A DNA stretch of 64,000 bases, from assembly GCA_024401695.1 (NCBI GenBank), contig JAKSKN010000007.1, positions 1 to 64,000 on the forward strand, written 5' to 3'. Source of the stretch: Bacteroidales bacterium (lineage in GTDB: Bacteria; Bacteroidota; Bacteroidia; Bacteroidales; UBA932). Below, one piece after another: positions 1 through 64,000 of the stretch; position 1 is the stretch's first letter; every line of letters begins with the position of its first letter. The notes under the pieces are model-generated. The model ran no database searches. It was not told the DNA's origin and was given only the letters and a program-made list of their open reading frames with translations. The translations under genes were made by a program, and so were the position numbers.

Positions 1-647
1 TACTTTCCACCCGTCGCGGTGGATACAGCAGGGAAGATATCATCAAAAAGACAGGACTGCCTGACGGGAAAGAAATGAGCAGGCTGCTGCGCTCCCTTGC
101 GGCTGCCGATTTCATTGAGCTATATCAGCCCCTCGGCAATGACAAACGTCATCTGCAATACAGACTCATAGATCCGTTCTGCTGGTTCTGGCTTCAGCAG
201 GTGGATGGGAAGATGCGTGAAGAACATTATTGGCAGAATCACCAGAACCATCCTGAACTCAACTCGTGGAGGGGTATCGCTTTCGAAGAGCTATGCCTGC
301 TGCATACGTATCAAATCAAGTGCGCCCTTGGTGTAGGCCAGGTGGCCTCGACACAGTCGAATTGGTTGATTCCCGGAGATGACAAAACGAAGGGACATCA
401 GATTGACCTTGTCATAGACCGTGCCGACAGGGTTGTCAATCTGTGCGAGATGAAATGCTATAATGATGAGTTTGCTGTTACTGCAGAATATGCAATGACC
501 ATCAGAGCTCGAGTCAATGCACTCAAGGAACACGTCAGCAAACGCTCTTCCATACAACCTACGCTCGTGACAACGTTCGGGCTGAAGCCCGGTAAGAATT
601 CCAGTGTGTTTACAAGGACAATTACATTGGATGACTTGTTCAAATAG
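1..647 (+). CDS. AAA ATPase with DUF234-type C-terminus (3' part)
   Basis: The reading frame is open from the window edge, so only the C-terminal ~215 residues are present. It ends with the layout seen in Bacteroidales archaeal-ATPase-like proteins: a winged-helix region (LSTRRGGYSREDI...), then a PD-(D/E)xK-like domain with IDLVIDR followed by CEMK (D...ExK), and the typical tail VTTFGLK...TLDDLFK. The P-loop half must lie upstream of the window. In this family an AAA domain is joined to a nuclease-like domain; the biological role is not established. A strong terminator follows directly. No other gene is co-oriented here, so it probably ends its own transcript. Confidence 0.8.
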   Translation, partial: LSTRRGGYSREDIIKKTGLPDGKEMSRLLRSLAAADFIELYQPLGNDKRHLQYRLIDPFCWFWLQQVDGKMREEHYWQNHQNHPELNSWRGIAFEELCLLHTYQIKCALGVGQVASTQSNWLIPGDDKTKGHQIDLVIDRADRVVNLCEMKCYNDEFAVTAEYAMTIRARVNALKEHVSKRSSIQPTLVTTFGLKPGKNSSVFTRTITLDDLFK

Positions 648-674
648 CAGGCGGATAAGCAGTCTTTGATGTAA

Positions 675-712
675 GGCCGGGATATCAATATGATGTCCCG
701 GCCTTGATTTCT
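675..712 (+). terminator. Rho-independent terminator after the ATPase gene
   Basis: GGCCGGGATATC (675-686) pairs with GATGTCCCGGCC (692-703) around a 5-nt loop, with one G-U pair, followed by the T-rich TTGATTTCTT. The rest of the gap to 814 shows no gene. Confidence 0.8.
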
Positions 713-814
713 TAAAAACTCAGCTATCTTTAATACACTGGAGAAGACTTTGAAAATCAGTATATTACATTTAGTAGCGTGACTAACTTAATGGTCCATA
801 CGGATGAATGAAAA

Positions 815-1078
815 CTATACAATATTGTCTTTTTGAAGGATTGCTACGAACCTTTCCACTTCGCCGCGAAGGACGGCCTCTTCCACATCGTATTCCTTCA
901 GCATAGTACTGACGATGTCGGGAATTTCGTTGCCTTCCTGAATCAGAGTGAACATCCTTACTGCCGTACCGTTGCCGAGGCGCACAATCACTTTCTTCCC
1001 GCTTTCGCCCGGCTGCTTTGACACCGCACATACTCCCGACATAAAGTCCGTTATCTCAAAGTCATATTTCAGTTTCAT
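815..1078 (-). CDS. PqqD-like RiPP recognition element (RRE) protein
   Basis: 87 residues. The sequence fits the PqqD/RRE fold: an N-terminal strand region, a glycine-containing turn (VRLGNGTAVRMF), a helix containing the I-x-D-I-V-S-T-M-L segment, and a C-terminal amphipathic helix (VERFVAILQKDNIV). Such proteins bind the leader of a RiPP precursor and hand it to the radical SAM enzyme. The ATG overlaps the stop of the maturase by 4 nt (1075-1078), which indicates translational coupling and a shared function. It is the last gene of a three-gene operon; no exporter or leader peptidase follows. The assignment rests on size, pattern and context, since PqqD-like proteins are very divergent. Confidence 0.7.
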   Translation of the reverse strand: MKLKYDFEITDFMSGVCAVSKQPGESGKKVIVRLGNGTAVRMFTLIQEGNEIPDIVSTMLKEYDVEEAVLRGEVERFVAILQKDNIV

Positions 1079-2436
1079 TTTCCGCTTCTGTATTTTTCGT
1101 AAGTCCGCACCATCGCAAACTTTATCTGATTAACCTGATTTTCAACCTTTTCAGGAGTGCAGTTTGTGGATTCCCCGCACATCTTCAGGCGGATGCATTG
1201 AGGGTATATCGGGCAGTTGTTGCACAGTTCTATTTCCTCTCGCCTTTCACGGAACTTCGCTACCATTTCCTCGTCAACAACATCAGCGGAATTGACGTGA
1301 GATATGAAATGGTCTTCCGAATAGTGCTCGCACAGGCCGATGTCTCCGGTCGGAGCGATCATCAGGCTCTTCCCACTATCAGCCATACACCAGTTCTGTC
1401 TGGCTTCCTTCGGAAGGGACGCGTCTTTTCCCTTGATGCCCAGATCCGCCATCAAACTTTCCAACTGCTCCAACTTCTCATAAACCTGCCGTCTGCTCTC
1501 ATCGGTCTGCCTTACATTGCCGCTGCCCGCGGATTCCTCAAACAGGACGTGGGCATAACAGCCGAAGTCCTTGCGGCCGCCGTACAGGTCCGAAAGCGAA
1601 CGGACCAGAGCAAAGAGATCATCGGCGTTGTGAAGCCCGAGGTTCAGCCTGACACTTACCTTGATGCCGGCATCCAGAAGCAGTCCGATGTTTCTGACGA
1701 TGCGTCGGTATGGACTGGCGGCGCCATCGTAGATGAAGGCCTTGGATCGGTTGTATATGTCTTCCGTTCCGTCAAGAGTAATCTGGACCTTCTGCAGTTT
1801 CCACAGGTTGACGGCCCTTTTCACGGTATCATCATCAAAGAGATAGCCGTTGCTTGTCATACTTGACTTGAAAGGCACACCGCTTTTCTCCAGTTCGCTG
1901 CATATCAGGTCTATCACCTTGCCGTTGTACAGCGGTTCCCCGCCGAACCAGCGGAGGTTCACCTCTTTATTGTCTTTCGGCAGTTTGGTGTTATTCCGTT
2001 TAATCAGGGAGGCCACCTTCATTGCAGTCTTCTCCGACATCGGAATACGGCTGCGCCCTTTCTCGTAGCAATAGAAGCAGCGGGCATTGCAGTCGGTGGT
2101 GGTCATTATGGTATATGAAGATGTGATATTCTCATCATCGACAGTATCAATCATCTTTCGGAGTGTCCGGTATTGGTCTGCAAACTTCTTCTCATCCAGA
2201 CTCTCAGGAACGACAAACAGATGTTCCCGCAAATATTCATCCTTGGACATATCCTCCTGTCCCTTGCAGGCAAGCACCATCTCGCAGGTCAGAGTTTGGA
2301 AGAGCAGCTGCCCCTCCGGAACCTCCTTCGAGATAACAAAAGACGAGGGATGACAACTCTCATCCCTCACATCTCTTTTGAAATCCATAAGCTCCTGAAA
2401 GGTGGAATCAGGATGTTGGATAATCTCCAGGCGCAT
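1075..2436 (-). CDS. Radical SAM/SPASM peptide maturase
   Basis: 453 residues if translation starts at the ATG at 2436. A longer in-frame start at 2535 would overlap the precursor gene and add a cysteine-rich tail, so it is rejected. The radical SAM cluster motif CNARCFYC (C-x3-C-x2-C) lies at about residues 116-123, followed by the GGEP motif (WFGGEPL) and SNGYL. The C-terminus has a SPASM-type cysteine set: NWCM, GLCEH, LCNNCPIYPQC and MCGESTNC, expected to hold auxiliary 4Fe-4S clusters. Relatives install thioether, C-C or related crosslinks in ribosomally made peptides. The neighbours (six-Cys precursor 16 nt upstream, RRE overlapping downstream) support a peptide substrate. The exact modification cannot be read from sequence. 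Confidence 0.88.
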   Translation of the reverse strand: MRLEIIQHPDSTFQELMDFKRDVRDESCHPSSFVISKEVPEGQLLFQTLTCEMVLACKGQEDMSKDEYLREHLFVVPESLDEKKFADQYRTLRKMIDTVDDENITSSYTIMTTTDCNARCFYCYEKGRSRIPMSEKTAMKVASLIKRNNTKLPKDNKEVNLRWFGGEPLYNGKVIDLICSELEKSGVPFKSSMTSNGYLFDDDTVKRAVNLWKLQKVQITLDGTEDIYNRSKAFIYDGAASPYRRIVRNIGLLLDAGIKVSVRLNLGLHNADDLFALVRSLSDLYGGRKDFGCYAHVLFEESAGSGNVRQTDESRRQVYEKLEQLESLMADLGIKGKDASLPKEARQNWCMADSGKSLMIAPTGDIGLCEHYSEDHFISHVNSADVVDEEMVAKFRERREEIELCNNCPIYPQCIRLKMCGESTNCTPEKVENQVNQIKFAMVRTYEKYRSGK

Positions 2437-2452
2437 TCGAATGTTTTGCTGA

Positions 2453-2620
2453 TTAATATTCAGAACAATAGACGGTGCACTGCACATGTACACACACGTC
2501 CTCAATACAAGGAATGTCCATAGTGCACACGTCACCAGTGCACGGGCTTAGAGCAATAATGGATCTCGACCTGATTTCCATCACCTTTACTTCAGGGGCT
2601 TCAAATGGTTTCTTCTCCAT
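2453..2620 (-). CDS. Six-cysteine RiPP precursor peptide
   Basis: 55 residues, starting at the ATG at 2620. The N-terminal ~24 residues (MEKKPFEAPEVKVMEIRSRS...) look like the common Bacteroidales small-peptide leader with a P-E-V-x-V-x-E-I pattern. The C-terminal half carries six cysteines at positions 27, 32, 38, 43, 48 and 52, spaced C-x4-C-x5-C-x4-C-x4-C-x3-C, with acidic and aliphatic residues between them. The gene sits 16 nt upstream of the radical SAM maturase and behind a TAnnTTTG promoter. Leader plus Cys-rich core plus maturase plus RRE is the classical RiPP gene order. There is no Gly-Gly cleavage site. A longer in-frame start exists at 2812 but lies upstream of the promoter. Confidence 0.75.
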   Translation of the reverse strand: MEKKPFEAPEVKVMEIRSRSIIALSPCTGDVCTMDIPCIEDVCVHVQCTVYCSEY

Positions 2621-2670
2621 AGTATGGATTTTTTGTCTTGTCCCATTGTTTCCTACCGGGTACGACCTTG

Positions 2671-2678
2671 CAAAGGTA
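2671..2678 (-). promoter_or_regulatory. -7 box of the RiPP operon promoter
   Basis: Reads TACCTTTG on the minus strand, matching the Bacteroidales -7 consensus TAnnTTTG. Transcription would begin near 2667, leaving about 45 nt of leader before the precursor ATG at 2620. Confidence 0.6.
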
Positions 2679-2790
2679 TACAAAAACTTCCCAAAAGCAT
2701 TGCCTGAACGGGAAAATTGCCTCACTTCTATCCTTGTTGGGGTGATGGAGAGCCGCAAACGTACCTCGTTCACGCCGTCTAAGCATTCAA

Positions 2791-2982
2791 GACGTAATCT
2801 AAAACATTCCAATATCCATGTACGTTTTATCCGTGCAGATCAGCAGCGAAAGCTGAATTCAAGTTACGTGGATACGCTCCTCAGGTTCCCGTTACTTGAT
2901 TTTTATTTACCGACTTCTCAGCGGCAGGCTCCGGCATCTGAATCACGTCCAGCCGTGCCGCAAACGTATATACTTTACGCCA
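2791..2982. repeat. Dispersed noncoding repeat, copy 1 (short form)
   Basis: About 190 bp, nearly identical to 16688-16966 at both ends (gacgtaatctaaaacattc... to ...tatatactttacgcca). Copy 1 lacks an internal block of roughly 86 bp carried by copy 2. It fills most of the gap between the RiPP cassette and the deformylase gene and shows no convincing reading frame. Confidence 0.85.
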
Positions 2983-3012
2983 TCAAAACGATTGAAGACG
3001 AAATTATGCCTC

Positions 3013-3627
3013 TTACTGGAGTTTGTCGGTGAAGAGGATTCCGTCCAGATGGTCGGCTTCGTGCTGGAAGATGACGGCGGCGAAGCCGCTCACGTCCTCG
3101 CGGATCTCGCGCGGCTGGTCAGCGCGGTCGCTGTTGATATCGGTATATACGATGGTGATGTCCTGATAGCGAAGGACATCGCCCCTTTTGTCCGGAACCG
3201 ACAGGCAGCCTTCGCCGCCGGGCTCCATTTCGCCGCGCATTTCTTCGATGCGGATATTAGGATATACCTCGATAGGCTCGCCCTCCTTGTCGACGCGCAT
3301 CACCGCGACCACGCGGCGGTTGATGCCCACCTGCGGTGCGGCGAGGCCCACGCCTCCGTCGCAGGACTGCAGAGTTTTGATCAGCTTGTCGGCAAATTTC
3401 GCATATTCGGCAGTGTTGAGGTCCATTATGTTGAAGTTTCTGGTGCCGGCGCGAAGAACTTCGAGATCCGATTCATCGTCAACGGTGAGGATCCTCATCA
3501 CGTCGGGGGAGTCGTTGATGAGTGCGGATTCGGCTTTTGTCATTGTAAGTGGAACGGTGGTGCCGCAGGAGACGGCTGCGCAGAATGCGGCTGTCGCGGC
3601 GATGATGACGGTGATAATCTTCTTCAT
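3013..3627 (-). CDS. Exported lipoprotein-type peptide deformylase
   Basis: 204 residues. All three deformylase motifs are intact: GVGLAAPQ (motif 1), EGCLS (motif 2, metal-binding Cys) and QHEADH (motif 3, HExxH metal site). Unlike housekeeping Def, the protein begins with a positively charged start, a hydrophobic stretch and AAVSC (lipobox, Cys ~21), so it should be lipid-anchored outside the cytoplasm. About 45 residues of linker precede the catalytic domain. The canonical enzyme removes the N-formyl group of nascent proteins in the cytoplasm; the role of an exported form is unknown, perhaps acting on formylated peptides. It is monocistronic, with a -7 box only 4 nt from the ATG. Confidence 0.88.
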   Translation of the reverse strand: MKKIITVIIAATAAFCAAVSCGTTVPLTMTKAESALINDSPDVMRILTVDDESDLEVLRAGTRNFNIMDLNTAEYAKFADKLIKTLQSCDGGVGLAAPQVGINRRVVAVMRVDKEGEPIEVYPNIRIEEMRGEMEPGGEGCLSVPDKRGDVLRYQDITIVYTDINSDRADQPREIREDVSGFAAVIFQHEADHLDGILFTDKLQ

Positions 3628-3631
3628 AGGT

Positions 3632-3639
3632 CAAAGATA
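3632..3639 (-). promoter_or_regulatory. -7 box for the exported deformylase gene
   Basis: TATCTTTG on the minus strand, separated from the ATG at 3627 by only ACCT. The predicted transcription start falls on or next to the start codon. Confidence 0.6.
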
Positions 3640-3720
3640 AGAAATATCTCTGTATCTTGCATTTGTCCGTGCATTTAGGTAATATTGTAACTGGCGTAAC
3701 CTCGAAAACCTATTACTTCT

Positions 3721-6700
3721 ATGTTCTGTACCTACTGTGGAGCCAAATTGCGTGACGGCGCGAAATTCTGTACGTCCTGCGGCAAACCTGTCAAGACTGC
3801 CGGCAAGTCGTCTTCTGCGCCTGCTGCAAATACTGTTGTCAATCCGGAAATCAAGGAAAAAGCCATCAATCTGGCAAAAGCGGGAGCCAAGCAGATTCTG
3901 GCGGCTCTCAAGGACCGCGACATCAACGCCTCGGCGACTCCCGGCGAGGTCAGCTGCAAGCCCGACGCTGCCCAGAGCGCGTTTATGAAGTTGCTGAAGA
4001 AAGGTCTGCTCAGCCTCGCAATCTGCCTTGGCCTCTCAACTCCTCTTTCAGCCCAGAAAGCCGAGCTTAAATTCAATATTGAGGGCCCATACGGTGACTT
4101 GATTGTGAAATTCACCGGAGTCAAGGATATAAGATTTATCAAGGATGAAGAGGCGAACAATAAGACTGTACACCATTTTTATAAGGGTACTTTGACCTCT
4201 GACAAAATTACTGTGGAGACACTCTTTGTCCCGGACCCGGGTAATTACAGCAAAGCCACTTACTGCACGTATATCGGTTTCACCGACTTGTATCCTTCTT
4301 CAAACGAGGATGGCTTCGAAGCGACTTACCCCGATCATTTCAAACAGACTAGGGACAGATCGGCCCCGGCCAGTTCCTTGTCTCTTACAAGCAGTTTCAA
4401 AATGTCACCGGATGCATTCGGAATAAGCGTAGATATAGCGCCAGGAAGTGATTTGGAGCCTGACAGATACGGTCCGCATGAAGATCAGCCGATAGGAATC
4501 ATGATGGACAATTTCCATTTCGCCTTCATTTCTGACGGGCCGGTAGCTGTTGCGGAAATCGACACCCAAGCTTCTTCCGAGGCTGACGACATCACCCCTG
4601 GCACTTACAATACAGAGGGCATCGATGGCATCGTGGATATAGATGACGATAACGTTCGGAGTGATTCTGACGATCCGGAAGAGGATCACCCTGGTAACTG
4701 GAAAGTTCCTGCCGCCGTCATAGCTGCCATCGGCGCTGCCGCTGCAATCCGGGCCGGCGGGAAAAAGGCGGCCGGCAAGAAATCGAAAGGCAAGAAGTCT
4801 TCGTCGGAGAGCAAAAGCAACAAGGAAAATACGGAAGACCGTGACGAAGACGAAGAGAATGCCACCTACGAGATGCGCATCCGCAAGGATTTCGGCGACA
4901 CGCTGACGCCGGGTGGCGGCCCGCAGAATGTGTACGCCCGCATTGTCCGCATACCGCAGGGCGGGACGGCGGCGACCGACTCAGGTCTGACTTCAAAAAT
5001 ATCCATAACAGGAGACGGCTACCTGAATGTCAGCGGACAGAGACTGGCGGGAGGATATATGTCGGCTTCGGTGGAGGCTCCGCAGGGCGGCAGCATCCCG
5101 GATGAGGCCGTTGTGAACTTCCGACTGACCGGTGGCGGCGGCGCATTCACCAACAGGATGCATTTCAAGATTGCGAAGAGCGAAATCATTTTCTTCCAGG
5201 AGAATCTCACCCTTCCGGCCTGCTCCGACGAGGTCTGGAGGCTACCGTTCGCGGTCAAGGGAGCATCGAAGAATATTTCCGTGGAAGCGTGCTCCTCTTG
5301 CCTGGACGCATACGATGTACAGATAGAGCCGGGAGAGAAAGACGGCCTCTTCTACGCAGTCATCAGGGAAAAGAAGAAGGACAAGAAGGAGGCCGGTACC
5401 TGGGAGCAGTTTAGCCTCGGCATAAAGGTCAATGACGGCAAGTCGGAACTGGAGGACACCCTTCCGCTCTACCGCTTCCACCTTGGTCTCAAGCTTGGTA
5501 TGGGCAGCACCCTCCCTTGCTATCTGCAAACTGACGCGACTGGAAAGACTCAGGTGGCCTTGACCTTGGCTGACCTCGTATATTATGACTGGGATCCTGA
5601 GACCAATGATATTATCACAGTTTTCCCTGTTCCTGTGAAGGGTACTTTCAAAGTCTCGGCAAAGGGCGAGAAAGAGCAGGGTTATCTTAAAAAACTGGAC
5701 ATCGACTACCGTGCAACCGCGACTACGACTGAAAACGGACGTCGTATTGAGATTGCTCCAACCAAGGGCGTCCTTGACCCGCCTACACGCTTCAATGCAA
5801 CTTTGAGCCTTGTCGCGGACTGTGGCAACGGGCGTGAGGAATATATCGAGAAGGAGGTCCTCATTGCTTCGCAGCCTGTGCGGCAGAATGTCACTGCAGC
5901 GATATATGATGAGGACAAACGCATTGGCGACGGCCTCATAAACATCCAGTCAAGCATCTGGGACCACGGCGAATACAGCCGTCTCTTCCCTCTCTATAAA
6001 CTCATCGATGTGATGCTGGACGGCTACGACGGTGCATACGGCTTTGACAAGCATCAGGTCGAAACCGTGAAAGATGTTTACATGCGATTCCTCAGAGGCG
6101 AACTGGCCGGTGCCAACGCCACGCCGAAGCACGTCACACTGGCGGACGAGATGAGGATGTTCATTGACAGTTTCCTCCAGACGGGCGAGGAGGTGGAAAA
6201 TTCATTGGGATTCTTCTGGCGTATGACTGTGGGCGTTGTGACGCTCGGTATGTCTGAAGTTGTCTTCACATCACTGCAGGTCGCGAGGGATATGAAAGCG
6301 ACCGTGGAGAAGGGTGGCGGCGTTTATGACGTGTTCGTGGTTGGCGTGAAGGCGGCCGCCTGGGAGGCTGTTACCGATTTCGATGTATGGAAGGGCGTCG
6401 GCAAGAAATTCGCTCCGAAGCAGTTCGAGGCAGCGGCCAAGAGTTTGGAGAATATGACGAAACAGGCAAAGGAGGCCGCATCCGACTATTTCTCCGAAAC
6501 CATAGGAAAGAAGACCAAGGCTATTCTCGAGAAGTCGAAGAGCGTGAAGTCCAAGGCCGCAAGCCAGGCCGACGAGGCCATCGATGCCTTCAGGAAGCAT
6601 CCGGATATGAGCGACCTCGACAAGAAGCTCGATCAGGTATATAAGAACGGCCAGGCGCACGGCAAGGCCAAGGTCGATGACCTGCAGGCCGCTCAGTGGC

Positions 6701-7605
6701 TTATGGAGAACAATCCTACTCCGGAGAACGTGAAGCTTTACAAAAAGAAGGTCCTCGAGATTCAGAGGGATAAGTTCGCCATGCATGAAATGAACAAGCT
6801 TGCTGACGGCAATTCCACCAGAGCGGCCTTCAACAAGGAGCTGGACAATGTTTACAAGGACGTGGACGACGATGTGCGCAAGATTCTGAAGCAGCAGGGG
6901 TATGACCTGGATGAGAAGCCGTTTGCCGCAACGAGTTCCAACAAGACCGATCTTGTCGAAGGTAAAAAGGTCACCTTCGACCGTGACGTGACATACAAGA
7001 CCATTGACGGCAAGGACGTACCTCAGAAGGCTGCGCAGGATGCTTACGAAAAGGCTTTCTACAAGCGCACTACGGGTATCGATGCTCCAAGCGACAAGGC
7101 TGCGCGCGAATGGGCTCAGATGCACGATCAGTCAGTCGTTCAGAAAGGCTCCAGTGTCAGCTACGAAGGTGACTTGAACCCTGTAATCAAGGACTGGGAC
7201 CAGAAGCTCACCAATGCCGAGCACACCGGAAAGGTAATGACATACAAGAGTACGGAATGGTTCGAGCAGACTGAACAGATGATATGGAAAGCGAATACCC
7301 TTGAGGATAGCGGACTGCGTCTGGATATGCTGGAGCAGGCATTGTCCAAGCGCCAGGAAGCGGCCAGACAGATGGTCAAGCAGTTCAGGTATGTGCACGA
7401 ACGCGACCTGGCAGCCCAGACGAAGGGGGCTCTCAGCAAAATATCCGAGAAGATGCGTTATGGAATGGAGATCAGTTCAAGACTATTCTCCAACGGAGCT
7501 GATCAGCTCACATTGGGGGAGGCGGAGGCTATCCTGGCCAAGGACAACCTCACTCTGGAACTCCTGTCCCGCTGGCTCGGAAACACACTGACAGAAATAG
7601 GTTAA
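3721..7605 (+). CDS. Giant zinc-ribbon protein with internal signal peptide and coiled-coil tail
   Basis: 1294 residues, not recognised as a named family. It begins with a zinc ribbon (Cys 3, 6, 17, 20), then ~60 low-complexity residues. An unusual internal signal-peptide-like segment follows: Met89, two lysines, a hydrophobic stretch and a SAQ cleavage-like site near residue 113. An acidic linker leads to a second hydrophobic stretch (VPAAVIAAIGAAAAI, ~330-347) and a Lys/Ser-rich stretch. Residues ~380-730 look like successive beta-sandwich domains. Another hydrophobic patch lies near 830-850, then a Lys/Ala-rich coiled-coil region and a charged helical C-terminus. A start at Met89 would give a conventional secreted protein, but the zinc ribbon is repeated in the next gene, which supports the longer start. 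Membrane or toxin-like roles are guesses. Confidence 0.7.
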   Translation: MFCTYCGAKLRDGAKFCTSCGKPVKTAGKSSSAPAANTVVNPEIKEKAINLAKAGAKQILAALKDRDINASATPGEVSCKPDAAQSAFMKLLKKGLLSLAICLGLSTPLSAQKAELKFNIEGPYGDLIVKFTGVKDIRFIKDEEANNKTVHHFYKGTLTSDKITVETLFVPDPGNYSKATYCTYIGFTDLYPSSNEDGFEATYPDHFKQTRDRSAPASSLSLTSSFKMSPDAFGISVDIAPGSDLEPDRYGPHEDQPIGIMMDNFHFAFISDGPVAVAEIDTQASSEADDITPGTYNTEGIDGIVDIDDDNVRSDSDDPEEDHPGNWKVPAAVIAAIGAAAAIRAGGKKAAGKKSKGKKSSSESKSNKENTEDRDEDEENATYEMRIRKDFGDTLTPGGGPQNVYARIVRIPQGGTAATDSGLTSKISITGDGYLNVSGQRLAGGYMSASVEAPQGGSIPDEAVVNFRLTGGGGAFTNRMHFKIAKSEIIFFQENLTLPACSDEVWRLPFAVKGASKNISVEACSSCLDAYDVQIEPGEKDGLFYAVIREKKKDKKEAGTWEQFSLGIKVNDGKSELEDTLPLYRFHLGLKLGMGSTLPCYLQTDATGKTQVALTLADLVYYDWDPETNDIITVFPVPVKGTFKVSAKGEKEQGYLKKLDIDYRATATTTENGRRIEIAPTKGVLDPPTRFNATLSLVADCGNGREEYIEKEVLIASQPVRQNVTAAIYDEDKRIGDGLINIQSSIWDHGEYSRLFPLYKLIDVMLDGYDGAYGFDKHQVETVKDVYMRFLRGELAGANATPKHVTLADEMRMFIDSFLQTGEEVENSLGFFWRMTVGVVTLGMSEVVFTSLQVARDMKATVEKGGGVYDVFVVGVKAAAWEAVTDFDVWKGVGKKFAPKQFEAAAKSLENMTKQAKEAASDYFSETIGKKTKAILEKSKSVKSKAASQADEAIDAFRKHPDMSDLDKKLDQVYKNGQAHGKAKVDDLQAAQWLMENNPTPENVKLYKKKVLEIQRDKFAMHEMNKLADGNSTRAAFNKELDNVYKDVDDDVRKILKQQGYDLDEKPFAATSSNKTDLVEGKKVTFDRDVTYKTIDGKDVPQKAAQDAYEKAFYKRTTGIDAPSDKAAREWAQMHDQSVVQKGSSVSYEGDLNPVIKDWDQKLTNAEHTGKVMTYKSTEWFEQTEQMIWKANTLEDSGLRLDMLEQALSKRQEAARQMVKQFRYVHERDLAAQTKGALSKISEKMRYGMEISSRLFSNGADQLTLGEAEAILAKDNLTLELLSRWLGNTLTEIG

Positions 7606-7624
7606 CAACTAAAGAAGAATAGAT

Positions 7625-8395
7625 ATGTTTTGTGCAAAGTGCGGGAACCAGCTTCCCGATGACGCAAAGTTCTGCGATGTATGTGGGGCGCCGGTAGTGA
7701 CTGATGAACCGGTTCAGGAACCGTCCGAGGTTGTGGCGGCGATGGCTGATGAGGAGCCTAAGGGCAGCAAGGTCACTGAAAACATCGTTCTCGGTACAGA
7801 TGGAAAATACCACTGGTACTACGAGTTCAAGTTGATGAAGAATCCGACGATACTCAAGCTCCTCTGGAAGATATTCTTCTGGATATTCGTGGCGATGTGG
7901 GCATTCCTCAGTATCATCAATGCTTTCCAGGGGCATTTCAATTTCAAGGACTTCCTGGATTTCTCCAAGATATTCCTGCTGATTCTTGTGGGTGTCGAAG
8001 CTCTTACCGCAATCAGTTATTTCATATATGCGGCATTGAATGGCTTCAAGTACTGCGTGATGTTCGAGATGGATGAAGAGGGAGTCACCCATACCCAGAT
8101 GCAGAAGCAGTTCAAGAGGTCTCAGGCCATTTCATTCATCACTATGATGATGGGTGCCGCTGCGGGCAATCCGGGTACGGTTGGAACAGGACTTCTGGCT
8201 GCAAGCAAATCTGCTATGTCTTCATCCTGGAAGTCGGTGAAAAGCGTTGAGATTATCCGCAAGCACGAAGTGATCAAGGTGAACGAAAGGCTCAACAAGA
8301 ACCAGGTCTATGCCTTGCCGCAGGACTTCACCTTCGTTGAGGAATTCATAAGATCCCACGTTACCAAAAAGTGCGCGGTCAAGGAAAAGTCCTGA
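7625..8395 (+). CDS. Zinc-ribbon membrane protein
   Basis: 256 residues. The N-terminus is a zinc ribbon (C3, C6, C17, C20; CAKCG...CDVCG) almost matching that of the upstream giant gene. Two membrane segments follow, around residues 80-101 (FFWIFVAMWAFLSII) and 115-140 (IFLLILVGVEALTAISYFIYAAL). The C-terminal ~110 residues look like a soluble domain with a methionine-rich patch. It lies 19 nt behind the giant gene, so the two are almost certainly one operon. Zinc-ribbon/TM proteins of this general type are widespread and mostly uncharacterised. No function can be assigned; a regulatory or assembly partner of the giant protein is plausible. Confidence 0.75.
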   Translation: MFCAKCGNQLPDDAKFCDVCGAPVVTDEPVQEPSEVVAAMADEEPKGSKVTENIVLGTDGKYHWYYEFKLMKNPTILKLLWKIFFWIFVAMWAFLSIINAFQGHFNFKDFLDFSKIFLLILVGVEALTAISYFIYAALNGFKYCVMFEMDEEGVTHTQMQKQFKRSQAISFITMMMGAAAGNPGTVGTGLLAASKSAMSSSWKSVKSVEIIRKHEVIKVNERLNKNQVYALPQDFTFVEEFIRSHVTKKCAVKEKS

Positions 8396-8869
8396 TCACT
8401 TCACCAGAGAGATAGCGCCGAACACGCCCAGCGAAGCTGCAAGCATTATTGCGCCGGCAAGGAGGACGCCGAGAAGGACGTAGATCACGCTCTTCTTGAA
8501 TCCCATATCGAGGAAGCTGGCTGCGAGTGTGCCCGTCCAGGCTCCCGTGCCGGGCAGAGGGATGCCTACGAAAAGAAGCAGTGCTATGTAGAGGCCCCTG
8601 CCGGCCTTGGCCTGAAGCTTCTTTCCGCCCTTTTCGCCTTTTTCAAGGCACCAGGTAAAGAATTTCCCTATGTATTTCTTGTCTTTCCCCCATTCGAGGA
8701 CCTTGCGGGCGAAGAGGTATATGAACGGAACTGGGATCATATTGCCGATGACCGCAACTATCAGGGACGGGACAATCGGGAGATTGAAGCCGACAGCGTA
8801 TGGGATTGCGCCTCTGAGCTCAATCAGCGGGACCATCGAGATGAGGAAAACTATAAGGTATTTTTTCAT
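8396..8869 (-). CDS. Small multidrug export-like membrane protein (COG2426)
   Basis: 157 residues, strongly hydrophobic with about four membrane segments. The pattern MVPLIELRGAIPYAVG near the N-terminus and IPLPGTGAWTGTLAA in the second half is characteristic of the small multi-drug export protein family (PF06695). The transported substrate of the family is not firmly known. The gene overlaps the upstream DUF6913-like gene by 4 nt, giving translational coupling, and meets the zinc-ribbon gene tail to tail without a gap. Confidence 0.85.
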   Translation of the reverse strand: MKKYLIVFLISMVPLIELRGAIPYAVGFNLPIVPSLIVAVIGNMIPVPFIYLFARKVLEWGKDKKYIGKFFTWCLEKGEKGGKKLQAKAGRGLYIALLLFVGIPLPGTGAWTGTLAASFLDMGFKKSVIYVLLGVLLAGAIMLAASLGVFGAISLVK

Positions 8870-9354
8870 TTGATTTTCTGGAGGTGTTCAACAATGGCTT
8901 CGAATGCTTCAAGCTGGGTGTTGTGCTTGGTCGGGGCGTCGGACATCACGAAGTCGTAGGATTCCGCCAATGTCTGGCTGCGGCCGATCTTGAACCTGGC
9001 CGGGCTGGCGGCTGCCTCGTGCTGCTCTGCAAAAGTGGAGCAGGTCGCGAGGGAAATGAACAGGTCTTCGCTGCGAGGTGACTTGCCGTCAGAGAGACGT
9101 ACGCGTTTGCGCAGACGTCCGAAGCAGGTGAAATCTTTCGGCCCGGGGTTTATGATGAAAAGCCCGCACCTGCGTTTGCCGAAGAAATCGCGGACTGCGG
9201 CCTCGGTGTCGGCTGTGTCGGACTCGCCCCAATCCAGCAGGACCGTGACGGAATGGATGCTGCCGAGCGGCAGGATGCCTGTGGGCGTCTTGCTGATGCT
9301 GTGGCGGATCATCATCCGGCGGAATATGTCCTTGACGGGCTCTTTACTTGCCAT
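8866..9354 (-). CDS. DUF6913-like protein
   Basis: 162 residues, soluble, no signal peptide. The central patterns TVLLDWGESD and LFIINPGPKDFTCFGR, and DLFISLATCSTFAEQH further on, resemble a conserved Bacteroidota family of unknown function (DUF6913 by memory). It overlaps the kinase gene upstream by 11 nt and the export-protein gene downstream by 4 nt, so the three form one tightly coupled operon. No catalytic motif is recognised. Confidence 0.6.
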   Translation of the reverse strand: MASKEPVKDIFRRMMIRHSISKTPTGILPLGSIHSVTVLLDWGESDTADTEAAVRDFFGKRRCGLFIINPGPKDFTCFGRLRKRVRLSDGKSPRSEDLFISLATCSTFAEQHEAAASPARFKIGRSQTLAESYDFVMSDAPTKHNTQLEAFEAIVEHLQKIK

Positions 9355-10342
9355 CCTGTCCGATAAGTTCTCTGATCTCCGCTTTTGCGGCTCTCCATCG
9401 AGGAATGTCTATCTTGGTGCCGATGATCTCGACCACTTTCGCCGCGATTATCGAGCCGACCTTGCCGCAAATGTCCAGCGGCATACCCAGTGCGTGTGCG
9501 TAAAGGAATCCGGCGGCGTAGGTGTCGCCGGCACCGGTGGCATCGATGGTATCCGCCGGCCAGACCGGGATGAAGTGGACTTCGTCGCCGCTCTTTACCC
9601 AGGATCCGTCCTTGCCCACCTTTACTACGGCTATCTTGCATAGCTTTGCGATCTCGTCGAGTGCCTTGCGCGGATCGTCAATCTTGGTGAAGGCCTTGGA
9701 CTCGGTTTCATTGGCGAAGACAATGTCCACGTATTTCTCCACGATGTCGTGGAGAAAGGCGTTGTTGGACTCGACCACGTTGTATGAAGCCATATCAAGG
9801 GAGATTACACAGCCTGCTTCGTGTGCGAGCTCCACGGCGCGGCGTATGAGCGCCTGGTTCTGTACAAGATAACCTTCGATGTGGAAATAGTCGTGCCCTG
9901 CGAAATATTCGGGTTTCAAATCCTCGGGAACGAGGTCGAGCGCTGCGCCCAGATATACGGCGAAGGTGCGCTCGGCGTTTCCGCCGCTCACGAAAACCAT
10001 CGAACGTCCGGATGAATGTTCGCTCTTGAGCAGGGTGCTTCTGACACCATAGCGCTCCTGGTCACTCTTGAACAGCAGTCCCAGCTCGTCGTCGCCTATC
10101 TTGCCGATGAAACTTGACGGCATACCGAAAATGGCGGTGCAGGCAATCGTGTTGGCGGCAGATCCTCCTGCCACGTATTTTACGCCGAGCGGCTTGAGAG
10201 CTGCCCAGATCTTGTCGCCCGTCTCCATATCGACGTGCTGCATACTGCCTTTCGGCAGATGGTATGTGTTCAGAAGCGAGTCATCCGGCAGGACTGCCAG
10301 GATGTCGGTTAAGGCGTTGCCGATTCCAAGAATAGATTTCAT
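9344..10342 (-). CDS. PfkB-family sugar/nucleoside kinase (adenosine kinase-like)
   Basis: 332 residues, the usual length for the ribokinase/PfkB family. The N-terminal GGSAANT and the C-terminal DATGAGDTYAAGF (the PfkB signature, with the catalytic Asp in GAGD) are both present. Bacteroidales homologues are usually labelled adenosine kinase. The reaction would be ATP-dependent phosphorylation of a nucleoside or sugar in the cytoplasm; substrate specificity is not readable here. First gene of the operon with the DUF6913-like and export-like genes, divergent from the 10383 gene across a 40-bp gap. Confidence 0.88.
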   Translation of the reverse strand: MKSILGIGNALTDILAVLPDDSLLNTYHLPKGSMQHVDMETGDKIWAALKPLGVKYVAGGSAANTIACTAIFGMPSSFIGKIGDDELGLLFKSDQERYGVRSTLLKSEHSSGRSMVFVSGGNAERTFAVYLGAALDLVPEDLKPEYFAGHDYFHIEGYLVQNQALIRRAVELAHEAGCVISLDMASYNVVESNNAFLHDIVEKYVDIVFANETESKAFTKIDDPRKALDEIAKLCKIAVVKVGKDGSWVKSGDEVHFIPVWPADTIDATGAGDTYAAGFLYAHALGMPLDICGKVGSIIAAKVVEIIGTKIDIPRWRAAKAEIRELIGQDGK

Positions 10343-10368
10343 AACTTACAAAATTAACATAATTATCG

Positions 10369-10376
10369 TAAATTTG
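10369..10376 (+). promoter_or_regulatory. -7 box upstream of the UPF0104-like gene
   Basis: TAAATTTG, followed by 6 nt (CGCCTT) and the GTG start at 10383. It implies a leaderless or near-leaderless transcript and supports the GTG start. Confidence 0.55.
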
Positions 10377-10382
10377 CGCCTT

Positions 10383-11378
10383 GTGAACAGCAAAGCATCG
10401 AAAGTGATAAAATATGTGCTGTCGCTTCTTCTGGCGGCGGCATTGTTGTATTTTGCGTTCCGCGGCATCGACTGGAAGGAGTTCTGGGAGGGCCTCAAGA
10501 CTACCAAATGGTTCTATGTGATCCTGTCTGTGCTTGCTGCAGTCGTTGCGCTGGTCTTCCGTGCCGAACGCTGGCGTCTCCAGCTTGTCATCCTTGACGG
10601 GGACATCACGCGCCGGAGCATCTGGCACGGCTCCAACATCGGCAACTTCATGAGCCTTGTCATCCCGGGGGTGGGCGAATTCATCCGCTGCGGCCACGTG
10701 TCCACGAAGAAGGCGGGCTATGACCGCACCTTCGGAACCATCATCCTCGAGCGCGCGTGGGACCTGCTGGCAGTGCTTTTCCTCCTTTTGCTTGCAGTCG
10801 CCACCAACAGTGCAAAGCTTATCCCGTTTATGCGTGAGGAGGTCTTCAAGCCGTTCGCAAGCCGTTTCAGCTTTTCCCTTGGCTGGATCATCCTGCTCTT
10901 TGTCCTGATGGCCATTGCCCTGCTATGGGCGGTTTTCCACTACAGGGAGAAAAGCAGATTCTGCGGAAAGTGCGCGGAAATCCTGGGCGGCATCCTCCAG
11001 GGCATAAAGGCCTTCGGCCAGATGCGTCTCAAGGGCGTGTTCCTCCTTTATACCGTGGGAATATGGATGTCATACATCTTTATGACATATTTCACCTTCC
11101 TGGCCGTGCCGGGTCTTGACCATCTGACCTTCGGCGACGCAGTGTTCATCTCTGCCGTAGGCAACATCGCGTCGGTCGTCCCGACACCGGGCAATCTCGG
11201 TGCATACCACTATCTGGTGGGCATCGCAATCTCGACCATTTACCTCGGAGCCACGGAAATTCTTGCGACGCCGCTGCTGTTTGCCACATTATCGCACGGT
11301 TCGCACGCAGTTTTGCTGATACTTCTCGCAATTTATTCTTATATTGCGCTTGCCATTCGCAAGAAGGGTAACAGTTAG
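10383..11378 (+). CDS. UPF0104/LPG synthase-type membrane protein (flippase-like)
   Basis: 331 residues from the GTG at 10383. The frame runs open further upstream, but that part overlaps the divergent kinase gene and the promoter. The protein has about eight membrane segments and the family hallmarks RAERWRLQL, the central GEFIRCGHV (matching the G-E-x-x-R element), TIILERAWD (matching R-x-x-E/R-x-x-D) and GNIASVVPTPGNLGAYHY near the C-terminus. Relatives are the integral membrane half of lysylphosphatidylglycerol synthases and related lipid-handling proteins. No synthase domain is fused here, so a lipid-translocation role is more likely than aminoacylation. asnA follows after 8 nt. Confidence 0.8.
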   Translation: MNSKASKVIKYVLSLLLAAALLYFAFRGIDWKEFWEGLKTTKWFYVILSVLAAVVALVFRAERWRLQLVILDGDITRRSIWHGSNIGNFMSLVIPGVGEFIRCGHVSTKKAGYDRTFGTIILERAWDLLAVLFLLLLAVATNSAKLIPFMREEVFKPFASRFSFSLGWIILLFVLMAIALLWAVFHYREKSRFCGKCAEILGGILQGIKAFGQMRLKGVFLLYTVGIWMSYIFMTYFTFLAVPGLDHLTFGDAVFISAVGNIASVVPTPGNLGAYHYLVGIAISTIYLGATEILATPLLFATLSHGSHAVLLILLAIYSYIALAIRKKGNS

Positions 11379-11386
11379 TTAGTGAT

Positions 11387-12397
11387 ATGCAATTGATTCT
11401 TCCAAAGAATTATTCCAACCTCCTCGGAAGTGTGGAGGCCACGGAAAAGGCCATCAAGGCCGTAAAGGATATGTTCCAGAACAATATCTCCGCGCAGCTC
11501 GCGCTCCTGCGTGTGACCGCTCCGATGATGGTCCTGTCAGGCACCGGTATCAACGACGAGCTCAACGGAGTCGAGCGTCCGGTCAATTTCCCTATCAAGG
11601 ATATGGGCGAGAGGCGCGCCGAAGTCGTGCATTCGCTCGCGAAGTGGAAGAGGCTCAAGCTCGCCGAGATGGGCGTGAAGCCCGGCCGCGGCATATATAC
11701 CGATATGAACGCCCTTCGTCCGGACGAGGAGCTTGACAATATCCATTCCATTTACGTTGACCAGTGGGACTGGGAGAAAGTCATCCGCCCGGAGGACAGG
11801 AACGTCGATTTCCTGAAGACGACCGTCCGCCGCATCTATGAAGCGATCAAGGTTACCGAGAACAAGCTGTTCGTCGAGTTCCCTCAGATCGTCCCGCAGC
11901 TGCCGGAAGAGATACATTTCATCACTTCGCAGGAACTCCTTGACATCTATCCGGACAAAACCGCAAAAGAGCGTGAGCACGCCATCACGAAGAAGTACGG
12001 TGCCGTGTTCATCATCGGCATCGGGGCCAGGCTTTCCAACGGGGAGTCTCACGACGGCCGTGCGGCCGACTATGATGACTGGGCGCTCAACGGCGACCTT
12101 CTCGTCTGGGACGATGTCCTTGACCGCTCGCTGGAGCTTTCAAGTATGGGCATACGCGTGAATGCCGAATCGATGATCAGGCAGCTTGCCATCAAGGGCG
12201 AGGACTATAAGAAATCACTCTATTATCACAAACGTCTGCTTGCAGGCGAACTGCCGCAGACAATCGGCGGCGGAGTGGGGCAGTCCAGACTCTGTATGTT
12301 CTTGCTGCGCAAGGCTCATATCGGTGAGATTCAGAGCAGTATCTGGCCGGATGAGATGCGCTCGGCCTGTGAGAATGCCGGCATCCACCTGATGTAG
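11387..12397 (+). CDS. asnA: Aspartate-ammonia ligase (asparagine synthetase A)
   Basis: 336 residues, typical AsnA length. It begins LPKNYSNLLGSVEATEKAIK and continues with SAQLALLRVTAPMMV, LNGVERPVNFPI, EVVHSLAKWKR, YTDMNALRPDE and YVDQWDWEK, all highly conserved in AsnA. The C-terminal GGGVGQSRLCMFLL is the class II synthetase-like motif 3 region. The enzyme makes asparagine from aspartate, ammonia and ATP via an aspartyl-adenylate. It lies 8 nt behind the membrane protein gene and probably shares its transcript, although function gives no obvious reason. Confidence 0.97.
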   Translation: MQLILPKNYSNLLGSVEATEKAIKAVKDMFQNNISAQLALLRVTAPMMVLSGTGINDELNGVERPVNFPIKDMGERRAEVVHSLAKWKRLKLAEMGVKPGRGIYTDMNALRPDEELDNIHSIYVDQWDWEKVIRPEDRNVDFLKTTVRRIYEAIKVTENKLFVEFPQIVPQLPEEIHFITSQELLDIYPDKTAKEREHAITKKYGAVFIIGIGARLSNGESHDGRAADYDDWALNGDLLVWDDVLDRSLELSSMGIRVNAESMIRQLAIKGEDYKKSLYYHKRLLAGELPQTIGGGVGQSRLCMFLLRKAHIGEIQSSIWPDEMRSACENAGIHLM

Positions 12398-12413
12398 TTC
12401 AAAAACTTTTTTC

Positions 12414-12421
12414 TATATTTG
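12414..12421 (+). promoter_or_regulatory. -7 box of tRNA-Arg promoter
   Basis: TATATTTG, a full match to TAnnTTTG, 22 nt upstream of the mature tRNA 5' end. Confidence 0.65.
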
Positions 12422-12443
12422 CAGTCCGCTTTGGCGGGGGAAT

Positions 12444-12517
12444 GGTTCCGTAGCTCAGCTGGATAGAGCAACAGCCTTCTAAGCTGTGGGTCACGCGTTC
12501 GAATCGCGTCGGAATCA
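12444..12517 (+). tRNA. tRNA-Arg (UCU)
   Basis: Cloverleaf: acceptor GGTTCCG/CGGAATC, D arm with AGCTCAGCTGGATAGAGCA, anticodon stem ACAGC/GCTGT around CTTCTAA (anticodon TCT), T arm with GTTCGAATC. No CCA is encoded. It has its own promoter and is followed by a terminator. Confidence 0.95.
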
Positions 12518-12519
12518 CA

Positions 12520-12560
12520 AGTGGCAACGCATTGACAAACAATGAGTTGCCACTAATTTT
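12520..12560 (+). terminator. Terminator after tRNA-Arg
   Basis: AGTGGCAAC (12520-12528) pairs perfectly with GTTGCCACT (12546-12554). The inner CATTG/CATTG-complement pair (CATTG...CAATG) extends the stem, and AATTTTTAT follows. Confidence 0.8.
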
Positions 12561-12664
12561 TATAGTCCAAGCCCCAATTTTTATTTAGACGATAGACGCA
12601 ATGGCCAGACGGTTATTGTAATCAGAGTTCCCTGGTGACGGGAGGAAAATCTGACCACTTGAAT

Positions 12665-14152
12665 TCAGTCAAACGGAGTGCGGTGAAATACGTTGCTCCC
12701 GTCAATAGGTAAACCCATTGCAGAAGCGTTGCGCCCCGATTCATCAAGCTTGAATATCATATACTGCGGATTCTCTTTTGTGTATGGCTCCCAGCCCAGC
12801 CCTGGATTGCCGGTTTTTGCGAAATTTGTCCATGCGGTAAGCATAGTTTCGGAAATGCTGACATCTCCTTTAGTCCAGGGACGATTGCTGTGACGCATTG
12901 ATCCGAATACATACCACAGGTCTGCCGAGTGAAAAGCTCCTTCCAATTGGCGCGTACCGTCTTCTGTCGGCAGCGGGCGTGCAAACTGATAGGCATATAC
13001 TTTGTCGCCGCATGAATCGCGGTTCAGACAAAAATCATCTATTGCGTTGCGCATGTCTTTCAGATAGTCATGCATTGTGAACCCTATCATGTAGGTGACG
13101 TGGTGAAGGCTGTCTTTGATTGCGGCATCGTCAAAACTGCGTTTTGATACATAATTGTCAAGTATCGGGCGCTTTGTGATGCCGGGTTCGTATCCGAAAC
13201 GCTCTGCAGCCGTTCCGCCGTGTGCCATGTTGTAAACGCCGCTGAGTGAGAAAATCACCTCTGTCTGTGCCGCTCTCATCTTCCTTGAATCTGTAAGCCC
13301 TGCCCAGTCAAGTATCTCCTTGCAGTTCTGCTCAGCTTCCCGGAGCGTAAGGTCCTGATGTCCCCTGACTGTGGCCCCATTGCTGCGCAGTCCGTCACCG
13401 CTCATGATAACAGCCTTGCTGAACAGGCCCGCGCTCAATGGCGATTCGCATAATTTCCTGACACCGTCGGCACCTGCACTTTGACCGAACAGCATAACAT
13501 TGCCGGCATCTCCGCCAAATTGAGCGATATTATTTCGTATCCATTTCAAGGCGGCAATCATATCAAGCAGGCCGTAGTTGCCTGATACTCCATGCTCACT
13601 CTCGGCGCTCAGTTCCGGATGGGCCATAAATCCGAATACGCCGAGGCGATAGTTGAATGTTACGAGAACAACATCTTTTTCCGCCCACTTCTGTGCATCA
13701 AACTCCGGCTCCGAGCCCCATCCCTCCTGGAATCCGCCTCCGTGAATAAACAGCGCCACCGGCATTTTTCTCTCCGGCCTGCCTGGAGAGTTAGTCCAGA
13801 CATTCAGGTAAAGACAGTCCTCGCTGTATGCAGCTTCGCTGCCATAACCCCATTCCGTAGTGTATAGCCCGGGATAGTGGACAGCCTGGAAACCAGGGTG
13901 GCCGAAGCGGTCACAAAGCCTTACTCCGCTCCATGGGGAAACGGGCTGAGGCTCCTTCCAGCGCAGATCGCCCAATGGGGGAGCAGCGTACGGAATGCTG
14001 CGATATACATATACGCCTCTTGTCTCGGTCTCAACGCCCTTGACAAGTCCGCCTTCTACCTGCAGTACTGGATTATATTCACTGCATCCTGCCATTGCCA
14101 AAGCAATGAAGGCAATTAGCAGCATATATATTGTTTTGTCAATTACTTTCAT
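12665..14152 (-). CDS. Type-B carboxylesterase lipoprotein
   Basis: 495 residues. A signal peptide ends in ALAMAGC (lipobox, Cys23), so the enzyme is probably anchored to a membrane facing the periplasm or surface. Carboxylesterase/lipase hallmarks: EDCLYLNVWT, oxyanion-hole HGGG (137-140) and nucleophile motif FGQSAGA with Ser225. The usual second glycine-flanked residue is Gln (GQSAG) rather than Glu (GESAG), a tolerated variant. An acidic residue and a late histidine (GAFHSADLWYVFG) complete the triad. Family members hydrolyse carboxylic esters; the natural substrate is unknown. It appears monocistronic and is transcribed toward tRNA-Arg. Confidence 0.9.
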   Translation of the reverse strand: MKVIDKTIYMLLIAFIALAMAGCSEYNPVLQVEGGLVKGVETETRGVYVYRSIPYAAPPLGDLRWKEPQPVSPWSGVRLCDRFGHPGFQAVHYPGLYTTEWGYGSEAAYSEDCLYLNVWTNSPGRPERKMPVALFIHGGGFQEGWGSEPEFDAQKWAEKDVVLVTFNYRLGVFGFMAHPELSAESEHGVSGNYGLLDMIAALKWIRNNIAQFGGDAGNVMLFGQSAGADGVRKLCESPLSAGLFSKAVIMSGDGLRSNGATVRGHQDLTLREAEQNCKEILDWAGLTDSRKMRAAQTEVIFSLSGVYNMAHGGTAAERFGYEPGITKRPILDNYVSKRSFDDAAIKDSLHHVTYMIGFTMHDYLKDMRNAIDDFCLNRDSCGDKVYAYQFARPLPTEDGTRQLEGAFHSADLWYVFGSMRHSNRPWTKGDVSISETMLTAWTNFAKTGNPGLGWEPYTKENPQYMIFKLDESGRNASAMGLPIDGSNVFHRTPFD

Positions 14153-14513
14153 ACATTATTGACGAAGATAGTCAAATAGTGGCTCAATGCCAAACTACAT
14201 TAATTAGGAAGAGCGCAACTGCGAGGAATAAGAGACTTGCCTTTCTTCATCTTCAGAAGATGCAAAGTGTTCGGTTAATCAACAAATCTTCCACGGACTT
14301 TTGGCGGTGAGCCGCACTTTGTGGGCACCTTACTGTCATTCATACACACGGATGAACTAGGAACGTACGCTTTTGCATTCCTCTACTCAACTCAGTTCTT
14401 ACCAAGGGTATTATCTTAATTTCTTGCTTTATAGTATGCATCATTGCTGTTCACAACTTCCATCGGACAGGAGTGTGCCTAAATATTATTTTTTAGTTGA
14501 GTCATATAATTTA
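14153..14513. other. Intergenic stretch without a recognisable gene
   Basis: About 360 bp between the divergent esterase and one-TM protein genes. A short palindrome CATCTTCAGAAGATG lies near 14248-14262. In one plus frame around 14290-14410 there is a ~40-residue open stretch without start or recognisable homology, possibly a gene remnant. Nothing else is supported. Confidence 0.4.
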
Positions 14514-14521
14514 TAACTTTG
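14514..14521 (+). promoter_or_regulatory. -7 box upstream of the 14541 gene
   Basis: TAACTTTG, full consensus match, 19 nt before the ATG, giving a short leader of about 15 nt. Confidence 0.6.
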
Positions 14522-14540
14522 CGGCCAGAATTATTCGGAT

Positions 14541-15227
14541 ATGGCTAAGCAGGCATTTTTCAGTAAAGAGAACCGTATATCCTTTTTTCTCAACTTTCTG
14601 GCGGTGGTTCTTGGTATCGCAATTACGTTCGGTGGGGAATCTTTGATTTCCCATAATGAGGAGAAAAAAAACCTGATGAACTGTCTGGAGCTCGTATCCA
14701 GTGAATTGCAAGATGACAGGGATTGCCTCAATTATTGTGATACGATTGTAGACAGGGAACTTGAAGCGGCAATGTACCTGATCAAATATGAAGGTGATTA
14801 TGCAAAAGCACCGGCAGATAGTCTTTATGCCGTGGCAAACACTCCTTTTATCCTCGAGACAATCAATGTCTATACTGATGCATTCGAGCTGCTGAAAAAT
14901 TCAGGTGTGCTCACAAAGATCAAGGACAAGAAACTTGCCCTCCAGATATTCAAGACCTATGACGCGCTAAATGATCAGATATCATTCCTGAATACTTTCT
15001 ACGAGCATAAGACTAAGTATCTGGAACCGGCTATGAATGATAATGTCAGGAAGATTCTGGCCGGTGATGATGTGACTGCCGTTGAACTCTGGTCTGCTAT
15101 TACGGATACCAAGGAAGGACAACAGTTCCTGAGGGAAGTCGTCAGGTTTCTGTCATCATACGATCCATCCGTTACTTACGCAATGATTGACGAGTCAATC
15201 AGAGGTATTCAAACTTATATCAGATAA
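14541..15227 (+). CDS. One-TM membrane protein, DUF6090-like
   Basis: 228 residues. A basic N-terminus is followed by one membrane segment (ISFFLNFLAVVLGIAITFGGE, ~15-35), then a helical extracytoplasmic region beginning SHNEEKKNLMNCLELVSSELQDDRD. This arrangement is seen in a Bacteroidota family of unknown function (DUF6090-like by memory). No catalytic motif is visible. The gene has its own promoter and no co-oriented neighbour; downstream lies a gene remnant on the other strand. Confidence 0.6.
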   Translation: MAKQAFFSKENRISFFLNFLAVVLGIAITFGGESLISHNEEKKNLMNCLELVSSELQDDRDCLNYCDTIVDRELEAAMYLIKYEGDYAKAPADSLYAVANTPFILETINVYTDAFELLKNSGVLTKIKDKKLALQIFKTYDALNDQISFLNTFYEHKTKYLEPAMNDNVRKILAGDDVTAVELWSAITDTKEGQQFLREVVRFLSSYDPSVTYAMIDESIRGIQTYIR

Positions 15228-15233
15228 ACAGGA

Positions 15234-15572
15234 CTATTTTCCGAGCTGAAGCCAGAACGGAGTAAGCGGAAGACCTTCAGAGCTTGAAAGGTTGCCCGGT
15301 ACAAAATCTCCCCAGCCGTAACGTACCTCGCAAGGATTATTTACTTCATCGCAGCGTATACGGAGATATGGTTGCGGGTATTGTTCGTATTTTGCGTATT
15401 TCACTGGCTTCCAGATCCCGTTGCTTCCGCAAACCTCAAGACCTTCAATTTCCATCCAACGGTTGAGACCGTTCTCGCAGTTGCTGAGTCTTATGCATAC
15501 ATAAAGACTCATAGAAGGCACTTGCAACCAGCAGGTGCTTTTTTGTTTTCCCAACGTAGCCCCCCGCATCAA
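15234..15572 (-). pseudogene. C-terminal remnant of a sialate O-acetylesterase-like enzyme
   Basis: The translated C-terminus contains CEVRYGWGDFVPGNL followed by GLPLTPF, which is the C-terminal signature of sialate O-acetylesterases (VRYaW...NLyN..GLPasPF). Only about 80-100 of the ~470-700 residues expected are present, and there is no catalytic domain with SGNA/GDS nucleophile motif upstream. The open frame starts abruptly next to an unrelated gene (15583-16050), so this is a leftover of a deleted or displaced gene rather than a small functional protein. Confidence 0.65.
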
Positions 15573-15582
15573 TCAATCTTCA

Positions 15583-16050
15583 TCAAAGGAAATGTACCGT
15601 TCGAATGTCTTGGCAGATTTGTGACCGGAGCATTTTCTCACTTCGGTTTACAACTCCACCGACCTTCACCTCTGTGATAACGGTATCATTGAACTCCTCT
15701 CCAATCTCCTTCAGAAGAGAATGTAGATAACGGTCGTAGTTTGACACGGAGCTGGTGTATGGGCTGCGGTAGCCGTATTTCTTGAGTAGTGAGTATGTAA
15801 GCTTAGGAACAATTGCATACCGATCTATGTCAACGATAACTCTCGAGACATCGAAGTGCGCGATATGCTGGTCAACGCGGCGCAGAATGTGATCGTTATT
15901 GAACGATGGGTTCAATGTACGCCTGTATGCACGATAAGCAAGAATGATTTCCCGTACTGATGCCTCTGATAGGTCAATGCCGCCACCCAGACTTTCAGGG
16001 TGCGACAAATAAGTCCCGAACTTGTCGGGACAGTAGTCTGTTTGAATCAT
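15583..16050 (-). CDS. Hypothetical protein
   Basis: 155 residues, not recognised. It begins MIQTDYCPDKFGTYLSHPESLGGGIDLSEASVR and ends with a charged segment (RSEKMLRSQICQDIR). It is soluble, with no signal peptide or membrane segment. It lies downstream of parDE on the same strand with a gap of 42 nt and directly upstream of the esterase remnant, so it may be part of the same accessory insertion. The reading frame has normal codon usage and no internal disruption. No function can be proposed. Confidence 0.5.
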   Translation of the reverse strand: MIQTDYCPDKFGTYLSHPESLGGGIDLSEASVREIILAYRAYRRTLNPSFNNDHILRRVDQHIAHFDVSRVIVDIDRYAIVPKLTYSLLKKYGYRSPYTSSVSNYDRYLHSLLKEIGEEFNDTVITEVKVGGVVNRSEKMLRSQICQDIRTVHFL

Positions 16051-16092
16051 GAATAACTATATGTTGGTGAATATTGTTATTCGTGATGGAAT

Positions 16093-16389
16093 TTAGAAGT
16101 GTCTCGGAAAATCCATCCACATGTGAAGGATACGGACGATCCTTACTTTTCGTTGAGATATAATACGATAAAATATGATATGACGTCCACAGTTGACACC
16201 ACGTAAATTTGGCCGGACTTCATCATAACTGCGGCCGACAATTTCCGGGTTGGAAGCGATACGCTCACAAGTATCAAGCAACCCATTATAGTAACGGATT
16301 GCCTGCTCCTCAGACCATTCTGACGCGGTATAATTCCAGATATCTCTTATGTCCTTTTTCGCCAGTTCTGATATGATGAAATTTGCCAT
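16093..16389 (-). CDS. parE: ParE/RelE-family toxin
   Basis: 98 residues, the usual ParE size. Sequence features of the family: N-terminal ISELAKKDIRDIWNYTASEWSEEQA, the central R-P-N-L-R-G-V-N-C-G segment, HIIFYRI, and the C-terminal VRIVRILHMWMDFPRHF (matching the I-x-R-I-L-H-x-x-M-D element). ParE toxins poison DNA gyrase and RelE relatives cut mRNA on the ribosome; the VRILH...MD ending favours ParE. The gene starts 2 nt after the ParD-like antitoxin gene, the standard type II arrangement. Confidence 0.9.
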   Translation of the reverse strand: MANFIISELAKKDIRDIWNYTASEWSEEQAIRYYNGLLDTCERIASNPEIVGRSYDEVRPNLRGVNCGRHIIFYRIISQRKVRIVRILHMWMDFPRHF

Positions 16390-16391
16390 GG

Positions 16392-16634
16392 TTATTTGCG
16401 TTGCGCCTTCAGTTCGGCAAGAAAGATATCTCTGTTGAAATCTTCAACATCCGGACTTGAATCACCATCGTCGATGGCAGAGCGAAGGGCAGCCAACCTG
16501 GCTTCATCATCCTCAAGACGGCGAAGTGCCGCCCTGACAACTTCACTCGCATTGTTATATCTGCCAGAGGTGATTGTTGATTGAATGAAATTCTCGTAAT
16601 GAGGTCCGAGAGCAACCGTCATTGTGCGTGCCAT
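16392..16634 (-). CDS. parD: ParD-family antitoxin
   Basis: 80 residues. The N-terminal half is a ribbon-helix-helix DNA-binding domain (TMTVALGPHYENFIQSTITSGRYNNASEVVRAALRRLEDDE), a near-exact ParD signature. The C-terminal ~35 residues (ALRSAIDDGDSSPDVEDFNRDIFLAELKAQRK) form the toxin-binding tail. It neutralises the downstream ParE and normally represses its own promoter. The promoter at 16650-16681 lies directly upstream. Confidence 0.92.
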   Translation of the reverse strand: MARTMTVALGPHYENFIQSTITSGRYNNASEVVRAALRRLEDDEARLAALRSAIDDGDSSPDVEDFNRDIFLAELKAQRK

Positions 16635-16649
16635 ATACTATGTTTTTGA

Positions 16650-16681
16650 CAAATGTAAGAATATTTCTTAACAATTGCAAA
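16650..16681 (-). promoter_or_regulatory. parDE promoter with probable ParD operator
   Basis: On the minus strand TTTG (-33) is followed after 20 nt by TACATTTG (-7), the ideal Bacteroidales spacing. The spacer contains an almost palindromic AAGAAATATTCTT, a plausible site for the ParD ribbon-helix-helix repressor. Confidence 0.65.
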
Positions 16682-16687
16682 CCAGCA

Positions 16688-16966
16688 GACGTAATCTAAA
16701 ACATTCAAATACGCATGTACGTTTCATCCGCGCAGATCAGCAGCGAAAGCTGAATTCAAGTTACGTGGATACGCTCCTCAGGTGCGTAGAATGGATATTG
16801 GCGTAAATTGAGGCTTTATTTTCGGCCTCAAGTTACGCGGAAAGCGTCTGGAAGTGCCTGGAAGCAGGGTTCCCGTTACTTGATTTTTATTTACCGACTT
16901 CTCAGCGGCAGGCTCCGGCATCTGAATCACGTCCAGCCGTGCCGCAAACGTATATACTTTACGCCA
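16688..16966. repeat. Dispersed noncoding repeat, copy 2 (long form)
   Basis: Matches copy 1 (2791-2982) over its first ~95 and last ~100 bp, with an extra block of roughly 86 bp between ctcctcagg and gttcccgttac. The extra block repeats a variant of the flanking sequence (caagttacgcggaaagcgtct versus caagttacgtggatacgctcct), so it looks like a diverged internal duplication. It is followed by ccttctaagc, a 10-12 nt match to the tRNA-Arg anticodon arm. Confidence 0.85.
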
Positions 16967-17041
16967 GCCTTCTAAGCAATCATGTTTCAAATCAACAATA
17001 ACTACGGGGGCTCGTCGTATCTGTCTTTCTCTTCAATGATA

Positions 17042-17267
17042 GTTCCAACTAATTTTGATTAGCCGTTTTACATCTCTTTCCAACCAAAGAATTTAACCAG
17101 CCCCGTCAACGGCGGGCGAAGCCCGCCTAAGAACACGCGAATTCTGATGTTATCCCCGATGGATTAGTGACACGTCTTCATCCTTTTTCCTTCAGTGAAA
17201 ATTCCAACCAGAAAATTTAACCAGGCTCTTTTAATTCGAATAACCCCCAACCAATAAATTTAGTATG
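17042..17267. repeat. Four imperfect ~22-24 bp direct repeats in a gene-free stretch
   Basis: Related copies begin at about 17042, 17077, 17201 and 17245, sharing TCCAACCA-n3-AATTTA followed by ACCAG in the two best copies (17077-17100 and 17201-17224). Between them lies a perfect GC-rich hairpin GGCGGGC-GAA-GCCCGCC (17111-17127). No reading frame is supported across 16967-17290. Confidence 0.55.
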
Positions 17268-17290
17268 GGGATATCAAGAATACCCAAACA

Positions 17291-18100
17291 TTACTCAGAA
17301 CGATATCTGCTCAGAAGAAGCCACGGAAGGTCGAGGCCGGAGGCCAGGGTCGTCTCCAGCCCGCCGGAAAAACGCGGATTGGCTTCGAGGAAGAAGTTTT
17401 TGCCGTCGGCACTGCGTCTGAAGTCGAACCCGCAGACCCCTTTGTAGTCGATTCTGTCGAGAATTTTCTTACAGAGTGCGCACAGCTCCGGTTCGTCGGA
17501 AGATGCCCTGAGGGTTGATACGCCTTTGCCCCGGGGCTCGAGTACACGGTATGCGGCGGCATAGAATTCGCCGTCAGGGCATCTAAGGGCATCCACGCAT
17601 ACGTTTTCGCCCTCGATGTATTCTTGAATGATCGGAGCACTTTCTGTTTTCAGAAGATTTTCCAGGGACCGGCGGTTTCCGGGAAAATAAACACTGTCGC
17701 CGCCCTGTCCCATCGGGCGTTTGAAAACGACGGGGTAGTCACTGATCTCGTCCGGAGTGGAATAGAAACGTGGCTGAGGAATCCCGAGACGCGCGGCAAG
17801 TGCACAGGCGCTGGATTTGTTGTCAAGAAGCAGGATTTTTTCAGGGTCGTCAACAGGAATCTGTATTCCGGGGAACTCGTTTCTGTGTGCGGCCAGGACT
17901 TCGGGAAAGAAGATTGGAATTATAGCGGCGACGTCGCCCTTGTCAGCTTCCCGGTGCAATGCCCTGAGGAATCCCGGCTCATCCTTTCTGGCTGACGGCC
18001 CGGTCAGTACGGTCACTTCCAGACCGTGCCTTCTCAGGCTGTCCGCCACGATTTCCCCTGTTTTCCCGCAGGGATTGATTATTACTGTCCGTCCGGTCAC
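17291..18100 (-). CDS. ATP-grasp domain protein
   Basis: 269 residues from a GTG at 18100, 7 nt after the stop of the upstream gene. It has the ATP-grasp layout: an N-terminal Rossmann-like preATP-grasp part (TVIINPCGKTGEIVADSLRRHG), then LLDNKSSACALAARLGIPQPRF, PVVFKRPMGQGGDSV (ATP-binding Lys plus glycine loop), IIQEYIEGENVCVD, and the metal-binding FFLEANPRFSGG. It resembles carbamoyl-phosphate-synthase-large-subunit-like ligases that join a carboxylate to an amine. The C-terminus stops soon after the metal motif and next to a repeat-rich gene-free region, so slight truncation is possible. The substrate is unknown. Confidence 0.82.
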   Translation of the reverse strand: MTGRTVIINPCGKTGEIVADSLRRHGLEVTVLTGPSARKDEPGFLRALHREADKGDVAAIIPIFFPEVLAAHRNEFPGIQIPVDDPEKILLLDNKSSACALAARLGIPQPRFYSTPDEISDYPVVFKRPMGQGGDSVYFPGNRRSLENLLKTESAPIIQEYIEGENVCVDALRCPDGEFYAAAYRVLEPRGKGVSTLRASSDEPELCALCKKILDRIDYKGVCGFDFRRSADGKNFFLEANPRFSGGLETTLASGLDLPWLLLSRYRSE

Positions 18101-18107
18101 GGGGCTG

Positions 18108-18647
18108 TCAGGCCATATTGAATTTCTTGTAGCCGAGCCTCTGCAGTTCGACGGCGGCTCCGATACGGAACATCACCGAGTAGCAGCGGTTGAGGATGTA
18201 GAACCCCAGCTCGGTCTGGGTCTCGATGCCCTCGTGGCTGATGAGGCCCAGGGCGGCGATGGCGCAGCTCATCATAGTTTCGGATACTTTCTTGCCGTAG
18301 TCGGCCTTGAGGTGGAGGACGTCCTCGATGATGTGGTCGTCCATATCGTCGAAGCCGCGGCTGCCGTAGTAACTCTGGTAGCTGTCATCCTTGTGGGCGG
18401 TCCAGTCGGAGTCCCAGTTGTTGGCGACGGCCATTCCGAGGAAGGAGGCGAAGCCGACGGCCGCCTCGGGATACTGGTTGAAGTTTTCGACGGCGTCGGC
18501 GACGTAGTCTTTCAGATATTTTTCCCAGGTCCCGGTGAGGTCGGGGGAGATTAGCATCTTGTCGAGTATGCCTGCGCCGTTGCAGATTTTGAGCAGGCCG
18601 GCTTCGAGGACGCTTTCGAATTTGTCGAGTATCTGCGAGTTTTTCAT
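18108..18647 (-). CDS. Conserved hypothetical protein
   Basis: 179 residues starting MKNSQILDKFESVLEAG at 18647. It is soluble and helical, with an acidic middle (RGFDDMDDHIIEDVLHLKADYGKKV) and a C-terminus ending LNRCYSVMFRIGAAVELQRL. The frame is open further upstream but that part is antisense to xth. It sits 2 nt behind xth and 7 nt ahead of the ATP-grasp gene, so the three are co-transcribed. One hundred bp of its 3' end (18129-18228) recur at 25425-25524 with one mismatch, as part of a chimeric frame. Function unknown. Confidence 0.7.
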   Translation of the reverse strand: MKNSQILDKFESVLEAGLLKICNGAGILDKMLISPDLTGTWEKYLKDYVADAVENFNQYPEAAVGFASFLGMAVANNWDSDWTAHKDDSYQSYYGSRGFDDMDDHIIEDVLHLKADYGKKVSETMMSCAIAALGLISHEGIETQTELGFYILNRCYSVMFRIGAAVELQRLGYKKFNMA

Positions 18648-18649
18648 TG

Positions 18650-19399
18650 CTATTTGATGTTGAGGACCACGGGACAGTGGTCGGAGCCGAAGATATCGTT
18701 GAGGATGTCGGTGCTTTCGATATGGTCGGCGAAGTTGTCGGACACCACGAAGTAGTCGATGCGCCAGCCGACGTTCCTTTCGCGCGCCGCCATCCGGTAG
18801 GACCACCACGAGTATTTGGCTTCGCCGGGATGCTGCATACGCCAGGAATCGCAGAATCCTGCGGCGAGGAGCTCGCTGAACTTGCCGCGCTCTTCGTCCG
18901 AGAAGCCTGCGTTGAAGTGGTTGGTGGCAGGGTTCTTGAGGTCTATTTCTTCGTGCGCGACGTTCATGTCGCCGCAGATTATGACTCCTTTCCGCGCTGC
19001 GAGCCCGCTGACATAGGAGCGGAAAGCATCTTCCCAGCGCATGCGGTAGCCGAGCCTTTTCAGGCCGTCCTGCGAGTTGGGCACGTACACGCAGACAAGG
19101 TAGAATTCTGGCATCTCGAGGGTGATGACGCGTCCTTCGTGGTCGTGCTCGTCCACCCCGATGCCGTTGATGACGCTCAGAGGTTGCTGCCGGGTGTAGA
19201 TGGCTGTCCCGGAGTAGCCCGCCTTGTCGGCATAGTTCCAGTACGAGGTGTACCCGAGAAAATCGAGGTCGATCTGTCCGGCCTGGAGCTTTGTCTCCTG
19301 CAGACACACGAAATCGGCGTCGAAATTTTCGAAAATATCGGCAAATCCCTTGCCTGCAACGGCCCTCAGACCATTTACGTTCCAACTGACTAGTTTCAT
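18650..19399 (-). CDS. xth: Exodeoxyribonuclease III (AP endonuclease)
   Basis: 249 residues, the normal size. Every signature of the ExoIII family is present in order: SWNVNG, CLQETKLQ (catalytic Glu), GDMNVAH (catalytic Asp/Asn), YSWWSYR, GWRIDYF and GSDHCPV (catalytic Asp-His). It cuts DNA 5' to abasic sites in base-excision repair and degrades 3' ends. First gene of an operon with the 18108 gene and the ATP-grasp gene. Its -7 box (TATCTTCG, 19404-19411) lies only 4 nt from the ATG. Confidence 0.96.
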   Translation of the reverse strand: MKLVSWNVNGLRAVAGKGFADIFENFDADFVCLQETKLQAGQIDLDFLGYTSYWNYADKAGYSGTAIYTRQQPLSVINGIGVDEHDHEGRVITLEMPEFYLVCVYVPNSQDGLKRLGYRMRWEDAFRSYVSGLAARKGVIICGDMNVAHEEIDLKNPATNHFNAGFSDEERGKFSELLAAGFCDSWRMQHPGEAKYSWWSYRMAARERNVGWRIDYFVVSDNFADHIESTDILNDIFGSDHCPVVLNIK

Positions 19400-19402
19400 G
19401 AT

Positions 19403-19433
19403 ACGAAGATAGCGATAAAATTGTTATCTTCGT
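19403..19433. promoter_or_regulatory. Divergent xth/cysS promoters forming a 9-bp inverted repeat
   Basis: ACGAAGATA (19403-19411) and TATCTTCGT (19425-19433) are perfect inverted copies. Read outward each strand carries TATCTTCG, a variant of the -7 box: one 4 nt from the xth ATG, the other 21 nt from the cysS ATG. Confidence 0.55.
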
Positions 19434-19453
19434 AAGTTAATAAAGAATAGACT

Positions 19454-20980
19454 ATGAGAGCATTGTTCCTCACCAATACACTTTCGAGAAAGAAAGAACT
19501 GTTCACCCCGATCAATCCAGGCCACGTGGGAATGTACGTCTGCGGCCCTACCGTCTATGGTGACGCCCATCTCGGCCATGCCCGTCCGGGAGTGACCTAC
19601 GACGTCCTTTCAAAACTTCTCCGCCACCTCGGCTACAAGGTCCGCTATGTCCGCAACATCACTGATGTGGGCCATCTTGAGCACGATGCCGACGAGGGCG
19701 AGGACAAGATTGCAAAGAAGGCCCGTCTCGAACAGCTGGAGCCGATGGAGGTCGTCCAGGCCTATACCCTCCGCTACCACGAGGCGATGCGTCTGCTCAA
19801 CGTGGCCCCGCCGTCCATCGAGCCGCGCGCATCCGGCCACATCGTGGAGCAGATAGAGGCGGTCAAGAAGATCCTCGCCTCCGGCTATGCCTATGAATCC
19901 AACGGCAGCATCTACTTCGATGTCCCGAAATACAACAAGGACCACCACTACGGCATCCTTTCCGGCCGCAACCTCGATGACACCCTCGAAGGCACCCGCA
20001 GTCTCGACGGCCAGTCGGACAAGCGCGCTCCGTACGACTTCGCCATCTGGAAGAAAGCCGAGCCTGAGCACATAATGCGCTGGCCTTCCCCTTGGGGCGA
20101 AGGCTTCCCGGGCTGGCATCTCGAGTGCTCGGTAATGGGTGAGAAATACCTCGGCCACGAGTTCGACATCCACGGAGGCGGAATGGACCTGATGTTCCCT
20201 CATCACGAGTGCGAAATCGCCCAGAACGTCGCCTCCCGCGGCACCAGGGGCGTGCATTACTGGGTGCACAACAATATGATCACCATCAACGGACAGAAGA
20301 TGGGCAAGAGCCTCGGCAACTTCATCACCCTGCCTCAGATCTTTGCCGGCGACCATCCGAAGCTCGATCAGGCCTACAGCCCGATGACCATCAGATATTT
20401 CATCCTTCAGGCGCACTACCGCGGCACGCTTGACTTCTCAAACGAGGCCCTGCAGGCTGCCGAGAAGGGTTTGAAGAGAATTTTGGCAGCGGCCAAGGAC
20501 CTTTACACGATGGCCGGCCGCAAGGCTCCTCACTATGCTTACGGCGAAGAAACTTTCGGCGTCGCCCCTGACAGCTGCGACGCAACGACTGCCGAAGTCA
20601 AGGCCGTCTTCGATGGCATCTACGACGCCCTCTGCGACGACCTGAACACTCCGGGCGCCTGCGCCCAGATTTCGGAGGCCGTGCGCATCATCAACACCGC
20701 CAAGGCCGGACAGATGAAGTTGTCGTCAGGAGATATCGACACTCTCTGCCAGATTTTCGACGACATCGTCTTCGGTGTCCTTGGCCTCAAGGACGAAGGC
20801 GCCGACGAAAGCGCTTCTGGCAAAGTTATTGAAGGACTTATGGGTATGGTGCTCGAGCAGCGTGCCGCTGCCAAGGCCAACAAGGACTGGGCCACCTCAG
20901 ACCACATCAGAGACACTCTCAAAGCTCTGGGCATCCAGGTCAAGGATACCAAGGACGGCGTGGAGTGGACAATTGACTAA
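19454..20980 (+). CDS. cysS: Cysteinyl-tRNA synthetase
   Basis: 508 residues, class I synthetase of standard length. The HIGH-type motif is in [18 protein letters not shown], zinc-site residues include this Cys and the downstream WHLECSVM and HHECEIAQ, and the KMSKS-type motif is KMGKSLGN. It charges tRNA-Cys in the cytoplasm. It is divergent from xth and followed after 17 nt by the tandem esterase gene, with no terminator seen between them. Confidence 0.97.
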
Positions 20981-20997
20981 TACTTAAAAACTGTTCT

Positions 20998-23268
20998 ATG
21001 ATTTCCAAGAGATTTCTGGCGCTCCTGCCAGTTTTGTGCCTTTGCTTCAGCGCACAGGCGCAGGGTCCGATGATGGCCCAGGTGTCTTCGCCTGTAGTCA
21101 ATGCGGACAATACCGTTACTTTCAACTACCGTGATGCCAATGCAAAGGACGTGAAGGTCAGCGTCCAGTTTGCGGGCGAGCAGCAGATGGTCAAGGGCGA
21201 GAACGGCGTATGGTCCGTCACCCTCGGCCCTGCAGCTCCTGATATGTATCCGTACTGCTTCATCGTCGACGGTGTGCAGGTTATGGACCCCGCCAACCCC
21301 GACTGGTTCCCTAACGAGACATTCAAGAACAGCATCGTGGATATCCGCGGTACGGGCGAACCGCTGGTCCATGCACTCAAGAACGTGCCTCACGGCAGCG
21401 TGGACTATGTCGATTATTGGTCAGAGACCCTCGGAATGTTCGGCAAGGCCATCGTCTACACTCCGCCTACCTACGACAAGAACAAGAAAAAGAAATATCC
21501 TGTCTTCTACCTCATCAGCGGCACCACCGACACCGAGGAAGTGTATTTCAAGGTCGGCCGTATGAATTTCATCCTCGACAACCTTCTCGCAGAAGGCGCT
21601 GCCAAGGAGATGATCATCGTGCTGCCTTATGGCAACCCTTCCAACTATTTCCCGGCAGGTACGCTTGATTTCAGGAAGACCGGTGATATGTTCAGCAAGG
21701 ACCTGCTGAACGACCTTATGCCTTATGTCGAGGCAAACTACCGCACCATCAATGACCGTGAGCATCGTGCCATCGGCGGCTTCTCACGCGGCGGCAACCA
21801 GGGCCTGGCCTTCGGTCTGACCAATCTCGACAAGTTCGCATACCTCTGCTCTTACAGCTCATTCACCAGCACGGTCCTTCCGGGCGGCGTTTATGACGAC
21901 GTAGACAGACTCAACCGCGACATCAAGCTTTTCTGGCTCGGCGTCGGTACCGACGACTTCCTCTATGGCAATGCGAAGGAATATATGGACTTCCTCGATG
22001 CTAAGGGCATCAACAACGTGAAGTGCTTCACCACCGACAAGTTCGGCCACACCTGGATGAATGCCAAGTATTTCCTTGACAAGTCAATGAGACTCCTCTT
22101 CCAGGACAAGATTGAAGCCGTGTCCGATCCTCTGCCTGTCCAGGCGGCGGCAAAGGATGAGGAAAAGAAGGAGGAGCAGAAGCTCACCCCTGAAGTTATG
22201 GCGCGCCTTTTCCCGACCCCGGTCGTATCTCCTCAGTACAACAAGGACGGCAGCGTCACTTTCCGTGTCCGTGCCGATCAGGCCGCCAAGGTTGAGCTTG
22301 ACTGCCAGATGTTCAGCAAGGCCCAGCCTATGGCCAGGAACGACAAGGGTGTCTGGGAGATCACCGTCAAGCCTGAGGCTCCGGATATCTACCCGTATGC
22401 ATTCGTGATCGACGGCACCAGGATCGCCGACCCTTGCAATATGTACATCTTCCCTAACGAGACCTTCAAGTACTCTCTCGCCGACGTCCGTGCAGAGGCC
22501 CCGACGATGCAGGATATCCAGAAGGTTCCGCAGGGCAAGGTTTCATACAGGTTCTATCATTCGGAGAACTGCAAGGGCATCGAGCGCCCTATGTGTGTGT
22601 ACACACCGGCCGGTTACGATCCGGCAGGCAAGGAGAAGCTTCCTGTCCTGTATCTCATCCACGGTATGACCGACACGTACGAGACCTGGTTCAAGGTGGG
22701 TCACGTGAACAATATCCTCGACAATCTCATCGCCCAGGGTCTTGCGAAGCGTATGATCGTCGTGATGCCTTATGCAAATCCATATCCTGAGATGATGCTT
22801 CAGGGCAAGGCTGACAGATATGATGCAATGGGCACCGACATCGTCACGAGGGAGATTCTTGACGAGGTCATCCCATTCATCGAATCCAACTACAATGTCT
22901 ACAAGGATGCGAAGCACCGCGCCATCGCCGGATTCTCTCTCGGCGGTCGCCAGACGCTTGCCTGCGGCCTCGGCAATCCGGACAAGTTCGACTATGTCTG
23001 CGCTATGGCCCCTGCAATCTTCGGCGAGGAATACAAGGCCAATTTCGCCAACGGCGCCTATGCTCCTCTCGCCACCGTGAAGAAGGACATCAGGCTTCTG
23101 TGGCTGGGCACCGGTTCAGAGGACTTCCTCATCTCCGCTTCCCGCGGTCTTGACGCATTCCTCACAGAGCAGGGAATAGAGCATACCTTCTATAACCCTG
23201 GCGGCGGCCATACCTGGATGAACTGCCGCGACTATGTTGAACTTGTAGCAAAAGCAATCTTCAAGTAA
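20998..23268 (+). CDS. Secreted tandem CE1-type esterase (two catalytic modules)
   Basis: 756 residues. A signal peptide ends in SAQAQ (~22). Two homologous halves follow, each with an N-terminal esterase E-set (CBM48-like) beta domain and an alpha/beta-hydrolase of the esterase D / feruloyl-esterase type. Nucleophile motifs are GFSRG (Ser263) and GFSLG (Ser647); catalytic His are in GHTWMN at 351 and 738; acid candidates lie in GTDDF and GSEDF. Both halves therefore look active. Such enzymes release feruloyl or acetyl groups from plant polysaccharides such as arabinoxylan. The stop overlaps the next ATG (TAATG). A charged linker (DEEKKEEQK, ~385) separates the halves. Confidence 0.88.
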   Translation: MISKRFLALLPVLCLCFSAQAQGPMMAQVSSPVVNADNTVTFNYRDANAKDVKVSVQFAGEQQMVKGENGVWSVTLGPAAPDMYPYCFIVDGVQVMDPANPDWFPNETFKNSIVDIRGTGEPLVHALKNVPHGSVDYVDYWSETLGMFGKAIVYTPPTYDKNKKKKYPVFYLISGTTDTEEVYFKVGRMNFILDNLLAEGAAKEMIIVLPYGNPSNYFPAGTLDFRKTGDMFSKDLLNDLMPYVEANYRTINDREHRAIGGFSRGGNQGLAFGLTNLDKFAYLCSYSSFTSTVLPGGVYDDVDRLNRDIKLFWLGVGTDDFLYGNAKEYMDFLDAKGINNVKCFTTDKFGHTWMNAKYFLDKSMRLLFQDKIEAVSDPLPVQAAAKDEEKKEEQKLTPEVMARLFPTPVVSPQYNKDGSVTFRVRADQAAKVELDCQMFSKAQPMARNDKGVWEITVKPEAPDIYPYAFVIDGTRIADPCNMYIFPNETFKYSLADVRAEAPTMQDIQKVPQGKVSYRFYHSENCKGIERPMCVYTPAGYDPAGKEKLPVLYLIHGMTDTYETWFKVGHVNNILDNLIAQGLAKRMIVVMPYANPYPEMMLQGKADRYDAMGTDIVTREILDEVIPFIESNYNVYKDAKHRAIAGFSLGGRQTLACGLGNPDKFDYVCAMAPAIFGEEYKANFANGAYAPLATVKKDIRLLWLGTGSEDFLISASRGLDAFLTEQGIEHTFYNPGGGHTWMNCRDYVELVAKAIFK

Positions 23269-23741
23269 TGAAAAAGTTAGTCTTTCTTGCAATTATGCTC
23301 TTCGCCTGCCTCAGCGCCGCGGCTCAGAACAGCAAACTCGAGAACAAACAGGCTTCCAATTTCAACAATATCTATGATATGCTGCAGCGTCAGCCGGGAG
23401 TGGTTCTCAATAATTCCACAGATCCGCCATCAATCATCATCCGCGGCATCGGAACGAACTCCAGCGCGACCAGCCCGATGTTTATGATTGACGGGGTCCA
23501 GGTCACCGAGTCTCAGGTGTCAAGTCTCACCCCTCAGGAGGTGTGGTCAATTGAGGTTGTCAAGGACGGTTCCGCCGGCTTCTATGGCGGAATGGAATCT
23601 GCCAACGGTGTAATAATGATCGAGACAATGGGCCATCACGAGGTTCAGGAGCGTGCCGCCGAACAGGCACGGGCTGAAAAGGCTGCCGCCCGCGAGGCCC
23701 GCAAGGCCGCCCGCCAGAAGAAGCAGAAAAAAAATCTGTGA
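23268..23741 (+). CDS. Stand-alone TonB-receptor plug-domain protein
   Basis: 157 residues. A signal peptide (MKKLVFLAIMLFACLSAAAQ) is followed by a compact plug domain: IYDMLQRQPGV, IIIRGIGTNS, PMFMIDGVQV, IEVVKDGSAGFYGGMESANGVIMIET. These are the conserved elements of the TonB-dependent receptor plug, but no beta-barrel follows. The protein ends in a ~35-residue Ala/Arg/Lys/Glu-rich helix (RAAEQARAEKAAAREARKAA) and a polylysine tail. It is coupled to the tandem esterase gene by TAATG. A free plug could be a periplasmic accessory or an evolutionary remnant; its intact frame and tight coupling favour function. Confidence 0.75.
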   Translation: MKKLVFLAIMLFACLSAAAQNSKLENKQASNFNNIYDMLQRQPGVVLNNSTDPPSIIIRGIGTNSSATSPMFMIDGVQVTESQVSSLTPQEVWSIEVVKDGSAGFYGGMESANGVIMIETMGHHEVQERAAEQARAEKAAAREARKAARQKKQKKNL

Positions 23742-23787
23742 ATGAGAATAAAAAAGTGCTGGCATTGATATTGTCGGGAAAAACACG

Positions 23788-24234
23788 ATGGAATCCAACG
23801 GCGCCACATTCTTGAATGTCGGCGCTGATTCCAGGCCTGGTCTGGCCGGCATAATGGAAATCGGTTTGGGAATTCCAAGTTGCATCAGTGTGGATGCACT
23901 GTGCGGCTATAACTTCAACAGCAGATTCTTTCTTGGAGGCGGCCTGGGTTACAGAGCCGATCTGGCGTACGCATCTGGCGGAATAACGGCTTCCGTTCCA
24001 ATCTATGCTCAGGCTCGATATACGATTGGTGACAAGAAATCCGCGCCGTATGCTGCTTTGAGCCTTGGCTATGACGCAAAGACGCCGAATCTGTATTCCG
24101 GACTTGAATTCGGCGTAAGGATGCGGAGTATGAAGAAAATAGAAAAAGGTTCCTCCTGCTGGCTCGGCACCAAAATTGAGATGACAGGAAGAGACCTTGG
24201 TTTCTTCTCATTCAAATTCGGAAAATCCTTCTGA
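23788..24234 (+). CDS. Small outer-membrane beta-barrel-like protein, 5' end unclear
   Basis: 148 residues from the ATG at 23788; no signal peptide. Glycine- and aromatic-rich alternating strands (LCGYNFNSRFFLGGGLGYRADL, YAALSLGYDAK, LYSGLEFGVRM) and a C-terminal FFSFKFGKSF suggest an eight-strand outer membrane barrel fragment. A typical export signal may have been lost: the ATG at 23743 starts MRIKK but terminates at codon 9, and adding one base in the A-run would give MRIKKVLALILS, a good signal start. A frameshifted gene is therefore possible. It follows the plug gene by 46 nt. Confidence 0.5.
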   Translation: MESNGATFLNVGADSRPGLAGIMEIGLGIPSCISVDALCGYNFNSRFFLGGGLGYRADLAYASGGITASVPIYAQARYTIGDKKSAPYAALSLGYDAKTPNLYSGLEFGVRMRSMKKIEKGSSCWLGTKIEMTGRDLGFFSFKFGKSF

Positions 24235-24500
24235 ACACCATCTTGCAATCAGGATGGGGCGGATGTCATTGTTCTAGGTGATTCAGAGTTTGTTCCTTCA
24301 TTATTCTATTGAGTGGAGGCCCTTCTCCCTTTTCCTTCTCACCCTCACCCTTAGTAAATGAGTAGCTGCCAAGAAATTGGGCGAAATCTTGGCCGAGAGT
24401 GCGGCTCGCTTACGCCAAACTATTGTCCTGGCCACTTGCCTTCGGCAATTTGCCGAAGGCAAGGCACTTCTGCCTCTGTTCTTTACTCTTTGAAGGGGGG

Positions 24501-24584
24501 CTGGTCGCATTATTGGCGTTTTTTGCGACTACCCCCTCGCTGAGAAGAGGGGGTAGTCACGTTTTCGGCCTTTTTCGCGACCAG
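24501..24584. repeat. Complex palindromic element A (two 16-nt loops)
   Basis: Order: CTGGTCGC, 16-nt ATTATTGGCGTTTTTT, GCGACTACCCCCTC, 8-nt loop, GAGGGGGTAGTCAC, 16-nt GTTTTCGGCCTTTTTC, GCGACCAG. Outer arms pair with each other, inner arms pair with each other (11 bp perfect), and each half can alternatively fold on itself (GTCGC/GCGAC). Confidence 0.8.
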
Positions 24585-24627
24585 TCCCAAGAGTATCTGC
24601 TAAATTTCAGGGATCTTCAGACTGCAT

Positions 24628-24708
24628 CTGGAGCGTTTTAGGCATAATATGCTCCTCCTGTCAAAAATTTCGAGGGAGGAGGAGCGTTTGGGGGCATTAT
24701 TGCTCCAG
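24628..24708. repeat. Complex palindromic element B (same architecture as A)
   Basis: Order: CTGGAGC, 16-nt GTTTTAGGCATAATAT, GCTCCTCC, ~19-nt loop, GGAGGAGC, 16-nt GTTTGGGGGCATTATT, GCTCCAG. It shares with element A the CTGG...CCAG outer ends, the two 16-nt loops containing GGC and the alternative half-hairpins, while the stem sequences differ. Confidence 0.8.
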
Positions 24709-24993
24709 GTCTCGAGAAGGTGACATGCTTAAGCGTTAGGCGGTCGAATCCATTTATGTTTTGCGTGGGGAAGTTATTGATATACAGGATTTTAAGCAAA
24801 ATACCCCATGTGGTTTTTGCAGGGGCTGTTTTGTGTATTATCTTGTAAATCAGCGATTTACTCAGCGAGATAATTGGAGCTGAAGATGGAGCCATGGCAA
24901 CAGCCGGCCGGCGAGGAGTGCCCTTCCACGGAGTTCCCCGCAGACGGCCGGACTGTAGCCGCCGCGCTAGGCTGTGTAATAGGTAACTTTGCT

Positions 24994-25046
24994 TGTACAA
25001 TTTTTGGTAAAGGTAAATGTACCGTTTTTCGTAAAGTAAAATGTAC
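24994..25046 (+). mobile_element. IS21-family-like end with 24-bp iterons (remnant)
   Basis: TGTAC recurs at 24994, 25018 and 25042, exactly 24 bp apart, with similar sequence between (TTTTTGGTAAAGGTAAA and TTTTTCGTAAAGTAAAA). Multiple terminal repeats beginning TGT are typical of IS21-family ends. A promoter box TAACTTTG (25076-25083) and a broken transposase start follow. Confidence 0.55.
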
Positions 25047-25107
25047 ATCTTAACCGGAAAAAGTAAAGGCATCCATAACTTTGTAAATCACAACAAATAC
25101 AAATGCT

Positions 25108-25182
25108 ATGGATGCACAAGGACTCACGAGTTCGCAAAGGAAACTCGTAATGTGGTACAAAGTTAAAGAATTATTTCTATGA
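25108..25182 (+). pseudogene. Truncated IstA-like transposase N-terminus
   Basis: 24 residues beginning MDAQGLTSSQRKLVMWYKVK, similar to the start of IS21-family IstA proteins in Bacteroidales, then an early stop that overlaps the next ATG. The helix-turn-helix and DDE domains are missing. Placement right behind the 24-bp iterons supports the IS21 call. Confidence 0.45.
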
Positions 25183-25370
25183 CAGCTCTCAAATTCCTCA
25201 TTCTGGCCATAGCAATTACATGCAGCCTTTGAATTGCGTGCTGGGTGATATTCGGTATTGCACAATCTGTCAATTATGCCAAATACAATAAACCGTTTAA
25301 GCATACAATAGGCTTCTGGTGGTTCATCGTAGCGGGACTCGCCTGGTCTGCATCCTTTGTGTTTTTCTAA
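25179..25370 (+). pseudogene. Small two-TM membrane protein interrupted by TGA
   Basis: A 63-codon frame with one in-frame TGA at 25230. Before it: MTALKFLILAIAITCSL (membrane segment). After it: WVIFGIAQSVNY and FWWFIVAGLAWSASFVFF (second membrane segment), then TAA directly before the recombinase ATG. The frame continues meaningfully across the stop, so this is most likely a gene killed by a point mutation. Read-through cannot be excluded. Confidence 0.5.
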
Positions 25371-25371
25371 A

Positions 25372-25548
25372 ATGAGTAAAGCTGTAATATACGCCCGAGT
25401 CTCCAGCACCGGCGACAGACAGGACATCGAGACCCAGACCGAGCTGGGGTTCTACATCCTCAACCGCTGCTACTCGGTGATGTTCCGTATCGGAGCCGCC
25501 GTCGAACTGCGGAGGCTCGGCTACCGAAGCCTGCTCTTGGCTGACTGA
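25372..25548 (+). pseudogene. Serine-recombinase N-terminus fused to a duplicated gene fragment
   Basis: 58-residue chimeric frame. Residues 1-17 (MSKAVIYARVSSTGDRQ) are the N-terminus of a resolvase/invertase-type serine recombinase including the catalytic Ser in RVSS. From residue ~18 the frame continues as the C-terminus of the 18108-18647 protein (IETQTELGFYILNRC...). It cannot be an active recombinase. The junction lies where both sequences read like GACAxCGAG, suggesting microhomology joining. Confidence 0.75.
25425..25524 (+). repeat. 100-bp duplicate of 18129-18228
   Basis: By eye 99 of 100 positions agree with the reverse complement of 18129-18228 (only CGG versus CAG near the end). 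It donates the tail of the chimeric recombinase frame and also the stop codon of the convergent TonB-receptor-like gene. Confidence 0.85.
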
Positions 25549-27902
25549 CCGGCACCGGTACCCTTGTACTTGTTGGAAGCGCTGTTGAAGCGATATGACA
25601 CGCGCAGGATGACGCAGGAGTTGAACTTGTCGTTGGGCTGGTCTACTAAGTAACGGCCGAAATCCATACGGGCATATACCGCCGAGGAGTTGAAGATATC
25701 CTCCCAGGTGAGACGGAAGGTCAGCGCATCATCCTTGAGGAATGATTTCTGGAGACTCAGCGAAGCATTCTGAATCGGCCTGTAAACCTCGGCGTTCGAT
25801 GTGTTCATCCTGCTGATGTATGAATAATTTGCCTCAAGCTGCCAACTGTTCTTGAAACGGAAGGAATTGTTGAGCTGTGCCACGTACATCGGCTTGTTGA
25901 ACGAGACGCTGCGACGGCCGCCCTCTGCATTCGGGTCTTCGAGCGACAGGGTCAGGAACTGCTTTTCCATTCCAAGCGTGAAGCTTGGATGCCAGACGCC
26001 TGCAGTCGGCGCCGCGATAAGGTAAAAGCTCATCTTGCGCAGCGGGACATCCAGATTGGCAAGCTTTATCAATACCACACCTTCATCGTTGTACGGCGTG
26101 GTCCATTGGACGAAATAATTGTCAATCCTCTCGTAATTGCCGACGAAAGTCAACCATTTCCAATTGGCGTTCAGCGAGGCGTTCCGGCGTTTTTCGCTGA
26201 GGAGCATCGGATCCCCGCTCTGATAACAATAGCGGTTGTTGTACGACATTTCGGTTGAGAGCATATTGAAATCCGGACGCTGGGTCTTGCCCGTATATGA
26301 AAGGGATATTCCCACCGGACCTGCCATCGTCGCAAAGCTGAACGAAGGGAACCAGTCATTGAAGGACTTCTGGACGGATGCCCCGCCGGCAAGTTTGTCC
26401 ACATAGGAATAATCTGCGTGCTCGAAGCGGAGCCCGGCGCTGAACTGACCGAAAGGCAGTGCGACGGCATATTCGGCGAAGCCGGCGATATTGTTCTCTG
26501 TCAGGAAGGCGTCAGTGTCCGGAATGTCGGAGAAAGTGATGGAGTAGGTCTGTCCGGCACGGACATAAGTCTCCTCGGCGCCGAACTGGAGTTTTCCTTT
26601 CCAGACTGGGAGCGAGAGCACGAGCTTGCCGGCGCCCAGATAGGTCTCGGATTTCTGCACGGACGACAATTCGGCAGGAGAAACCCAGCTGGACTCTTTC
26701 ATTTCATTTGTGCTGTCGTACCTGCCGTTGACGAAGTCGGCGTTGAAATTGATGTTGAGACTGCCGACGTTGCCGTCGTAATAGAGGTTTCCGTTCCACT
26801 GCGTATTTGTCGGGATACGCGAGTCGTTCGTCGTGGAAAGGTAGTCTTCCTGCACGGAATCCAGGAATATCTCTGTATTCATCACGAGCCTGCCATATCC
26901 GAATGAGCCCTGGTCACGGTTTATCTTGAAACCCAGGGAATGATTTTCATTGATCTGCCAGTTGGCGCCTCCCTGAAACTGGAATCCGCCCATATGGTTC
27001 CTGTAGTCCAGTGTGCCTTTCTCACGGAACTGATGATATCCGTCGGGCTTTTCAAGGGAAGTGATGCCGTCGATGGTGCTGATCTGATAGCTTCTGTTGT
27101 TCCAGTAAACCAGCTTGCCGAAGAAGTCCCATCCCCTGACGCGGTAATTCAGGTCAAGCACCGACCAGGATGGTTCAAGGTCGCTGCAGCTGTAGATGTG
27201 CTGCTTTGCCTGGCTGGTCAGGGCGAAACTGAAGCCGTCGCCCTGACGTTTGACGGTGCGGATGCGCACTACGCTGCGGATGTCGCCGCCGTAGAGCGCT
27301 CCGGGGTTGCTGACGACCTCGATGGACCTGATGTCTTCGGACACAAGGTTGCGCAGTTCGGAGTTGTCGGTAACCTTTCGCCCGTTGATATAGTATTGAG
27401 GAGCGCCCCGTCCTATGACTTCGAGTCCGTCGCCCTTGTTTATCATTCCCGGCACCTTGCCGAGCACATCCAGGGCGTTGCCGCTATGCTCAAGGACGGA
27501 GCCGGTGATATTGGTGACCACCGCGTCACCTTTTATCTCCGTCCTTGGAAGCGAAGCATTGACTACTGCTCCTTCGAGCATCTTCGCATCGGGACGAAGC
27601 TGCACTGTTTTCGGGACGGAGAGCTCGGAGGACGGAATTTCCACCGTGCCATATCCTATCATTGAAATCTGCACAAGCGAAGCGTCTTCAGGGAGAGCGG
27701 TTTCGTAAAGGCCGCTTTCATCCGTCATTCCTCCGCAGAGAATGGTTGAATCAGGGAGCGAAAGCACCGCGACTGTGGCGAACTCCAATGGTGCGTCATT
27801 TTCATCAAGTACCGTACAACGGGCGCGCAGCCCGGAATTCTGGGCGTAGAGAACAATGCCGAGGAGCATTGACGCCGCAAGGGAAACAATTGCTTTTTTC
27901 AT
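25521..27902 (-). CDS. TonB-receptor-like outer membrane beta-barrel protein
   Basis: 793 residues from the ATG at 27902 (an upstream in-frame start lacks support because it overlaps the LytTR gene). Signal peptide to ~YAQ, then a carboxypeptidase regulatory-like domain (ARCTVLDENDAPLEFATVAVL...DESGLYE), a plug-like region (LGKVPGMI, YYINGRKV, IEVVSNPGALYGG) and a long barrel of the OMP_b-brl_3 type. No SusD partner adjoins it. The final residues (GAGQSAKSRLR) and the TAG stop come from the inserted 100-bp duplicate, so the original C-terminus was altered: the barrel now ends VSYRFN plus a tail. It is divergent from the LytTR regulator, which probably controls it. Confidence 0.85.
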   Translation of the reverse strand: MKKAIVSLAASMLLGIVLYAQNSGLRARCTVLDENDAPLEFATVAVLSLPDSTILCGGMTDESGLYETALPEDASLVQISMIGYGTVEIPSSELSVPKTVQLRPDAKMLEGAVVNASLPRTEIKGDAVVTNITGSVLEHSGNALDVLGKVPGMINKGDGLEVIGRGAPQYYINGRKVTDNSELRNLVSEDIRSIEVVSNPGALYGGDIRSVVRIRTVKRQGDGFSFALTSQAKQHIYSCSDLEPSWSVLDLNYRVRGWDFFGKLVYWNNRSYQISTIDGITSLEKPDGYHQFREKGTLDYRNHMGGFQFQGGANWQINENHSLGFKINRDQGSFGYGRLVMNTEIFLDSVQEDYLSTTNDSRIPTNTQWNGNLYYDGNVGSLNINFNADFVNGRYDSTNEMKESSWVSPAELSSVQKSETYLGAGKLVLSLPVWKGKLQFGAEETYVRAGQTYSITFSDIPDTDAFLTENNIAGFAEYAVALPFGQFSAGLRFEHADYSYVDKLAGGASVQKSFNDWFPSFSFATMAGPVGISLSYTGKTQRPDFNMLSTEMSYNNRYCYQSGDPMLLSEKRRNASLNANWKWLTFVGNYERIDNYFVQWTTPYNDEGVVLIKLANLDVPLRKMSFYLIAAPTAGVWHPSFTLGMEKQFLTLSLEDPNAEGGRRSVSFNKPMYVAQLNNSFRFKNSWQLEANYSYISRMNTSNAEVYRPIQNASLSLQKSFLKDDALTFRLTWEDIFNSSAVYARMDFGRYLVDQPNDKFNSCVILRVSYRFNSASNKYKGTGAGQSAKSRLR

Positions 27903-27910
27903 ATCGGCGG

Positions 27911-27918
27911 CAAAGTTA
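27911..27918 (-). promoter_or_regulatory. -7 box of the TonB-receptor-like gene
   Basis: TAACTTTG on the minus strand, 8 nt before the ATG at 27902, with ATTG 20 nt further upstream as a -33-like element. Confidence 0.6.
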
Positions 27919-27984
27919 TGGTGCCGGCCTGCGCTGTGCAATACGGAGGGATACTTGGATTCTTCGCGGGGACAGATGGAGATT

Positions 27985-28020
27985 TTCCAACTGTCCCTGC
28001 CTGCTTTCCAATCGTCCCCG
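27985..28020. promoter_or_regulatory. Candidate LytTR operator: two direct repeats 21 bp apart
   Basis: TTTCCAACTGTCCC (27985-27998) and TTTCCAATCGTCCCC (28006-28020) share TTTCCAA followed by GTCCC. Their 21-bp period equals two helical turns, as expected for a LytTR dimer. They lie between the divergent receptor and LytTR genes, just upstream of the LytTR -33 region. Confidence 0.6.
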
Positions 28021-28024
28021 AACG

Positions 28025-28055
28025 CTTGCGGGGATATGTAATTTGCGTATTTTTG
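28025..28055 (+). promoter_or_regulatory. Promoter of the LytTR gene
   Basis: CTTG (28025-28028), 19-nt spacer, TATTTTTG (28048-28055). The first ATG lies 4 nt later at 28060, so the mRNA should be leaderless. Confidence 0.6.
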
Positions 28056-28059
28056 TACA

Positions 28060-28938
28060 ATGATGAAGAGGATCCAGAAAATAAGCATCCGGGACTATGC
28101 CCTGCTCAGCATAGGCTTTTTCCTGTTTTTCACCCTGATGAGGCCATACGGGATTGAAAATTCCGTCAGCGACAAGCTGTGGGCCCTGCAGAGTCTGGGA
28201 TGCTGCTCGCTGATTTTTGTCGCCGCCCTGATTTCGGAAGTCATTGTGTCCTACGTCTTCCGTCTGCCCTGCGACTATTCCAAGGATTGGCCATATCAGG
28301 TACGGAGAGGAATCATTTTCTTCATATTTCTTGCAGTCCTGATATCGGCCTTTGGCGGCCAGTATTTCACCATCATAGAATGGGGATGGAAAAAGTGGTA
28401 TTATTTCTGGATAGATTACGACCAAAATTTTTCTCTCCAATGGTATTGGAACAGTTTCCGCCAGGATTTGATATGGGCCATTTTCGTAGCCGTGTACTGG
28501 CTGTTCATGACCAAAAGCCGTATGAAGGAGCACAAGATCCGGGAGCTGACATCCCTGAACGACGCCATCGACCAGGCCGGAACAGTCTGTGAGGAGCCTG
28601 CCGGCGTTGTGGAAATCTGCGGCGAATACAAGGAATCGCTTACAGTCTCCCCCACAGACATCCTCTATATGGAATCCATCGCCAATTACCTGAGCATCTG
28701 GTACTTCCAGGACGGGGAGCTGAAGCAGAAACGGATACGCACCACCCTCAAGAGCGTGGAAGAGGCCCTGGCCGGATACACCTTCCTCCTCCACTGCCAC
28801 CGCGCATTCCTCGTCAACACCCGCTTCATCACTCACGTCGACGGCAACTCTGCCGGCTGCCAGCTCCACCTTTTCAGCATTGACCGGACCATCCCGGTAT
28901 CCAAAGCTAACATCGAAGCCCTGCGACGTGCCATATAG
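28060..28938 (+). CDS. Membrane-anchored LytTR transcriptional regulator
   Basis: 292 residues. Four membrane segments lie in the first ~150 residues (e.g. YALLSIGFFLFFTLM, SLIFVAALISEVIVSYVF, GIIFFIFLAVLISAFGG, DLIWAIFVAVYWLFM). A linker is followed by a C-terminal LytTR DNA-binding domain (~195-292) with DILYMESIANYLSIWY, RTTLKSVEEAL, LLHCHRAFLVNTRFI and IPVSKANIEALRRAI, all typical. No receiver domain is present, so a signal is probably sensed in the membrane. It is divergent from the outer membrane protein gene with 21-bp-spaced direct repeats between. ATGATG gives two adjacent start options (28060, 28063). Confidence 0.88.
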   Translation: MMKRIQKISIRDYALLSIGFFLFFTLMRPYGIENSVSDKLWALQSLGCCSLIFVAALISEVIVSYVFRLPCDYSKDWPYQVRRGIIFFIFLAVLISAFGGQYFTIIEWGWKKWYYFWIDYDQNFSLQWYWNSFRQDLIWAIFVAVYWLFMTKSRMKEHKIRELTSLNDAIDQAGTVCEEPAGVVEICGEYKESLTVSPTDILYMESIANYLSIWYFQDGELKQKRIRTTLKSVEEALAGYTFLLHCHRAFLVNTRFITHVDGNSAGCQLHLFSIDRTIPVSKANIEALRRAI

Positions 28939-28978
28939 TGTGTTTTTCATCGCAGGCTTGAATTTTTTCATATTACTC

Positions 28979-29025
28979 GTCGCAAGGAAACCCAGAAATC
29001 TTCAGTTTCTGGGAGGAATTGCGAC
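28979..29025. repeat. Nested inverted repeat with TCTTCAG loop (left of IS110)
   Basis: Outer arms GTCGCAA/TTGCGAC enclose a perfect hairpin CCCAGAAA-TCTTCAG-TTTCTGGG (28991-29013). A second nested palindrome (GACTCC...GGCGAG-GCTG-CTCGCC...GGAGTC) follows at about 29049-29084. Confidence 0.7.
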
Positions 29026-29130
29026 CTGCCTTTTTCGTAGATGGCTGCGACTCCACGGCGAGGCTGCTCGCCTCCTTGGGAGTCAAAGATAAGGTGTTCT
29101 GTGGAAGTAACTGATATAACAATAATTACG

Positions 29131-29175
29131 CGAAATGACCCCTCTGAATTTCGTGGGGGTCATTTCGTTTATTTT
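29131..29175 (+). terminator. Terminator downstream of LytTR gene
   Basis: CGAAATGACCCC (29131-29142) pairs perfectly with GGGGTCATTTCG (29156-29167), followed by TTTATTTT. Confidence 0.8.
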
Positions 29176-30898
29176 ATTGAGTTATAGCAACTTGCTCAGA
29201 ACGGTCTTTACTTCAAAAAATAACGATGCAAATTTTGCCAGTCTGAACATATAAATTTTTGTAACTTTCCTCTATAAATCAGGTATTCCATACGTGCGAG
29301 GGATAAGCAAAAGCGGATATGGCATCACAAGTGTGTATGGCGAGCCATCCACCTCTCGGTAAGGCGGATAAGATAATAAATAACTTTCCTCTTCGAACTC
29401 TGCGGTTCAAACGGGCCTCCTATGCCGCATAGAGCGTTAGCCAATTTACAAGAACGGGGTCGAACCACCATAAAGTTAGTGACCTTACAATATGCGGTAT
29501 ATATTGATCCGACCGACTATTCGGCAGCCGGGGCAATATCAGGGGTGAAGTCGCGATAGGCGACATTGTCGTGTATCACGTACCAGACAGCGGTAAGGAC
29601 CTTTCTGGCAATGGCTACCTGCACTTTCATCTTGTTCTTTCTGCGAATGACGACCTGATGGTAGCTGAACTTGTTGAAGTAGCATCCTTGCTTTTTGGAT
29701 GCGGCCCAGGCACACTCAATGAGAGTTTTTCTCAAGTATCTGTTCCCGTGTGTAGTGCTTCTGACTTTGATCTTGCCGGCGCTTTCCTCGTTGCGTGGCT
29801 TCAGACCGCACCATGATACAAGGTGGGCGGCATCTTCGAACGATGACATATCTGTACCCACTTCGGCGATTATAGCTGTAGCCGAACGTCCCTTGATTCC
29901 TGGGATGGTCTGAAGGTTCTTCAACTGCTGAGGAAAGTATTGTTGGCAGATGGCATCCATCTTCGACTGGCATTCGTCCTTGTGCTTCTCGGCAAGAGCG
30001 ACCTCCTCCCGCAACTGGCGGATAATGTCAATGTCCGTTTCGGATATGACTCCGGTGAGAGACGCCAGGACAACATCCTTGCCGACACGATTGACGGTAC
30101 GACCATGGATGACATTCGCCAATTCCGCAGGATCACGAGTTCCCTCGGATATGAGACGGACAACCTCCTTGTAGCTCTTCCCGTCGGTTGTGGCGACATA
30201 GTTGCTGATACGGATGTTGCAGCGCTGCAATGCCGCATCAAGTTTACCGAGTTTGCGTACGCACTCTGCATTCAGGTCGGAGATACGCCGGTCATACTGG
30301 CGCAGCTGCTGGATAAGGTCATCCGGCACGTAACTTCCCTTGATGAGGTCCTTGAGAAGGCAGGTGGCAATCCACTCCGCATCCTTCACATCGCTCTTCT
30401 TTCCGGGAAGTTGTTTAATGAAGTACGGATTGACCAACTTGAGATTGACATAGTTTTCCAGCACCCTCCACACTGGCATCCAATAGATGCTCGTGCTCTC
30501 CATACAGACCTCTTCCACGTGGTACTCCATCATTTTTGCGAGCATCTGCTCGAGTTCCGGAGTCAGGACTCCATACTTTTCTTGAAAAACGATACCGTTT
30601 TCATTGAGAATACAGACGAACACACTATCTTTGTGAACGTCAAGACCGCATACTTGTCTCATAGGCATTCAAAATTTTGGGACACCAAGCCCGTTTAACT
30701 TATATTCGTGCGGCAGGCAGTGATGCCATGTCCGCTCTTGCCAACAAAGATAGTATGGGGTCTTGATTTTTATCTAAACCGGCCTAAAAACGCTGGTTTT
30801 TATCTATATTTAGGAATATGAAACAGGAGGCCGAAAGGCGAGAAAAGGTAGGAGTTATGATACAAGTCGTAACGCATGCACTACTGGAGAGTCACAAG
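29176..30898 (-). mobile_element. IS110-family insertion sequence (limits approximate)
   Basis: The transposase gene 29517-30668 has ~340 bp of gene-free DNA on its 3' side and ~230-340 bp on its 5' side. IS110 elements lack classical inverted repeats, and long noncoding ends carry the bridge (seeker) RNA. On the 3' side TAACTTTCCTCT occurs at 29262-29273 and 29381-29392. On the 5' side a TTTTTATCTA motif repeats near 30763 and 30796. Exact ends were not determined. Confidence 0.5.
29517..30668 (-). CDS. IS110-family transposase
   Basis: 383 residues, full length. N-terminal RuvC-like DEDD domain: GLDVHKDSVFV (Asp), CMESTSIYW (Glu), SDVKDAEWIA (Asp/Asp). A central coiled-coil region is followed by the transposase_20 domain with a helix-hairpin-helix (LQTIPGIKGRSATAIIAEVG), FEDAAHLVSWCGLKPRNEESAGK and the serine-containing RSTTHGNRYLRKTLIECAW. 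The family uses the DEDD site and a catalytic serine for RNA-guided recombination. No frameshift or stop is seen, so the element may be active. Confidence 0.95.
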   Translation of the reverse strand: MPMRQVCGLDVHKDSVFVCILNENGIVFQEKYGVLTPELEQMLAKMMEYHVEEVCMESTSIYWMPVWRVLENYVNLKLVNPYFIKQLPGKKSDVKDAEWIATCLLKDLIKGSYVPDDLIQQLRQYDRRISDLNAECVRKLGKLDAALQRCNIRISNYVATTDGKSYKEVVRLISEGTRDPAELANVIHGRTVNRVGKDVVLASLTGVISETDIDIIRQLREEVALAEKHKDECQSKMDAICQQYFPQQLKNLQTIPGIKGRSATAIIAEVGTDMSSFEDAAHLVSWCGLKPRNEESAGKIKVRSTTHGNRYLRKTLIECAWAASKKQGCYFNKFSYHQVVIRRKNKMKVQVAIARKVLTAVWYVIHDNVAYRDFTPDIAPAAE

Positions 30899-30921
30899 CC
30901 CATTAGTCTTCAGCTAATGGG
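30899..30921. repeat. Hairpin with TCTTCAG loop (right of IS110)
   Basis: CCCATTAG-TCTTCAG-CTAATGGG: an 8-bp stem and 7-nt loop. The loop and the outer CCCA/TGGG pairs are the same as in the hairpin at 28991-29013, but the inner stem pairs differ. Confidence 0.75.
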
Positions 30922-31015
30922 TAGTTGACAAATTGTGACGTATTTCGTTATATCCTGCGTTTATATGGCAGAATAAGTTTTTGAAGATTTGTAAAGGATA
31001 GAAAATCGAACGAAC

Positions 31016-31573
31016 GTGTATCGTGATTTGGACGAGCCGGATCTAGCCAGACTCTGTTCAGAAAATGACAGGCAAGCACAAAATGAGTTGTATACAAGGT
31101 ATGCGACCTGGCTGTTTACACTCTGTCGGCGATACACAAAGGACGAGAGCGAAGCCTTGGATCTCTTACAGGATTCGATTATTAAGGCACTCAATAAGAT
31201 TTCTTCTTTCAAGTATAGCGGTAAAGGCTCTTTGTATGCCTGGATAAGGAGAATTACAGTGAATGCTGCTCTTGACAATATCAGGAAACACCGGCTCAAG
31301 TTCGTGTCACTTGACTTGTTCCACTCTGACACAATTCCTGAACCTCAGGAGAGTGATGTCGCTGAAATAACGCAAGAACAACTATTGGACATAATTTCGG
31401 ACCTGCCTGAAGCTCAGCGTGCTGTGTTCAATTTGTTTTGCATAGATGGGTACTCACATAAAGAGATAGCGGAGATGCTTGGGATAAGCGAAAAAGGTTC
31501 GGCCAGTATGCTCGCAAAGGCGCGAAAACAATTGAAAATCAGAATATACAACATTGTCAATAAATCGGAATAG
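31016..31573 (+). CDS. ECF-type sigma-70 family factor
   Basis: 185 residues from a GTG at 31016; an in-frame stop just upstream leaves no ATG alternative. Region 2 (ENDRQAQNELYTRYATWLFTLCRRYTKDESEALDLLQDSIIKALNKI...GSLYAWIRRITVNAALDNIRK) and region 4 (LPEAQRAVFNLFCIDGYSHKEIAEMLGISEKGSASMLAKARKQL) are both complete. It directs RNA polymerase to specific promoters. The next gene starts 1 nt after its stop, encodes a membrane protein with a short cytoplasmic N-terminus, and probably controls it. Likely target: the receptor/protease island downstream. Confidence 0.92.
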   Translation: MYRDLDEPDLARLCSENDRQAQNELYTRYATWLFTLCRRYTKDESEALDLLQDSIIKALNKISSFKYSGKGSLYAWIRRITVNAALDNIRKHRLKFVSLDLFHSDTIPEPQESDVAEITQEQLLDIISDLPEAQRAVFNLFCIDGYSHKEIAEMLGISEKGSASMLAKARKQLKIRIYNIVNKSE

Positions 31574-31574
31574 G

Positions 31575-32720
31575 ATGAAAAGATTTGAGGACTTGATCAG
31601 GGATAAACTGGCAGGCTATGAAAGCAGCCTTCCAGAGGGAAGCCTTGCCAGGTTCAATACAAAACTTGATGCAGTGCCCGGGGCTAATTCACACAGTAGG
31701 AGACCATCTCCGTACTGGGTGTTGCTTCCAGTTCTTGCCGCCGGCCTCGCATTGTTTTTCATCCTTGGAAATCATCAAACGAATGACAGTATCAATGTTG
31801 CGGTTGATGAACCATACGTGGCAGAAGTGTATGAGCCGCCTGTTGAGTTGAAAAATGAGCCGGCAGAGGTACGGGCCGTAAAAGTGGTGGATTCTATCGC
31901 TGAATATGAGGAGAAGAAGGAAACAGAGTGCGAAGTCAGCGCGGCCGCCGAAGATGTTGTACCTACTGAGCCTACTGAGCATAGTGAGCCTGGCGAGGTT
32001 GCAGAAGATGCAGCCGCCGCCGAGACCGCTGGCGATAATCTATCCCCATTTGCTCCGCAAAAGCTGCTGTTAAAGAAGAACCGTTCTGACCTGAAAATAA
32101 TCCCTGCGGCAGCAGGAGTTGCCGCAGGTGGTGGCGCTATTGCCTTGGCATATGCTTTTGCAGACAATACAATTCATAATCCGGTCAAAGACCCGTCCCA
32201 GTCCGGGAGCATAAATGATCCCATTGGCTTTGAAGTCCCTTTGCAGGAAACTCATAAACTGCCTCTACGCGCAGGACTGTCACTGAGCATTCCGTTGAAT
32301 AGCAGGCTGTTCCTTTCGTCCGGGATTGATTATTCCTGGTATTCGTCTTCTTTGAAGTATTCAACGCTGGGAGTACAGGACCAGAATGCGCATTACCTCG
32401 GCATCCCGGTCAGGTTGAATTTCACAATTGCGGATACCAGATGGCTGGATGTATACATCGGAGCCGGTGCCTTGACGGATTTCTGTATTTCAGCCAACCA
32501 AAATGGTGTTGATGTCAAGCGCGACGGTGTCACTTTCTCATTTTTGGGCGCAGCCGGTGTTCAATTCAATTTTACGGATAATTTCGGCCTATATCTGGAG
32601 CCTGAGATTTCCTGGGCCATTCCGTCGGAGCATAGAGTTCTGAAAACATATAGAACAGCACACCCGGTGATGTTCACAATTTCTACAGGCCTCAGATTTA
32701 CATTGCCGACCAAATATTAG
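31575..32720 (+). CDS. Sigma-linked inner-membrane/periplasmic protein with barrel-like C-terminus
   Basis: 381 residues from the ATG at 31575, right behind the sigma stop. Layout: a ~45-residue cytoplasmic head (MKRFEDLIRDKLAGYESSLPEGSLARFNTKLD), one membrane segment (YWVLLPVLAAGLALFFIL), an acidic Pro/Glu/Ala-rich periplasmic linker, a hydrophobic GVAAGGGAIALAYAFA, and ~190 residues of beta-strand pattern ending STGLRFTLPTKY, like the PorT/outer membrane barrel fold. Such hybrids commonly accompany Bacteroidota ECF sigma genes and may act as anti-sigma or signal transducers. Its last codons and the following bases recur at 38935-38980. Confidence 0.7.
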   Translation: MKRFEDLIRDKLAGYESSLPEGSLARFNTKLDAVPGANSHSRRPSPYWVLLPVLAAGLALFFILGNHQTNDSINVAVDEPYVAEVYEPPVELKNEPAEVRAVKVVDSIAEYEEKKETECEVSAAAEDVVPTEPTEHSEPGEVAEDAAAAETAGDNLSPFAPQKLLLKKNRSDLKIIPAAAGVAAGGGAIALAYAFADNTIHNPVKDPSQSGSINDPIGFEVPLQETHKLPLRAGLSLSIPLNSRLFLSSGIDYSWYSSSLKYSTLGVQDQNAHYLGIPVRLNFTIADTRWLDVYIGAGALTDFCISANQNGVDVKRDGVTFSFLGAAGVQFNFTDNFGLYLEPEISWAIPSEHRVLKTYRTAHPVMFTISTGLRFTLPTKY

Positions 32721-32733
32721 TGTTGACGTATTT
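32688..32733 (+). repeat. 46-bp direct repeat, copy 1 (gene end)
   Basis: GGCCTCAGATTT...GTATTT, covering the last ~10 codons and stop of the sigma-linked gene. Copy 2 at 38935-38980 differs at three positions. Confidence 0.8.
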
Positions 32734-32757
32734 CATGAATTGAAGCGTTTATGAGGT

Positions 32758-34848
32758 ATGAAAATCGTTGAGTACATCAGTTCTGTTGTTCTGCTTTGCC
32801 TGCCAATGGCATTTGCCAATGCTCAGGATAACTCGGAGAAGCGGGACACGCTTCGTTCGGCTACTGTTGTGTCTAACAGGACAGTTGTCAGGGATGCCGG
32901 GACGAGGCTGGTTGAGCTGCCCGAATTGCGCACTATGATTGCTGCAACGGGTGAAGCCGACGTCATCAAATTCATTCAAGGTCTGCCGGGCGTTTCTACA
33001 GGTGCTGAGGGCTCGTCTGCAATATATGTGCGTGGGGGTAATATTGGCAGCAATGTGATAACGTTGGATGGGGCACCGATTTATGGTGGAAGCCATTTGT
33101 TGGGTTTGACCAGCGCTGTTCCTTCAGAAATGATTTCGGAAGCCATTTTCAGGGTTGGAGGATTCCACGGAGACGAAAGTAATATTACATCTTCTCACAT
33201 AGGATTGAAAAGTGCAATAGGTAGTTTTACGGAAAGGACTTACAGTGCTTCAGTTAGTACTTTCATGGTGGGAGCAAGCGCTTCTTTCCCGATTATCCGT
33301 AATAAGATGTCTCTGGTCGCTGCAGTGCGTGTATCGCCTGTCGGTCCGGCGTTCCGGGCAATTCAGTCAATTGTAGGTGGCTCTCTTGACAGTTTGAGTA
33401 ATCCAAGGGCCGTCGCTTTTGATGCATTTGCCAAGGCCAAGTGGCTGATCGATACGGACAATAGCCTTTCTTTGAGTGTGTTTAGCAGCAAGGACGGATA
33501 TAGTTATTGTTATGGAGGCAGGTCTGATGAAAGAATTGGCTGGGGGAACTTCATCGTTAATGCCCGACATGAAGGGAAACTAAGTAAAGACTGGCTGGTT
33601 GAGGATGGCGTTTCATTCAACAGTTTTTCCAGTCATCAGGGGATTGTCCGGGATATGAAAGGCACTGTCAATAATCTTGCGATTGTCAGTTCTTTGAACG
33701 AGTTGACAGTGGAAGCCACGTTTTCGCGTCTGCTCGGCTACAGTAGTCTCAGATTGGGCGCTCGCGAGCGTTTTGCGTGGTTCAGTCCTGCCACTTCTGC
33801 GACATACAAAGGAGATGGTCCGCTTCAGCGGGTTGATTCCCCGATGGCTTATCGCACAAGCCATAGCAGTATTTCTACTTTTCACGGTCAGTGGGACTTG
33901 TCTCGTGAGCGTGTCGAATTGATGGCGTCAGCAAAGTTGAATGTCTATACAGCGCACGATGCAATGGTTAAAGAATGGAATTGGCGTTTCAACCCGGAAG
34001 CGAGTCTTTTGGCAAGGTTGAATATTGCAAAGTGGCTGGCGGTCGAGGCTACTGCAGATTGGACTGTTCAGTATTACCATACCCTTGAGGGTATTCCTTT
34101 GGGTTGGTCTGTGGACCTTCTTGTTCCCACCAGCCCAAACCGGCCGCCTGAACGATCGTCGCAGTATTATGCAGGGATATTCACTTCCTTTGGAAATCAT
34201 AGAATTACCATAGGAGCATACAACAAGCATATGGATGGCCTTGTGTATTTCTCCGACGCAAGCTTGTTGTTCAGCTCTGCAATTGCCGGTTGGAGCAGCA
34301 ATGTCAAGGTTGGAACCGGGACTTCGCGGGGTATAGAATTCTTATATGAGAAGGTTGGCAGGCGATTGAACTGGCGTCTTGCATACACTCTATCGAAGAC
34401 AGATCGCACTTTTCCTGAAATTAATGATGGAGTCACCTTTCCTGCAAAGTATGATCGACGTCACATCTTGTCTTCTACAGCTTCGCTTGTACTGGTGGAT
34501 GGCGCGATGTGCAAGATGTCGCTGACTGGATCGTATACCTTTCAGTCGGGGCATAGAGAGACGGTAGCGGCTGGTGAATATCCAACCGTGACGCTTTATG
34601 ATGAAGGTCATTCGATTGACTTTTTCTCATCAATCAATAATTATAAAATGCCTGACTACAGCCGGCTAGACATCGGATGTAACTTCTGTTTCAAGACAAA
34701 ATGTCCTCAGGAATTGAATGTCGGCGTTTATAACGTGCTCAATCGCCATAATCCATTCTCAATTATTTATGATGACCATTCGCGTGAATGGCGGCAGGTT
34801 TCGCTGATTCCTGTTATGCCGAGTTTTAGTTATCATATTCAATTTTAA
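32758..34848 (+). CDS. TonB-dependent receptor (module A)
   Basis: 696 residues. Signal peptide ending FANAQ, no carboxypeptidase-like domain. The plug has VVRDAGTRLVELPELRTMIAATGEADVIKFIQGLPGVSTGAEGSS, IYVRGG and ITLDGAPIYGG; a ~500-residue barrel follows and ends PVMPSFSYHIQF with the terminal aromatic typical of outer membrane proteins. It imports a bound substrate using TonB energy. It is closely related to the receptor at 41912-44017, but AT-richer. No SusD neighbour: DUF4249 and protease lipoproteins accompany it instead. It follows the sigma-linked gene by 37 nt. Confidence 0.9.
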   Translation: MKIVEYISSVVLLCLPMAFANAQDNSEKRDTLRSATVVSNRTVVRDAGTRLVELPELRTMIAATGEADVIKFIQGLPGVSTGAEGSSAIYVRGGNIGSNVITLDGAPIYGGSHLLGLTSAVPSEMISEAIFRVGGFHGDESNITSSHIGLKSAIGSFTERTYSASVSTFMVGASASFPIIRNKMSLVAAVRVSPVGPAFRAIQSIVGGSLDSLSNPRAVAFDAFAKAKWLIDTDNSLSLSVFSSKDGYSYCYGGRSDERIGWGNFIVNARHEGKLSKDWLVEDGVSFNSFSSHQGIVRDMKGTVNNLAIVSSLNELTVEATFSRLLGYSSLRLGARERFAWFSPATSATYKGDGPLQRVDSPMAYRTSHSSISTFHGQWDLSRERVELMASAKLNVYTAHDAMVKEWNWRFNPEASLLARLNIAKWLAVEATADWTVQYYHTLEGIPLGWSVDLLVPTSPNRPPERSSQYYAGIFTSFGNHRITIGAYNKHMDGLVYFSDASLLFSSAIAGWSSNVKVGTGTSRGIEFLYEKVGRRLNWRLAYTLSKTDRTFPEINDGVTFPAKYDRRHILSSTASLVLVDGAMCKMSLTGSYTFQSGHRETVAAGEYPTVTLYDEGHSIDFFSSINNYKMPDYSRLDIGCNFCFKTKCPQELNVGVYNVLNRHNPFSIIYDDHSREWRQVSLIPVMPSFSYHIQF

Positions 34849-34861
34849 TATATAACCACTT

Positions 34862-35308
34862 ATGAAAATAAAGAACTTAAAAATCAAAGAATCAATCGTT
34901 TTCTTTCTTTCTGCGGTTGTTATTTCAGTGTCATCCTGCGAAAAGATACCTCTTGGATTGGGAGGGCTATGGACACTTACGGACTATGAATTGCATAATG
35001 GCACTAATGACGAAATTGTGCCGAAGACAGATGAAACCGATGAATATTTCGTTGGATGGCTAGGTGAGAAACTGCAATTCTTTTCAAAGGGTCAAGCTGT
35101 ATGGGATAATAGCCCTCATGCATATTCTGTAAGCGGGAACACAATAACAATGACGAACACCGATGCCCCTTATGGAGTTCCCGCAGTTACCTCTCATATG
35201 ATGCTTCTAGACGGATTATTAGTTTCATACGATTTTGCCAAATTACCAAGTTATGAAGGTGAAGAATTCCCGGATATTTGGTTATGGCTGATTTTTGAAA
35301 AAAAATAA
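34862..35308 (+). CDS. Small lipoprotein, lipocalin-like pattern
   Basis: 148 residues. Signal peptide with lipobox SVSSC (Cys ~27). The mature part has GLWTLTDYELHNG, EKLQFFSKGQAVWD, YSVSGNTITMTN and WLWLIFEKK, the strand pattern of Bacteroidota lipocalin-like domains. It lies 13 nt behind the receptor gene and 48 nt before the protease gene, all AT-rich. Module B has no equivalent. Role unknown; a ligand-binding surface lipoprotein is plausible. Confidence 0.7.
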   Translation: MKIKNLKIKESIVFFLSAVVISVSSCEKIPLGLGGLWTLTDYELHNGTNDEIVPKTDETDEYFVGWLGEKLQFFSKGQAVWDNSPHAYSVSGNTITMTNTDAPYGVPAVTSHMMLLDGLLVSYDFAKLPSYEGEEFPDIWLWLIFEKK

Positions 35309-35356
35309 GAGCAAACCAATAATCCTTTTCAATAGATCATTAAAAGAACTATTATT

Positions 35357-37183
35357 ATGAAGTACTACAAATTTATGAGGCCACTAGTCCTTTCCTTGGT
35401 TTTAGTTATAGCTTCCTGTGAAGGATATCTTATTGACGATTCCCAAAATTCTTTTGAAAATCATGCAGAATTGACAAAGTCATATTCTGATACATCTTAC
35501 TTGAGTAAAATAGATGCTTTAGAGATAGTTGAACCAGTTATTCGTAAGTACCCCGATAGATGGGTTGATATTAGTCAGGATCTGATAATGCCAAATACTA
35601 CGATAGAATATAATGCATATGGGATAAAATTCGGGGATGCCGTTGCCCCGTCCACTAAATCTCCCGAATATGAATCCTGGCTTATTGTAATCGGTCCCGA
35701 TGTAACATTAAACGGTGGCCAAAAACAGTTGCATATTTTTGTTAATGCTCTTTCTGGGGAGTTTGTCGAAACATGGCTTGATGGATGTGCGATTATGAAC
35801 TGGGATACATCAAGGAATGCTTATATAGACAATGGCGTCGATAATTCTAGACTAATGCCTAAAGAATTACAGCGGTCGCCGTCCCCAACACCGTCTAGGT
35901 GGGCTGTTATCATAAGTGGAGGTGTGTCAAAAAGTAGTAATTATGCTCGTTATTGGAATGATTGCCAATACATATATAATACTCTTACCCAAGAATTAAA
36001 TTATCCATCAAATCATATATTTTGTTTAGTTTCTGATGGGACAGATCCAGCAGAAGATAGAAGAACAGGATTAGGTTCCTACGACAGTTCTCCGTTGGAT
36101 TTTGATAATGATGGGTATTATGATATTGGATATTCTGCTACAAAAGCTAATATATCAGTTGTCTTTAATTATCTTAGAGGGGTTGTCTCTTCAGGAGACG
36201 AAGTATTTGTGTTTGTAACAGATCATGGTGAGCCAGGGGGCGTGTTAAATCTATGGAATAACGAAACAATGTCCCCATCAGAATTCAATGCAGAATTATG
36301 TAAACTTGGTTCGGCCGTTCTAATTGATGTCGTTATGGGGCAATGCTATAGTGGTGCCTTTATACCATATCTCAGTGGGAGAAATCGAACAATCTCAACG
36401 GCTGTTAACGATAGTCAGCAATCCTCTGGTTCAAGCATTAATGGTTTTGATTACTTTCTGAGATATTGGACAGACGCTATCTATAATATTAATCCTGCAA
36501 TTGTGAATAATCATTCCAATGGGGATGGTTATCGTTCTATATTTGAACAATTTCATTATGCTGAAGCGTATACTTTGTCAGCAACAACTTCTGAGTCACC
36601 TATGTTATCCGGTACACCATCCATTCTCCCTTGGGGGCATGATATACTAGGGCAGCAGTTTTTGCCAAATATCCAAGGGAATGATAATGTTTCTATTAAT
36701 ACGCCAACGAATTATAGTATAAATGGGCTTCCTACTACTATTTCACCTACATGGACATGCAGCAATAATCTGTACATAGTTTCTAATAGTGACCATTCAG
36801 CATCAATTAGAGGCAATAATATTCCATTTTCTCAGTTTGTTTCTGTTGGAGCATCGGTATCTGCAACCTTTATCGATTTAGGAAAGTCTTGGATTATTAC
36901 TAAAGACATTTCATATGTATGGAAGCCGGGGATGTACGTTGGGTATAATCATATAGTTGGAAACAATGGTGCGTATATTTTGCATAATTGCCCGGAAAAT
37001 GCGATTTTCCCAAATACATATGGATATCAATGGACATCAAGCAATCCTGCGAGACCTATTGTTTCTCAGAATGGTGCATCTGTATATCTGCTACAAAATC
37101 AAGGTGCTGGCCCAACCACATTGTCTGTATCATTCTATGACCCTTTTGGATGTCTTATTTATGTTTCTGATCAAATTTACTAA
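35357..37183 (+). CDS. Clan CD (caspase/legumain-like) cysteine protease lipoprotein (module A)
   Basis: 608 residues. Lipobox IASC (Cys21). A ~150-residue N-terminal domain (residues ~52-160: DALEIVEPVIRKY...SWLIVIG...VNALSGEFVETWLDG) resembles an inhibitory prodomain. The catalytic domain (~180-450) starts RWAVIISGG and has the His motif FVFVTDHGEPGG (His290) and the Cys motif VVMGQCYSGAF (Cys330). The 40-residue spacing and hydrophobic blocks before each residue match C13/C14-type clan CD peptidases. The C-terminus has Ig-like beta domains and YVWKPGMYVGYNHI. A calcium-type loop LDFDNDGYYDIGY sits between. It should cleave proteins at the cell surface. The stop overlaps the DUF4249 ATG. 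Confidence 0.85.
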   Translation: MKYYKFMRPLVLSLVLVIASCEGYLIDDSQNSFENHAELTKSYSDTSYLSKIDALEIVEPVIRKYPDRWVDISQDLIMPNTTIEYNAYGIKFGDAVAPSTKSPEYESWLIVIGPDVTLNGGQKQLHIFVNALSGEFVETWLDGCAIMNWDTSRNAYIDNGVDNSRLMPKELQRSPSPTPSRWAVIISGGVSKSSNYARYWNDCQYIYNTLTQELNYPSNHIFCLVSDGTDPAEDRRTGLGSYDSSPLDFDNDGYYDIGYSATKANISVVFNYLRGVVSSGDEVFVFVTDHGEPGGVLNLWNNETMSPSEFNAELCKLGSAVLIDVVMGQCYSGAFIPYLSGRNRTISTAVNDSQQSSGSSINGFDYFLRYWTDAIYNINPAIVNNHSNGDGYRSIFEQFHYAEAYTLSATTSESPMLSGTPSILPWGHDILGQQFLPNIQGNDNVSINTPTNYSINGLPTTISPTWTCSNNLYIVSNSDHSASIRGNNIPFSQFVSVGASVSATFIDLGKSWIITKDISYVWKPGMYVGYNHIVGNNGAYILHNCPENAIFPNTYGYQWTSSNPARPIVSQNGASVYLLQNQGAGPTTLSVSFYDPFGCLIYVSDQIY

Positions 37184-38265
37184 TGAAATTGAATAAAAAA
37201 TGGATGATTGCCTTGCTGGCGCTGGGACCTGTAACTGGGTGCGTAGAACCGATTGTTATGGATCCAGAAGAGAAGGATATGCCCATAGTTGTTAATTGCA
37301 TCTTATCGTTTGAATCGGTAAACTATAATGAGCCAGGAGAATGTGAAAATCCAAAGTTAACGCTTCAATTTGCAAAAGGGAAGGCGCAGAATGAGTATAT
37401 TCCTGTGGAAGACGCTGTCGTATATCTAGAAGGAAAGTTTTCAACTTTACCATTTGCCCAGGTTTCAACCATTCCATTTGTTCACAAGGGAGGATGTAAT
37501 TGGGAGATCGAACAGAATATCAGGCTATTATTTGATTCAAACTATAAATTGGTAGTTGAAATTCCGGGAAAGGAGCCAATATGGGCAGAGACCAGAACAC
37601 CTCCTGAAGTTCATTTCACTGTATCAGAGCATAAGGGTGCCATTGCTCAAGAATATGTTTTTGGCGGTTCAGAATTTGAAGGACTGGCTTTATGGGCGAC
37701 CGGGCATATTGTTGATGAACTATATGTGTTAAAAGAACGGGATTCAGCTAAGACACTTGACTATCTTGTGACCAATCATCCGTATGCAGACGATTTCAAT
37801 ATATGCAGCAAGAAGTATTCTGATCTATCGTTCGAAGGAACTCCGCACGATCAATGTGGAAAATATTATCTTGATTCTTTCAACCGTGCAAAGCGTGAAT
37901 TGTCGGTGTATCCATTACATGAAGGAGTACTTAGAATAGGGAATTTGGAATATGGCAAGCCATTTTTCATTTTTCCGGGTCCGCTTGCTGTACCGTATGA
38001 TTTTTATGGAACCACTGGCGCACAGGCGTATTCTTTTGTTGAGTACCATTTTATTACCGAGGACTTTGATAAATATCTCAGAAGTGTATATGTGCACAAT
38101 CTTTCGATTGGGAGTGATATGTCTTCTATATATTCTTCCTCCAATGATATTTATTCAAATATTGTTGGAGGCTTGGGTGTTTTTGGCAGCTGCTATAATA
38201 CACGTGCCTATTTTTTGACAAACGAAGAGGGTATTCAAGGCGGCCCGGAATGGACGATTAATTGA
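37183..38265 (+). CDS. DUF4249-family lipoprotein (module A)
   Basis: 360 residues. Lipobox GPVTGC (Cys20), then the family start VEPIVMDPEEKDMPIVVNCILS. Later family features: YIPVEDAVVYLEG, LVVEIPGKEPIWAETRTP, LDYLVTNHPYADDFNI and the C-terminal SSSNDIYSNIVGGLGVFGSC. DUF4249 proteins usually sit beside TonB receptors and are thought to be SusD-like surface partners, though this is not proved. Here the gene overlaps the protease stop by one base (TAATG), so the two are translationally coupled. A paralog with higher GC lies at 40839-41909. Confidence 0.88.
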   Translation: MKLNKKWMIALLALGPVTGCVEPIVMDPEEKDMPIVVNCILSFESVNYNEPGECENPKLTLQFAKGKAQNEYIPVEDAVVYLEGKFSTLPFAQVSTIPFVHKGGCNWEIEQNIRLLFDSNYKLVVEIPGKEPIWAETRTPPEVHFTVSEHKGAIAQEYVFGGSEFEGLALWATGHIVDELYVLKERDSAKTLDYLVTNHPYADDFNICSKKYSDLSFEGTPHDQCGKYYLDSFNRAKRELSVYPLHEGVLRIGNLEYGKPFFIFPGPLAVPYDFYGTTGAQAYSFVEYHFITEDFDKYLRSVYVHNLSIGSDMSSIYSSSNDIYSNIVGGLGVFGSCYNTRAYFLTNEEGIQGGPEWTIN

Positions 38266-38294
38266 GGCTACATCGCAGGCTTGATGTTTATGCC

Positions 38295-38365
38295 TTAGCC
38301 TGTGGCGATTCGGGATTAATCATCATAAGTTCAATCTTGTTCCCGTCAGGGTCTGTTGATGCATA
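38295..38365 (-). pseudogene. C-terminal remnant of a VOC/glyoxalase-family protein
   Basis: On the minus strand the frame reads ASTDPDGNKIELMMINPE and ends SPQAKA-stop. DPDGNxIELM is the C-terminal signature of VOC/glyoxalase proteins (metal-binding Glu). A stop precedes the fragment at 38366-38368, so only ~23 residues survive. Confidence 0.6.
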
Positions 38366-38391
38366 TTAGGAATTTACATTTCAAAACAATA

Positions 38392-38964
38392 ATGAACGTT
38401 ATGAAAATAGACCTTTTAAAATGGTTTTCAGCACCAATGATGGTTATCTTGATGATGTTGGTGTCTTGTGAAAAGATGGATATGGGTTCCCCCTATCACG
38501 AGGATGGTTCTGATATTACAGCCGCTGAAGCCGTGGAAATTGTAAGACCGATAATTCATAAGTATGCTGAAGAAGGACGCTTTTGGTCAATTAGTAGGAA
38601 TCCAATTCCGGCCAATACTAAATTGAAGTACGGGCCATTGGGTAATTACGATCCCTCATCAAAAAATAGTGGAACTTTCAGATCTCCAAAGTATAAGGCT
38701 TGGCTTATTGAAATTCGCCCTGATTTTAATATCAATGGCTCCGGACAAGGTTCGTTGATCATATTTATTAATGTTATAACGGGTAAATACGAGGAAATCG
38801 ATATTGATGGAGAGATGTCAGATATAGAATGGGACGAGTCATTTTACAGGATTACTGATAGCCAGGTTTCTCTGTTCAATTCCCCTTTGACGAAAGCGTC
38901 TCAGATTAGTTCAATGTCACCCTCTTCATCTTCGGGCCTCAGATTTGCATTGCCGACCAAATAA
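38392..38964 (+). CDS. Stand-alone protease prodomain lipoprotein (truncated paralog)
   Basis: 190 residues from the ATG at 38392, chosen because it aligns with the start of the next gene. Lipobox LVSC (Cys26). It matches the first ~155 residues of the protease at 39014-40837 (ITAAEAVEIV.PIIHKYAEEG, YGP.GNYDPSSK, KAWL, ID G...IEWD) and then stops: instead of the catalytic domain it ends SSSGLRFALPTK, a tail copied from the sigma-linked gene (46-bp repeat). No His/Cys catalytic residues are present. 111 bp (38433-38543) are identical to the next gene, so the split is recent. It could act as an inhibitor or simply be a degraded copy. Confidence 0.7.
   Translation: MNVMKIDLLKWFSAPMMVILMMLVSCEKMDMGSPYHEDGSDITAAEAVEIVRPIIHKYAEEGRFWSISRNPIPANTKLKYGPLGNYDPSSKNSGTFRSPKYKAWLIEIRPDFNINGSGQGSLIIFINVITGKYEEIDIDGEMSDIEWDESFYRITDSQVSLFNSPLTKASQISSMSPSSSSGLRFALPTK
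38433..38543 (+). repeat. 111-bp perfect direct repeat, copy 1
   Basis: Identical by eye to 39055-39165, covering the signal peptide/lipobox and start of the prodomain in both genes. Similarity continues at lower identity on both sides. Confidence 0.85.
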
Positions 38965-38980
38965 TAGTGTTGAAGTATTT
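38935..38980 (+). repeat. 46-bp direct repeat, copy 2
   Basis: Matches 32688-32733 with three differences. It supplies the GLRFALPTK ending and stop of the truncated protease paralog. Confidence 0.8.
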
Positions 38981-39013
38981 TAGGATTTGAAATTTCAAAA
39001 CATTTATATCATT

Positions 39014-40837
39014 ATGAACTTTACGAATATAAAACTTTTAAAGTGGTTCTCAATACCAATGATGGTTATCTTGATGATGTTGGTGTCTTGTGAAAAGATG
39101 GATATGGGTTCCCCCTATCACGAGGATGGTTCTGATATTACAGCCGCTGAAGCCGTGGAAATTGTCAAGCCGATAATTCATAAGTATGCTGAAGAAGGAT
39201 ATTTCTGGCGTATAAGCAAGGAACCTATTAATTCTCGCACTACCTTAAAATATGGTCCGTTCGGAAATTATGATCCATCATCAAAATTCTGTGGTACTTT
39301 CAAATCTCCAGGATATAAAGCGTGGCTTGTGATGTTCTGGAATTCGACGACAAATGGCCCAAAAGGAAGGTGCCTTTTTGTCAATGTTCGAACAGGGGGA
39401 TATGAAGAAGAATCCATTGATGGTCAAGTCTCCGGAATAGAATGGGATATGTCGTTTTGTATTATTGATGAAGGCCCCGCTTCTTCATCTTCAAGTAAGT
39501 CTATGCAAAATAGTCTGAATTTATCATCCTCAACTTCTGGTTTATATGCAGTTATTATCAGTGGTGGCTATGATATGTGGAACAATTATTCACGATACTG
39601 GAATGATTGTCAATATATTTATCATAGACTAACGCAGACTTTGGGCTATGATGAGAATCACATTTATTGTCTCGTCTCAGATGGAACCAATCCTGCTGCA
39701 GATATGATGTACGCGAGTGACTCTTATAGCAATACATCATATTATATGAGTTCTCCATTGGATTTTGACAACGACGGTGATAATGACATACAGTATTCTG
39801 CTACGAAAGCGAACATTTCAACAGTATTCAACATACTTCAAGCCCAAGCTTCTTCAATCGACCACCTTCTTGTCTTTATTACGGACCATGGCACGCAGGA
39901 TGGTAAAATTTGTTTGTGGGGAGGCACTCAGGAGATGTCCCCTTCGGAATTCAATGCTGAGCTGAATAAACTGCCTGGTGTGAGAATGGATGTGGTCTTG
40001 GGCCAATGTTACAGCGGGGCCTTTATTACACCTCTTGCCTGGAATAATCGCACAATTACCACGGCATGTTCAGCAACGGAATCATCATACGGAGAAGGAC
40101 AATTTTCGTATGACTACTTCCTACGCTGCTGGACAGATGCGTTTGATCCTTCTAATGCGTCCACGGTAGACACCAACAGCGATAATATGATTTCTCTTCG
40201 GGAGGCATTCTTGTATGCGGAGTCTCACGATCAAGCTGCTTCTTATGGCTGGGAGCACCCACAGTATGCTTCGTACCCGCTGATATATGGGTATACACAC
40301 GATTTACAAGGAGCTGATAACTGTCCAGTACTCAGTGGAAGTAATTATCTATCCTGCAACTCTTCTTCTACCTATACGCTTTCAGGGATTCCATCATCCA
40401 CATCAGTTTCCTGGAGCAGTTATGGAGAGCTAAATCTGACATCTCCGACCAATACATCCGTGACAGCCCAGGGATCTCTTTCTTCTTCCGATTATGTTTC
40501 ATCGTCTCCCGCGGCCATTAGGGCTACTTTCACTTTAGATGGGACGCAGTATTTTGTTTCAAAAGATATCAGCTCTATCTGGAAACCAGGGTATTATATG
40601 GGAGGAAATCATATTCGCGGAGGCTCCGGGCAGTATTCGGTGGAAACAGGACCAGGTGCTTCCGATTATCAATGGGGCAGTGATAATAGTGCATGGGTCA
40701 TAATGTCGGCCAACGGATCTTCGCAAGTAACTGTCTCAGAAGGTCTAACTTATAGCCCCGTAACCTTGTGGGTTACCTTCAAGGATCCATTTGGGGGCAC
40801 CATTGTTACAGGTCAGCAATTTAATACAACGTATTGA
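39014..40837 (+). CDS. Clan CD (caspase/legumain-like) cysteine protease lipoprotein (module B)
   Basis: 607 residues from the ATG at 39014 (a weaker in-frame start lies 9 codons upstream). Lipobox LVSC (Cys26), prodomain-like region to ~150, Ser-rich linker, then the catalytic domain from LYAVIISGG. His292 lies in LLVFITDHGTQDGK and Cys332 in VVLGQCYSGAF, again 40 residues apart. The aspartate-rich loop LDFDNDGDNDIQY is stronger than in module A. Ig-like C-terminal domains and IWKPGYYMGGNHIRGG match module A. Full-length paralog of 35357-37183; the next gene (DUF4249) begins 1 nt after its stop. Predicted surface or periplasmic protease. Confidence 0.85.
   Translation: MNFTNIKLLKWFSIPMMVILMMLVSCEKMDMGSPYHEDGSDITAAEAVEIVKPIIHKYAEEGYFWRISKEPINSRTTLKYGPFGNYDPSSKFCGTFKSPGYKAWLVMFWNSTTNGPKGRCLFVNVRTGGYEEESIDGQVSGIEWDMSFCIIDEGPASSSSSKSMQNSLNLSSSTSGLYAVIISGGYDMWNNYSRYWNDCQYIYHRLTQTLGYDENHIYCLVSDGTNPAADMMYASDSYSNTSYYMSSPLDFDNDGDNDIQYSATKANISTVFNILQAQASSIDHLLVFITDHGTQDGKICLWGGTQEMSPSEFNAELNKLPGVRMDVVLGQCYSGAFITPLAWNNRTITTACSATESSYGEGQFSYDYFLRCWTDAFDPSNASTVDTNSDNMISLREAFLYAESHDQAASYGWEHPQYASYPLIYGYTHDLQGADNCPVLSGSNYLSCNSSSTYTLSGIPSSTSVSWSSYGELNLTSPTNTSVTAQGSLSSSDYVSSSPAAIRATFTLDGTQYFVSKDISSIWKPGYYMGGNHIRGGSGQYSVETGPGASDYQWGSDNSAWVIMSANGSSQVTVSEGLTYSPVTLWVTFKDPFGGTIVTGQQFNTTY
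39055..39165 (+). repeat. 111-bp perfect direct repeat, copy 2
   Basis: Identical to 38433-38543; see that entry. Confidence 0.85.
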
Positions 40838-40838
40838 T

Positions 40839-41909
40839 ATGAAAGTATCGCCGGCAGCTCTTCTTGTTTGCCTGTTCCTTTCCGTATCCTGTGTGGAAAC
40901 GATTGTGATGGACCCCGGGACGGAGGATTTACCCGTGGTGGTGAATTGTCTCCTGCGTGGCAGCGTTCCATCCGCACTGATGACGGTAGGATACCCCCAA
41001 CATCTGGATTTGTACTATGCGAAGGGCAAGACATCCGGCATATATGTTCCGGTTGAAGACGCGGAGGTATATCTGACAAACAGTACAGGAGAAATCATTT
41101 CCCATTTCGTCCATTCTTCCGGGACGCGCTGGGATACGGAAGAGGGGGCGATTCCCATTTTGTCTCCGGGGAGCACTTACACGCTGTGTGTGGAAATCCC
41201 AGGCCGTCAGAAGATTACCGCCAGCACGACCATCCCCGCTGATTTCCTTCTTGCCGGTGTCTGGGGAATGATGTGTCTGTATCAGCCGGACAACAGTCTT
41301 GGCGGTGATACTGATATTTCACGTTCCCCGATCCGCCCGCATCATCTGTGGATATTCGCCCATAAGGGAGGGCCGCATGCGGAGGGCGAAACTGACGAAG
41401 ACCTTTATGAGTATCTGGTGACGGACAATGCATACGCGGATGATTTCAACATTGCCGGGCTGAAGTTCTCGGACCTTGATTTCTCTGGGACCCCAGGGCA
41501 GGTCTATGCACCGTACTGGAGACAGATCCGCAAGAGGCAGGAATTGCAACCGAACCTCCCCCTGCACCAGAGTTTTTTGCGTATCGATCTGCCTGCCAAT
41601 TATGTAAATCCCAAGACCGAGGAGGAGAAAGAGGAATTCGGGTCCAATGAGAACCAGTTTACCATGGTCTGCGGTCCCCAGGAGTGTCCGATGGAGGATG
41701 ACTTTTTAGCTCCGTCCAGAGTGGATCATTTCGATGTCTATTCCGTCTGCGACGACTATGACCAGTATCTGCGGGATGTCTATACCCGGAAGGGGAAGAT
41801 TGCTCACGATTTAACCGGGCTCTACTCTACGGCCAACATTTATTCAAATGTCAGGAACGGACAGGGAATCGTTGGCTCCTATATGATCAGGACAAATTCG
41901 TTTATTTGA
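40839..41909 (+). CDS. DUF4249-family lipoprotein (module B)
   Basis: 356 residues from the ATG at 40839, directly after the protease stop. Lipobox LSVSC (Cys ~18) then VETIVMDPGTEDLPVVVNCLLRG, the DUF4249 start. Shared later features: YVPVEDAEVYL, TLCVEIPGRQKITASTTIP, YEYLVTDNAYADDFNI and STANIYSNVRNGQGIVGSY. It corresponds to 37183-38265, but the DNA is clearly richer in GC, as is the receptor gene behind it. A GC jump therefore falls inside module B, between the protease and this gene. Confidence 0.88.
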   Translation: MKVSPAALLVCLFLSVSCVETIVMDPGTEDLPVVVNCLLRGSVPSALMTVGYPQHLDLYYAKGKTSGIYVPVEDAEVYLTNSTGEIISHFVHSSGTRWDTEEGAIPILSPGSTYTLCVEIPGRQKITASTTIPADFLLAGVWGMMCLYQPDNSLGGDTDISRSPIRPHHLWIFAHKGGPHAEGETDEDLYEYLVTDNAYADDFNIAGLKFSDLDFSGTPGQVYAPYWRQIRKRQELQPNLPLHQSFLRIDLPANYVNPKTEEEKEEFGSNENQFTMVCGPQECPMEDDFLAPSRVDHFDVYSVCDDYDQYLRDVYTRKGKIAHDLTGLYSTANIYSNVRNGQGIVGSYMIRTNSFI

Positions 41910-41911
41910 TA

Positions 41912-44017
41912 ATGAGGTCGTTGGTAATTATTTCTGGAATCCTGTCCGGCATACTCTGTATCGGACAGTTGGACTTATCCGCACAGGAACCGGCAACAGT
42001 CCGTGACAGCATACGAGCCGCCCGCGTGATTGCTGGCCACTCGGAGGCCCGGGATGCCGGGACACGTGTGGTCTCACTTCCCGGCATCCGTACGATGGTG
42101 GCGGCCACGGGAGAGGCGGATCCCATCAAATACATCCAGGTCCTGCCCGGAGTGTCCACGGGGGCGGAAGGTTCATCCGCAATATATGTTCGAGGCAGCA
42201 ACATCGGCAATAACCTCACGACGCTTGATGGCGTCCCGATCTATGGAGGCAGTCATTTGCTTGGCCTGGCGTCCGCATATCCGTCAGCCGTTATATCCTC
42301 GGCATCGTTCCGCAACGGCGGCTTCCGCGGTACGGAAAACAATCTCACCGCGTCCCACATCAGCCTGATGACAGAGAACGGCTCTTTCTCTGACAGTAAA
42401 TGGGGCCTTTCGGCCAGCAACTTCCTGCTGGGCGCGACCTGTTCCACACCCCTCGTGAAGGACAAGGTTTCTCTGATTACGTCGCTGCGGATCTCTCCCA
42501 TCGGACCGGAGTTTAATGCTGTGCAGGGGATTGTCGGCGGAGCTTTAGACAGCCTGTCCCGCGTCAGGGCCTTCGCCTACGATGCGTTCGCCAAGGTGAC
42601 CTGGCGGGTGAACCGCGACCATACGCTTTCTTTCAGCGTGTTCAACAGCGCTGACGCATACCGTTACGTCTATGGAGGCGATTCCGATGAAAATATGGCT
42701 TGGAGCAATCTCATTCTGAATGCTAGAGACAGGATGATACTTCCTCGCGGCTGGCAGCTTGATGCGGGCGTTTACTATAACTGCTTCACCAGCCGTCAGG
42801 GCATAGTCAGGGATATGTCGGGGACTGTGAACAACCTTGCCATCGTGAATTCGCTGAACGAACTGACAGCCAGGTGCGATTTCGTGAAGCCGTATGCGGC
42901 GGGGAAGGAAATCAGACTGGGGGCGGTGCTGCGCAACGCCCTGTTCAATCCGGGTACGTCTTCCTCGTTCACGGGGACGGGAGCCTGGATTATGCTGGAT
43001 TCTCCGCGGACAGACAATCATAGCTGGAACTTGACTCAAACCTTGTATGCACAGTGGAATCTGGAGCGCCAGGACCGCTATGAACTGATGCTCTGCGGGA
43101 AACTGAATGTGAACGAGGCCGATTCTGACGATGACCGGCACTTCCGGCTGCACATCAACCCCGAGGCTGGCCTGCTGGGACGAATCAACCTTGCCCGCTG
43201 GCTGGCCCTTGAAGGGACTGCCGACTGGGCTGTCCAATACTATCATACGCTGGAGGGTATCCCATTGGGATGGTCGCTGGACTTGTTGGTTCCGGCAGAT
43301 AGCAAGCACGGACCAGAACAGACCTTGCAATACTACGGCGCGGTCCTGATGGAGTTTGGGCAGCATCGTGTTTCAGTTGGTGCTTACTGGAAGAAAATGT
43401 ACAACCTGGTGTGGTTCGTAGATGCCGGACAGCTGTTTTCTCCCGCCATTTCCGGATGGAAAGACAACATCGCAGTAGGTACGGGCACGTCCCGGGGAGT
43501 GGAGTTCCTGTATGAGAAGGAAGGTGAACGCTTGAACTATAAGCTGGCGTATACATGGTCAAAGACCGACCGATCATTCGAGAGGGTAAATGAGGGGAGG
43601 CCTTTCCCAGCCAAATTCGACCGCAGACATATCCTTAACGTACAGGCATCTTGGATTATTGATTCAGGAGATAAAAGAGATATCGGTGTGACGGGATTTT
43701 ACACTTACCAGTCGGGGCATCGGGAGACTGTGCCAGACGGAGAGTACCTGGCTCTCTTGCCTCTCGGAGGTTCGTTTTCGCTTGATTATTATTCTGGTGG
43801 TGTGAACAATTATGAAATGCCGCCTTATATGCGTCTGGACCTTGGTTGTTTTATTAAATTTAAGGGAATGCACTCTCAAATGTTGAATATTGGTGTCTAC
43901 AATGTCTTCAACAGGCATAATCCATTTGCTATCACTTATGATGACCGTTCGGGGGAATGGCGGCAGATATCACTGTTTCCCATAATGCCGAGCATCAGCT
44001 ATTCGATAGATTTTTGA
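41912..44017 (+). CDS. TonB-dependent receptor (module B)
   Basis: 701 residues from the ATG at 41912, 2 nt after the DUF4249 stop. Signal peptide ends LSAQ. Plug elements: RDAGTRVVSLPGIRTMVAATGEADPIKYIQVLPGVSTGAEGSS, IYVRGSNIGNN, LDGVPIYGGSHLLGL. Barrel to the terminal PIMPSISYSIDF. It is a paralog of the module A receptor over its whole length, but GC-rich and last rather than first in its module. Presumably it imports products of the neighbouring protease captured by the DUF4249 lipoprotein. A shared terminator with rpoC follows. Confidence 0.9.
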   Translation: MRSLVIISGILSGILCIGQLDLSAQEPATVRDSIRAARVIAGHSEARDAGTRVVSLPGIRTMVAATGEADPIKYIQVLPGVSTGAEGSSAIYVRGSNIGNNLTTLDGVPIYGGSHLLGLASAYPSAVISSASFRNGGFRGTENNLTASHISLMTENGSFSDSKWGLSASNFLLGATCSTPLVKDKVSLITSLRISPIGPEFNAVQGIVGGALDSLSRVRAFAYDAFAKVTWRVNRDHTLSFSVFNSADAYRYVYGGDSDENMAWSNLILNARDRMILPRGWQLDAGVYYNCFTSRQGIVRDMSGTVNNLAIVNSLNELTARCDFVKPYAAGKEIRLGAVLRNALFNPGTSSSFTGTGAWIMLDSPRTDNHSWNLTQTLYAQWNLERQDRYELMLCGKLNVNEADSDDDRHFRLHINPEAGLLGRINLARWLALEGTADWAVQYYHTLEGIPLGWSLDLLVPADSKHGPEQTLQYYGAVLMEFGQHRVSVGAYWKKMYNLVWFVDAGQLFSPAISGWKDNIAVGTGTSRGVEFLYEKEGERLNYKLAYTWSKTDRSFERVNEGRPFPAKFDRRHILNVQASWIIDSGDKRDIGVTGFYTYQSGHRETVPDGEYLALLPLGGSFSLDYYSGGVNNYEMPPYMRLDLGCFIKFKGMHSQMLNIGVYNVFNRHNPFAITYDDRSGEWRQISLFPIMPSISYSIDF

Positions 44018-44073
44018 CACCTATGACTCATTTGGAGTTTCCGACGCAAAGTGAACCCATTGATTAAAAGAAA

Positions 44074-44102
44074 GAACCCGTTCCTTTAAGAGGAGCGGGT
44101 TC
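44074..44102. terminator. Bidirectional terminator between receptor island and rpoC
   Basis: GAACCCGTTCCT and AGGAGCGGGTTC pair over 12 bp (one G-U) around TTAAG. On the minus strand it is followed by TTTCTTTT (rpoC end); on the plus strand by CTTT. Confidence 0.85.
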
Positions 44103-44122
44103 CTTTAGGTATGTAATCTCTA

Positions 44123-48373
<4,251 letters not shown>

Positions 48374-48393
48374 ATCTCTTTTCCTTCAAATAA

Positions 48394-51300
48394 TTAATCC
48401 AATGTAACCTTGAGACCGAGTCCGCGAAGCTCGTGGAGGAGTACGTTGAGGGACTCAGGGATACCTGCAGGTGGCATAGGGTCACCCTTGACGATTGCCT
48501 CGTAGGTCTTTGACCTGCCGGTAACGTCGTCGGACTTGACGGTAAGGATCTCCTGAAGGGCGTTGGCTGCGCCGAAGGCCTCGAGGGCCCAGACTTCCAT
48601 CTCACCGAAGCGCTGGCCACCGAACTGGGCTTTACCGCCGAGAGGCTGCTGGGTGATGAGGGAGTAAGGTCCGATTGAGCGGGCGTGCATCTTGTCGTCA
48701 ACCATATGGCCGAGCTTGATCATATAGATCACACCTACGGTTGCAGGCTGGTCGAAGTATTCGCCTGTGCCGCCGTCGCGGAGCTGTGTCTTACCGAATC
48801 TTGGAACACCCGCCTTGTCTGTGTAGTCACAGATCTCCTCGATGCTTGCGCCGTCGAAGATAGGGGTGCTGAACTTGAGGCCGAGTCTTGAACCTGCCCA
48901 ACCGAGCACGGTTTCATAGATCTGACCGAGGTTCATTCGTGAAGGAACGCCGAGAGGGTTGAGAACGATGTCGACCGGTGTGCCATCCTCGAGGAACGGC
49001 ATATCTTCCTGGCGGACGATCTTGGCAACGATACCCTTGTTACCGTGACGGCCTGCCATCTTGTCACCGACGGTGATCTTACGCTTCTTGGCGATATAAA
49101 CCTTTGCGAGCTGCATTACACCGTTGGCAAGTTCGTCACCGACCTTGATCTTGTCGATCTCACGCTTGCATACTGCAATCTCGATCTTTCTTGCGATGCA
49201 GTAGTTGTTGATGAGTTCGCGGATAAGGACGTTGGTGTCCTTGTCGGTGGTCCACTTGTTGGAGTTTACATCCTCGTATGAAATGGTCTTGAGCTTTTCA
49301 GCAGAGAACTTGGCGTCCTTGGCAATCACTTCCTTGCCTGCAAGATCGAACACGCCTGCGCTCTTCTTGTTCTTGGTGAGGAGAGCGAGCTTCTGGAGGA
49401 ATTCGCCGGTGAGCTTTTCAAGCTTGCGGTCGAGTTCTGCCTGGCGCATCTCGATGCGGGCCTTCTGGTCTGCCTTTGACTGACCGCGCTTGCCGGTCTC
49501 CTTGGCTACCTTCGCGTAGAGGGCGGTCTTGATGACCGTACCGCTGAGTGAAGGGTTCGCCTTGAGGGATGCGTCCTTGACATCGCCGGCCTTGTCGCCG
49601 AAGATGGCCTTGAGAAGCTTCTCCTCAGGAGAAGGGTCGCTCTCACCCTTAGGGGTGATCTTACCGATCATGATGTCGCCCGGTTCGATGTGGGCACCTA
49701 TTCTTACGATACCGTCCTCTCCAAGGTCTCTTGTGGCCTCTTCGCTGACGTTAGGGATATCTGAAGTGAGTTCCTCTTCACCGCGCTTGGTGTCACGTAC
49801 CTCGGTGAGGTATTCATCTACGTGGATGGATGTGAGAACGTCCCACTTGACCATTTCCTCTGAAAGGACGATGGCATCCTCATAGTTGTAGCCCTTCCAA
49901 GGCATAAATGCTACCATAAGGTTGCGTCCGAGGGCGAGTTCGCCGTTCTGGGAAGCGTAACCTTCGGTGAGCACCTGTCCCTTCTCGACCTTGTCGCCCT
50001 TGCGGACGATAGGAGAGAGACATACGGTAGTGCTCTGGTTGGTCCTGCGGTAGATAGGAAGCTTGTAGACGGTTTCCTCAGGTGAGAAGCTGACGAAGTT
50101 CTCATCCTCGGTACGCTCATACTTGACGCGGATTTCATTTGCATCGACATAGGTGATCTCACCCTTGCGCTCAGCTACGAACTGGGTGCGTGAGTCGATA
50201 CATACCCTTTCCTCAAGGCCGGTACCTACGATAGGTGACTCAGGTTTGAGGAGCGGAACTGCCTGACGCATCATGTTGGCGCCCATCAATGCACGGTGGG
50301 CATCATCATGCTCGAGGAACGGAATGAGGGAGGCAGCGACTGACGCCATCTGGTTAGGTGCAACGTCCATATAGTTCACTTCCTCCTTGGTGACTACAGG
50401 GAAGTCAGCCTCGAGGCGGCACTGGATGCGGTCTTCGAGGATGTTTCCGTCGTCATCCATCCTGACGTTTGCGAGGGAGACGAGCTTGCTCTCTTCCTCT
50501 TCGGCGCTCATATAATGGCAACCGGCAGCGGAGAGGTCAACCTTGCCGTCCTTGACGTCACGGTATGGGGTCTCGATGAATCCGAGTTCGTCGATGCGTG
50601 CGTATACGCAGAGAGAGGAGATAAGTCCGATGTTCGGGCCTTCAGGAGACTCGATAGGGCAGAGACGGCCATAATGGGTGTAGTGTACGTCTCGAACTTC
50701 GAATCCTGCCCTGTCGCGGCTCAAACCGCCAGGACCGAGGGCGGAGAGACGTCTCTTGTGAGTAACCTCGGCAAGAGGGTTGGTCTGATCCATGAACTGT
50801 GACAGCTGGCTGGTTCCGAAGAATGAGTTGATCACAGATGAGAGGGTCTTGGCATTGATGAGGTCGGTAGGGCTGAACTGCTCGCTGTCGCGAACGTTCA
50901 TCCTCTCGCGGATGGTACGGGCCATACGGCTCAGACCTACGCTGAACTGGTTGGCGAGCTGCTCGCCGACAGTGCGTACGCGACGGTTGGAGAGATGGTC
51001 GATATCGTCAACGGTAGCCTTTGAGTTGATGAGCTGGATGAGATATTTGACAATCTCGATGATATCGGTGTTGGTCAGCACGCGGACATCCTTGTCGATG
51101 TCAAGGTTGAGCTTCCTGTTGAGGCGGTAGCGGCCGACTGCGCCGAGGTCATATCTCTTCTCAGAGAAGAAGAGCTTGTCGATGACGTCCCTTGCGGTGC
51201 TCTCATCAGGTGGTTCTGAATTGCGCAGCTGCTTGTAGACGTAGTTGATAGCGTCAAGCTCCGTATTGGTAGGGTCCTTCTGGAGAGTGTTGAAGATGAT

Positions 51301-52215
51301 TGCGAACTCGTTGGAGTTGGCCTCATCCCTCTGGAGGAGGATAGACTTTTCTTCAGACTCAAGGATGGCGTTGATGTTGTCATCGTCGAGGATCTCTCCT
51401 CTCTTGACGACGATCTCGATACGCTCTACAGGGGTGACTTCTCCGGTGTCTTCATCGATGAAGTCCTCGAACTTTGTCTTGAGAACGTTGTTCGCAAGCA
51501 CGCGGCCCTTGTTGGCGGTAAGGTTCTTCTTGTTGACCTTCACCTCGTCGGCGAGGTCGAAGATATCAATGATATCCTTGTCTGCGTTGAAGCCGATGGC
51601 CCTGAGCAGGGTTGTTACCGGCAATTTCTTCTTGCGGTCGATGTAGGCGTACATGACATTGTTGATGTCAGTTGCGAACTCGATCCAGGATCCCTTGAAC
51701 GGAATGATACGGGCGGAATAAAGCTTGGTACCATTGGCGTGCATATTCTGGTCGAAGAAGACACCAGGGGATCTGTGCAGCTGAGAGACGATGATTCTCT
51801 CTGATCCGTTGATTACGAAGGTGCCGGCAGGGGTCATGTACGGGATGTTGCCCAGGTACACGTCTTCGACTTTCTGCTGGAAGTCTTCGTGGTCAGGATC
51901 TGTGCATGAAAGGCGGAGTTTTGCCTTAAGAGGAACATTGTATGTGAGTCCTCTCTCAAGACATTCTTCAATCGAGTACTGCGGCGGGTCTACGAAATAA
52001 TCAATAAACTCGAGCTTATAGTTGTTTCTCGTGTCCTCGATTGGGAATATCTCCTGAAATACCTGGAACAGTCCTTCATCTTTTCTGTTCTCAGGGGTGG
52101 TCTCCAGCTGGAAGAAGTCTTTAAACGACCTAAGCTGGACCTCCAGAAGATCCGGATATTCCAGGATTTTGGAAGTAGCAAAGTTAATGCGCTTGTTTAC
52201 AGTCTTTTTTGACAT
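48394..52215 (-). CDS. rpoB: RNA polymerase subunit beta
   Basis: 1273 residues. Characteristic blocks include [45 protein letters not shown] (the rifampicin pocket), [16 protein letters not shown]-type sequence, and C-terminal [20 protein letters not shown]. Rifampicin-contact residues appear wild-type ([14 protein letters not shown]). It is separated from rplL by a 105-bp gap with a perfect hairpin/U-tract that should reduce read-through. Confidence 0.99.
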
Positions 52216-52251
52216 TTCTGCCTTTGGATATAGAGAAAAACTTAAATACGG

Positions 52252-52290
52252 AAAAAAGGTTTAGAGCCTATTAACCCCGGCTCTAAACCT
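52252..52290 (-). terminator. rplL-rpoB attenuator hairpin
   Basis: On the minus strand AGGTTTAGAGCC, 10-nt loop, GGCTCTAAACCT (12 bp perfect, 52257-52290), then TTTTTT. It is a textbook terminator placed inside the ribosomal protein-polymerase operon, so it probably acts partially. Confidence 0.85.
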
Positions 52291-52320
52291 GTTTGATCCC
52301 TTAGCAGGGAGGAAGTTGAG

Positions 52321-52695
52321 TTACTTAATCTCAACCTCGGCGCCAGCTTCCTCAAGGGTAGCCTTGAGCTGCTCAGCTTCTGCTTTGGAGACTTTCTCTT
52401 TGATTGTTGAAGGAGCACCGTCAACAACATCCTTTGCTTCCTTAAGACCAAGTCCGAGGGCCTCTTTGACGACCTTGATGACCTGGAGCTTAGCAGCACC
52501 GGCTGAAGTGAGGATTACATCGAATTCGGTCTGCTCTGCTTCTGCAGCGCCAGCGCCAGCGCCGTCAGCAGCTACTACTACAGCTGCTGCTGCAGGCTCG
52601 ATACCGTACTCGTCTTTCAGGATCTGTGCGAGTTCCTGAACATCTTTTACAGAAAGGTTTACCAACTCTTCTGCGAGGGCTTTTACATCTGCCAT
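52321..52695 (-). CDS. rplL: Ribosomal protein bL12 (L7/L12)
   Basis: 124 residues. N-terminal dimerisation domain ([28 protein letters not shown]), Ala/Gly-rich hinge ([20 protein letters not shown]), and C-terminal factor-binding domain ending [11 protein letters not shown] with the conserved [15 protein letters not shown]. It forms the ribosomal stalk that recruits translation GTPases. 33 nt separate it from rplJ. Confidence 0.99.
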
Positions 52696-52728
52696 AATTG
52701 TATAATTTTTAAATTGTTAATATTTATC

Positions 52729-53307
52729 TTATTCTGCTGCCGGAGCTTCTGCTGCCGGAGCCTCTGCTGCAGGTTCTTCTGCTGCAGGTTTTGCTGCGCC
52801 GATCTTGTCGGTGTCAGCCTTGCCCTCGCTTGCGTTCTCAAGAGCTGAAACGATGTTTCTGATAGGAGACTGGAGGAGACCGATGATGTCGCCGATGAGT
52901 TCTTCCTTGGTCTTGATAGCTGCGAGCTGGTTGAGTTTGTCTTCGCCGATGAATACGCAGTCCTGTACGTAAGCACCCTTGACAACAGGCTTGCTGAAGC
53001 CTTCCTTCTGGAGCTTCTTGATGAGCTTGCCAGGAGCTGAAGGTACTGTGGTGTACATGATTGCAGTGTTGCCAACGAGGGTCTCGACGAGAGATTTCAT
53101 ATCCTCGTTCTCAGAAGCGTTGAGAGCCTTTGCGAAAAGGGTGTTCTTAACGACGTTGAGAGTGATGCCTGCGTTGAAGCACTCGCGACGGAGCTTTGAT
53201 GTCTGTCCTGCATTCAGGCCAGCGATATCGGTAATGTAGAAATTAGGATACTGCTGAATGAGCGCTGAGATGCTTTCAATAATCTGACCTTTTTCTTCTT
53301 TTTTCAT
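52729..53307 (-). CDS. rplJ: Ribosomal protein uL10
   Basis: 192 residues. The conserved L10 fold starts KEEKGQIIESISALIQQYPNFYITDIAGLNAGQTSKLRREC and is followed by helical L12-binding C-terminus. The last ~25 residues are a repetitive Ala/Pro/Glu extension (PAAEEPAAEAPAAEAPAAE) common in Bacteroidota. It anchors the bL12 stalk. Only 12 nt lie between it and rplA, so there is no room for a separate E. coli-type L10 leader. Confidence 0.98.
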   Translation of the reverse strand: MKKEEKGQIIESISALIQQYPNFYITDIAGLNAGQTSKLRRECFNAGITLNVVKNTLFAKALNASENEDMKSLVETLVGNTAIMYTTVPSAPGKLIKKLQKEGFSKPVVKGAYVQDCVFIGEDKLNQLAAIKTKEELIGDIIGLLQSPIRNIVSALENASEGKADTDKIGAAKPAAEEPAAEAPAAEAPAAE

Positions 53308-53319
53308 AATATTGAATTT

Positions 53320-54024
53320 TTACTCAGCACTGTTGAGGAATGCCTTGAGATCAATCTTAATACCTGCACTCATAGTTGAGCACAATGCTGCGCTCTTCAT
53401 ATATGTGCCTTTCAGGGCCTGCGGCTTGAGCTTTGCGATCTCGTTGAGAACGGCTGCTGCGTTTTCGTAGAGCTGCTCGGCTGAGAATGAAGCCTTGCCG
53501 ATGCCTGTATGAATAATACCGGTCTTGTCGACCTTGAAGTCGATCTTACCGCCCTTGACGTCCTTGACTGCGTTGCCAATCTCCATTGTGACAGTACCTG
53601 TCTTAGGGTTCGGCATAAGTCCGCGAGGACCGAGGATCTTACCGAGGACACCGACCTTGGCCATAACTGAAGGGGTGCAGACGATGACATCGATGTCAGT
53701 CCAACCGCCCTTGATCTTCTCGATATAGTCGTCAAGGCCTACGTAGTCTGCGCCTGCTGCCTTAGCCTCGGCTTCCTTGTCAGGAGTACAGAGTGCGAGG
53801 ACTCTGACGACCTTACCGGTTCCGTGAGGGAGGGTGACGACGCCACGAATCATCTGGTTGGCCTTACGAGGGTCAACGCCGAGGTTCGCAGAAATCTCTA
53901 CGGTAGAATCAAATTTTGTGAATGTAATATCCTTTACTACAGCACACGCTTCCGCGAGAGTGTACAGCTTGTGAGAATCGAACTTCTCAGCTGCAGCTTT
54001 CTGGTTTTTTGTCATTTTGCTCAT
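53320..54024 (-). CDS. rplA: Ribosomal protein uL1
   Basis: 234 residues. Typical L1: [35 protein letters not shown], then [15 protein letters not shown] and the C-terminal [20 protein letters not shown]. It forms the L1 stalk at the ribosomal E site and in other bacteria represses its own operon. 13 nt after rplK. Confidence 0.99.
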
Positions 54025-54037
54025 AGTCGTGTGTCAA

Positions 54038-54481
54038 TTAAAGGTCCTTAGGGAATTCACCGGTGACGGTGATACCCAAACTTCTTGCTGTACCTGCTAC
54101 CATACGCATTGCAGAAGCGATGGTGAAACAGTTGAGGTCCGGCATTTTACCTTCCGCGATGGTCTTTATCTGATCCCAGGTAAGAGACGCAACTTTCTTG
54201 CGGTTCGGCTCACCTGAAGCCGAAGAGATCTTAGCAGCCTCCTTGAGAGATACTGCAACCGGCGGCTGCTTAACCTCGAATGAGAAAGACTTGTCTGAAT
54301 AGACAGTGATCACTACTGGGAGGATCTTGCCTGCCTTATCCTGCGTAGCTGCGTTGAAAGCTTTGCAGAAATCCATGATATTCAAGCCTTTGGAACCGAG
54401 AGCAGGTCCTACCGGAGGTGCTGGATTAGCAGCCCCGCCTTTGATTTGGAGCTTGATGAATCCGGTAACTTCTTTTGCCAT
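54038..54481 (-). CDS. rplK: Ribosomal protein uL11
   Basis: 147 residues. Canonical [30 protein letters not shown]-terminus and the C-terminal rRNA-binding domain. It contacts the GTPase-associated centre of 23S rRNA. 9 nt after nusG. Confidence 0.99.
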
Positions 54482-54490
54482 GATTGATTG

Positions 54491-55054
54491 TTATTCTTTA
54501 GTTACTTGTGTAAAGCTGAGCTCAAGCTGAGTCTTCCTGCCGAAGATCACAACGATTACCTTGACCTTGCTTCTGTCTTCCAGAATCTCGTCAACGACAC
54601 CGCTGAATCCGCTGAACGGACCATCGGTGATGCGGACAGACTCGCCAACTTCGTAGTTGACCACGGTCTCGGCCGCGCTGTCGACGTTTTCGTCCTGATT
54701 GCCGAGAATCCTCTGCGCCTCTTCGTCACGAATAGGTACAGGGACTCTTTCCATCGTTCCATTGGCCGACTTTTTCTCGGTAAGGAAACCTGACATACCC
54801 GGAACAAGATTGCGGATGATGTTCTCAAGCTTGGCGCTAAGTTCGGCGTGAATAAGAACATAGCCCGGGAAAAGCAATTTGTCAACTGCCTTTCTCTTGC
54901 CGTTCTTTGTGACGATTTCTTTCTTAACGGGGACAAGTATCTGATCCACCTGATCCTCAAGTCCGCTACGCTCAATCTCCTTCTGAAGATAATCCGCAGC
55001 TTTTCTTTCCTTTGTTCCTGCGGTCCTCAGAACATACCATTTCATTTCGCCCAT
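54491..55054 (-). CDS. nusG: Transcription elongation/antitermination factor NusG
   Basis: 187 residues. NGN domain begins KWYVLRTAGTKERKAADYLQ and includes FPGYVLIHAEL; a C-terminal KOW domain has GESVRITDGPFSGFSGVVDEI. It binds RNA polymerase and links it to Rho or the ribosome. It lies 15 nt behind secE in the standard order. Confidence 0.98.
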   Translation of the reverse strand: MGEMKWYVLRTAGTKERKAADYLQKEIERSGLEDQVDQILVPVKKEIVTKNGKRKAVDKLLFPGYVLIHAELSAKLENIIRNLVPGMSGFLTEKKSANGTMERVPVPIRDEEAQRILGNQDENVDSAAETVVNYEVGESVRITDGPFSGFSGVVDEILEDRSKVKVIVVIFGRKTQLELSFTQVTKE

Positions 55055-55069
55055 AGGAGTACGATTAGA

Positions 55070-55258
55070 TTACAGTGTGTAAATGCCGGACATCAGAGAT
55101 TGGAAAGCCAGGTCGATAACCCAAAGCAAAGCAGCCAGAAGGACTGTGGTGACAATAACGAGGAGGGAAGAACTCTGAAGCTTCTCCCAAGTCGGCCACG
55201 TAGTCTTTTTAGCAAGCTCTACGAATGACTCTTTGCAGTAATTGATAAACTTTCTCAT
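55070..55258 (-). CDS. secE: Preprotein translocase subunit SecE
   Basis: 62 residues, the short single-spanning form. Cytoplasmic amphipathic KESFVELAKKTTWPTWEKLQSS followed by one membrane helix (SLLVIVTTVLLAALLWVIDLAF). It clamps SecY in the protein export channel. tRNA-Trp lies upstream, nusG downstream. Confidence 0.97.
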   Translation of the reverse strand: MRKFINYCKESFVELAKKTTWPTWEKLQSSSLLVIVTTVLLAALLWVIDLAFQSLMSGIYTL

Positions 55259-55345
55259 CTTTACTTTTAAGTGGACACCGCGAAATGGAAGCGGAAGGGG
55301 CGGCGTCTGTTAAACAATTACCAAATCGTAACCTTTGATATTTTG

Positions 55346-55416
55346 CAGGGGAAGCAGGAATCGAACCCACATGGACGGTTTTGGAGACCGCTGAACTACC
55401 ATTGTTCTATTCCCCT
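55346..55416 (-). tRNA. tRNA-Trp (CCA)
   Basis: Acceptor AGGGGAA/TTCCCCT, D stem GAAC/GTTC, anticodon stem GCGGT/ACCGT around CTCCAAA (anticodon CCA), T arm with GGTTCGATTCC, discriminator G. It lies between tuf and secE, a common bacterial order. Confidence 0.93.
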
Positions 55417-55422
55417 AATGGG

Positions 55423-55450
55423 AAAAAGGGCGTCGGAACGGCGCCCTTTC
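55423..55450 (-). terminator. Terminator after tuf
   Basis: On the minus strand AAAGGGCGCCGTTCCGACGCCCTTTTT: a GGGCGcC/GaCGCCC stem with a small loop and a T-run. It sits just before tRNA-Trp. Confidence 0.8.
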
Positions 55451-55460
55451 TTATCTTGGA

Positions 55461-56651
55461 TTAGTCAATAACCTTGATAACCTGACCTGCACCTACTGTA
55501 CGGCCACCTTCGCGGATAGCGAATGAAAGACCTTCGTTGAGGGCTACAGGGTAGATAAGGGTAACGTTGATCTCAACGTTGTCGCCTGGCATAACCATCT
55601 CAACACCCTCTGGGAGACTGATCTCACCGGTAACATCGAGTGTGCGGATGAAGAACTGAGGACGATACTTGTTGTGGAATGGAGTGTGACGGCCACCTTC
55701 CTCTTTCTTGAGGACATAGATCTGACCTACGAAGTGATCGTGAGCCTTGATTGAACCTGGCTTTGCGATAACCTCACCACGCTTGACATCCTTCTTGTCG
55801 ATACCACGGAGGAGAAGACCTACGTTGTCACCTGCCTCACCCTGGTCGAGGAGCTTGCGGAACATTTCAACGCCGGTAACTACAGTGTTCTTCGGCTTGT
55901 CGTGTGAAAGACCGACGATCTCTGCAGGGTCATTGACGTGGATGGTACCAGCCTCGATACGACCGGTAACAACGGTACCACGACCGGTGATGGAGAAGAT
56001 GTCCTCGATAGGCATAAGGAATGGCTTGTCGACGAGGCGCTCAGGGAGCGGAATATAGTTGTCAACAGCGTCCATAAGTTCCATAACCTTGTCTTCCCAC
56101 TGTGGCTCTCCGTTAAGAGCACCAAGTGCAGAACCGCGGATTACAGGAGCGTTGTCGCCGTCGAAATCGTACTTGCTGAGGAGGTCGCGAACTTCCATCT
56201 CAACGAGGTCAAGCATTTCCTCATCGTCAACAAGGTCAACCTTGTTGAGGAAAACGACCATCTTAGGTACGTTAACCTGCTTTGCAAGAAGAACGTGCTC
56301 ATTGGTCTGAGGCATAGGACCGTCAGTAGCGGCTACTACAAGGATAGCACCGTCCATCTGAGCAGCACCGGTAACCATGTTCTTTACATAGTCGGCGTGG
56401 CCCGGGCAATCGACATGCGCATAGTGACGATTGGCGGTCTGATACTCGACGTGTGCAGTGTTGATGGTGATACCGCGCTCTTTCTCTTCTGGAGCGTTAT
56501 CGATCTGGTCGAATGACTTAACTTCGCTCAGACCCTTGGAAGCCAGCACCTTGGTGATGGCTGCGGTAAGAGTGGTCTTACCGTGGTCAACGTGGCCAAT
56601 TGTACCAATGTTGACATGAGGTTTGGTCCTCTGGAATACTTCTTTTGCCAT
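55461..56651 (-). CDS. tuf: Elongation factor Tu
   Basis: 396 residues. P-loop GHVDHGKTT (19-27), effector-region [29 protein letters not shown] and SALGAL motifs, then the two beta-barrel domains ending [14 protein letters not shown]. It delivers aminoacyl-tRNA to the ribosome. Four tRNA genes lie immediately upstream and are probably on the same transcript. Confidence 0.99.
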
Positions 56652-56693
56652 AATATTATGTGTTTCTTTAAAGTTGTTTACACCAAAAAAAAG

Positions 56694-56765
<72 letters not shown>

Positions 56766-56777
56766 AGACATTTCTTG

Positions 56778-56849
56778 AGCGGGGTAGGAGAATCGAACTC
56801 CCATTTTCAGCTTGGAGGGCTGACATAATAGCCATTATACGAACCCCGC
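56778..56849 (-). tRNA. tRNA-Gly (TCC)
   Basis: Acceptor GCGGGGT/ACCCCGC, anticodon stem TCAGC/GCTGA around CCTCCAA (anticodon TCC), T arm GAGTTCGATTC. Confidence 0.93.
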
Positions 56850-56884
56850 TTGGACAGAAGCAATTCTCTTCCGCTTTGTATTTG

Positions 56885-56967
56885 TGGGCAAGGATGGATT
56901 CGAACCACCGTAGGCGTGCGCCAGCAGATTTACAGTCTGCCCCATTTGGCCACTCTGGTACTTGCCC
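56885..56967 (-). tRNA. tRNA-Tyr (GTA)
   Basis: 83 nt with a long variable arm. Acceptor GGGCAAG/CTTGCCC, anticodon stem GCAGA/TCTGC around CTGTAAA (anticodon GTA), T arm GGTTCGAATCC, discriminator A. Confidence 0.94.
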
Positions 56968-56984
56968 ATAAGAGATTGCTGATG

Positions 56985-57058
56985 AGCCGATGGAGGGAAT
57001 CGAACCCACGACCTTGAGATTACAAATCACACGCTCTAGCCAACTGAGCTACATCGGC
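56985..57058 (-). tRNA. tRNA-Thr (TGT)
   Basis: Acceptor GCCGATG/CATCGGC, D arm AGCTCAGTTGGCTAGAGC, anticodon loop TTTGTAA (anticodon TGT), T arm GGGTTCGATTCCC. The anticodon stem TGTGA/TCTCA has one T-T mismatch in its centre. First tRNA of the tuf transcript. Confidence 0.92.
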
Positions 57059-57094
57059 AATGTATGTCAAAGACCCCCTCAGTTTTGGGGACTG

Positions 57095-57102
57095 CAAAGA
57101 TA
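57095..57102 (-). promoter_or_regulatory. -7 box of the tRNA-tuf operon
   Basis: TATCTTTG on the minus strand, 36 nt upstream of the first tRNA-Thr and downstream of the dxs stop. Confidence 0.65.
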
Positions 57103-57113
57103 GGAACTATTTT

Positions 57114-58979
57114 CTATTCTCCAAATACTTTGCGTAAACTTTTTTCTATCCCCGCTGCGCAGATGCCGTATTCCTCACGCTGTTCGCTCTGACGGGCCTG
57201 CTGGACGAACTCGTCGCGCACTCCGATCCCTTCCACGCGCAGCTTCAGGCCGCAGGCGGCGAAGTGTTCGCAGACGGCACTGTACAGGCCTCCGGTGAGG
57301 GTTCCGTCCTCGATGGTGATGATCGTGCGGTAGTGCTCTGCGATGTGTGTCAGAGCATCAGTGTCAAGGGGCTTCAGGAAACGGAAATTGAATACACCGA
57401 CCCTGCCGGGGAATGACTTTGCGGCCTCCATTGCGGCATAAGCCGAAGGCCCTATCGTTATGACGGCAGCATCCGACCCTTCCATAAGGGTCTCTGCGCG
57501 GCCGATTTCGTATTCTTCAAAAGATGCACCCTCCCACGCCGCACCTTCTCCCATTCCGCGCGGGTACCTTATTATGAAGGGGCCGGTAGAATGTCTGTAT
57601 GCAGTGTACATAAGCTGGCGCAGTTCCAGTTCATCCTTAGGTGCGCTGACTATGGTGTTCGGAATGCTGCGATAGGCGGCAAGGTCGAATACGCCCTGGT
57701 GCGTGGCGCCGTCTTCTCCGGCGAGACCGGCCCTGTCAAAGCAGAGCACTACCGGCAGCTTCTGGAGGGCGACGTCGTGGATAATCTGGTCGTATGCACG
57801 TTGCGAGAATGCAGAATAAAGGTTGCAGAACGGCTTGAGCCCGCCTGCGGCCAGCCCTGCGGAGAATGTGACCGCGTGCTCCTCTTCGATGCCGACATCG
57901 AAGAACTGCTGCGGCCTGGCCTCGGCAAGCAGGTTCATTCCGCAGCCCTGCGACATTGCCGGGGTGATGCCTATGACCTTGTCGTCCATTTCGGCGAGTT
58001 CCAGGAGAACTTTGCCGAAAACGTCCTGATAGCGGGCGTGCGGATATTTGCTGATGATCCTTTCGCCTGTCAGGTGGTCAAACCTGCCGGGTGCGTGCCA
58101 GGTGACGGGATCGGCTTCAGCCGGGGCGTAGCCTTTGCCTTTTGTGGTCAGGCAGTGCACGATGCGCGGCCCCTGCATTGAGCGCAGTTTGGTCAATGTC
58201 TCCACGACCTGGTGTATGTCATTACCGTCAATCGGACCGAAATAGCGGAAGCCCAGCGACTCGAACAGGTCCCCTCCGGTCTTCTTCACCAGCCAGGACT
58301 TGAAGCTGCGCACCCAGCGCTGGATGAACCGGCGCAGGCTGCGGTCGCCCAGGAGACGCCAGACACGCTCCTTCACTATGTTGTAGTGGTTGCTGGTGGT
58401 TATCCGGAGCAGGTAGTTGTGGAGGGCGCCGCGGTTGTGGTCGATGGACTGGTTGTTGTCGTTTAGGATCACGAGCAGGTCGGCGTTGCTGGCGCCGGCG
58501 TTGTTCAGTCCCTCGAAGGCCATTCCTCCCGTAAGCGCGCCGTCACCGATGAGGGCGGTGACCTTCTCTGCGCTGCCCTTTATGCGGGCGGCCTCTGCAA
58601 GACCGAGGGCGGCGGAAACGGAAGTGGACGAATGCCCTACGCCGAAAGCGTCGTACCCGCTTTCCTCGCGGCGGGGGAATCCGCTGATGCCGTCTCTGGT
58701 GCGCATTGATGCAAATGCCTCTCTGCGCCCGGTGAGTATCTTGTGGGCGTAGGCCTGGTGGCCGACGTCGAATACAATCTTGTCTGAAGGGGAATCGAAT
58801 ACGTAGTGGTAGCCGACAATGAGCTCCACTGCGCCGAGACTGGAGGCAAGATGGCCCGGATTGTGCGAACAGCACTCGACCATATAGTCGCGCACTTCCG
58901 CACAAAGCTTTTCAAGCTCTTCGACGCTCAATCGCTTGAGGTCTGCAGGACCGTTTATCTTGTCCAGGAACTCGTACAT
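57114..58979 (-). CDS. dxs: 1-deoxy-D-xylulose-5-phosphate synthase
   Basis: 621 residues. Thiamine diphosphate motif GDGALTGGMAFEGLNNAG...NDNNQSI, catalytic region HNPGHLASSLGAVEL and DVGHQAYAHKILTGR, and the pyrimidine-domain FDRAGLAGEDGATHQG. It condenses pyruvate and glyceraldehyde 3-phosphate in the first step of the MEP isoprenoid pathway. Its start follows the MFS gene stop directly, so both share a transcript. Confidence 0.98.
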   Translation of the reverse strand: MYEFLDKINGPADLKRLSVEELEKLCAEVRDYMVECCSHNPGHLASSLGAVELIVGYHYVFDSPSDKIVFDVGHQAYAHKILTGRREAFASMRTRDGISGFPRREESGYDAFGVGHSSTSVSAALGLAEAARIKGSAEKVTALIGDGALTGGMAFEGLNNAGASNADLLVILNDNNQSIDHNRGALHNYLLRITTSNHYNIVKERVWRLLGDRSLRRFIQRWVRSFKSWLVKKTGGDLFESLGFRYFGPIDGNDIHQVVETLTKLRSMQGPRIVHCLTTKGKGYAPAEADPVTWHAPGRFDHLTGERIISKYPHARYQDVFGKVLLELAEMDDKVIGITPAMSQGCGMNLLAEARPQQFFDVGIEEEHAVTFSAGLAAGGLKPFCNLYSAFSQRAYDQIIHDVALQKLPVVLCFDRAGLAGEDGATHQGVFDLAAYRSIPNTIVSAPKDELELRQLMYTAYRHSTGPFIIRYPRGMGEGAAWEGASFEEYEIGRAETLMEGSDAAVITIGPSAYAAMEAAKSFPGRVGVFNFRFLKPLDTDALTHIAEHYRTIITIEDGTLTGGLYSAVCEHFAACGLKLRVEGIGVRDEFVQQARQSEQREEYGICAAGIEKSLRKVFGE

Positions 58980-60596
58980 CTACTTCTTTATGTTAGGGAG
59001 TTCGAGGCCGAGTCCTTTCTTCTTGTCAACATATTTGAGGACAAGACCGATCAGGAGGGCTGCCAGGCCGAGGCAGGCCAGCATAATCAGAGGGGCAGTA
59101 TAATCAAGCTGAGTCGGATTCGTGACTCCCGGATTGGTCTTGTCCAGGATCTTACCTATGAGTAGAGGGAATAGCCAGAGGCCGATGTTCTGAATCCAGA
59201 AAATAAGGGAATAGGCAGAGCCTATAATCTTCTCGTCGACAAGTTTCGGGACGCTGGGCCAAAGGGCTGCTGGGACAAGGGAGAATGATGAACCAAGCAC
59301 AAGAATCGTTACATATGCGACTATGACCCCACCGACACCATTGCCTTTGAACAGGGGCAGGGCAAATGCGAATGTAAGGTGGCAGGCAATGAGGAGAAGA
59401 GAGCCAAGTACCAGCATAGATGCGGCCTTTCCTTTATTGTCGATATAATTGCCCAGAATCGGGGTGATTCCCATTGCAAGAAGAGGAAATACTGCAAAAA
59501 TACTCTCTGCTGACTGGCGTTTGTACCCCATAAAACAATATACCACCAAGGCTGCAATGGCAAGTCCTAGAAGAGAATATTTTCTAGACTTCTTCTTCAT
59601 AAAATTGCTGCTGAATGCTGCTGCCGCAACAATCAGCATTACGACGTACTGGACTATCGTAACCGTTGAAGATGCAAAGAAGGACTCTGAAGGAACCTCT
59701 GAGAACGTCAGGTTGCACTGAAGCATATTCACCGCATATTTCTGGAACGGGAATATAGCAGAGTAATAGAGCACGCAGAGGAGTGAAACGAGCCAGAATC
59801 CACCGCTCTTGAGTATCTTGCCGATGTCGCTAACTTTGAACGGGTCATCTTTTTCTTCCGCTTCGCCTGTCTGGGTATCCAGTTTTTTGTCCATAAAGAA
59901 ATAGACGACAAACATAATCAGGGCAATGCAAAGGAGGACAACTCCGAATGCGACGGCACGGGATACGTTGATGTCTCCGCCAAGTTTGGCGAAGAATGGT
60001 GAGAAAATCATACAGGTAGCCACGCCAAGGCGTGCAAGAGCCATCTCGGAACCCATTGCAAGGGCCATTTCTCTCCCCTTGAACCATTTTACGATTCCTC
60101 GGCTGACGGTGATTCCACCCATTTCCGCACCGCATCCGAATACCATAAACCCGATGGCGGCAAGTTTGGCTGAAGCGGGCATCCCCTGATAGAAAGGAGA
60201 AACGCCCAGTTCAGAGAAGACAGGGATATAGTTGAGGTTGTTGGTGAACCAGGTCTCGAGGTTGCTGCCAATGAAGGCTTCACTGATGGCATAATATTTA
60301 ATGACCGCTCCGACAAGCATCACTGCTCCCGAAAGGACTGCAGTGAACCGGACACCCATCTTGTCGAGGATTATTCCTGCAAAAATCAGGAAAAATACAA
60401 AAACATTGAGGAACGTCTCCGCACCTTCCATTGTGCCGAATGCGGTTGAGTCCCAACCTCTTTCAGACTCCATCAAGTCCTTGATAGGTGAAAGGATATC
60501 CATAAAAATGTAGGCGCAGAACATCGCAAGTGCCAAAAGGAGAAGCGCTGTCCACCTGAGTGCGGCCGAGTCTCGGAGGGTTTTGATTTCAGACAT
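58980..60596 (-). CDS. Major facilitator superfamily transporter
   Basis: 538 residues with about 12 membrane segments in two halves joined by a charged loop (DKKLDTQTGEAEEKDDPFKVSDIGKIL, ~250). MFS features include LDKMGVRFTA after helix 2 and a repeated pattern in the second half. An extra region around 120-150 (WFTNNLNYIPVFSELGVSPFYQGMP) lies between helices 3 and 4 and may be extracytoplasmic. Substrate unknown. It is immediately upstream of dxs with no spacer and divergent from aroK. Confidence 0.88.
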   Translation of the reverse strand: MSEIKTLRDSAALRWTALLLLALAMFCAYIFMDILSPIKDLMESERGWDSTAFGTMEGAETFLNVFVFFLIFAGIILDKMGVRFTAVLSGAVMLVGAVIKYYAISEAFIGSNLETWFTNNLNYIPVFSELGVSPFYQGMPASAKLAAIGFMVFGCGAEMGGITVSRGIVKWFKGREMALAMGSEMALARLGVATCMIFSPFFAKLGGDINVSRAVAFGVVLLCIALIMFVVYFFMDKKLDTQTGEAEEKDDPFKVSDIGKILKSGGFWLVSLLCVLYYSAIFPFQKYAVNMLQCNLTFSEVPSESFFASSTVTIVQYVVMLIVAAAAFSSNFMKKKSRKYSLLGLAIAALVVYCFMGYKRQSAESIFAVFPLLAMGITPILGNYIDNKGKAASMLVLGSLLLIACHLTFAFALPLFKGNGVGGVIVAYVTILVLGSSFSLVPAALWPSVPKLVDEKIIGSAYSLIFWIQNIGLWLFPLLIGKILDKTNPGVTNPTQLDYTAPLIMLACLGLAALLIGLVLKYVDKKKGLGLELPNIKK

Positions 60597-60652
60597 TTTT
60601 AATGAGTTTTTCGAACTGTAACAAAAGTGTCACAAGATAGGCATTTTTTTGC

Positions 60653-60660
60653 TAAATTCG
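60653..60660 (+). promoter_or_regulatory. -7 box of aroK
   Basis: TAAATTCG, 6 nt (CCGGAA) before the ATG at 60667, implying a leaderless or near-leaderless mRNA. Confidence 0.55.
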
Positions 60661-60666
60661 CCGGAA

Positions 60667-61161
60667 ATGATAATCTCTCTTACAGGATTTATGGGTTGCG
60701 GAAAAAGCCGCATCGGGTCCGAACTTTCCAAAAAGCTCGGACTGTGTTTCGTGGATCTCGACCGGGCCATAATGCTTCGTACCGGGAAGAGCATCGGCGA
60801 ACTGTTCGAAAAAGGTGAGCCGTACTTCCGCGCAGTCGAGCTTGACACCCTGCGCGCCGTTCTGTCGCGCTACACGGGTGACTCTGTGATCATAGCACTT
60901 GGCGGAGGAACCATCACGACACCCGAGGCACTCGACCTCATCCTCTCACAGACCACCTCATTTTATCTGAAATCCTCATTTGAACGCATCTGCGCAAATC
61001 TTGCGCAAAGTACGGTGGAGCGGCCCCTGTTCAATGAAAACGCTGCGGCTCTGCTCGCTTCGCGGGAACCCCTGTACGAAAAAGCGGCGTTCACCGTCGA
61101 AACTGATGGTAAAACGCCGCAGATGATAGCTGCAGAAATAACTGCGCTTCTAGAACGGTAG
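60667..61161 (+). CDS. aroK: Shikimate kinase
   Basis: 164 residues from the ATG at 60667 (the frame opens a few codons earlier, before the promoter). Walker A GFMGCGKS, FVDLDRAI (substrate Asp), GEPYFRAVELDTL (matching the GE-x-x-FR element), ALGGGTI and the ERICANLAQSTVERPLF lid with its Arg residues. It phosphorylates shikimate for aromatic amino acid synthesis. Its 3' end overlaps the convergent ssb by 12 bp. An aroE-type gene lies nearby. Confidence 0.95.
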   Translation: MIISLTGFMGCGKSRIGSELSKKLGLCFVDLDRAIMLRTGKSIGELFEKGEPYFRAVELDTLRAVLSRYTGDSVIIALGGGTITTPEALDLILSQTTSFYLKSSFERICANLAQSTVERPLFNENAAALLASREPLYEKAAFTVETDGKTPQMIAAEITALLER

Positions 61162-61689
61162 GTCGTCGGTAGGCGAGTCAAGGCTGATGTCGATAGGCTG
61201 CTCCTGAGCCGCTGCTGCCGGAGCCTGCTGAACCGGAGCTGCAGGCTTTGGGGCCTGGTAGGCCGGCTGCTGGTAAGCAGGTTGCTGATAAGCTGGCTGA
61301 GCCTGGTAACCGCCCTGTGGAGCTGCTGAGCCCATATCGTCTCCGCTGTCCCTGCGGCCGAGAAGCTGAAGGTTGTCCACGGTGATTTCGGTGGTGTACT
61401 TCTTGGCGCCTGTTGAGTCGGTGTATGATCTGGTTCTGAGGCGACCCTCGATGTAGAGTTGGGTGCCCTTTCTTACGAATTTCTCGCAAACGTCCGCAGA
61501 CTGTCTCCAGGCTACGATGTTGTGCCATTCGGTGTTCTCTCTCAACTCTCCGTTGCGGTCCCTGTACCTCTCCGATGTGGCCAGTGTGAAGGTTGCAACT
61601 TTTGTCCCCTGCGCAGAATTTCCATCAAGGTAACGTACTTCCGGGTCTCTACCAACGTTACCGATAAGCATTACTTTATTCAATGACAT
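61150..61689 (-). CDS. ssb: Single-stranded DNA-binding protein
   Basis: 179 residues. OB-fold starting MSLNKVMLIGNVGRDPEVRYL, with TEWHNIVAW and GTQLYIEGRLRTRSYTD. The low-complexity tail has Pro/Ala/Gln-rich PAYQQ repeats and the acidic tip DDLPF that binds partner proteins. Essential for replication and repair. Convergent with aroK (12-bp overlap). Confidence 0.98.
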   Translation of the reverse strand: MSLNKVMLIGNVGRDPEVRYLDGNSAQGTKVATFTLATSERYRDRNGELRENTEWHNIVAWRQSADVCEKFVRKGTQLYIEGRLRTRSYTDSTGAKKYTTEITVDNLQLLGRRDSGDDMGSAAPQGGYQAQPAYQQPAYQQPAYQAPKPAAPVQQAPAAAAQEQPIDISLDSPTDDLPF

Positions 61690-61785
61690 AGTGTTATGTT
61701 TTTAAGCTCCGGACAACGCGTCCGTCGCTCCTGCAATATAGCGATAATTCCTTGAATTCAGCAATTATTTCTGCGACAACTGGAA

Positions 61786-62469
61786 TCAGAGGGTTCCGCC
61801 TGCTTCCGCAGGTTCCTGACCGGTGAGTATCGCGAACCCCAGAATGGCCTGGGCGCGCAGCCACTCGAGGCCGGAAACATAGCCTTCGTGACCGGACAGG
61901 CAGGGGTCCTTGTAATTTGCTTCGATGATGACGCGGCAGTTCAGTCTGTCGCAGCCTGGTGCCGCTGAAGGCAGGGTGTAGATGATGACATCGTCTGTGA
62001 CGCCGTCCGCAATCTCATCGTGATGAAGACTTCTTGCCGGGAGCCCCAGGTCTTCGGCGGCGGCAAATGCCGCACGTCCGGCGCCACCCAGGCCTATCAC
62101 TGTTACGGAAGTTGCAGAGGCTTTCATCAGCAATTCCTTTATTGCAAGATAGTCGGAGTTGTATGCGGCGACTCCCTGCGGTGTCTTGACCAGGATGTTC
62201 GCTGCCCCTATGTGCTCCACGGCCTCGCTGCGGATGTCGGCCCTTTCCGCCGCCAGGGTCTTGTATGGAGCCGTCACGTTCACGGCCTTGTACGGGCCGT
62301 CGGCAAAACGTGTCCAGGCTGCCTCGAATTCCTCCTCTTCAATCAAGTCGTATTCCCACCGCCCCTTGCATTCCTCTTTGAAGAGACCGGGACTCTGCGA
62401 ATGCCTGATCGGGAATCCGATCAAACCGAAACGTATTTCTTCTGTGCTGGACATCTTTCCTGTTGTCAA
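61786..62469 (-). CDS. aroE: Shikimate dehydrogenase-like protein
   Basis: 227 residues, shorter than the usual ~260-280. N-terminal FGLIGFPIRHSQSP (shikimate Ser pair), KAVNVTAPYK (catalytic Lys), EHIGAANILV, YNSDYLA (catalytic Asp) and the NADP loop VIGLGGAGRAA, then LGFAILTGQEPAEA near the end. It reduces 3-dehydroshikimate to shikimate. The start is uncertain (Met1 or Met6). Last gene of the lysS-trmH-aroE operon, 4 nt behind the methyltransferase gene. Confidence 0.9.
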   Translation of the reverse strand: MTTGKMSSTEEIRFGLIGFPIRHSQSPGLFKEECKGRWEYDLIEEEEFEAAWTRFADGPYKAVNVTAPYKTLAAERADIRSEAVEHIGAANILVKTPQGVAAYNSDYLAIKELLMKASATSVTVIGLGGAGRAAFAAAEDLGLPARSLHHDEIADGVTDDVIIYTLPSAAPGCDRLNCRVIIEANYKDPCLSGHEGYVSGLEWLRAQAILGFAILTGQEPAEAGGTL

Positions 62470-62473
62470 AGGT

Positions 62474-63295
62474 TTATACTATATCATCCCGCCTTCCTCC
62501 ATTGCGCTGACGCACGGCCTCGAAAAGAAGGATGGCAGCGGAAACGGAAGCGTTGAGGGAATCCATTGCGCCAAGCATAGGTATCTTGACGTGCGCGTCG
62601 GCTGCATCGCGCCACGCCTGCGTCAGGCCTGTAGCTTCGGTGCCTATGACAATCGCGCTGCCGCGCTTCATATCGGTGTCGTAATACCACTCGCTGTCCT
62701 GCAGCTGCGCCGTAAGAATCTGCACGTCATTTGCTTTCAGCCACCTGATTGCCTCCTCTGAAGAGCAGGCGACGCAAGGCACGGTGAATACCGCTCCTAT
62801 CGAAGCGCGGATGAGATTGGGGTTGAAGAGATCGGTCAGGGGGTCACATACGATCACGGCATCGGCGCCTGCGGCATCGGCGCTGCGCAGCACGGCACCG
62901 AGGTTCCCGGGCTTCTCCACGCTTTCCAGCACGACGATCAGCGGCTCCTCCTTCAGCTTCAAATCCTCCAGTTTCCTCTCCTTGGCCCTGACTTCAGCGA
63001 CAACCCCTTCTGTCCCTTCCCTGTACGCCACCTTCCGGTAAACTTCACCGCTGATTTCAAATATTTTCGCCGCAGTCGCGGCAAATCCGGCGGCGGCGCT
63101 TTCAGCCCCGCTGCCGCCCAGCTCCTCACAGAAGAATATGGTGTCTATCTGGAATCCCGCTTCGATGCAATGCTGCAGCTCCCGCCGGCCCTCGACAATG
63201 AATAAACCAGTCTCGCGCCTCAGTCTTGACTTTTCCTGGAGCGCGAGCAGCTGTTTGATTTTCGGATTCTGGGCCGACGTGATTTTTTCGGTCAC
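62474..63295 (-). CDS. TrmH/SpoU-family RNA 2'-O-methyltransferase
   Basis: 273 residues from a GTG (TAGTG overlap with lysS). An N-terminal substrate-binding domain (IKQLLALQEKSRLRRETGLFIVEGRRE) is followed by a SPOUT knot: VVLESVEKPGNLGAVLRSADAAG (motif 1), AIVIGTEATGL (motif 2) and IPMLGAMDSLNASVSAAILLFEAVRQR (motif 3). It most likely methylates ribose in 23S rRNA; the exact site is not inferable. Confidence 0.93.
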   Translation of the reverse strand: MTEKITSAQNPKIKQLLALQEKSRLRRETGLFIVEGRRELQHCIEAGFQIDTIFFCEELGGSGAESAAAGFAATAAKIFEISGEVYRKVAYREGTEGVVAEVRAKERKLEDLKLKEEPLIVVLESVEKPGNLGAVLRSADAAGADAVIVCDPLTDLFNPNLIRASIGAVFTVPCVACSSEEAIRWLKANDVQILTAQLQDSEWYYDTDMKRGSAIVIGTEATGLTQAWRDAADAHVKIPMLGAMDSLNASVSAAILLFEAVRQRNGGRRDDIV

Positions 63296-64000
63296 TATTC
63301 TTCGGATTTATCTTCTTTCTTTACTTTTTCCGGACGCATCTGCGGGAAGAAGAGGACGTCCTGGATGGTGGTCTGGCCGGTCATGAACATAGTAAGACGG
63401 TCGATGCCCATTCCGAGGCCGGAGGTAGGAGGCATTCCGTACTCGAGAGCGCGGACGAAGTCGTAGTCGATGAACATCGCCTCGTCGTCGCCGTTGCTCT
63501 TCAGACGCGCCTGCTCCTCGAAGCGTTCGAGCTGGTCGATAGGATCATTCAGTTCGGAGTATGCATTTGCGAGTTCCTTGCCGCATACGAAGAGCTCGAA
63601 GCGCTCGGTAAGGGTAGGGTCTTCGCGGTGACGTTTTGTAAGAGGGGACATCTCGACAGGGTAGTCGGTCACGAAGGTCGGCTGGATGAGCTTGTCTTCG
63701 CAGAATGTGCCAAAGATGGCGTCGATCAGCTTTCCCTTGCCCATCGAAGGCTCGATCTCCACGTGGAGCTTCTTGCAGGTGTCGCGGAGCTCGTCCTCGG
63801 ACATTCCCTTGACATCCACGCCTGCGTACTCCTTGATCGCGTCAAGGATAGGCAGACGGCGGTATGTGCCTCCGAAATCGACCTCGTTGCCGCCGATGTT
63901 GACGACGGTGGTGCCGTTGACGTTGAGGGAGATCTTCGCGAGCATCGTCTCGACGAATTTCATCATCCAGTTGTAGTCCTTGTAGGCTACGTAGATCTCC
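63295..64000 (-). CDS. lysS: Lysyl-tRNA synthetase (C-terminal part)
   Basis: The frame continues beyond the window end; about 235 C-terminal residues are present. The class II features match LysRS: YKDYNWMMKFVETM near the edge, PTFVTDYPVEMSPL, RFELFVCGKELANAYSELNDP, and motif 3 PTSGLGMGIDRLTMFMT followed by IQDVLFFPQMRPE. It charges tRNA-Lys. Its stop overlaps the GTG of the methyltransferase gene. Confidence 0.97.
   Translation of the reverse strand, partial: EIYVAYKDYNWMMKFVETMLAKISLNVNGTTVVNIGGNEVDFGGTYRRLPILDAIKEYAGVDVKGMSEDELRDTCKKLHVEIEPSMGKGKLIDAIFGTFCEDKLIQPTFVTDYPVEMSPLTKRHREDPTLTERFELFVCGKELANAYSELNDPIDQLERFEEQARLKSNGDDEAMFIDYDFVRALEYGMPPTSGLGMGIDRLTMFMTGQTTIQDVLFFPQMRPEKVKKEDKSEE

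Follow-up and report, generated by a model that had tools for sequence, protein, structure and literature searches.

Three neighbouring genes at the very beginning of a Bacteroidales contig raise the question of whether they make up a RiPP cassette and, if so, which bonds its radical SAM enzyme would introduce into a small cysteine-bearing peptide. The stretch of DNA analysed (64,000 nucleotides, hereafter the window) starts with the first base of contig C65, and all three open reading frames (ORFs) described by the first-pass annotation are present, head to tail on the minus strand in the order precursor, maturase, PqqD-like gene. The precursor gene (2453..2620, minus strand) encodes a peptide of 55 aa with six Cys residues spaced x4-x5-x4-x4-x3. 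A gap of 16 nt separates it from the gene of a 453-aa radical SAM/SPASM-type peptide maturase (1075..2436, minus strand), assigned from its ORF, profiles, alignment and a structural match, and the latter overlaps by 4 nt the gene of an 87-aa PqqD-like protein, a probable discrete RRE (815..1078, minus strand; PF05402, 37.3 bits, cut-off 23.4), which is the recognition protein expected of RRE-dependent RiPP systems. The TAnnTTTG promoter-like octamer (TACCTTTG, 2671..2678, minus strand) does lie 50 nt before the precursor ATG, but its reading as the promoter is weakened by the frequency of the motif, which is common by chance (36 occurrences in the window vs 25.6 expected). The interpretation as a RiPP cassette with a precursor, a SPASM-type radical SAM enzyme and a separate RRE protein stands, and the two wider claims attached to it, a six-Cys core as the defining trait and a general role of leader-like mini-proteins as RiPP precursors, do not, as described below.

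The nearest named upstream gene encodes peptide deformylase on the same strand, its ORF ending 392 nt before the precursor start codon. Since the window begins at contig base 1, the downstream side is readable for 814 bases, where the longest ORF (75-647, 190 aa) lies on the opposite strand. As had been claimed, no exporter is seen beside the cassette up to this end of the contig, and a profile search found no C39 domain in the window's genome (8 of 14 control genomes gave matches). Plasmid carriage was considered and rejected, the cassette having no match in a plasmid collection at E 1e-30, and a scan of a viral contig collection gave no match. Within the window, the maturase profile matched only the cassette's own maturase, a result that may not extend to distant radical SAM families.

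Pfam searches indicate the radical SAM nature of the maturase (PF04055, 47.1 bits, cut-off 29.5); the SPASM model scores 20.8 bits, just below its cut-off of 21.5, in a region with seven conserved Cys residues. The radical SAM motif CNARCFYC (C116, C120 and C123; 2068..2091, minus strand) has the CX3CX2C arrangement of ranthipeptide radical SAM enzymes, and none of its three Cys varies among the 79 sequences aligned (those of the window and of 78 of the 80 related loci described below; L043 and the truncated L073 were left out). Of the seven Cys of the SPASM-like region (350, 369, 405, 408, 414, 420 and 426; 1159..1389, minus strand), six are invariant and C426 is kept in at least 90% of these sequences; the auxiliary Cys spacing is CX2CX5CX5C, differing from the CX2CX5CX3C of SPASM domains. 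The closest structure among the matches listed is CteB (18% identity, score 25.3), with EpeE at 16.4. The structural alignment starts at residue 31 of the maturase model and residue 1 of CteB, and by its position relative to CteB the N-terminal domain (approximately residues 31-100; 2137..2346, minus strand) would be RRE-like. The best NCBIfam match is TIGR04463 (130 of 525 bits), and CefB (NF038107, 96.5 of 600), PapB (NF047865, 82.8 of 340) and SCIFF (TIGR03974, 41.3 of 425) score lower; assignment to any of these families or to Clo7bot was rejected, all scores being far below the NCBIfam cut-offs. Cyclophane and dynobactin maturases also appear among the matches, at lower scores, and the CefB, Clo7bot and PapB models fit the maturases better than the dynobactin and cyclophane ones. 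With CteB as the closest fold among those listed and thioether maturases as the closest models, a crosslinked product is plausible.

A contig scan with six aligned maturases yielded at least 541 confirmed relatives, of which the best 80 were kept; these come mostly from Bacteroidales and Clostridia, with a few others, and with the window they form the 81 loci counted below. In the window's family 5 of 299 genomes matched, the window's own included; in an order-wide search at a stricter threshold (E 1e-50), the window's own was the only match among 393 genomes. The nearest relative among the matches listed, L012 from a horse-faeces Bacteroidales assembly, has all three genes in an identical order, with a maturase 87% identical and a peptide 54% identical, which indicates that the cassette is more than a product of chance. 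All 79 aligned maturases match TIGR04463 distantly at E up to 1e-10 (best E 2.3e-48). In the maturase tree (80 rows, L073 left out) the window and L012 form their own long branch, the placement of which is poorly supported, and of four label changes between Bacteroidota and other rows only one is forced by well-supported branches. Two or three full-length maturases are found in 8 of 78 loci sampled from the best 80 of at least 541 relatives. A literature search, with subscription journals mostly outside its coverage, found none describing the cassette among the titles and abstracts listed, and no paper containing the accession TIGR04463.

The first-pass annotation had asked whether homologues of the maturase adjoin a different substrate. 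A leader profile of 30 sequences, most of them from the loci tested and including the window leader, matched 59 small ORFs in 55 of the 81 loci at E<0.01, and 26 loci had no leader match at this threshold. In 37 loci the distance from the end of the leader-like ORF to the maturase match downstream on the same strand is at most 700 nt, and in the window the Cys-bearing precursor adjoins the enzyme, as in ranthipeptide systems; 7 of the 59 matches are on the strand opposite the maturase. All 59 contain Cys, although it was their Cys that had first drawn attention to many of the seeds. Because most seeds came from the same loci, the test is limited to the 30 non-seed matches, some of which are close kin of seeds and so not fully independent: 23 are found on the strand of the maturase no more than 2.5 kb away, vs 2,117 of 10,757 small ORFs there (p 3e-11). 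A narrower zone, from 600 nt upstream of the maturase match to 60 nt inside it, contains the ends of 11, vs a background of 291 of 10,757 (p 2e-10). Four loci with no leader match (L068, L071, L073 and L069) contain very Cys-rich small ORFs near the maturase, so that precursors of more than one type may occur in the family. Five loci on the Clostridia side (L030, L066, L067, L083 and L091) each encode a large protein, belonging to a single BLAST cluster, whose end lies just ahead of the precursor; the one member inspected starts like a secreted protein.

PqqD-like genes, searched for with a profile iterated from three seeds including the window's, are present in 47 of the 81 loci. Contig ends lower the neighbour counts; in the 44 of 80 loci flanked on each side by more than 4 kb, PqqD-like genes were found in 26, HPr-kinase-like genes in 14, S24-peptidase-like genes in 8 and ABC exporters in 5, the corresponding numbers for the 19 Bacteroidota loci with such flanks being 13, 2, 0 and 1. 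These families are BLAST clusters that may miss members (the S24-peptidase-like gene of L010 is absent from the S24 cluster), and for the HPr-kinase-like genes the Pfam match is weak (17.1 of 33.3 bits for one member). With an exporter cluster in 5 of 44 loci, a cassette in this sample commonly lacks a clustered exporter. Six Bacteroidales loci (L010, at 8129-9674, L024, L025, L027, L041 and L047) possess a second PqqD-like and an HPr-kinase-like gene behind the maturase, joined in L010, whose contig matches that of L025 in length and content, by the S24-peptidase-like gene; these genes are possibly the missing processing set. The window's genome contains two more PqqD matches elsewhere, and inspection by eye of the PqqD-domain gene at G000:C13:4270-4464 revealed no maturase-like neighbour. 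Taken as a whole, the locus is a real, recurring cassette of an unnamed maturase family.

The precursor, for which NCBIfam gives no match at E up to 1, can be divided into a putative leader, residues 1-26 (MEKKPFEAPEVKVMEIRSRSIIALSP; 2543..2620, minus strand), and a putative core, residues 27-55 (2456..2542, minus strand), with a tentative border at 26/27. The leader matches the leader profile, of which it is itself a seed, and contains the alternating hydrophobic stretch P-E-V-K-V-M-E-I and no Gly-Gly. Between the window and L012 the leader is conserved while the core varies: dN is 0.12 for residues 1-26 and 0.94 for residues 27-55, compared with 0.063 for the maturase and 0.045 for the PqqD gene. 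The core dS is high as well (1.26, on about 18 sites), so that the change may be a segment replacement, and the core dN/dS of 0.75 is no sign of positive selection. Asp30, Asp35, Val46 and Tyr51 are kept in the L012 peptide. The six-Cys core was rejected as a family trait: the 59 leader-profile matches have from 1 to 10 Cys at irregular spacing, 27 of them having one or two and nine a single one.

A different regularity was found in the residues that follow the Cys. In the window core, Asp stands at +3 of the first three Cys and Tyr at +3 of the last two, and position +4 from a Cys is never Asp or Glu. Over all cores, Asp occupies +3 of 48 of 180 Cys, vs 20.9 in shuffles keeping Cys fixed (z 7.1); Tyr is raised at this position as well (15 vs 5.5) and Ser is depleted (4 vs 20.2). 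Bacteroidota cores show the Asp enrichment (28 of 100 vs 11.5), as do the remaining ones (20 of 80 vs 9.2). It persists in 37 nonredundant cores of less than 45% identity (36 of 130 vs 14.6), where, among offsets 1 to 7, Asp is enriched at +3 only; in these cores there is no enrichment of Asp at +4 (13 of 124 vs 10.9) or of Glu at +3 (9 vs 8.5), and Tyr is enriched at +5 (10 vs 3.1). Eight extra precursors not belonging to the set, which were chosen by eye once the rule was known, have Asp at +3 in 17 of 53 cases vs 8.3; in these eight, Asp is more frequent than expected at +2 too (15 of 54 vs 7.9).

These observations suggest that the cassette is probably a RiPP system of an unnamed radical SAM/SPASM family making thioethers from Cys to the +3 residue, in small rings of the ranthipeptide type; on present evidence, its way of working resembles that of ranthipeptide systems, under a rule that takes Cys to +3. 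The observed gene order, the recurrence of the set, the leader kept while the core varied, the fold match and the +3 enrichment form the basis of this reading, and from them we infer how the leader might be bound, what the bond chemistry might be and where the rings might lie. The leader of the 55-aa peptide would be held by the PqqD-like protein, by the RRE-like N-terminal domain of the maturase or by both; the maturase would then link the sulfur of core Cys residues to the side chain of the +3 residue, forming several thioethers. The partners would chiefly be Asp, in the proposed staples Cys27-Asp30 (2531..2542, minus strand) and Cys32-Asp35 (2516..2527, minus strand), for which motif enrichment is joined by the retention of Cys and Asp in L012, and Cys38-Asp41 (2498..2509, minus strand), for which there is motif enrichment only, L012 having Cys37 and Phe40 here. 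Tyr may serve in Cys48-Tyr51 and Cys52-Tyr55, and the product would be a row of small rings. Against this staple reading are the fraction of core Cys with Asp at +3, only 48 of 180, the lack of Glu enrichment at +3 (PapB takes Glu as well as Asp), the additional enrichment of Tyr at +5 and, in the eight extra precursors, that of Asp at +2. The 26 loci that gave no leader match and the 7 matches on the opposite strand also count against it, and the 27 matches with one or two Cys mean that rows of rings cannot be general. If borne out, the reading outlines a maturase family of gut anaerobes with a recognisable leader and a simple, testable substrate rule, Cys-x2-Asp.

The enrichment might have another meaning, and thioether and C-C bonds cannot be distinguished at the sequence level. 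The enzyme could be sactipeptide-like or some other crosslinker, joining Cys sulfur to alpha-carbons or forming C-C or ether links, with the +3 Asp serving recognition, a turn or solubility; the single Cys in nine matches, the enrichment of Tyr at two offsets and the low-scoring cyclophane and dynobactin matches fit such an enzyme, which we nevertheless consider rather unlikely, since the closest structure among those listed, CteB, is described in the available part of PMC11002830 as a ranthipeptide synthase, the CefB, Clo7bot and PapB models fit better and, of offsets 1 to 7 in the 37 nonredundant cores, Asp is enriched at +3 alone. A metal- or redox-active Cys-rich peptide with uncrosslinked Cys, in which the radical SAM enzyme makes some other change, e.g., epimerisation, is improbable, as the number of Cys is not kept and EpeE falls well below CteB. 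The idea that the small ORF is a mini-protein with an unrelated role that adjoins the maturase by accident draws on the leader-like mini-proteins without a nearby maturase in the same genome and is very improbable, given that the association recurs across two phyla among non-seed matches and that L012 has retained the precursor along with the enzymes.

These mini-proteins had led the first-pass annotation to propose that many of them could be RiPP precursors. When 31 genomes, that of the window and those of 30 relatives, were searched with a precursor profile at E up to 0.1, 53 places matched. Eight of these, the window precursor included, lie in the window's own genome, and all 16 genomes with matches belong to the window's genus. 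Setting the window precursor aside leaves 52 places; sixteen regions that cover 23 of them, among these all seven in the own genome, were inspected, and none of the 202 ORFs of at least 60 aa in these regions matched the maturase or PqqD profile. Three of the 25 profile matches in these regions were dropped (two seemingly spurious, one cut by the contig end); for 18 of the other 22, the next gene on the same strand begins no more than 250 nt away and has a lipoprotein-like start, vs 32 of 82 neighbouring gene pairs in these regions (p 0.0005). The proposal was rejected on these grounds: the surroundings of the mini-proteins give no support for precursor status, and the P-x-V-x-V-x-E leader pattern by itself does not mark a RiPP precursor. 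In regions L122-L137, from the own and same-genus genomes, the mini-proteins (e.g., L122:3246-3371, L123:5818-5952 and L125:10273-10419) start with Y-x-[SA]P-x-V-x-V-x-E-[IV]...C-x-S, several end in Trp, and they directly precede or overlap the lipoprotein-like genes. The lipoproteins look fimbrillin-like in sequence; Pfam searches with ten genes near mini-proteins gave matches in three, none to a fimbrillin model. The mini-protein text (e.g., YESP...EGIVCASG) is close to the leaders of the maturase-adjoining precursors in L050 and L040, and this likeness makes a common origin possible. A bolder proposal, which we regard as doubtful, is a ranthipeptide subclass of gut Bacteroidales and Clostridia that combines +3 stapling (Asp, some Tyr) and an RRE-like domain of its own plus a separate PqqD protein with a leader drawn from the lipoprotein-linked mini-protein stock, a mini-protein having turned into a precursor or the reverse.

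Radical SAM RiPP clusters have been mined in Bacteroidales with BAGEL4 (PMC10352776), and the available part of that paper calls class I bacteriocins in this order elusive, possibly underreported. C39 transporters and precursors with a GG motif characterise most of the nine clusters that it describes in detail; in the window's genome no C39 domain was found, and the leader has no Gly-Gly. CteB, described in the part of PMC11002830 at hand as making a Cys-Thr S-C-gamma link in thermocellin (CteA/CteB, SCIFF), shares only 18% identity with the maturase, which also remains far under the SCIFF cut-off, and the precursor here, unlike those of SCIFF systems, has no NCBIfam counterpart. TIGR04463 (rSAM_vs_C_rich) is the best family for the window maturase and is matched by all aligned relatives, but its curated cut-off is not reached. 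CefB (Cys-every-fifth) is likewise a radical SAM/SPASM maturase, and the window Cys spacing averages about five, whereas the score is low and the spacing in the relatives is irregular. The freyrasin system resembles the cassette in combining a radical SAM enzyme with a precursor bearing Cys and Asp, and its maturase PapB takes both Asp and Glu. According to the accessible text of PMC9413430, the bond that PapB forms in Cys-X3-Asp motifs runs from Cys to the beta-carbon of Asp, and in vitro the enzyme also takes Cys-Xn-Asp with n from 0 to 6, whereas a review, as far as its available part goes, reports that PapB mostly failed on Cys-X2-Asp (PMC8172795). The window precursor has no freyrasin-type Cys-X3-Asp repeats and its maturase falls below the PapB cut-off; PapA uses Cys-X3-Asp, whereas the Asp enrichment seen here is for Cys-X2-Asp (+3), with none at +4, and, if the +3 rule holds, the rings would be one residue smaller than those of freyrasin.
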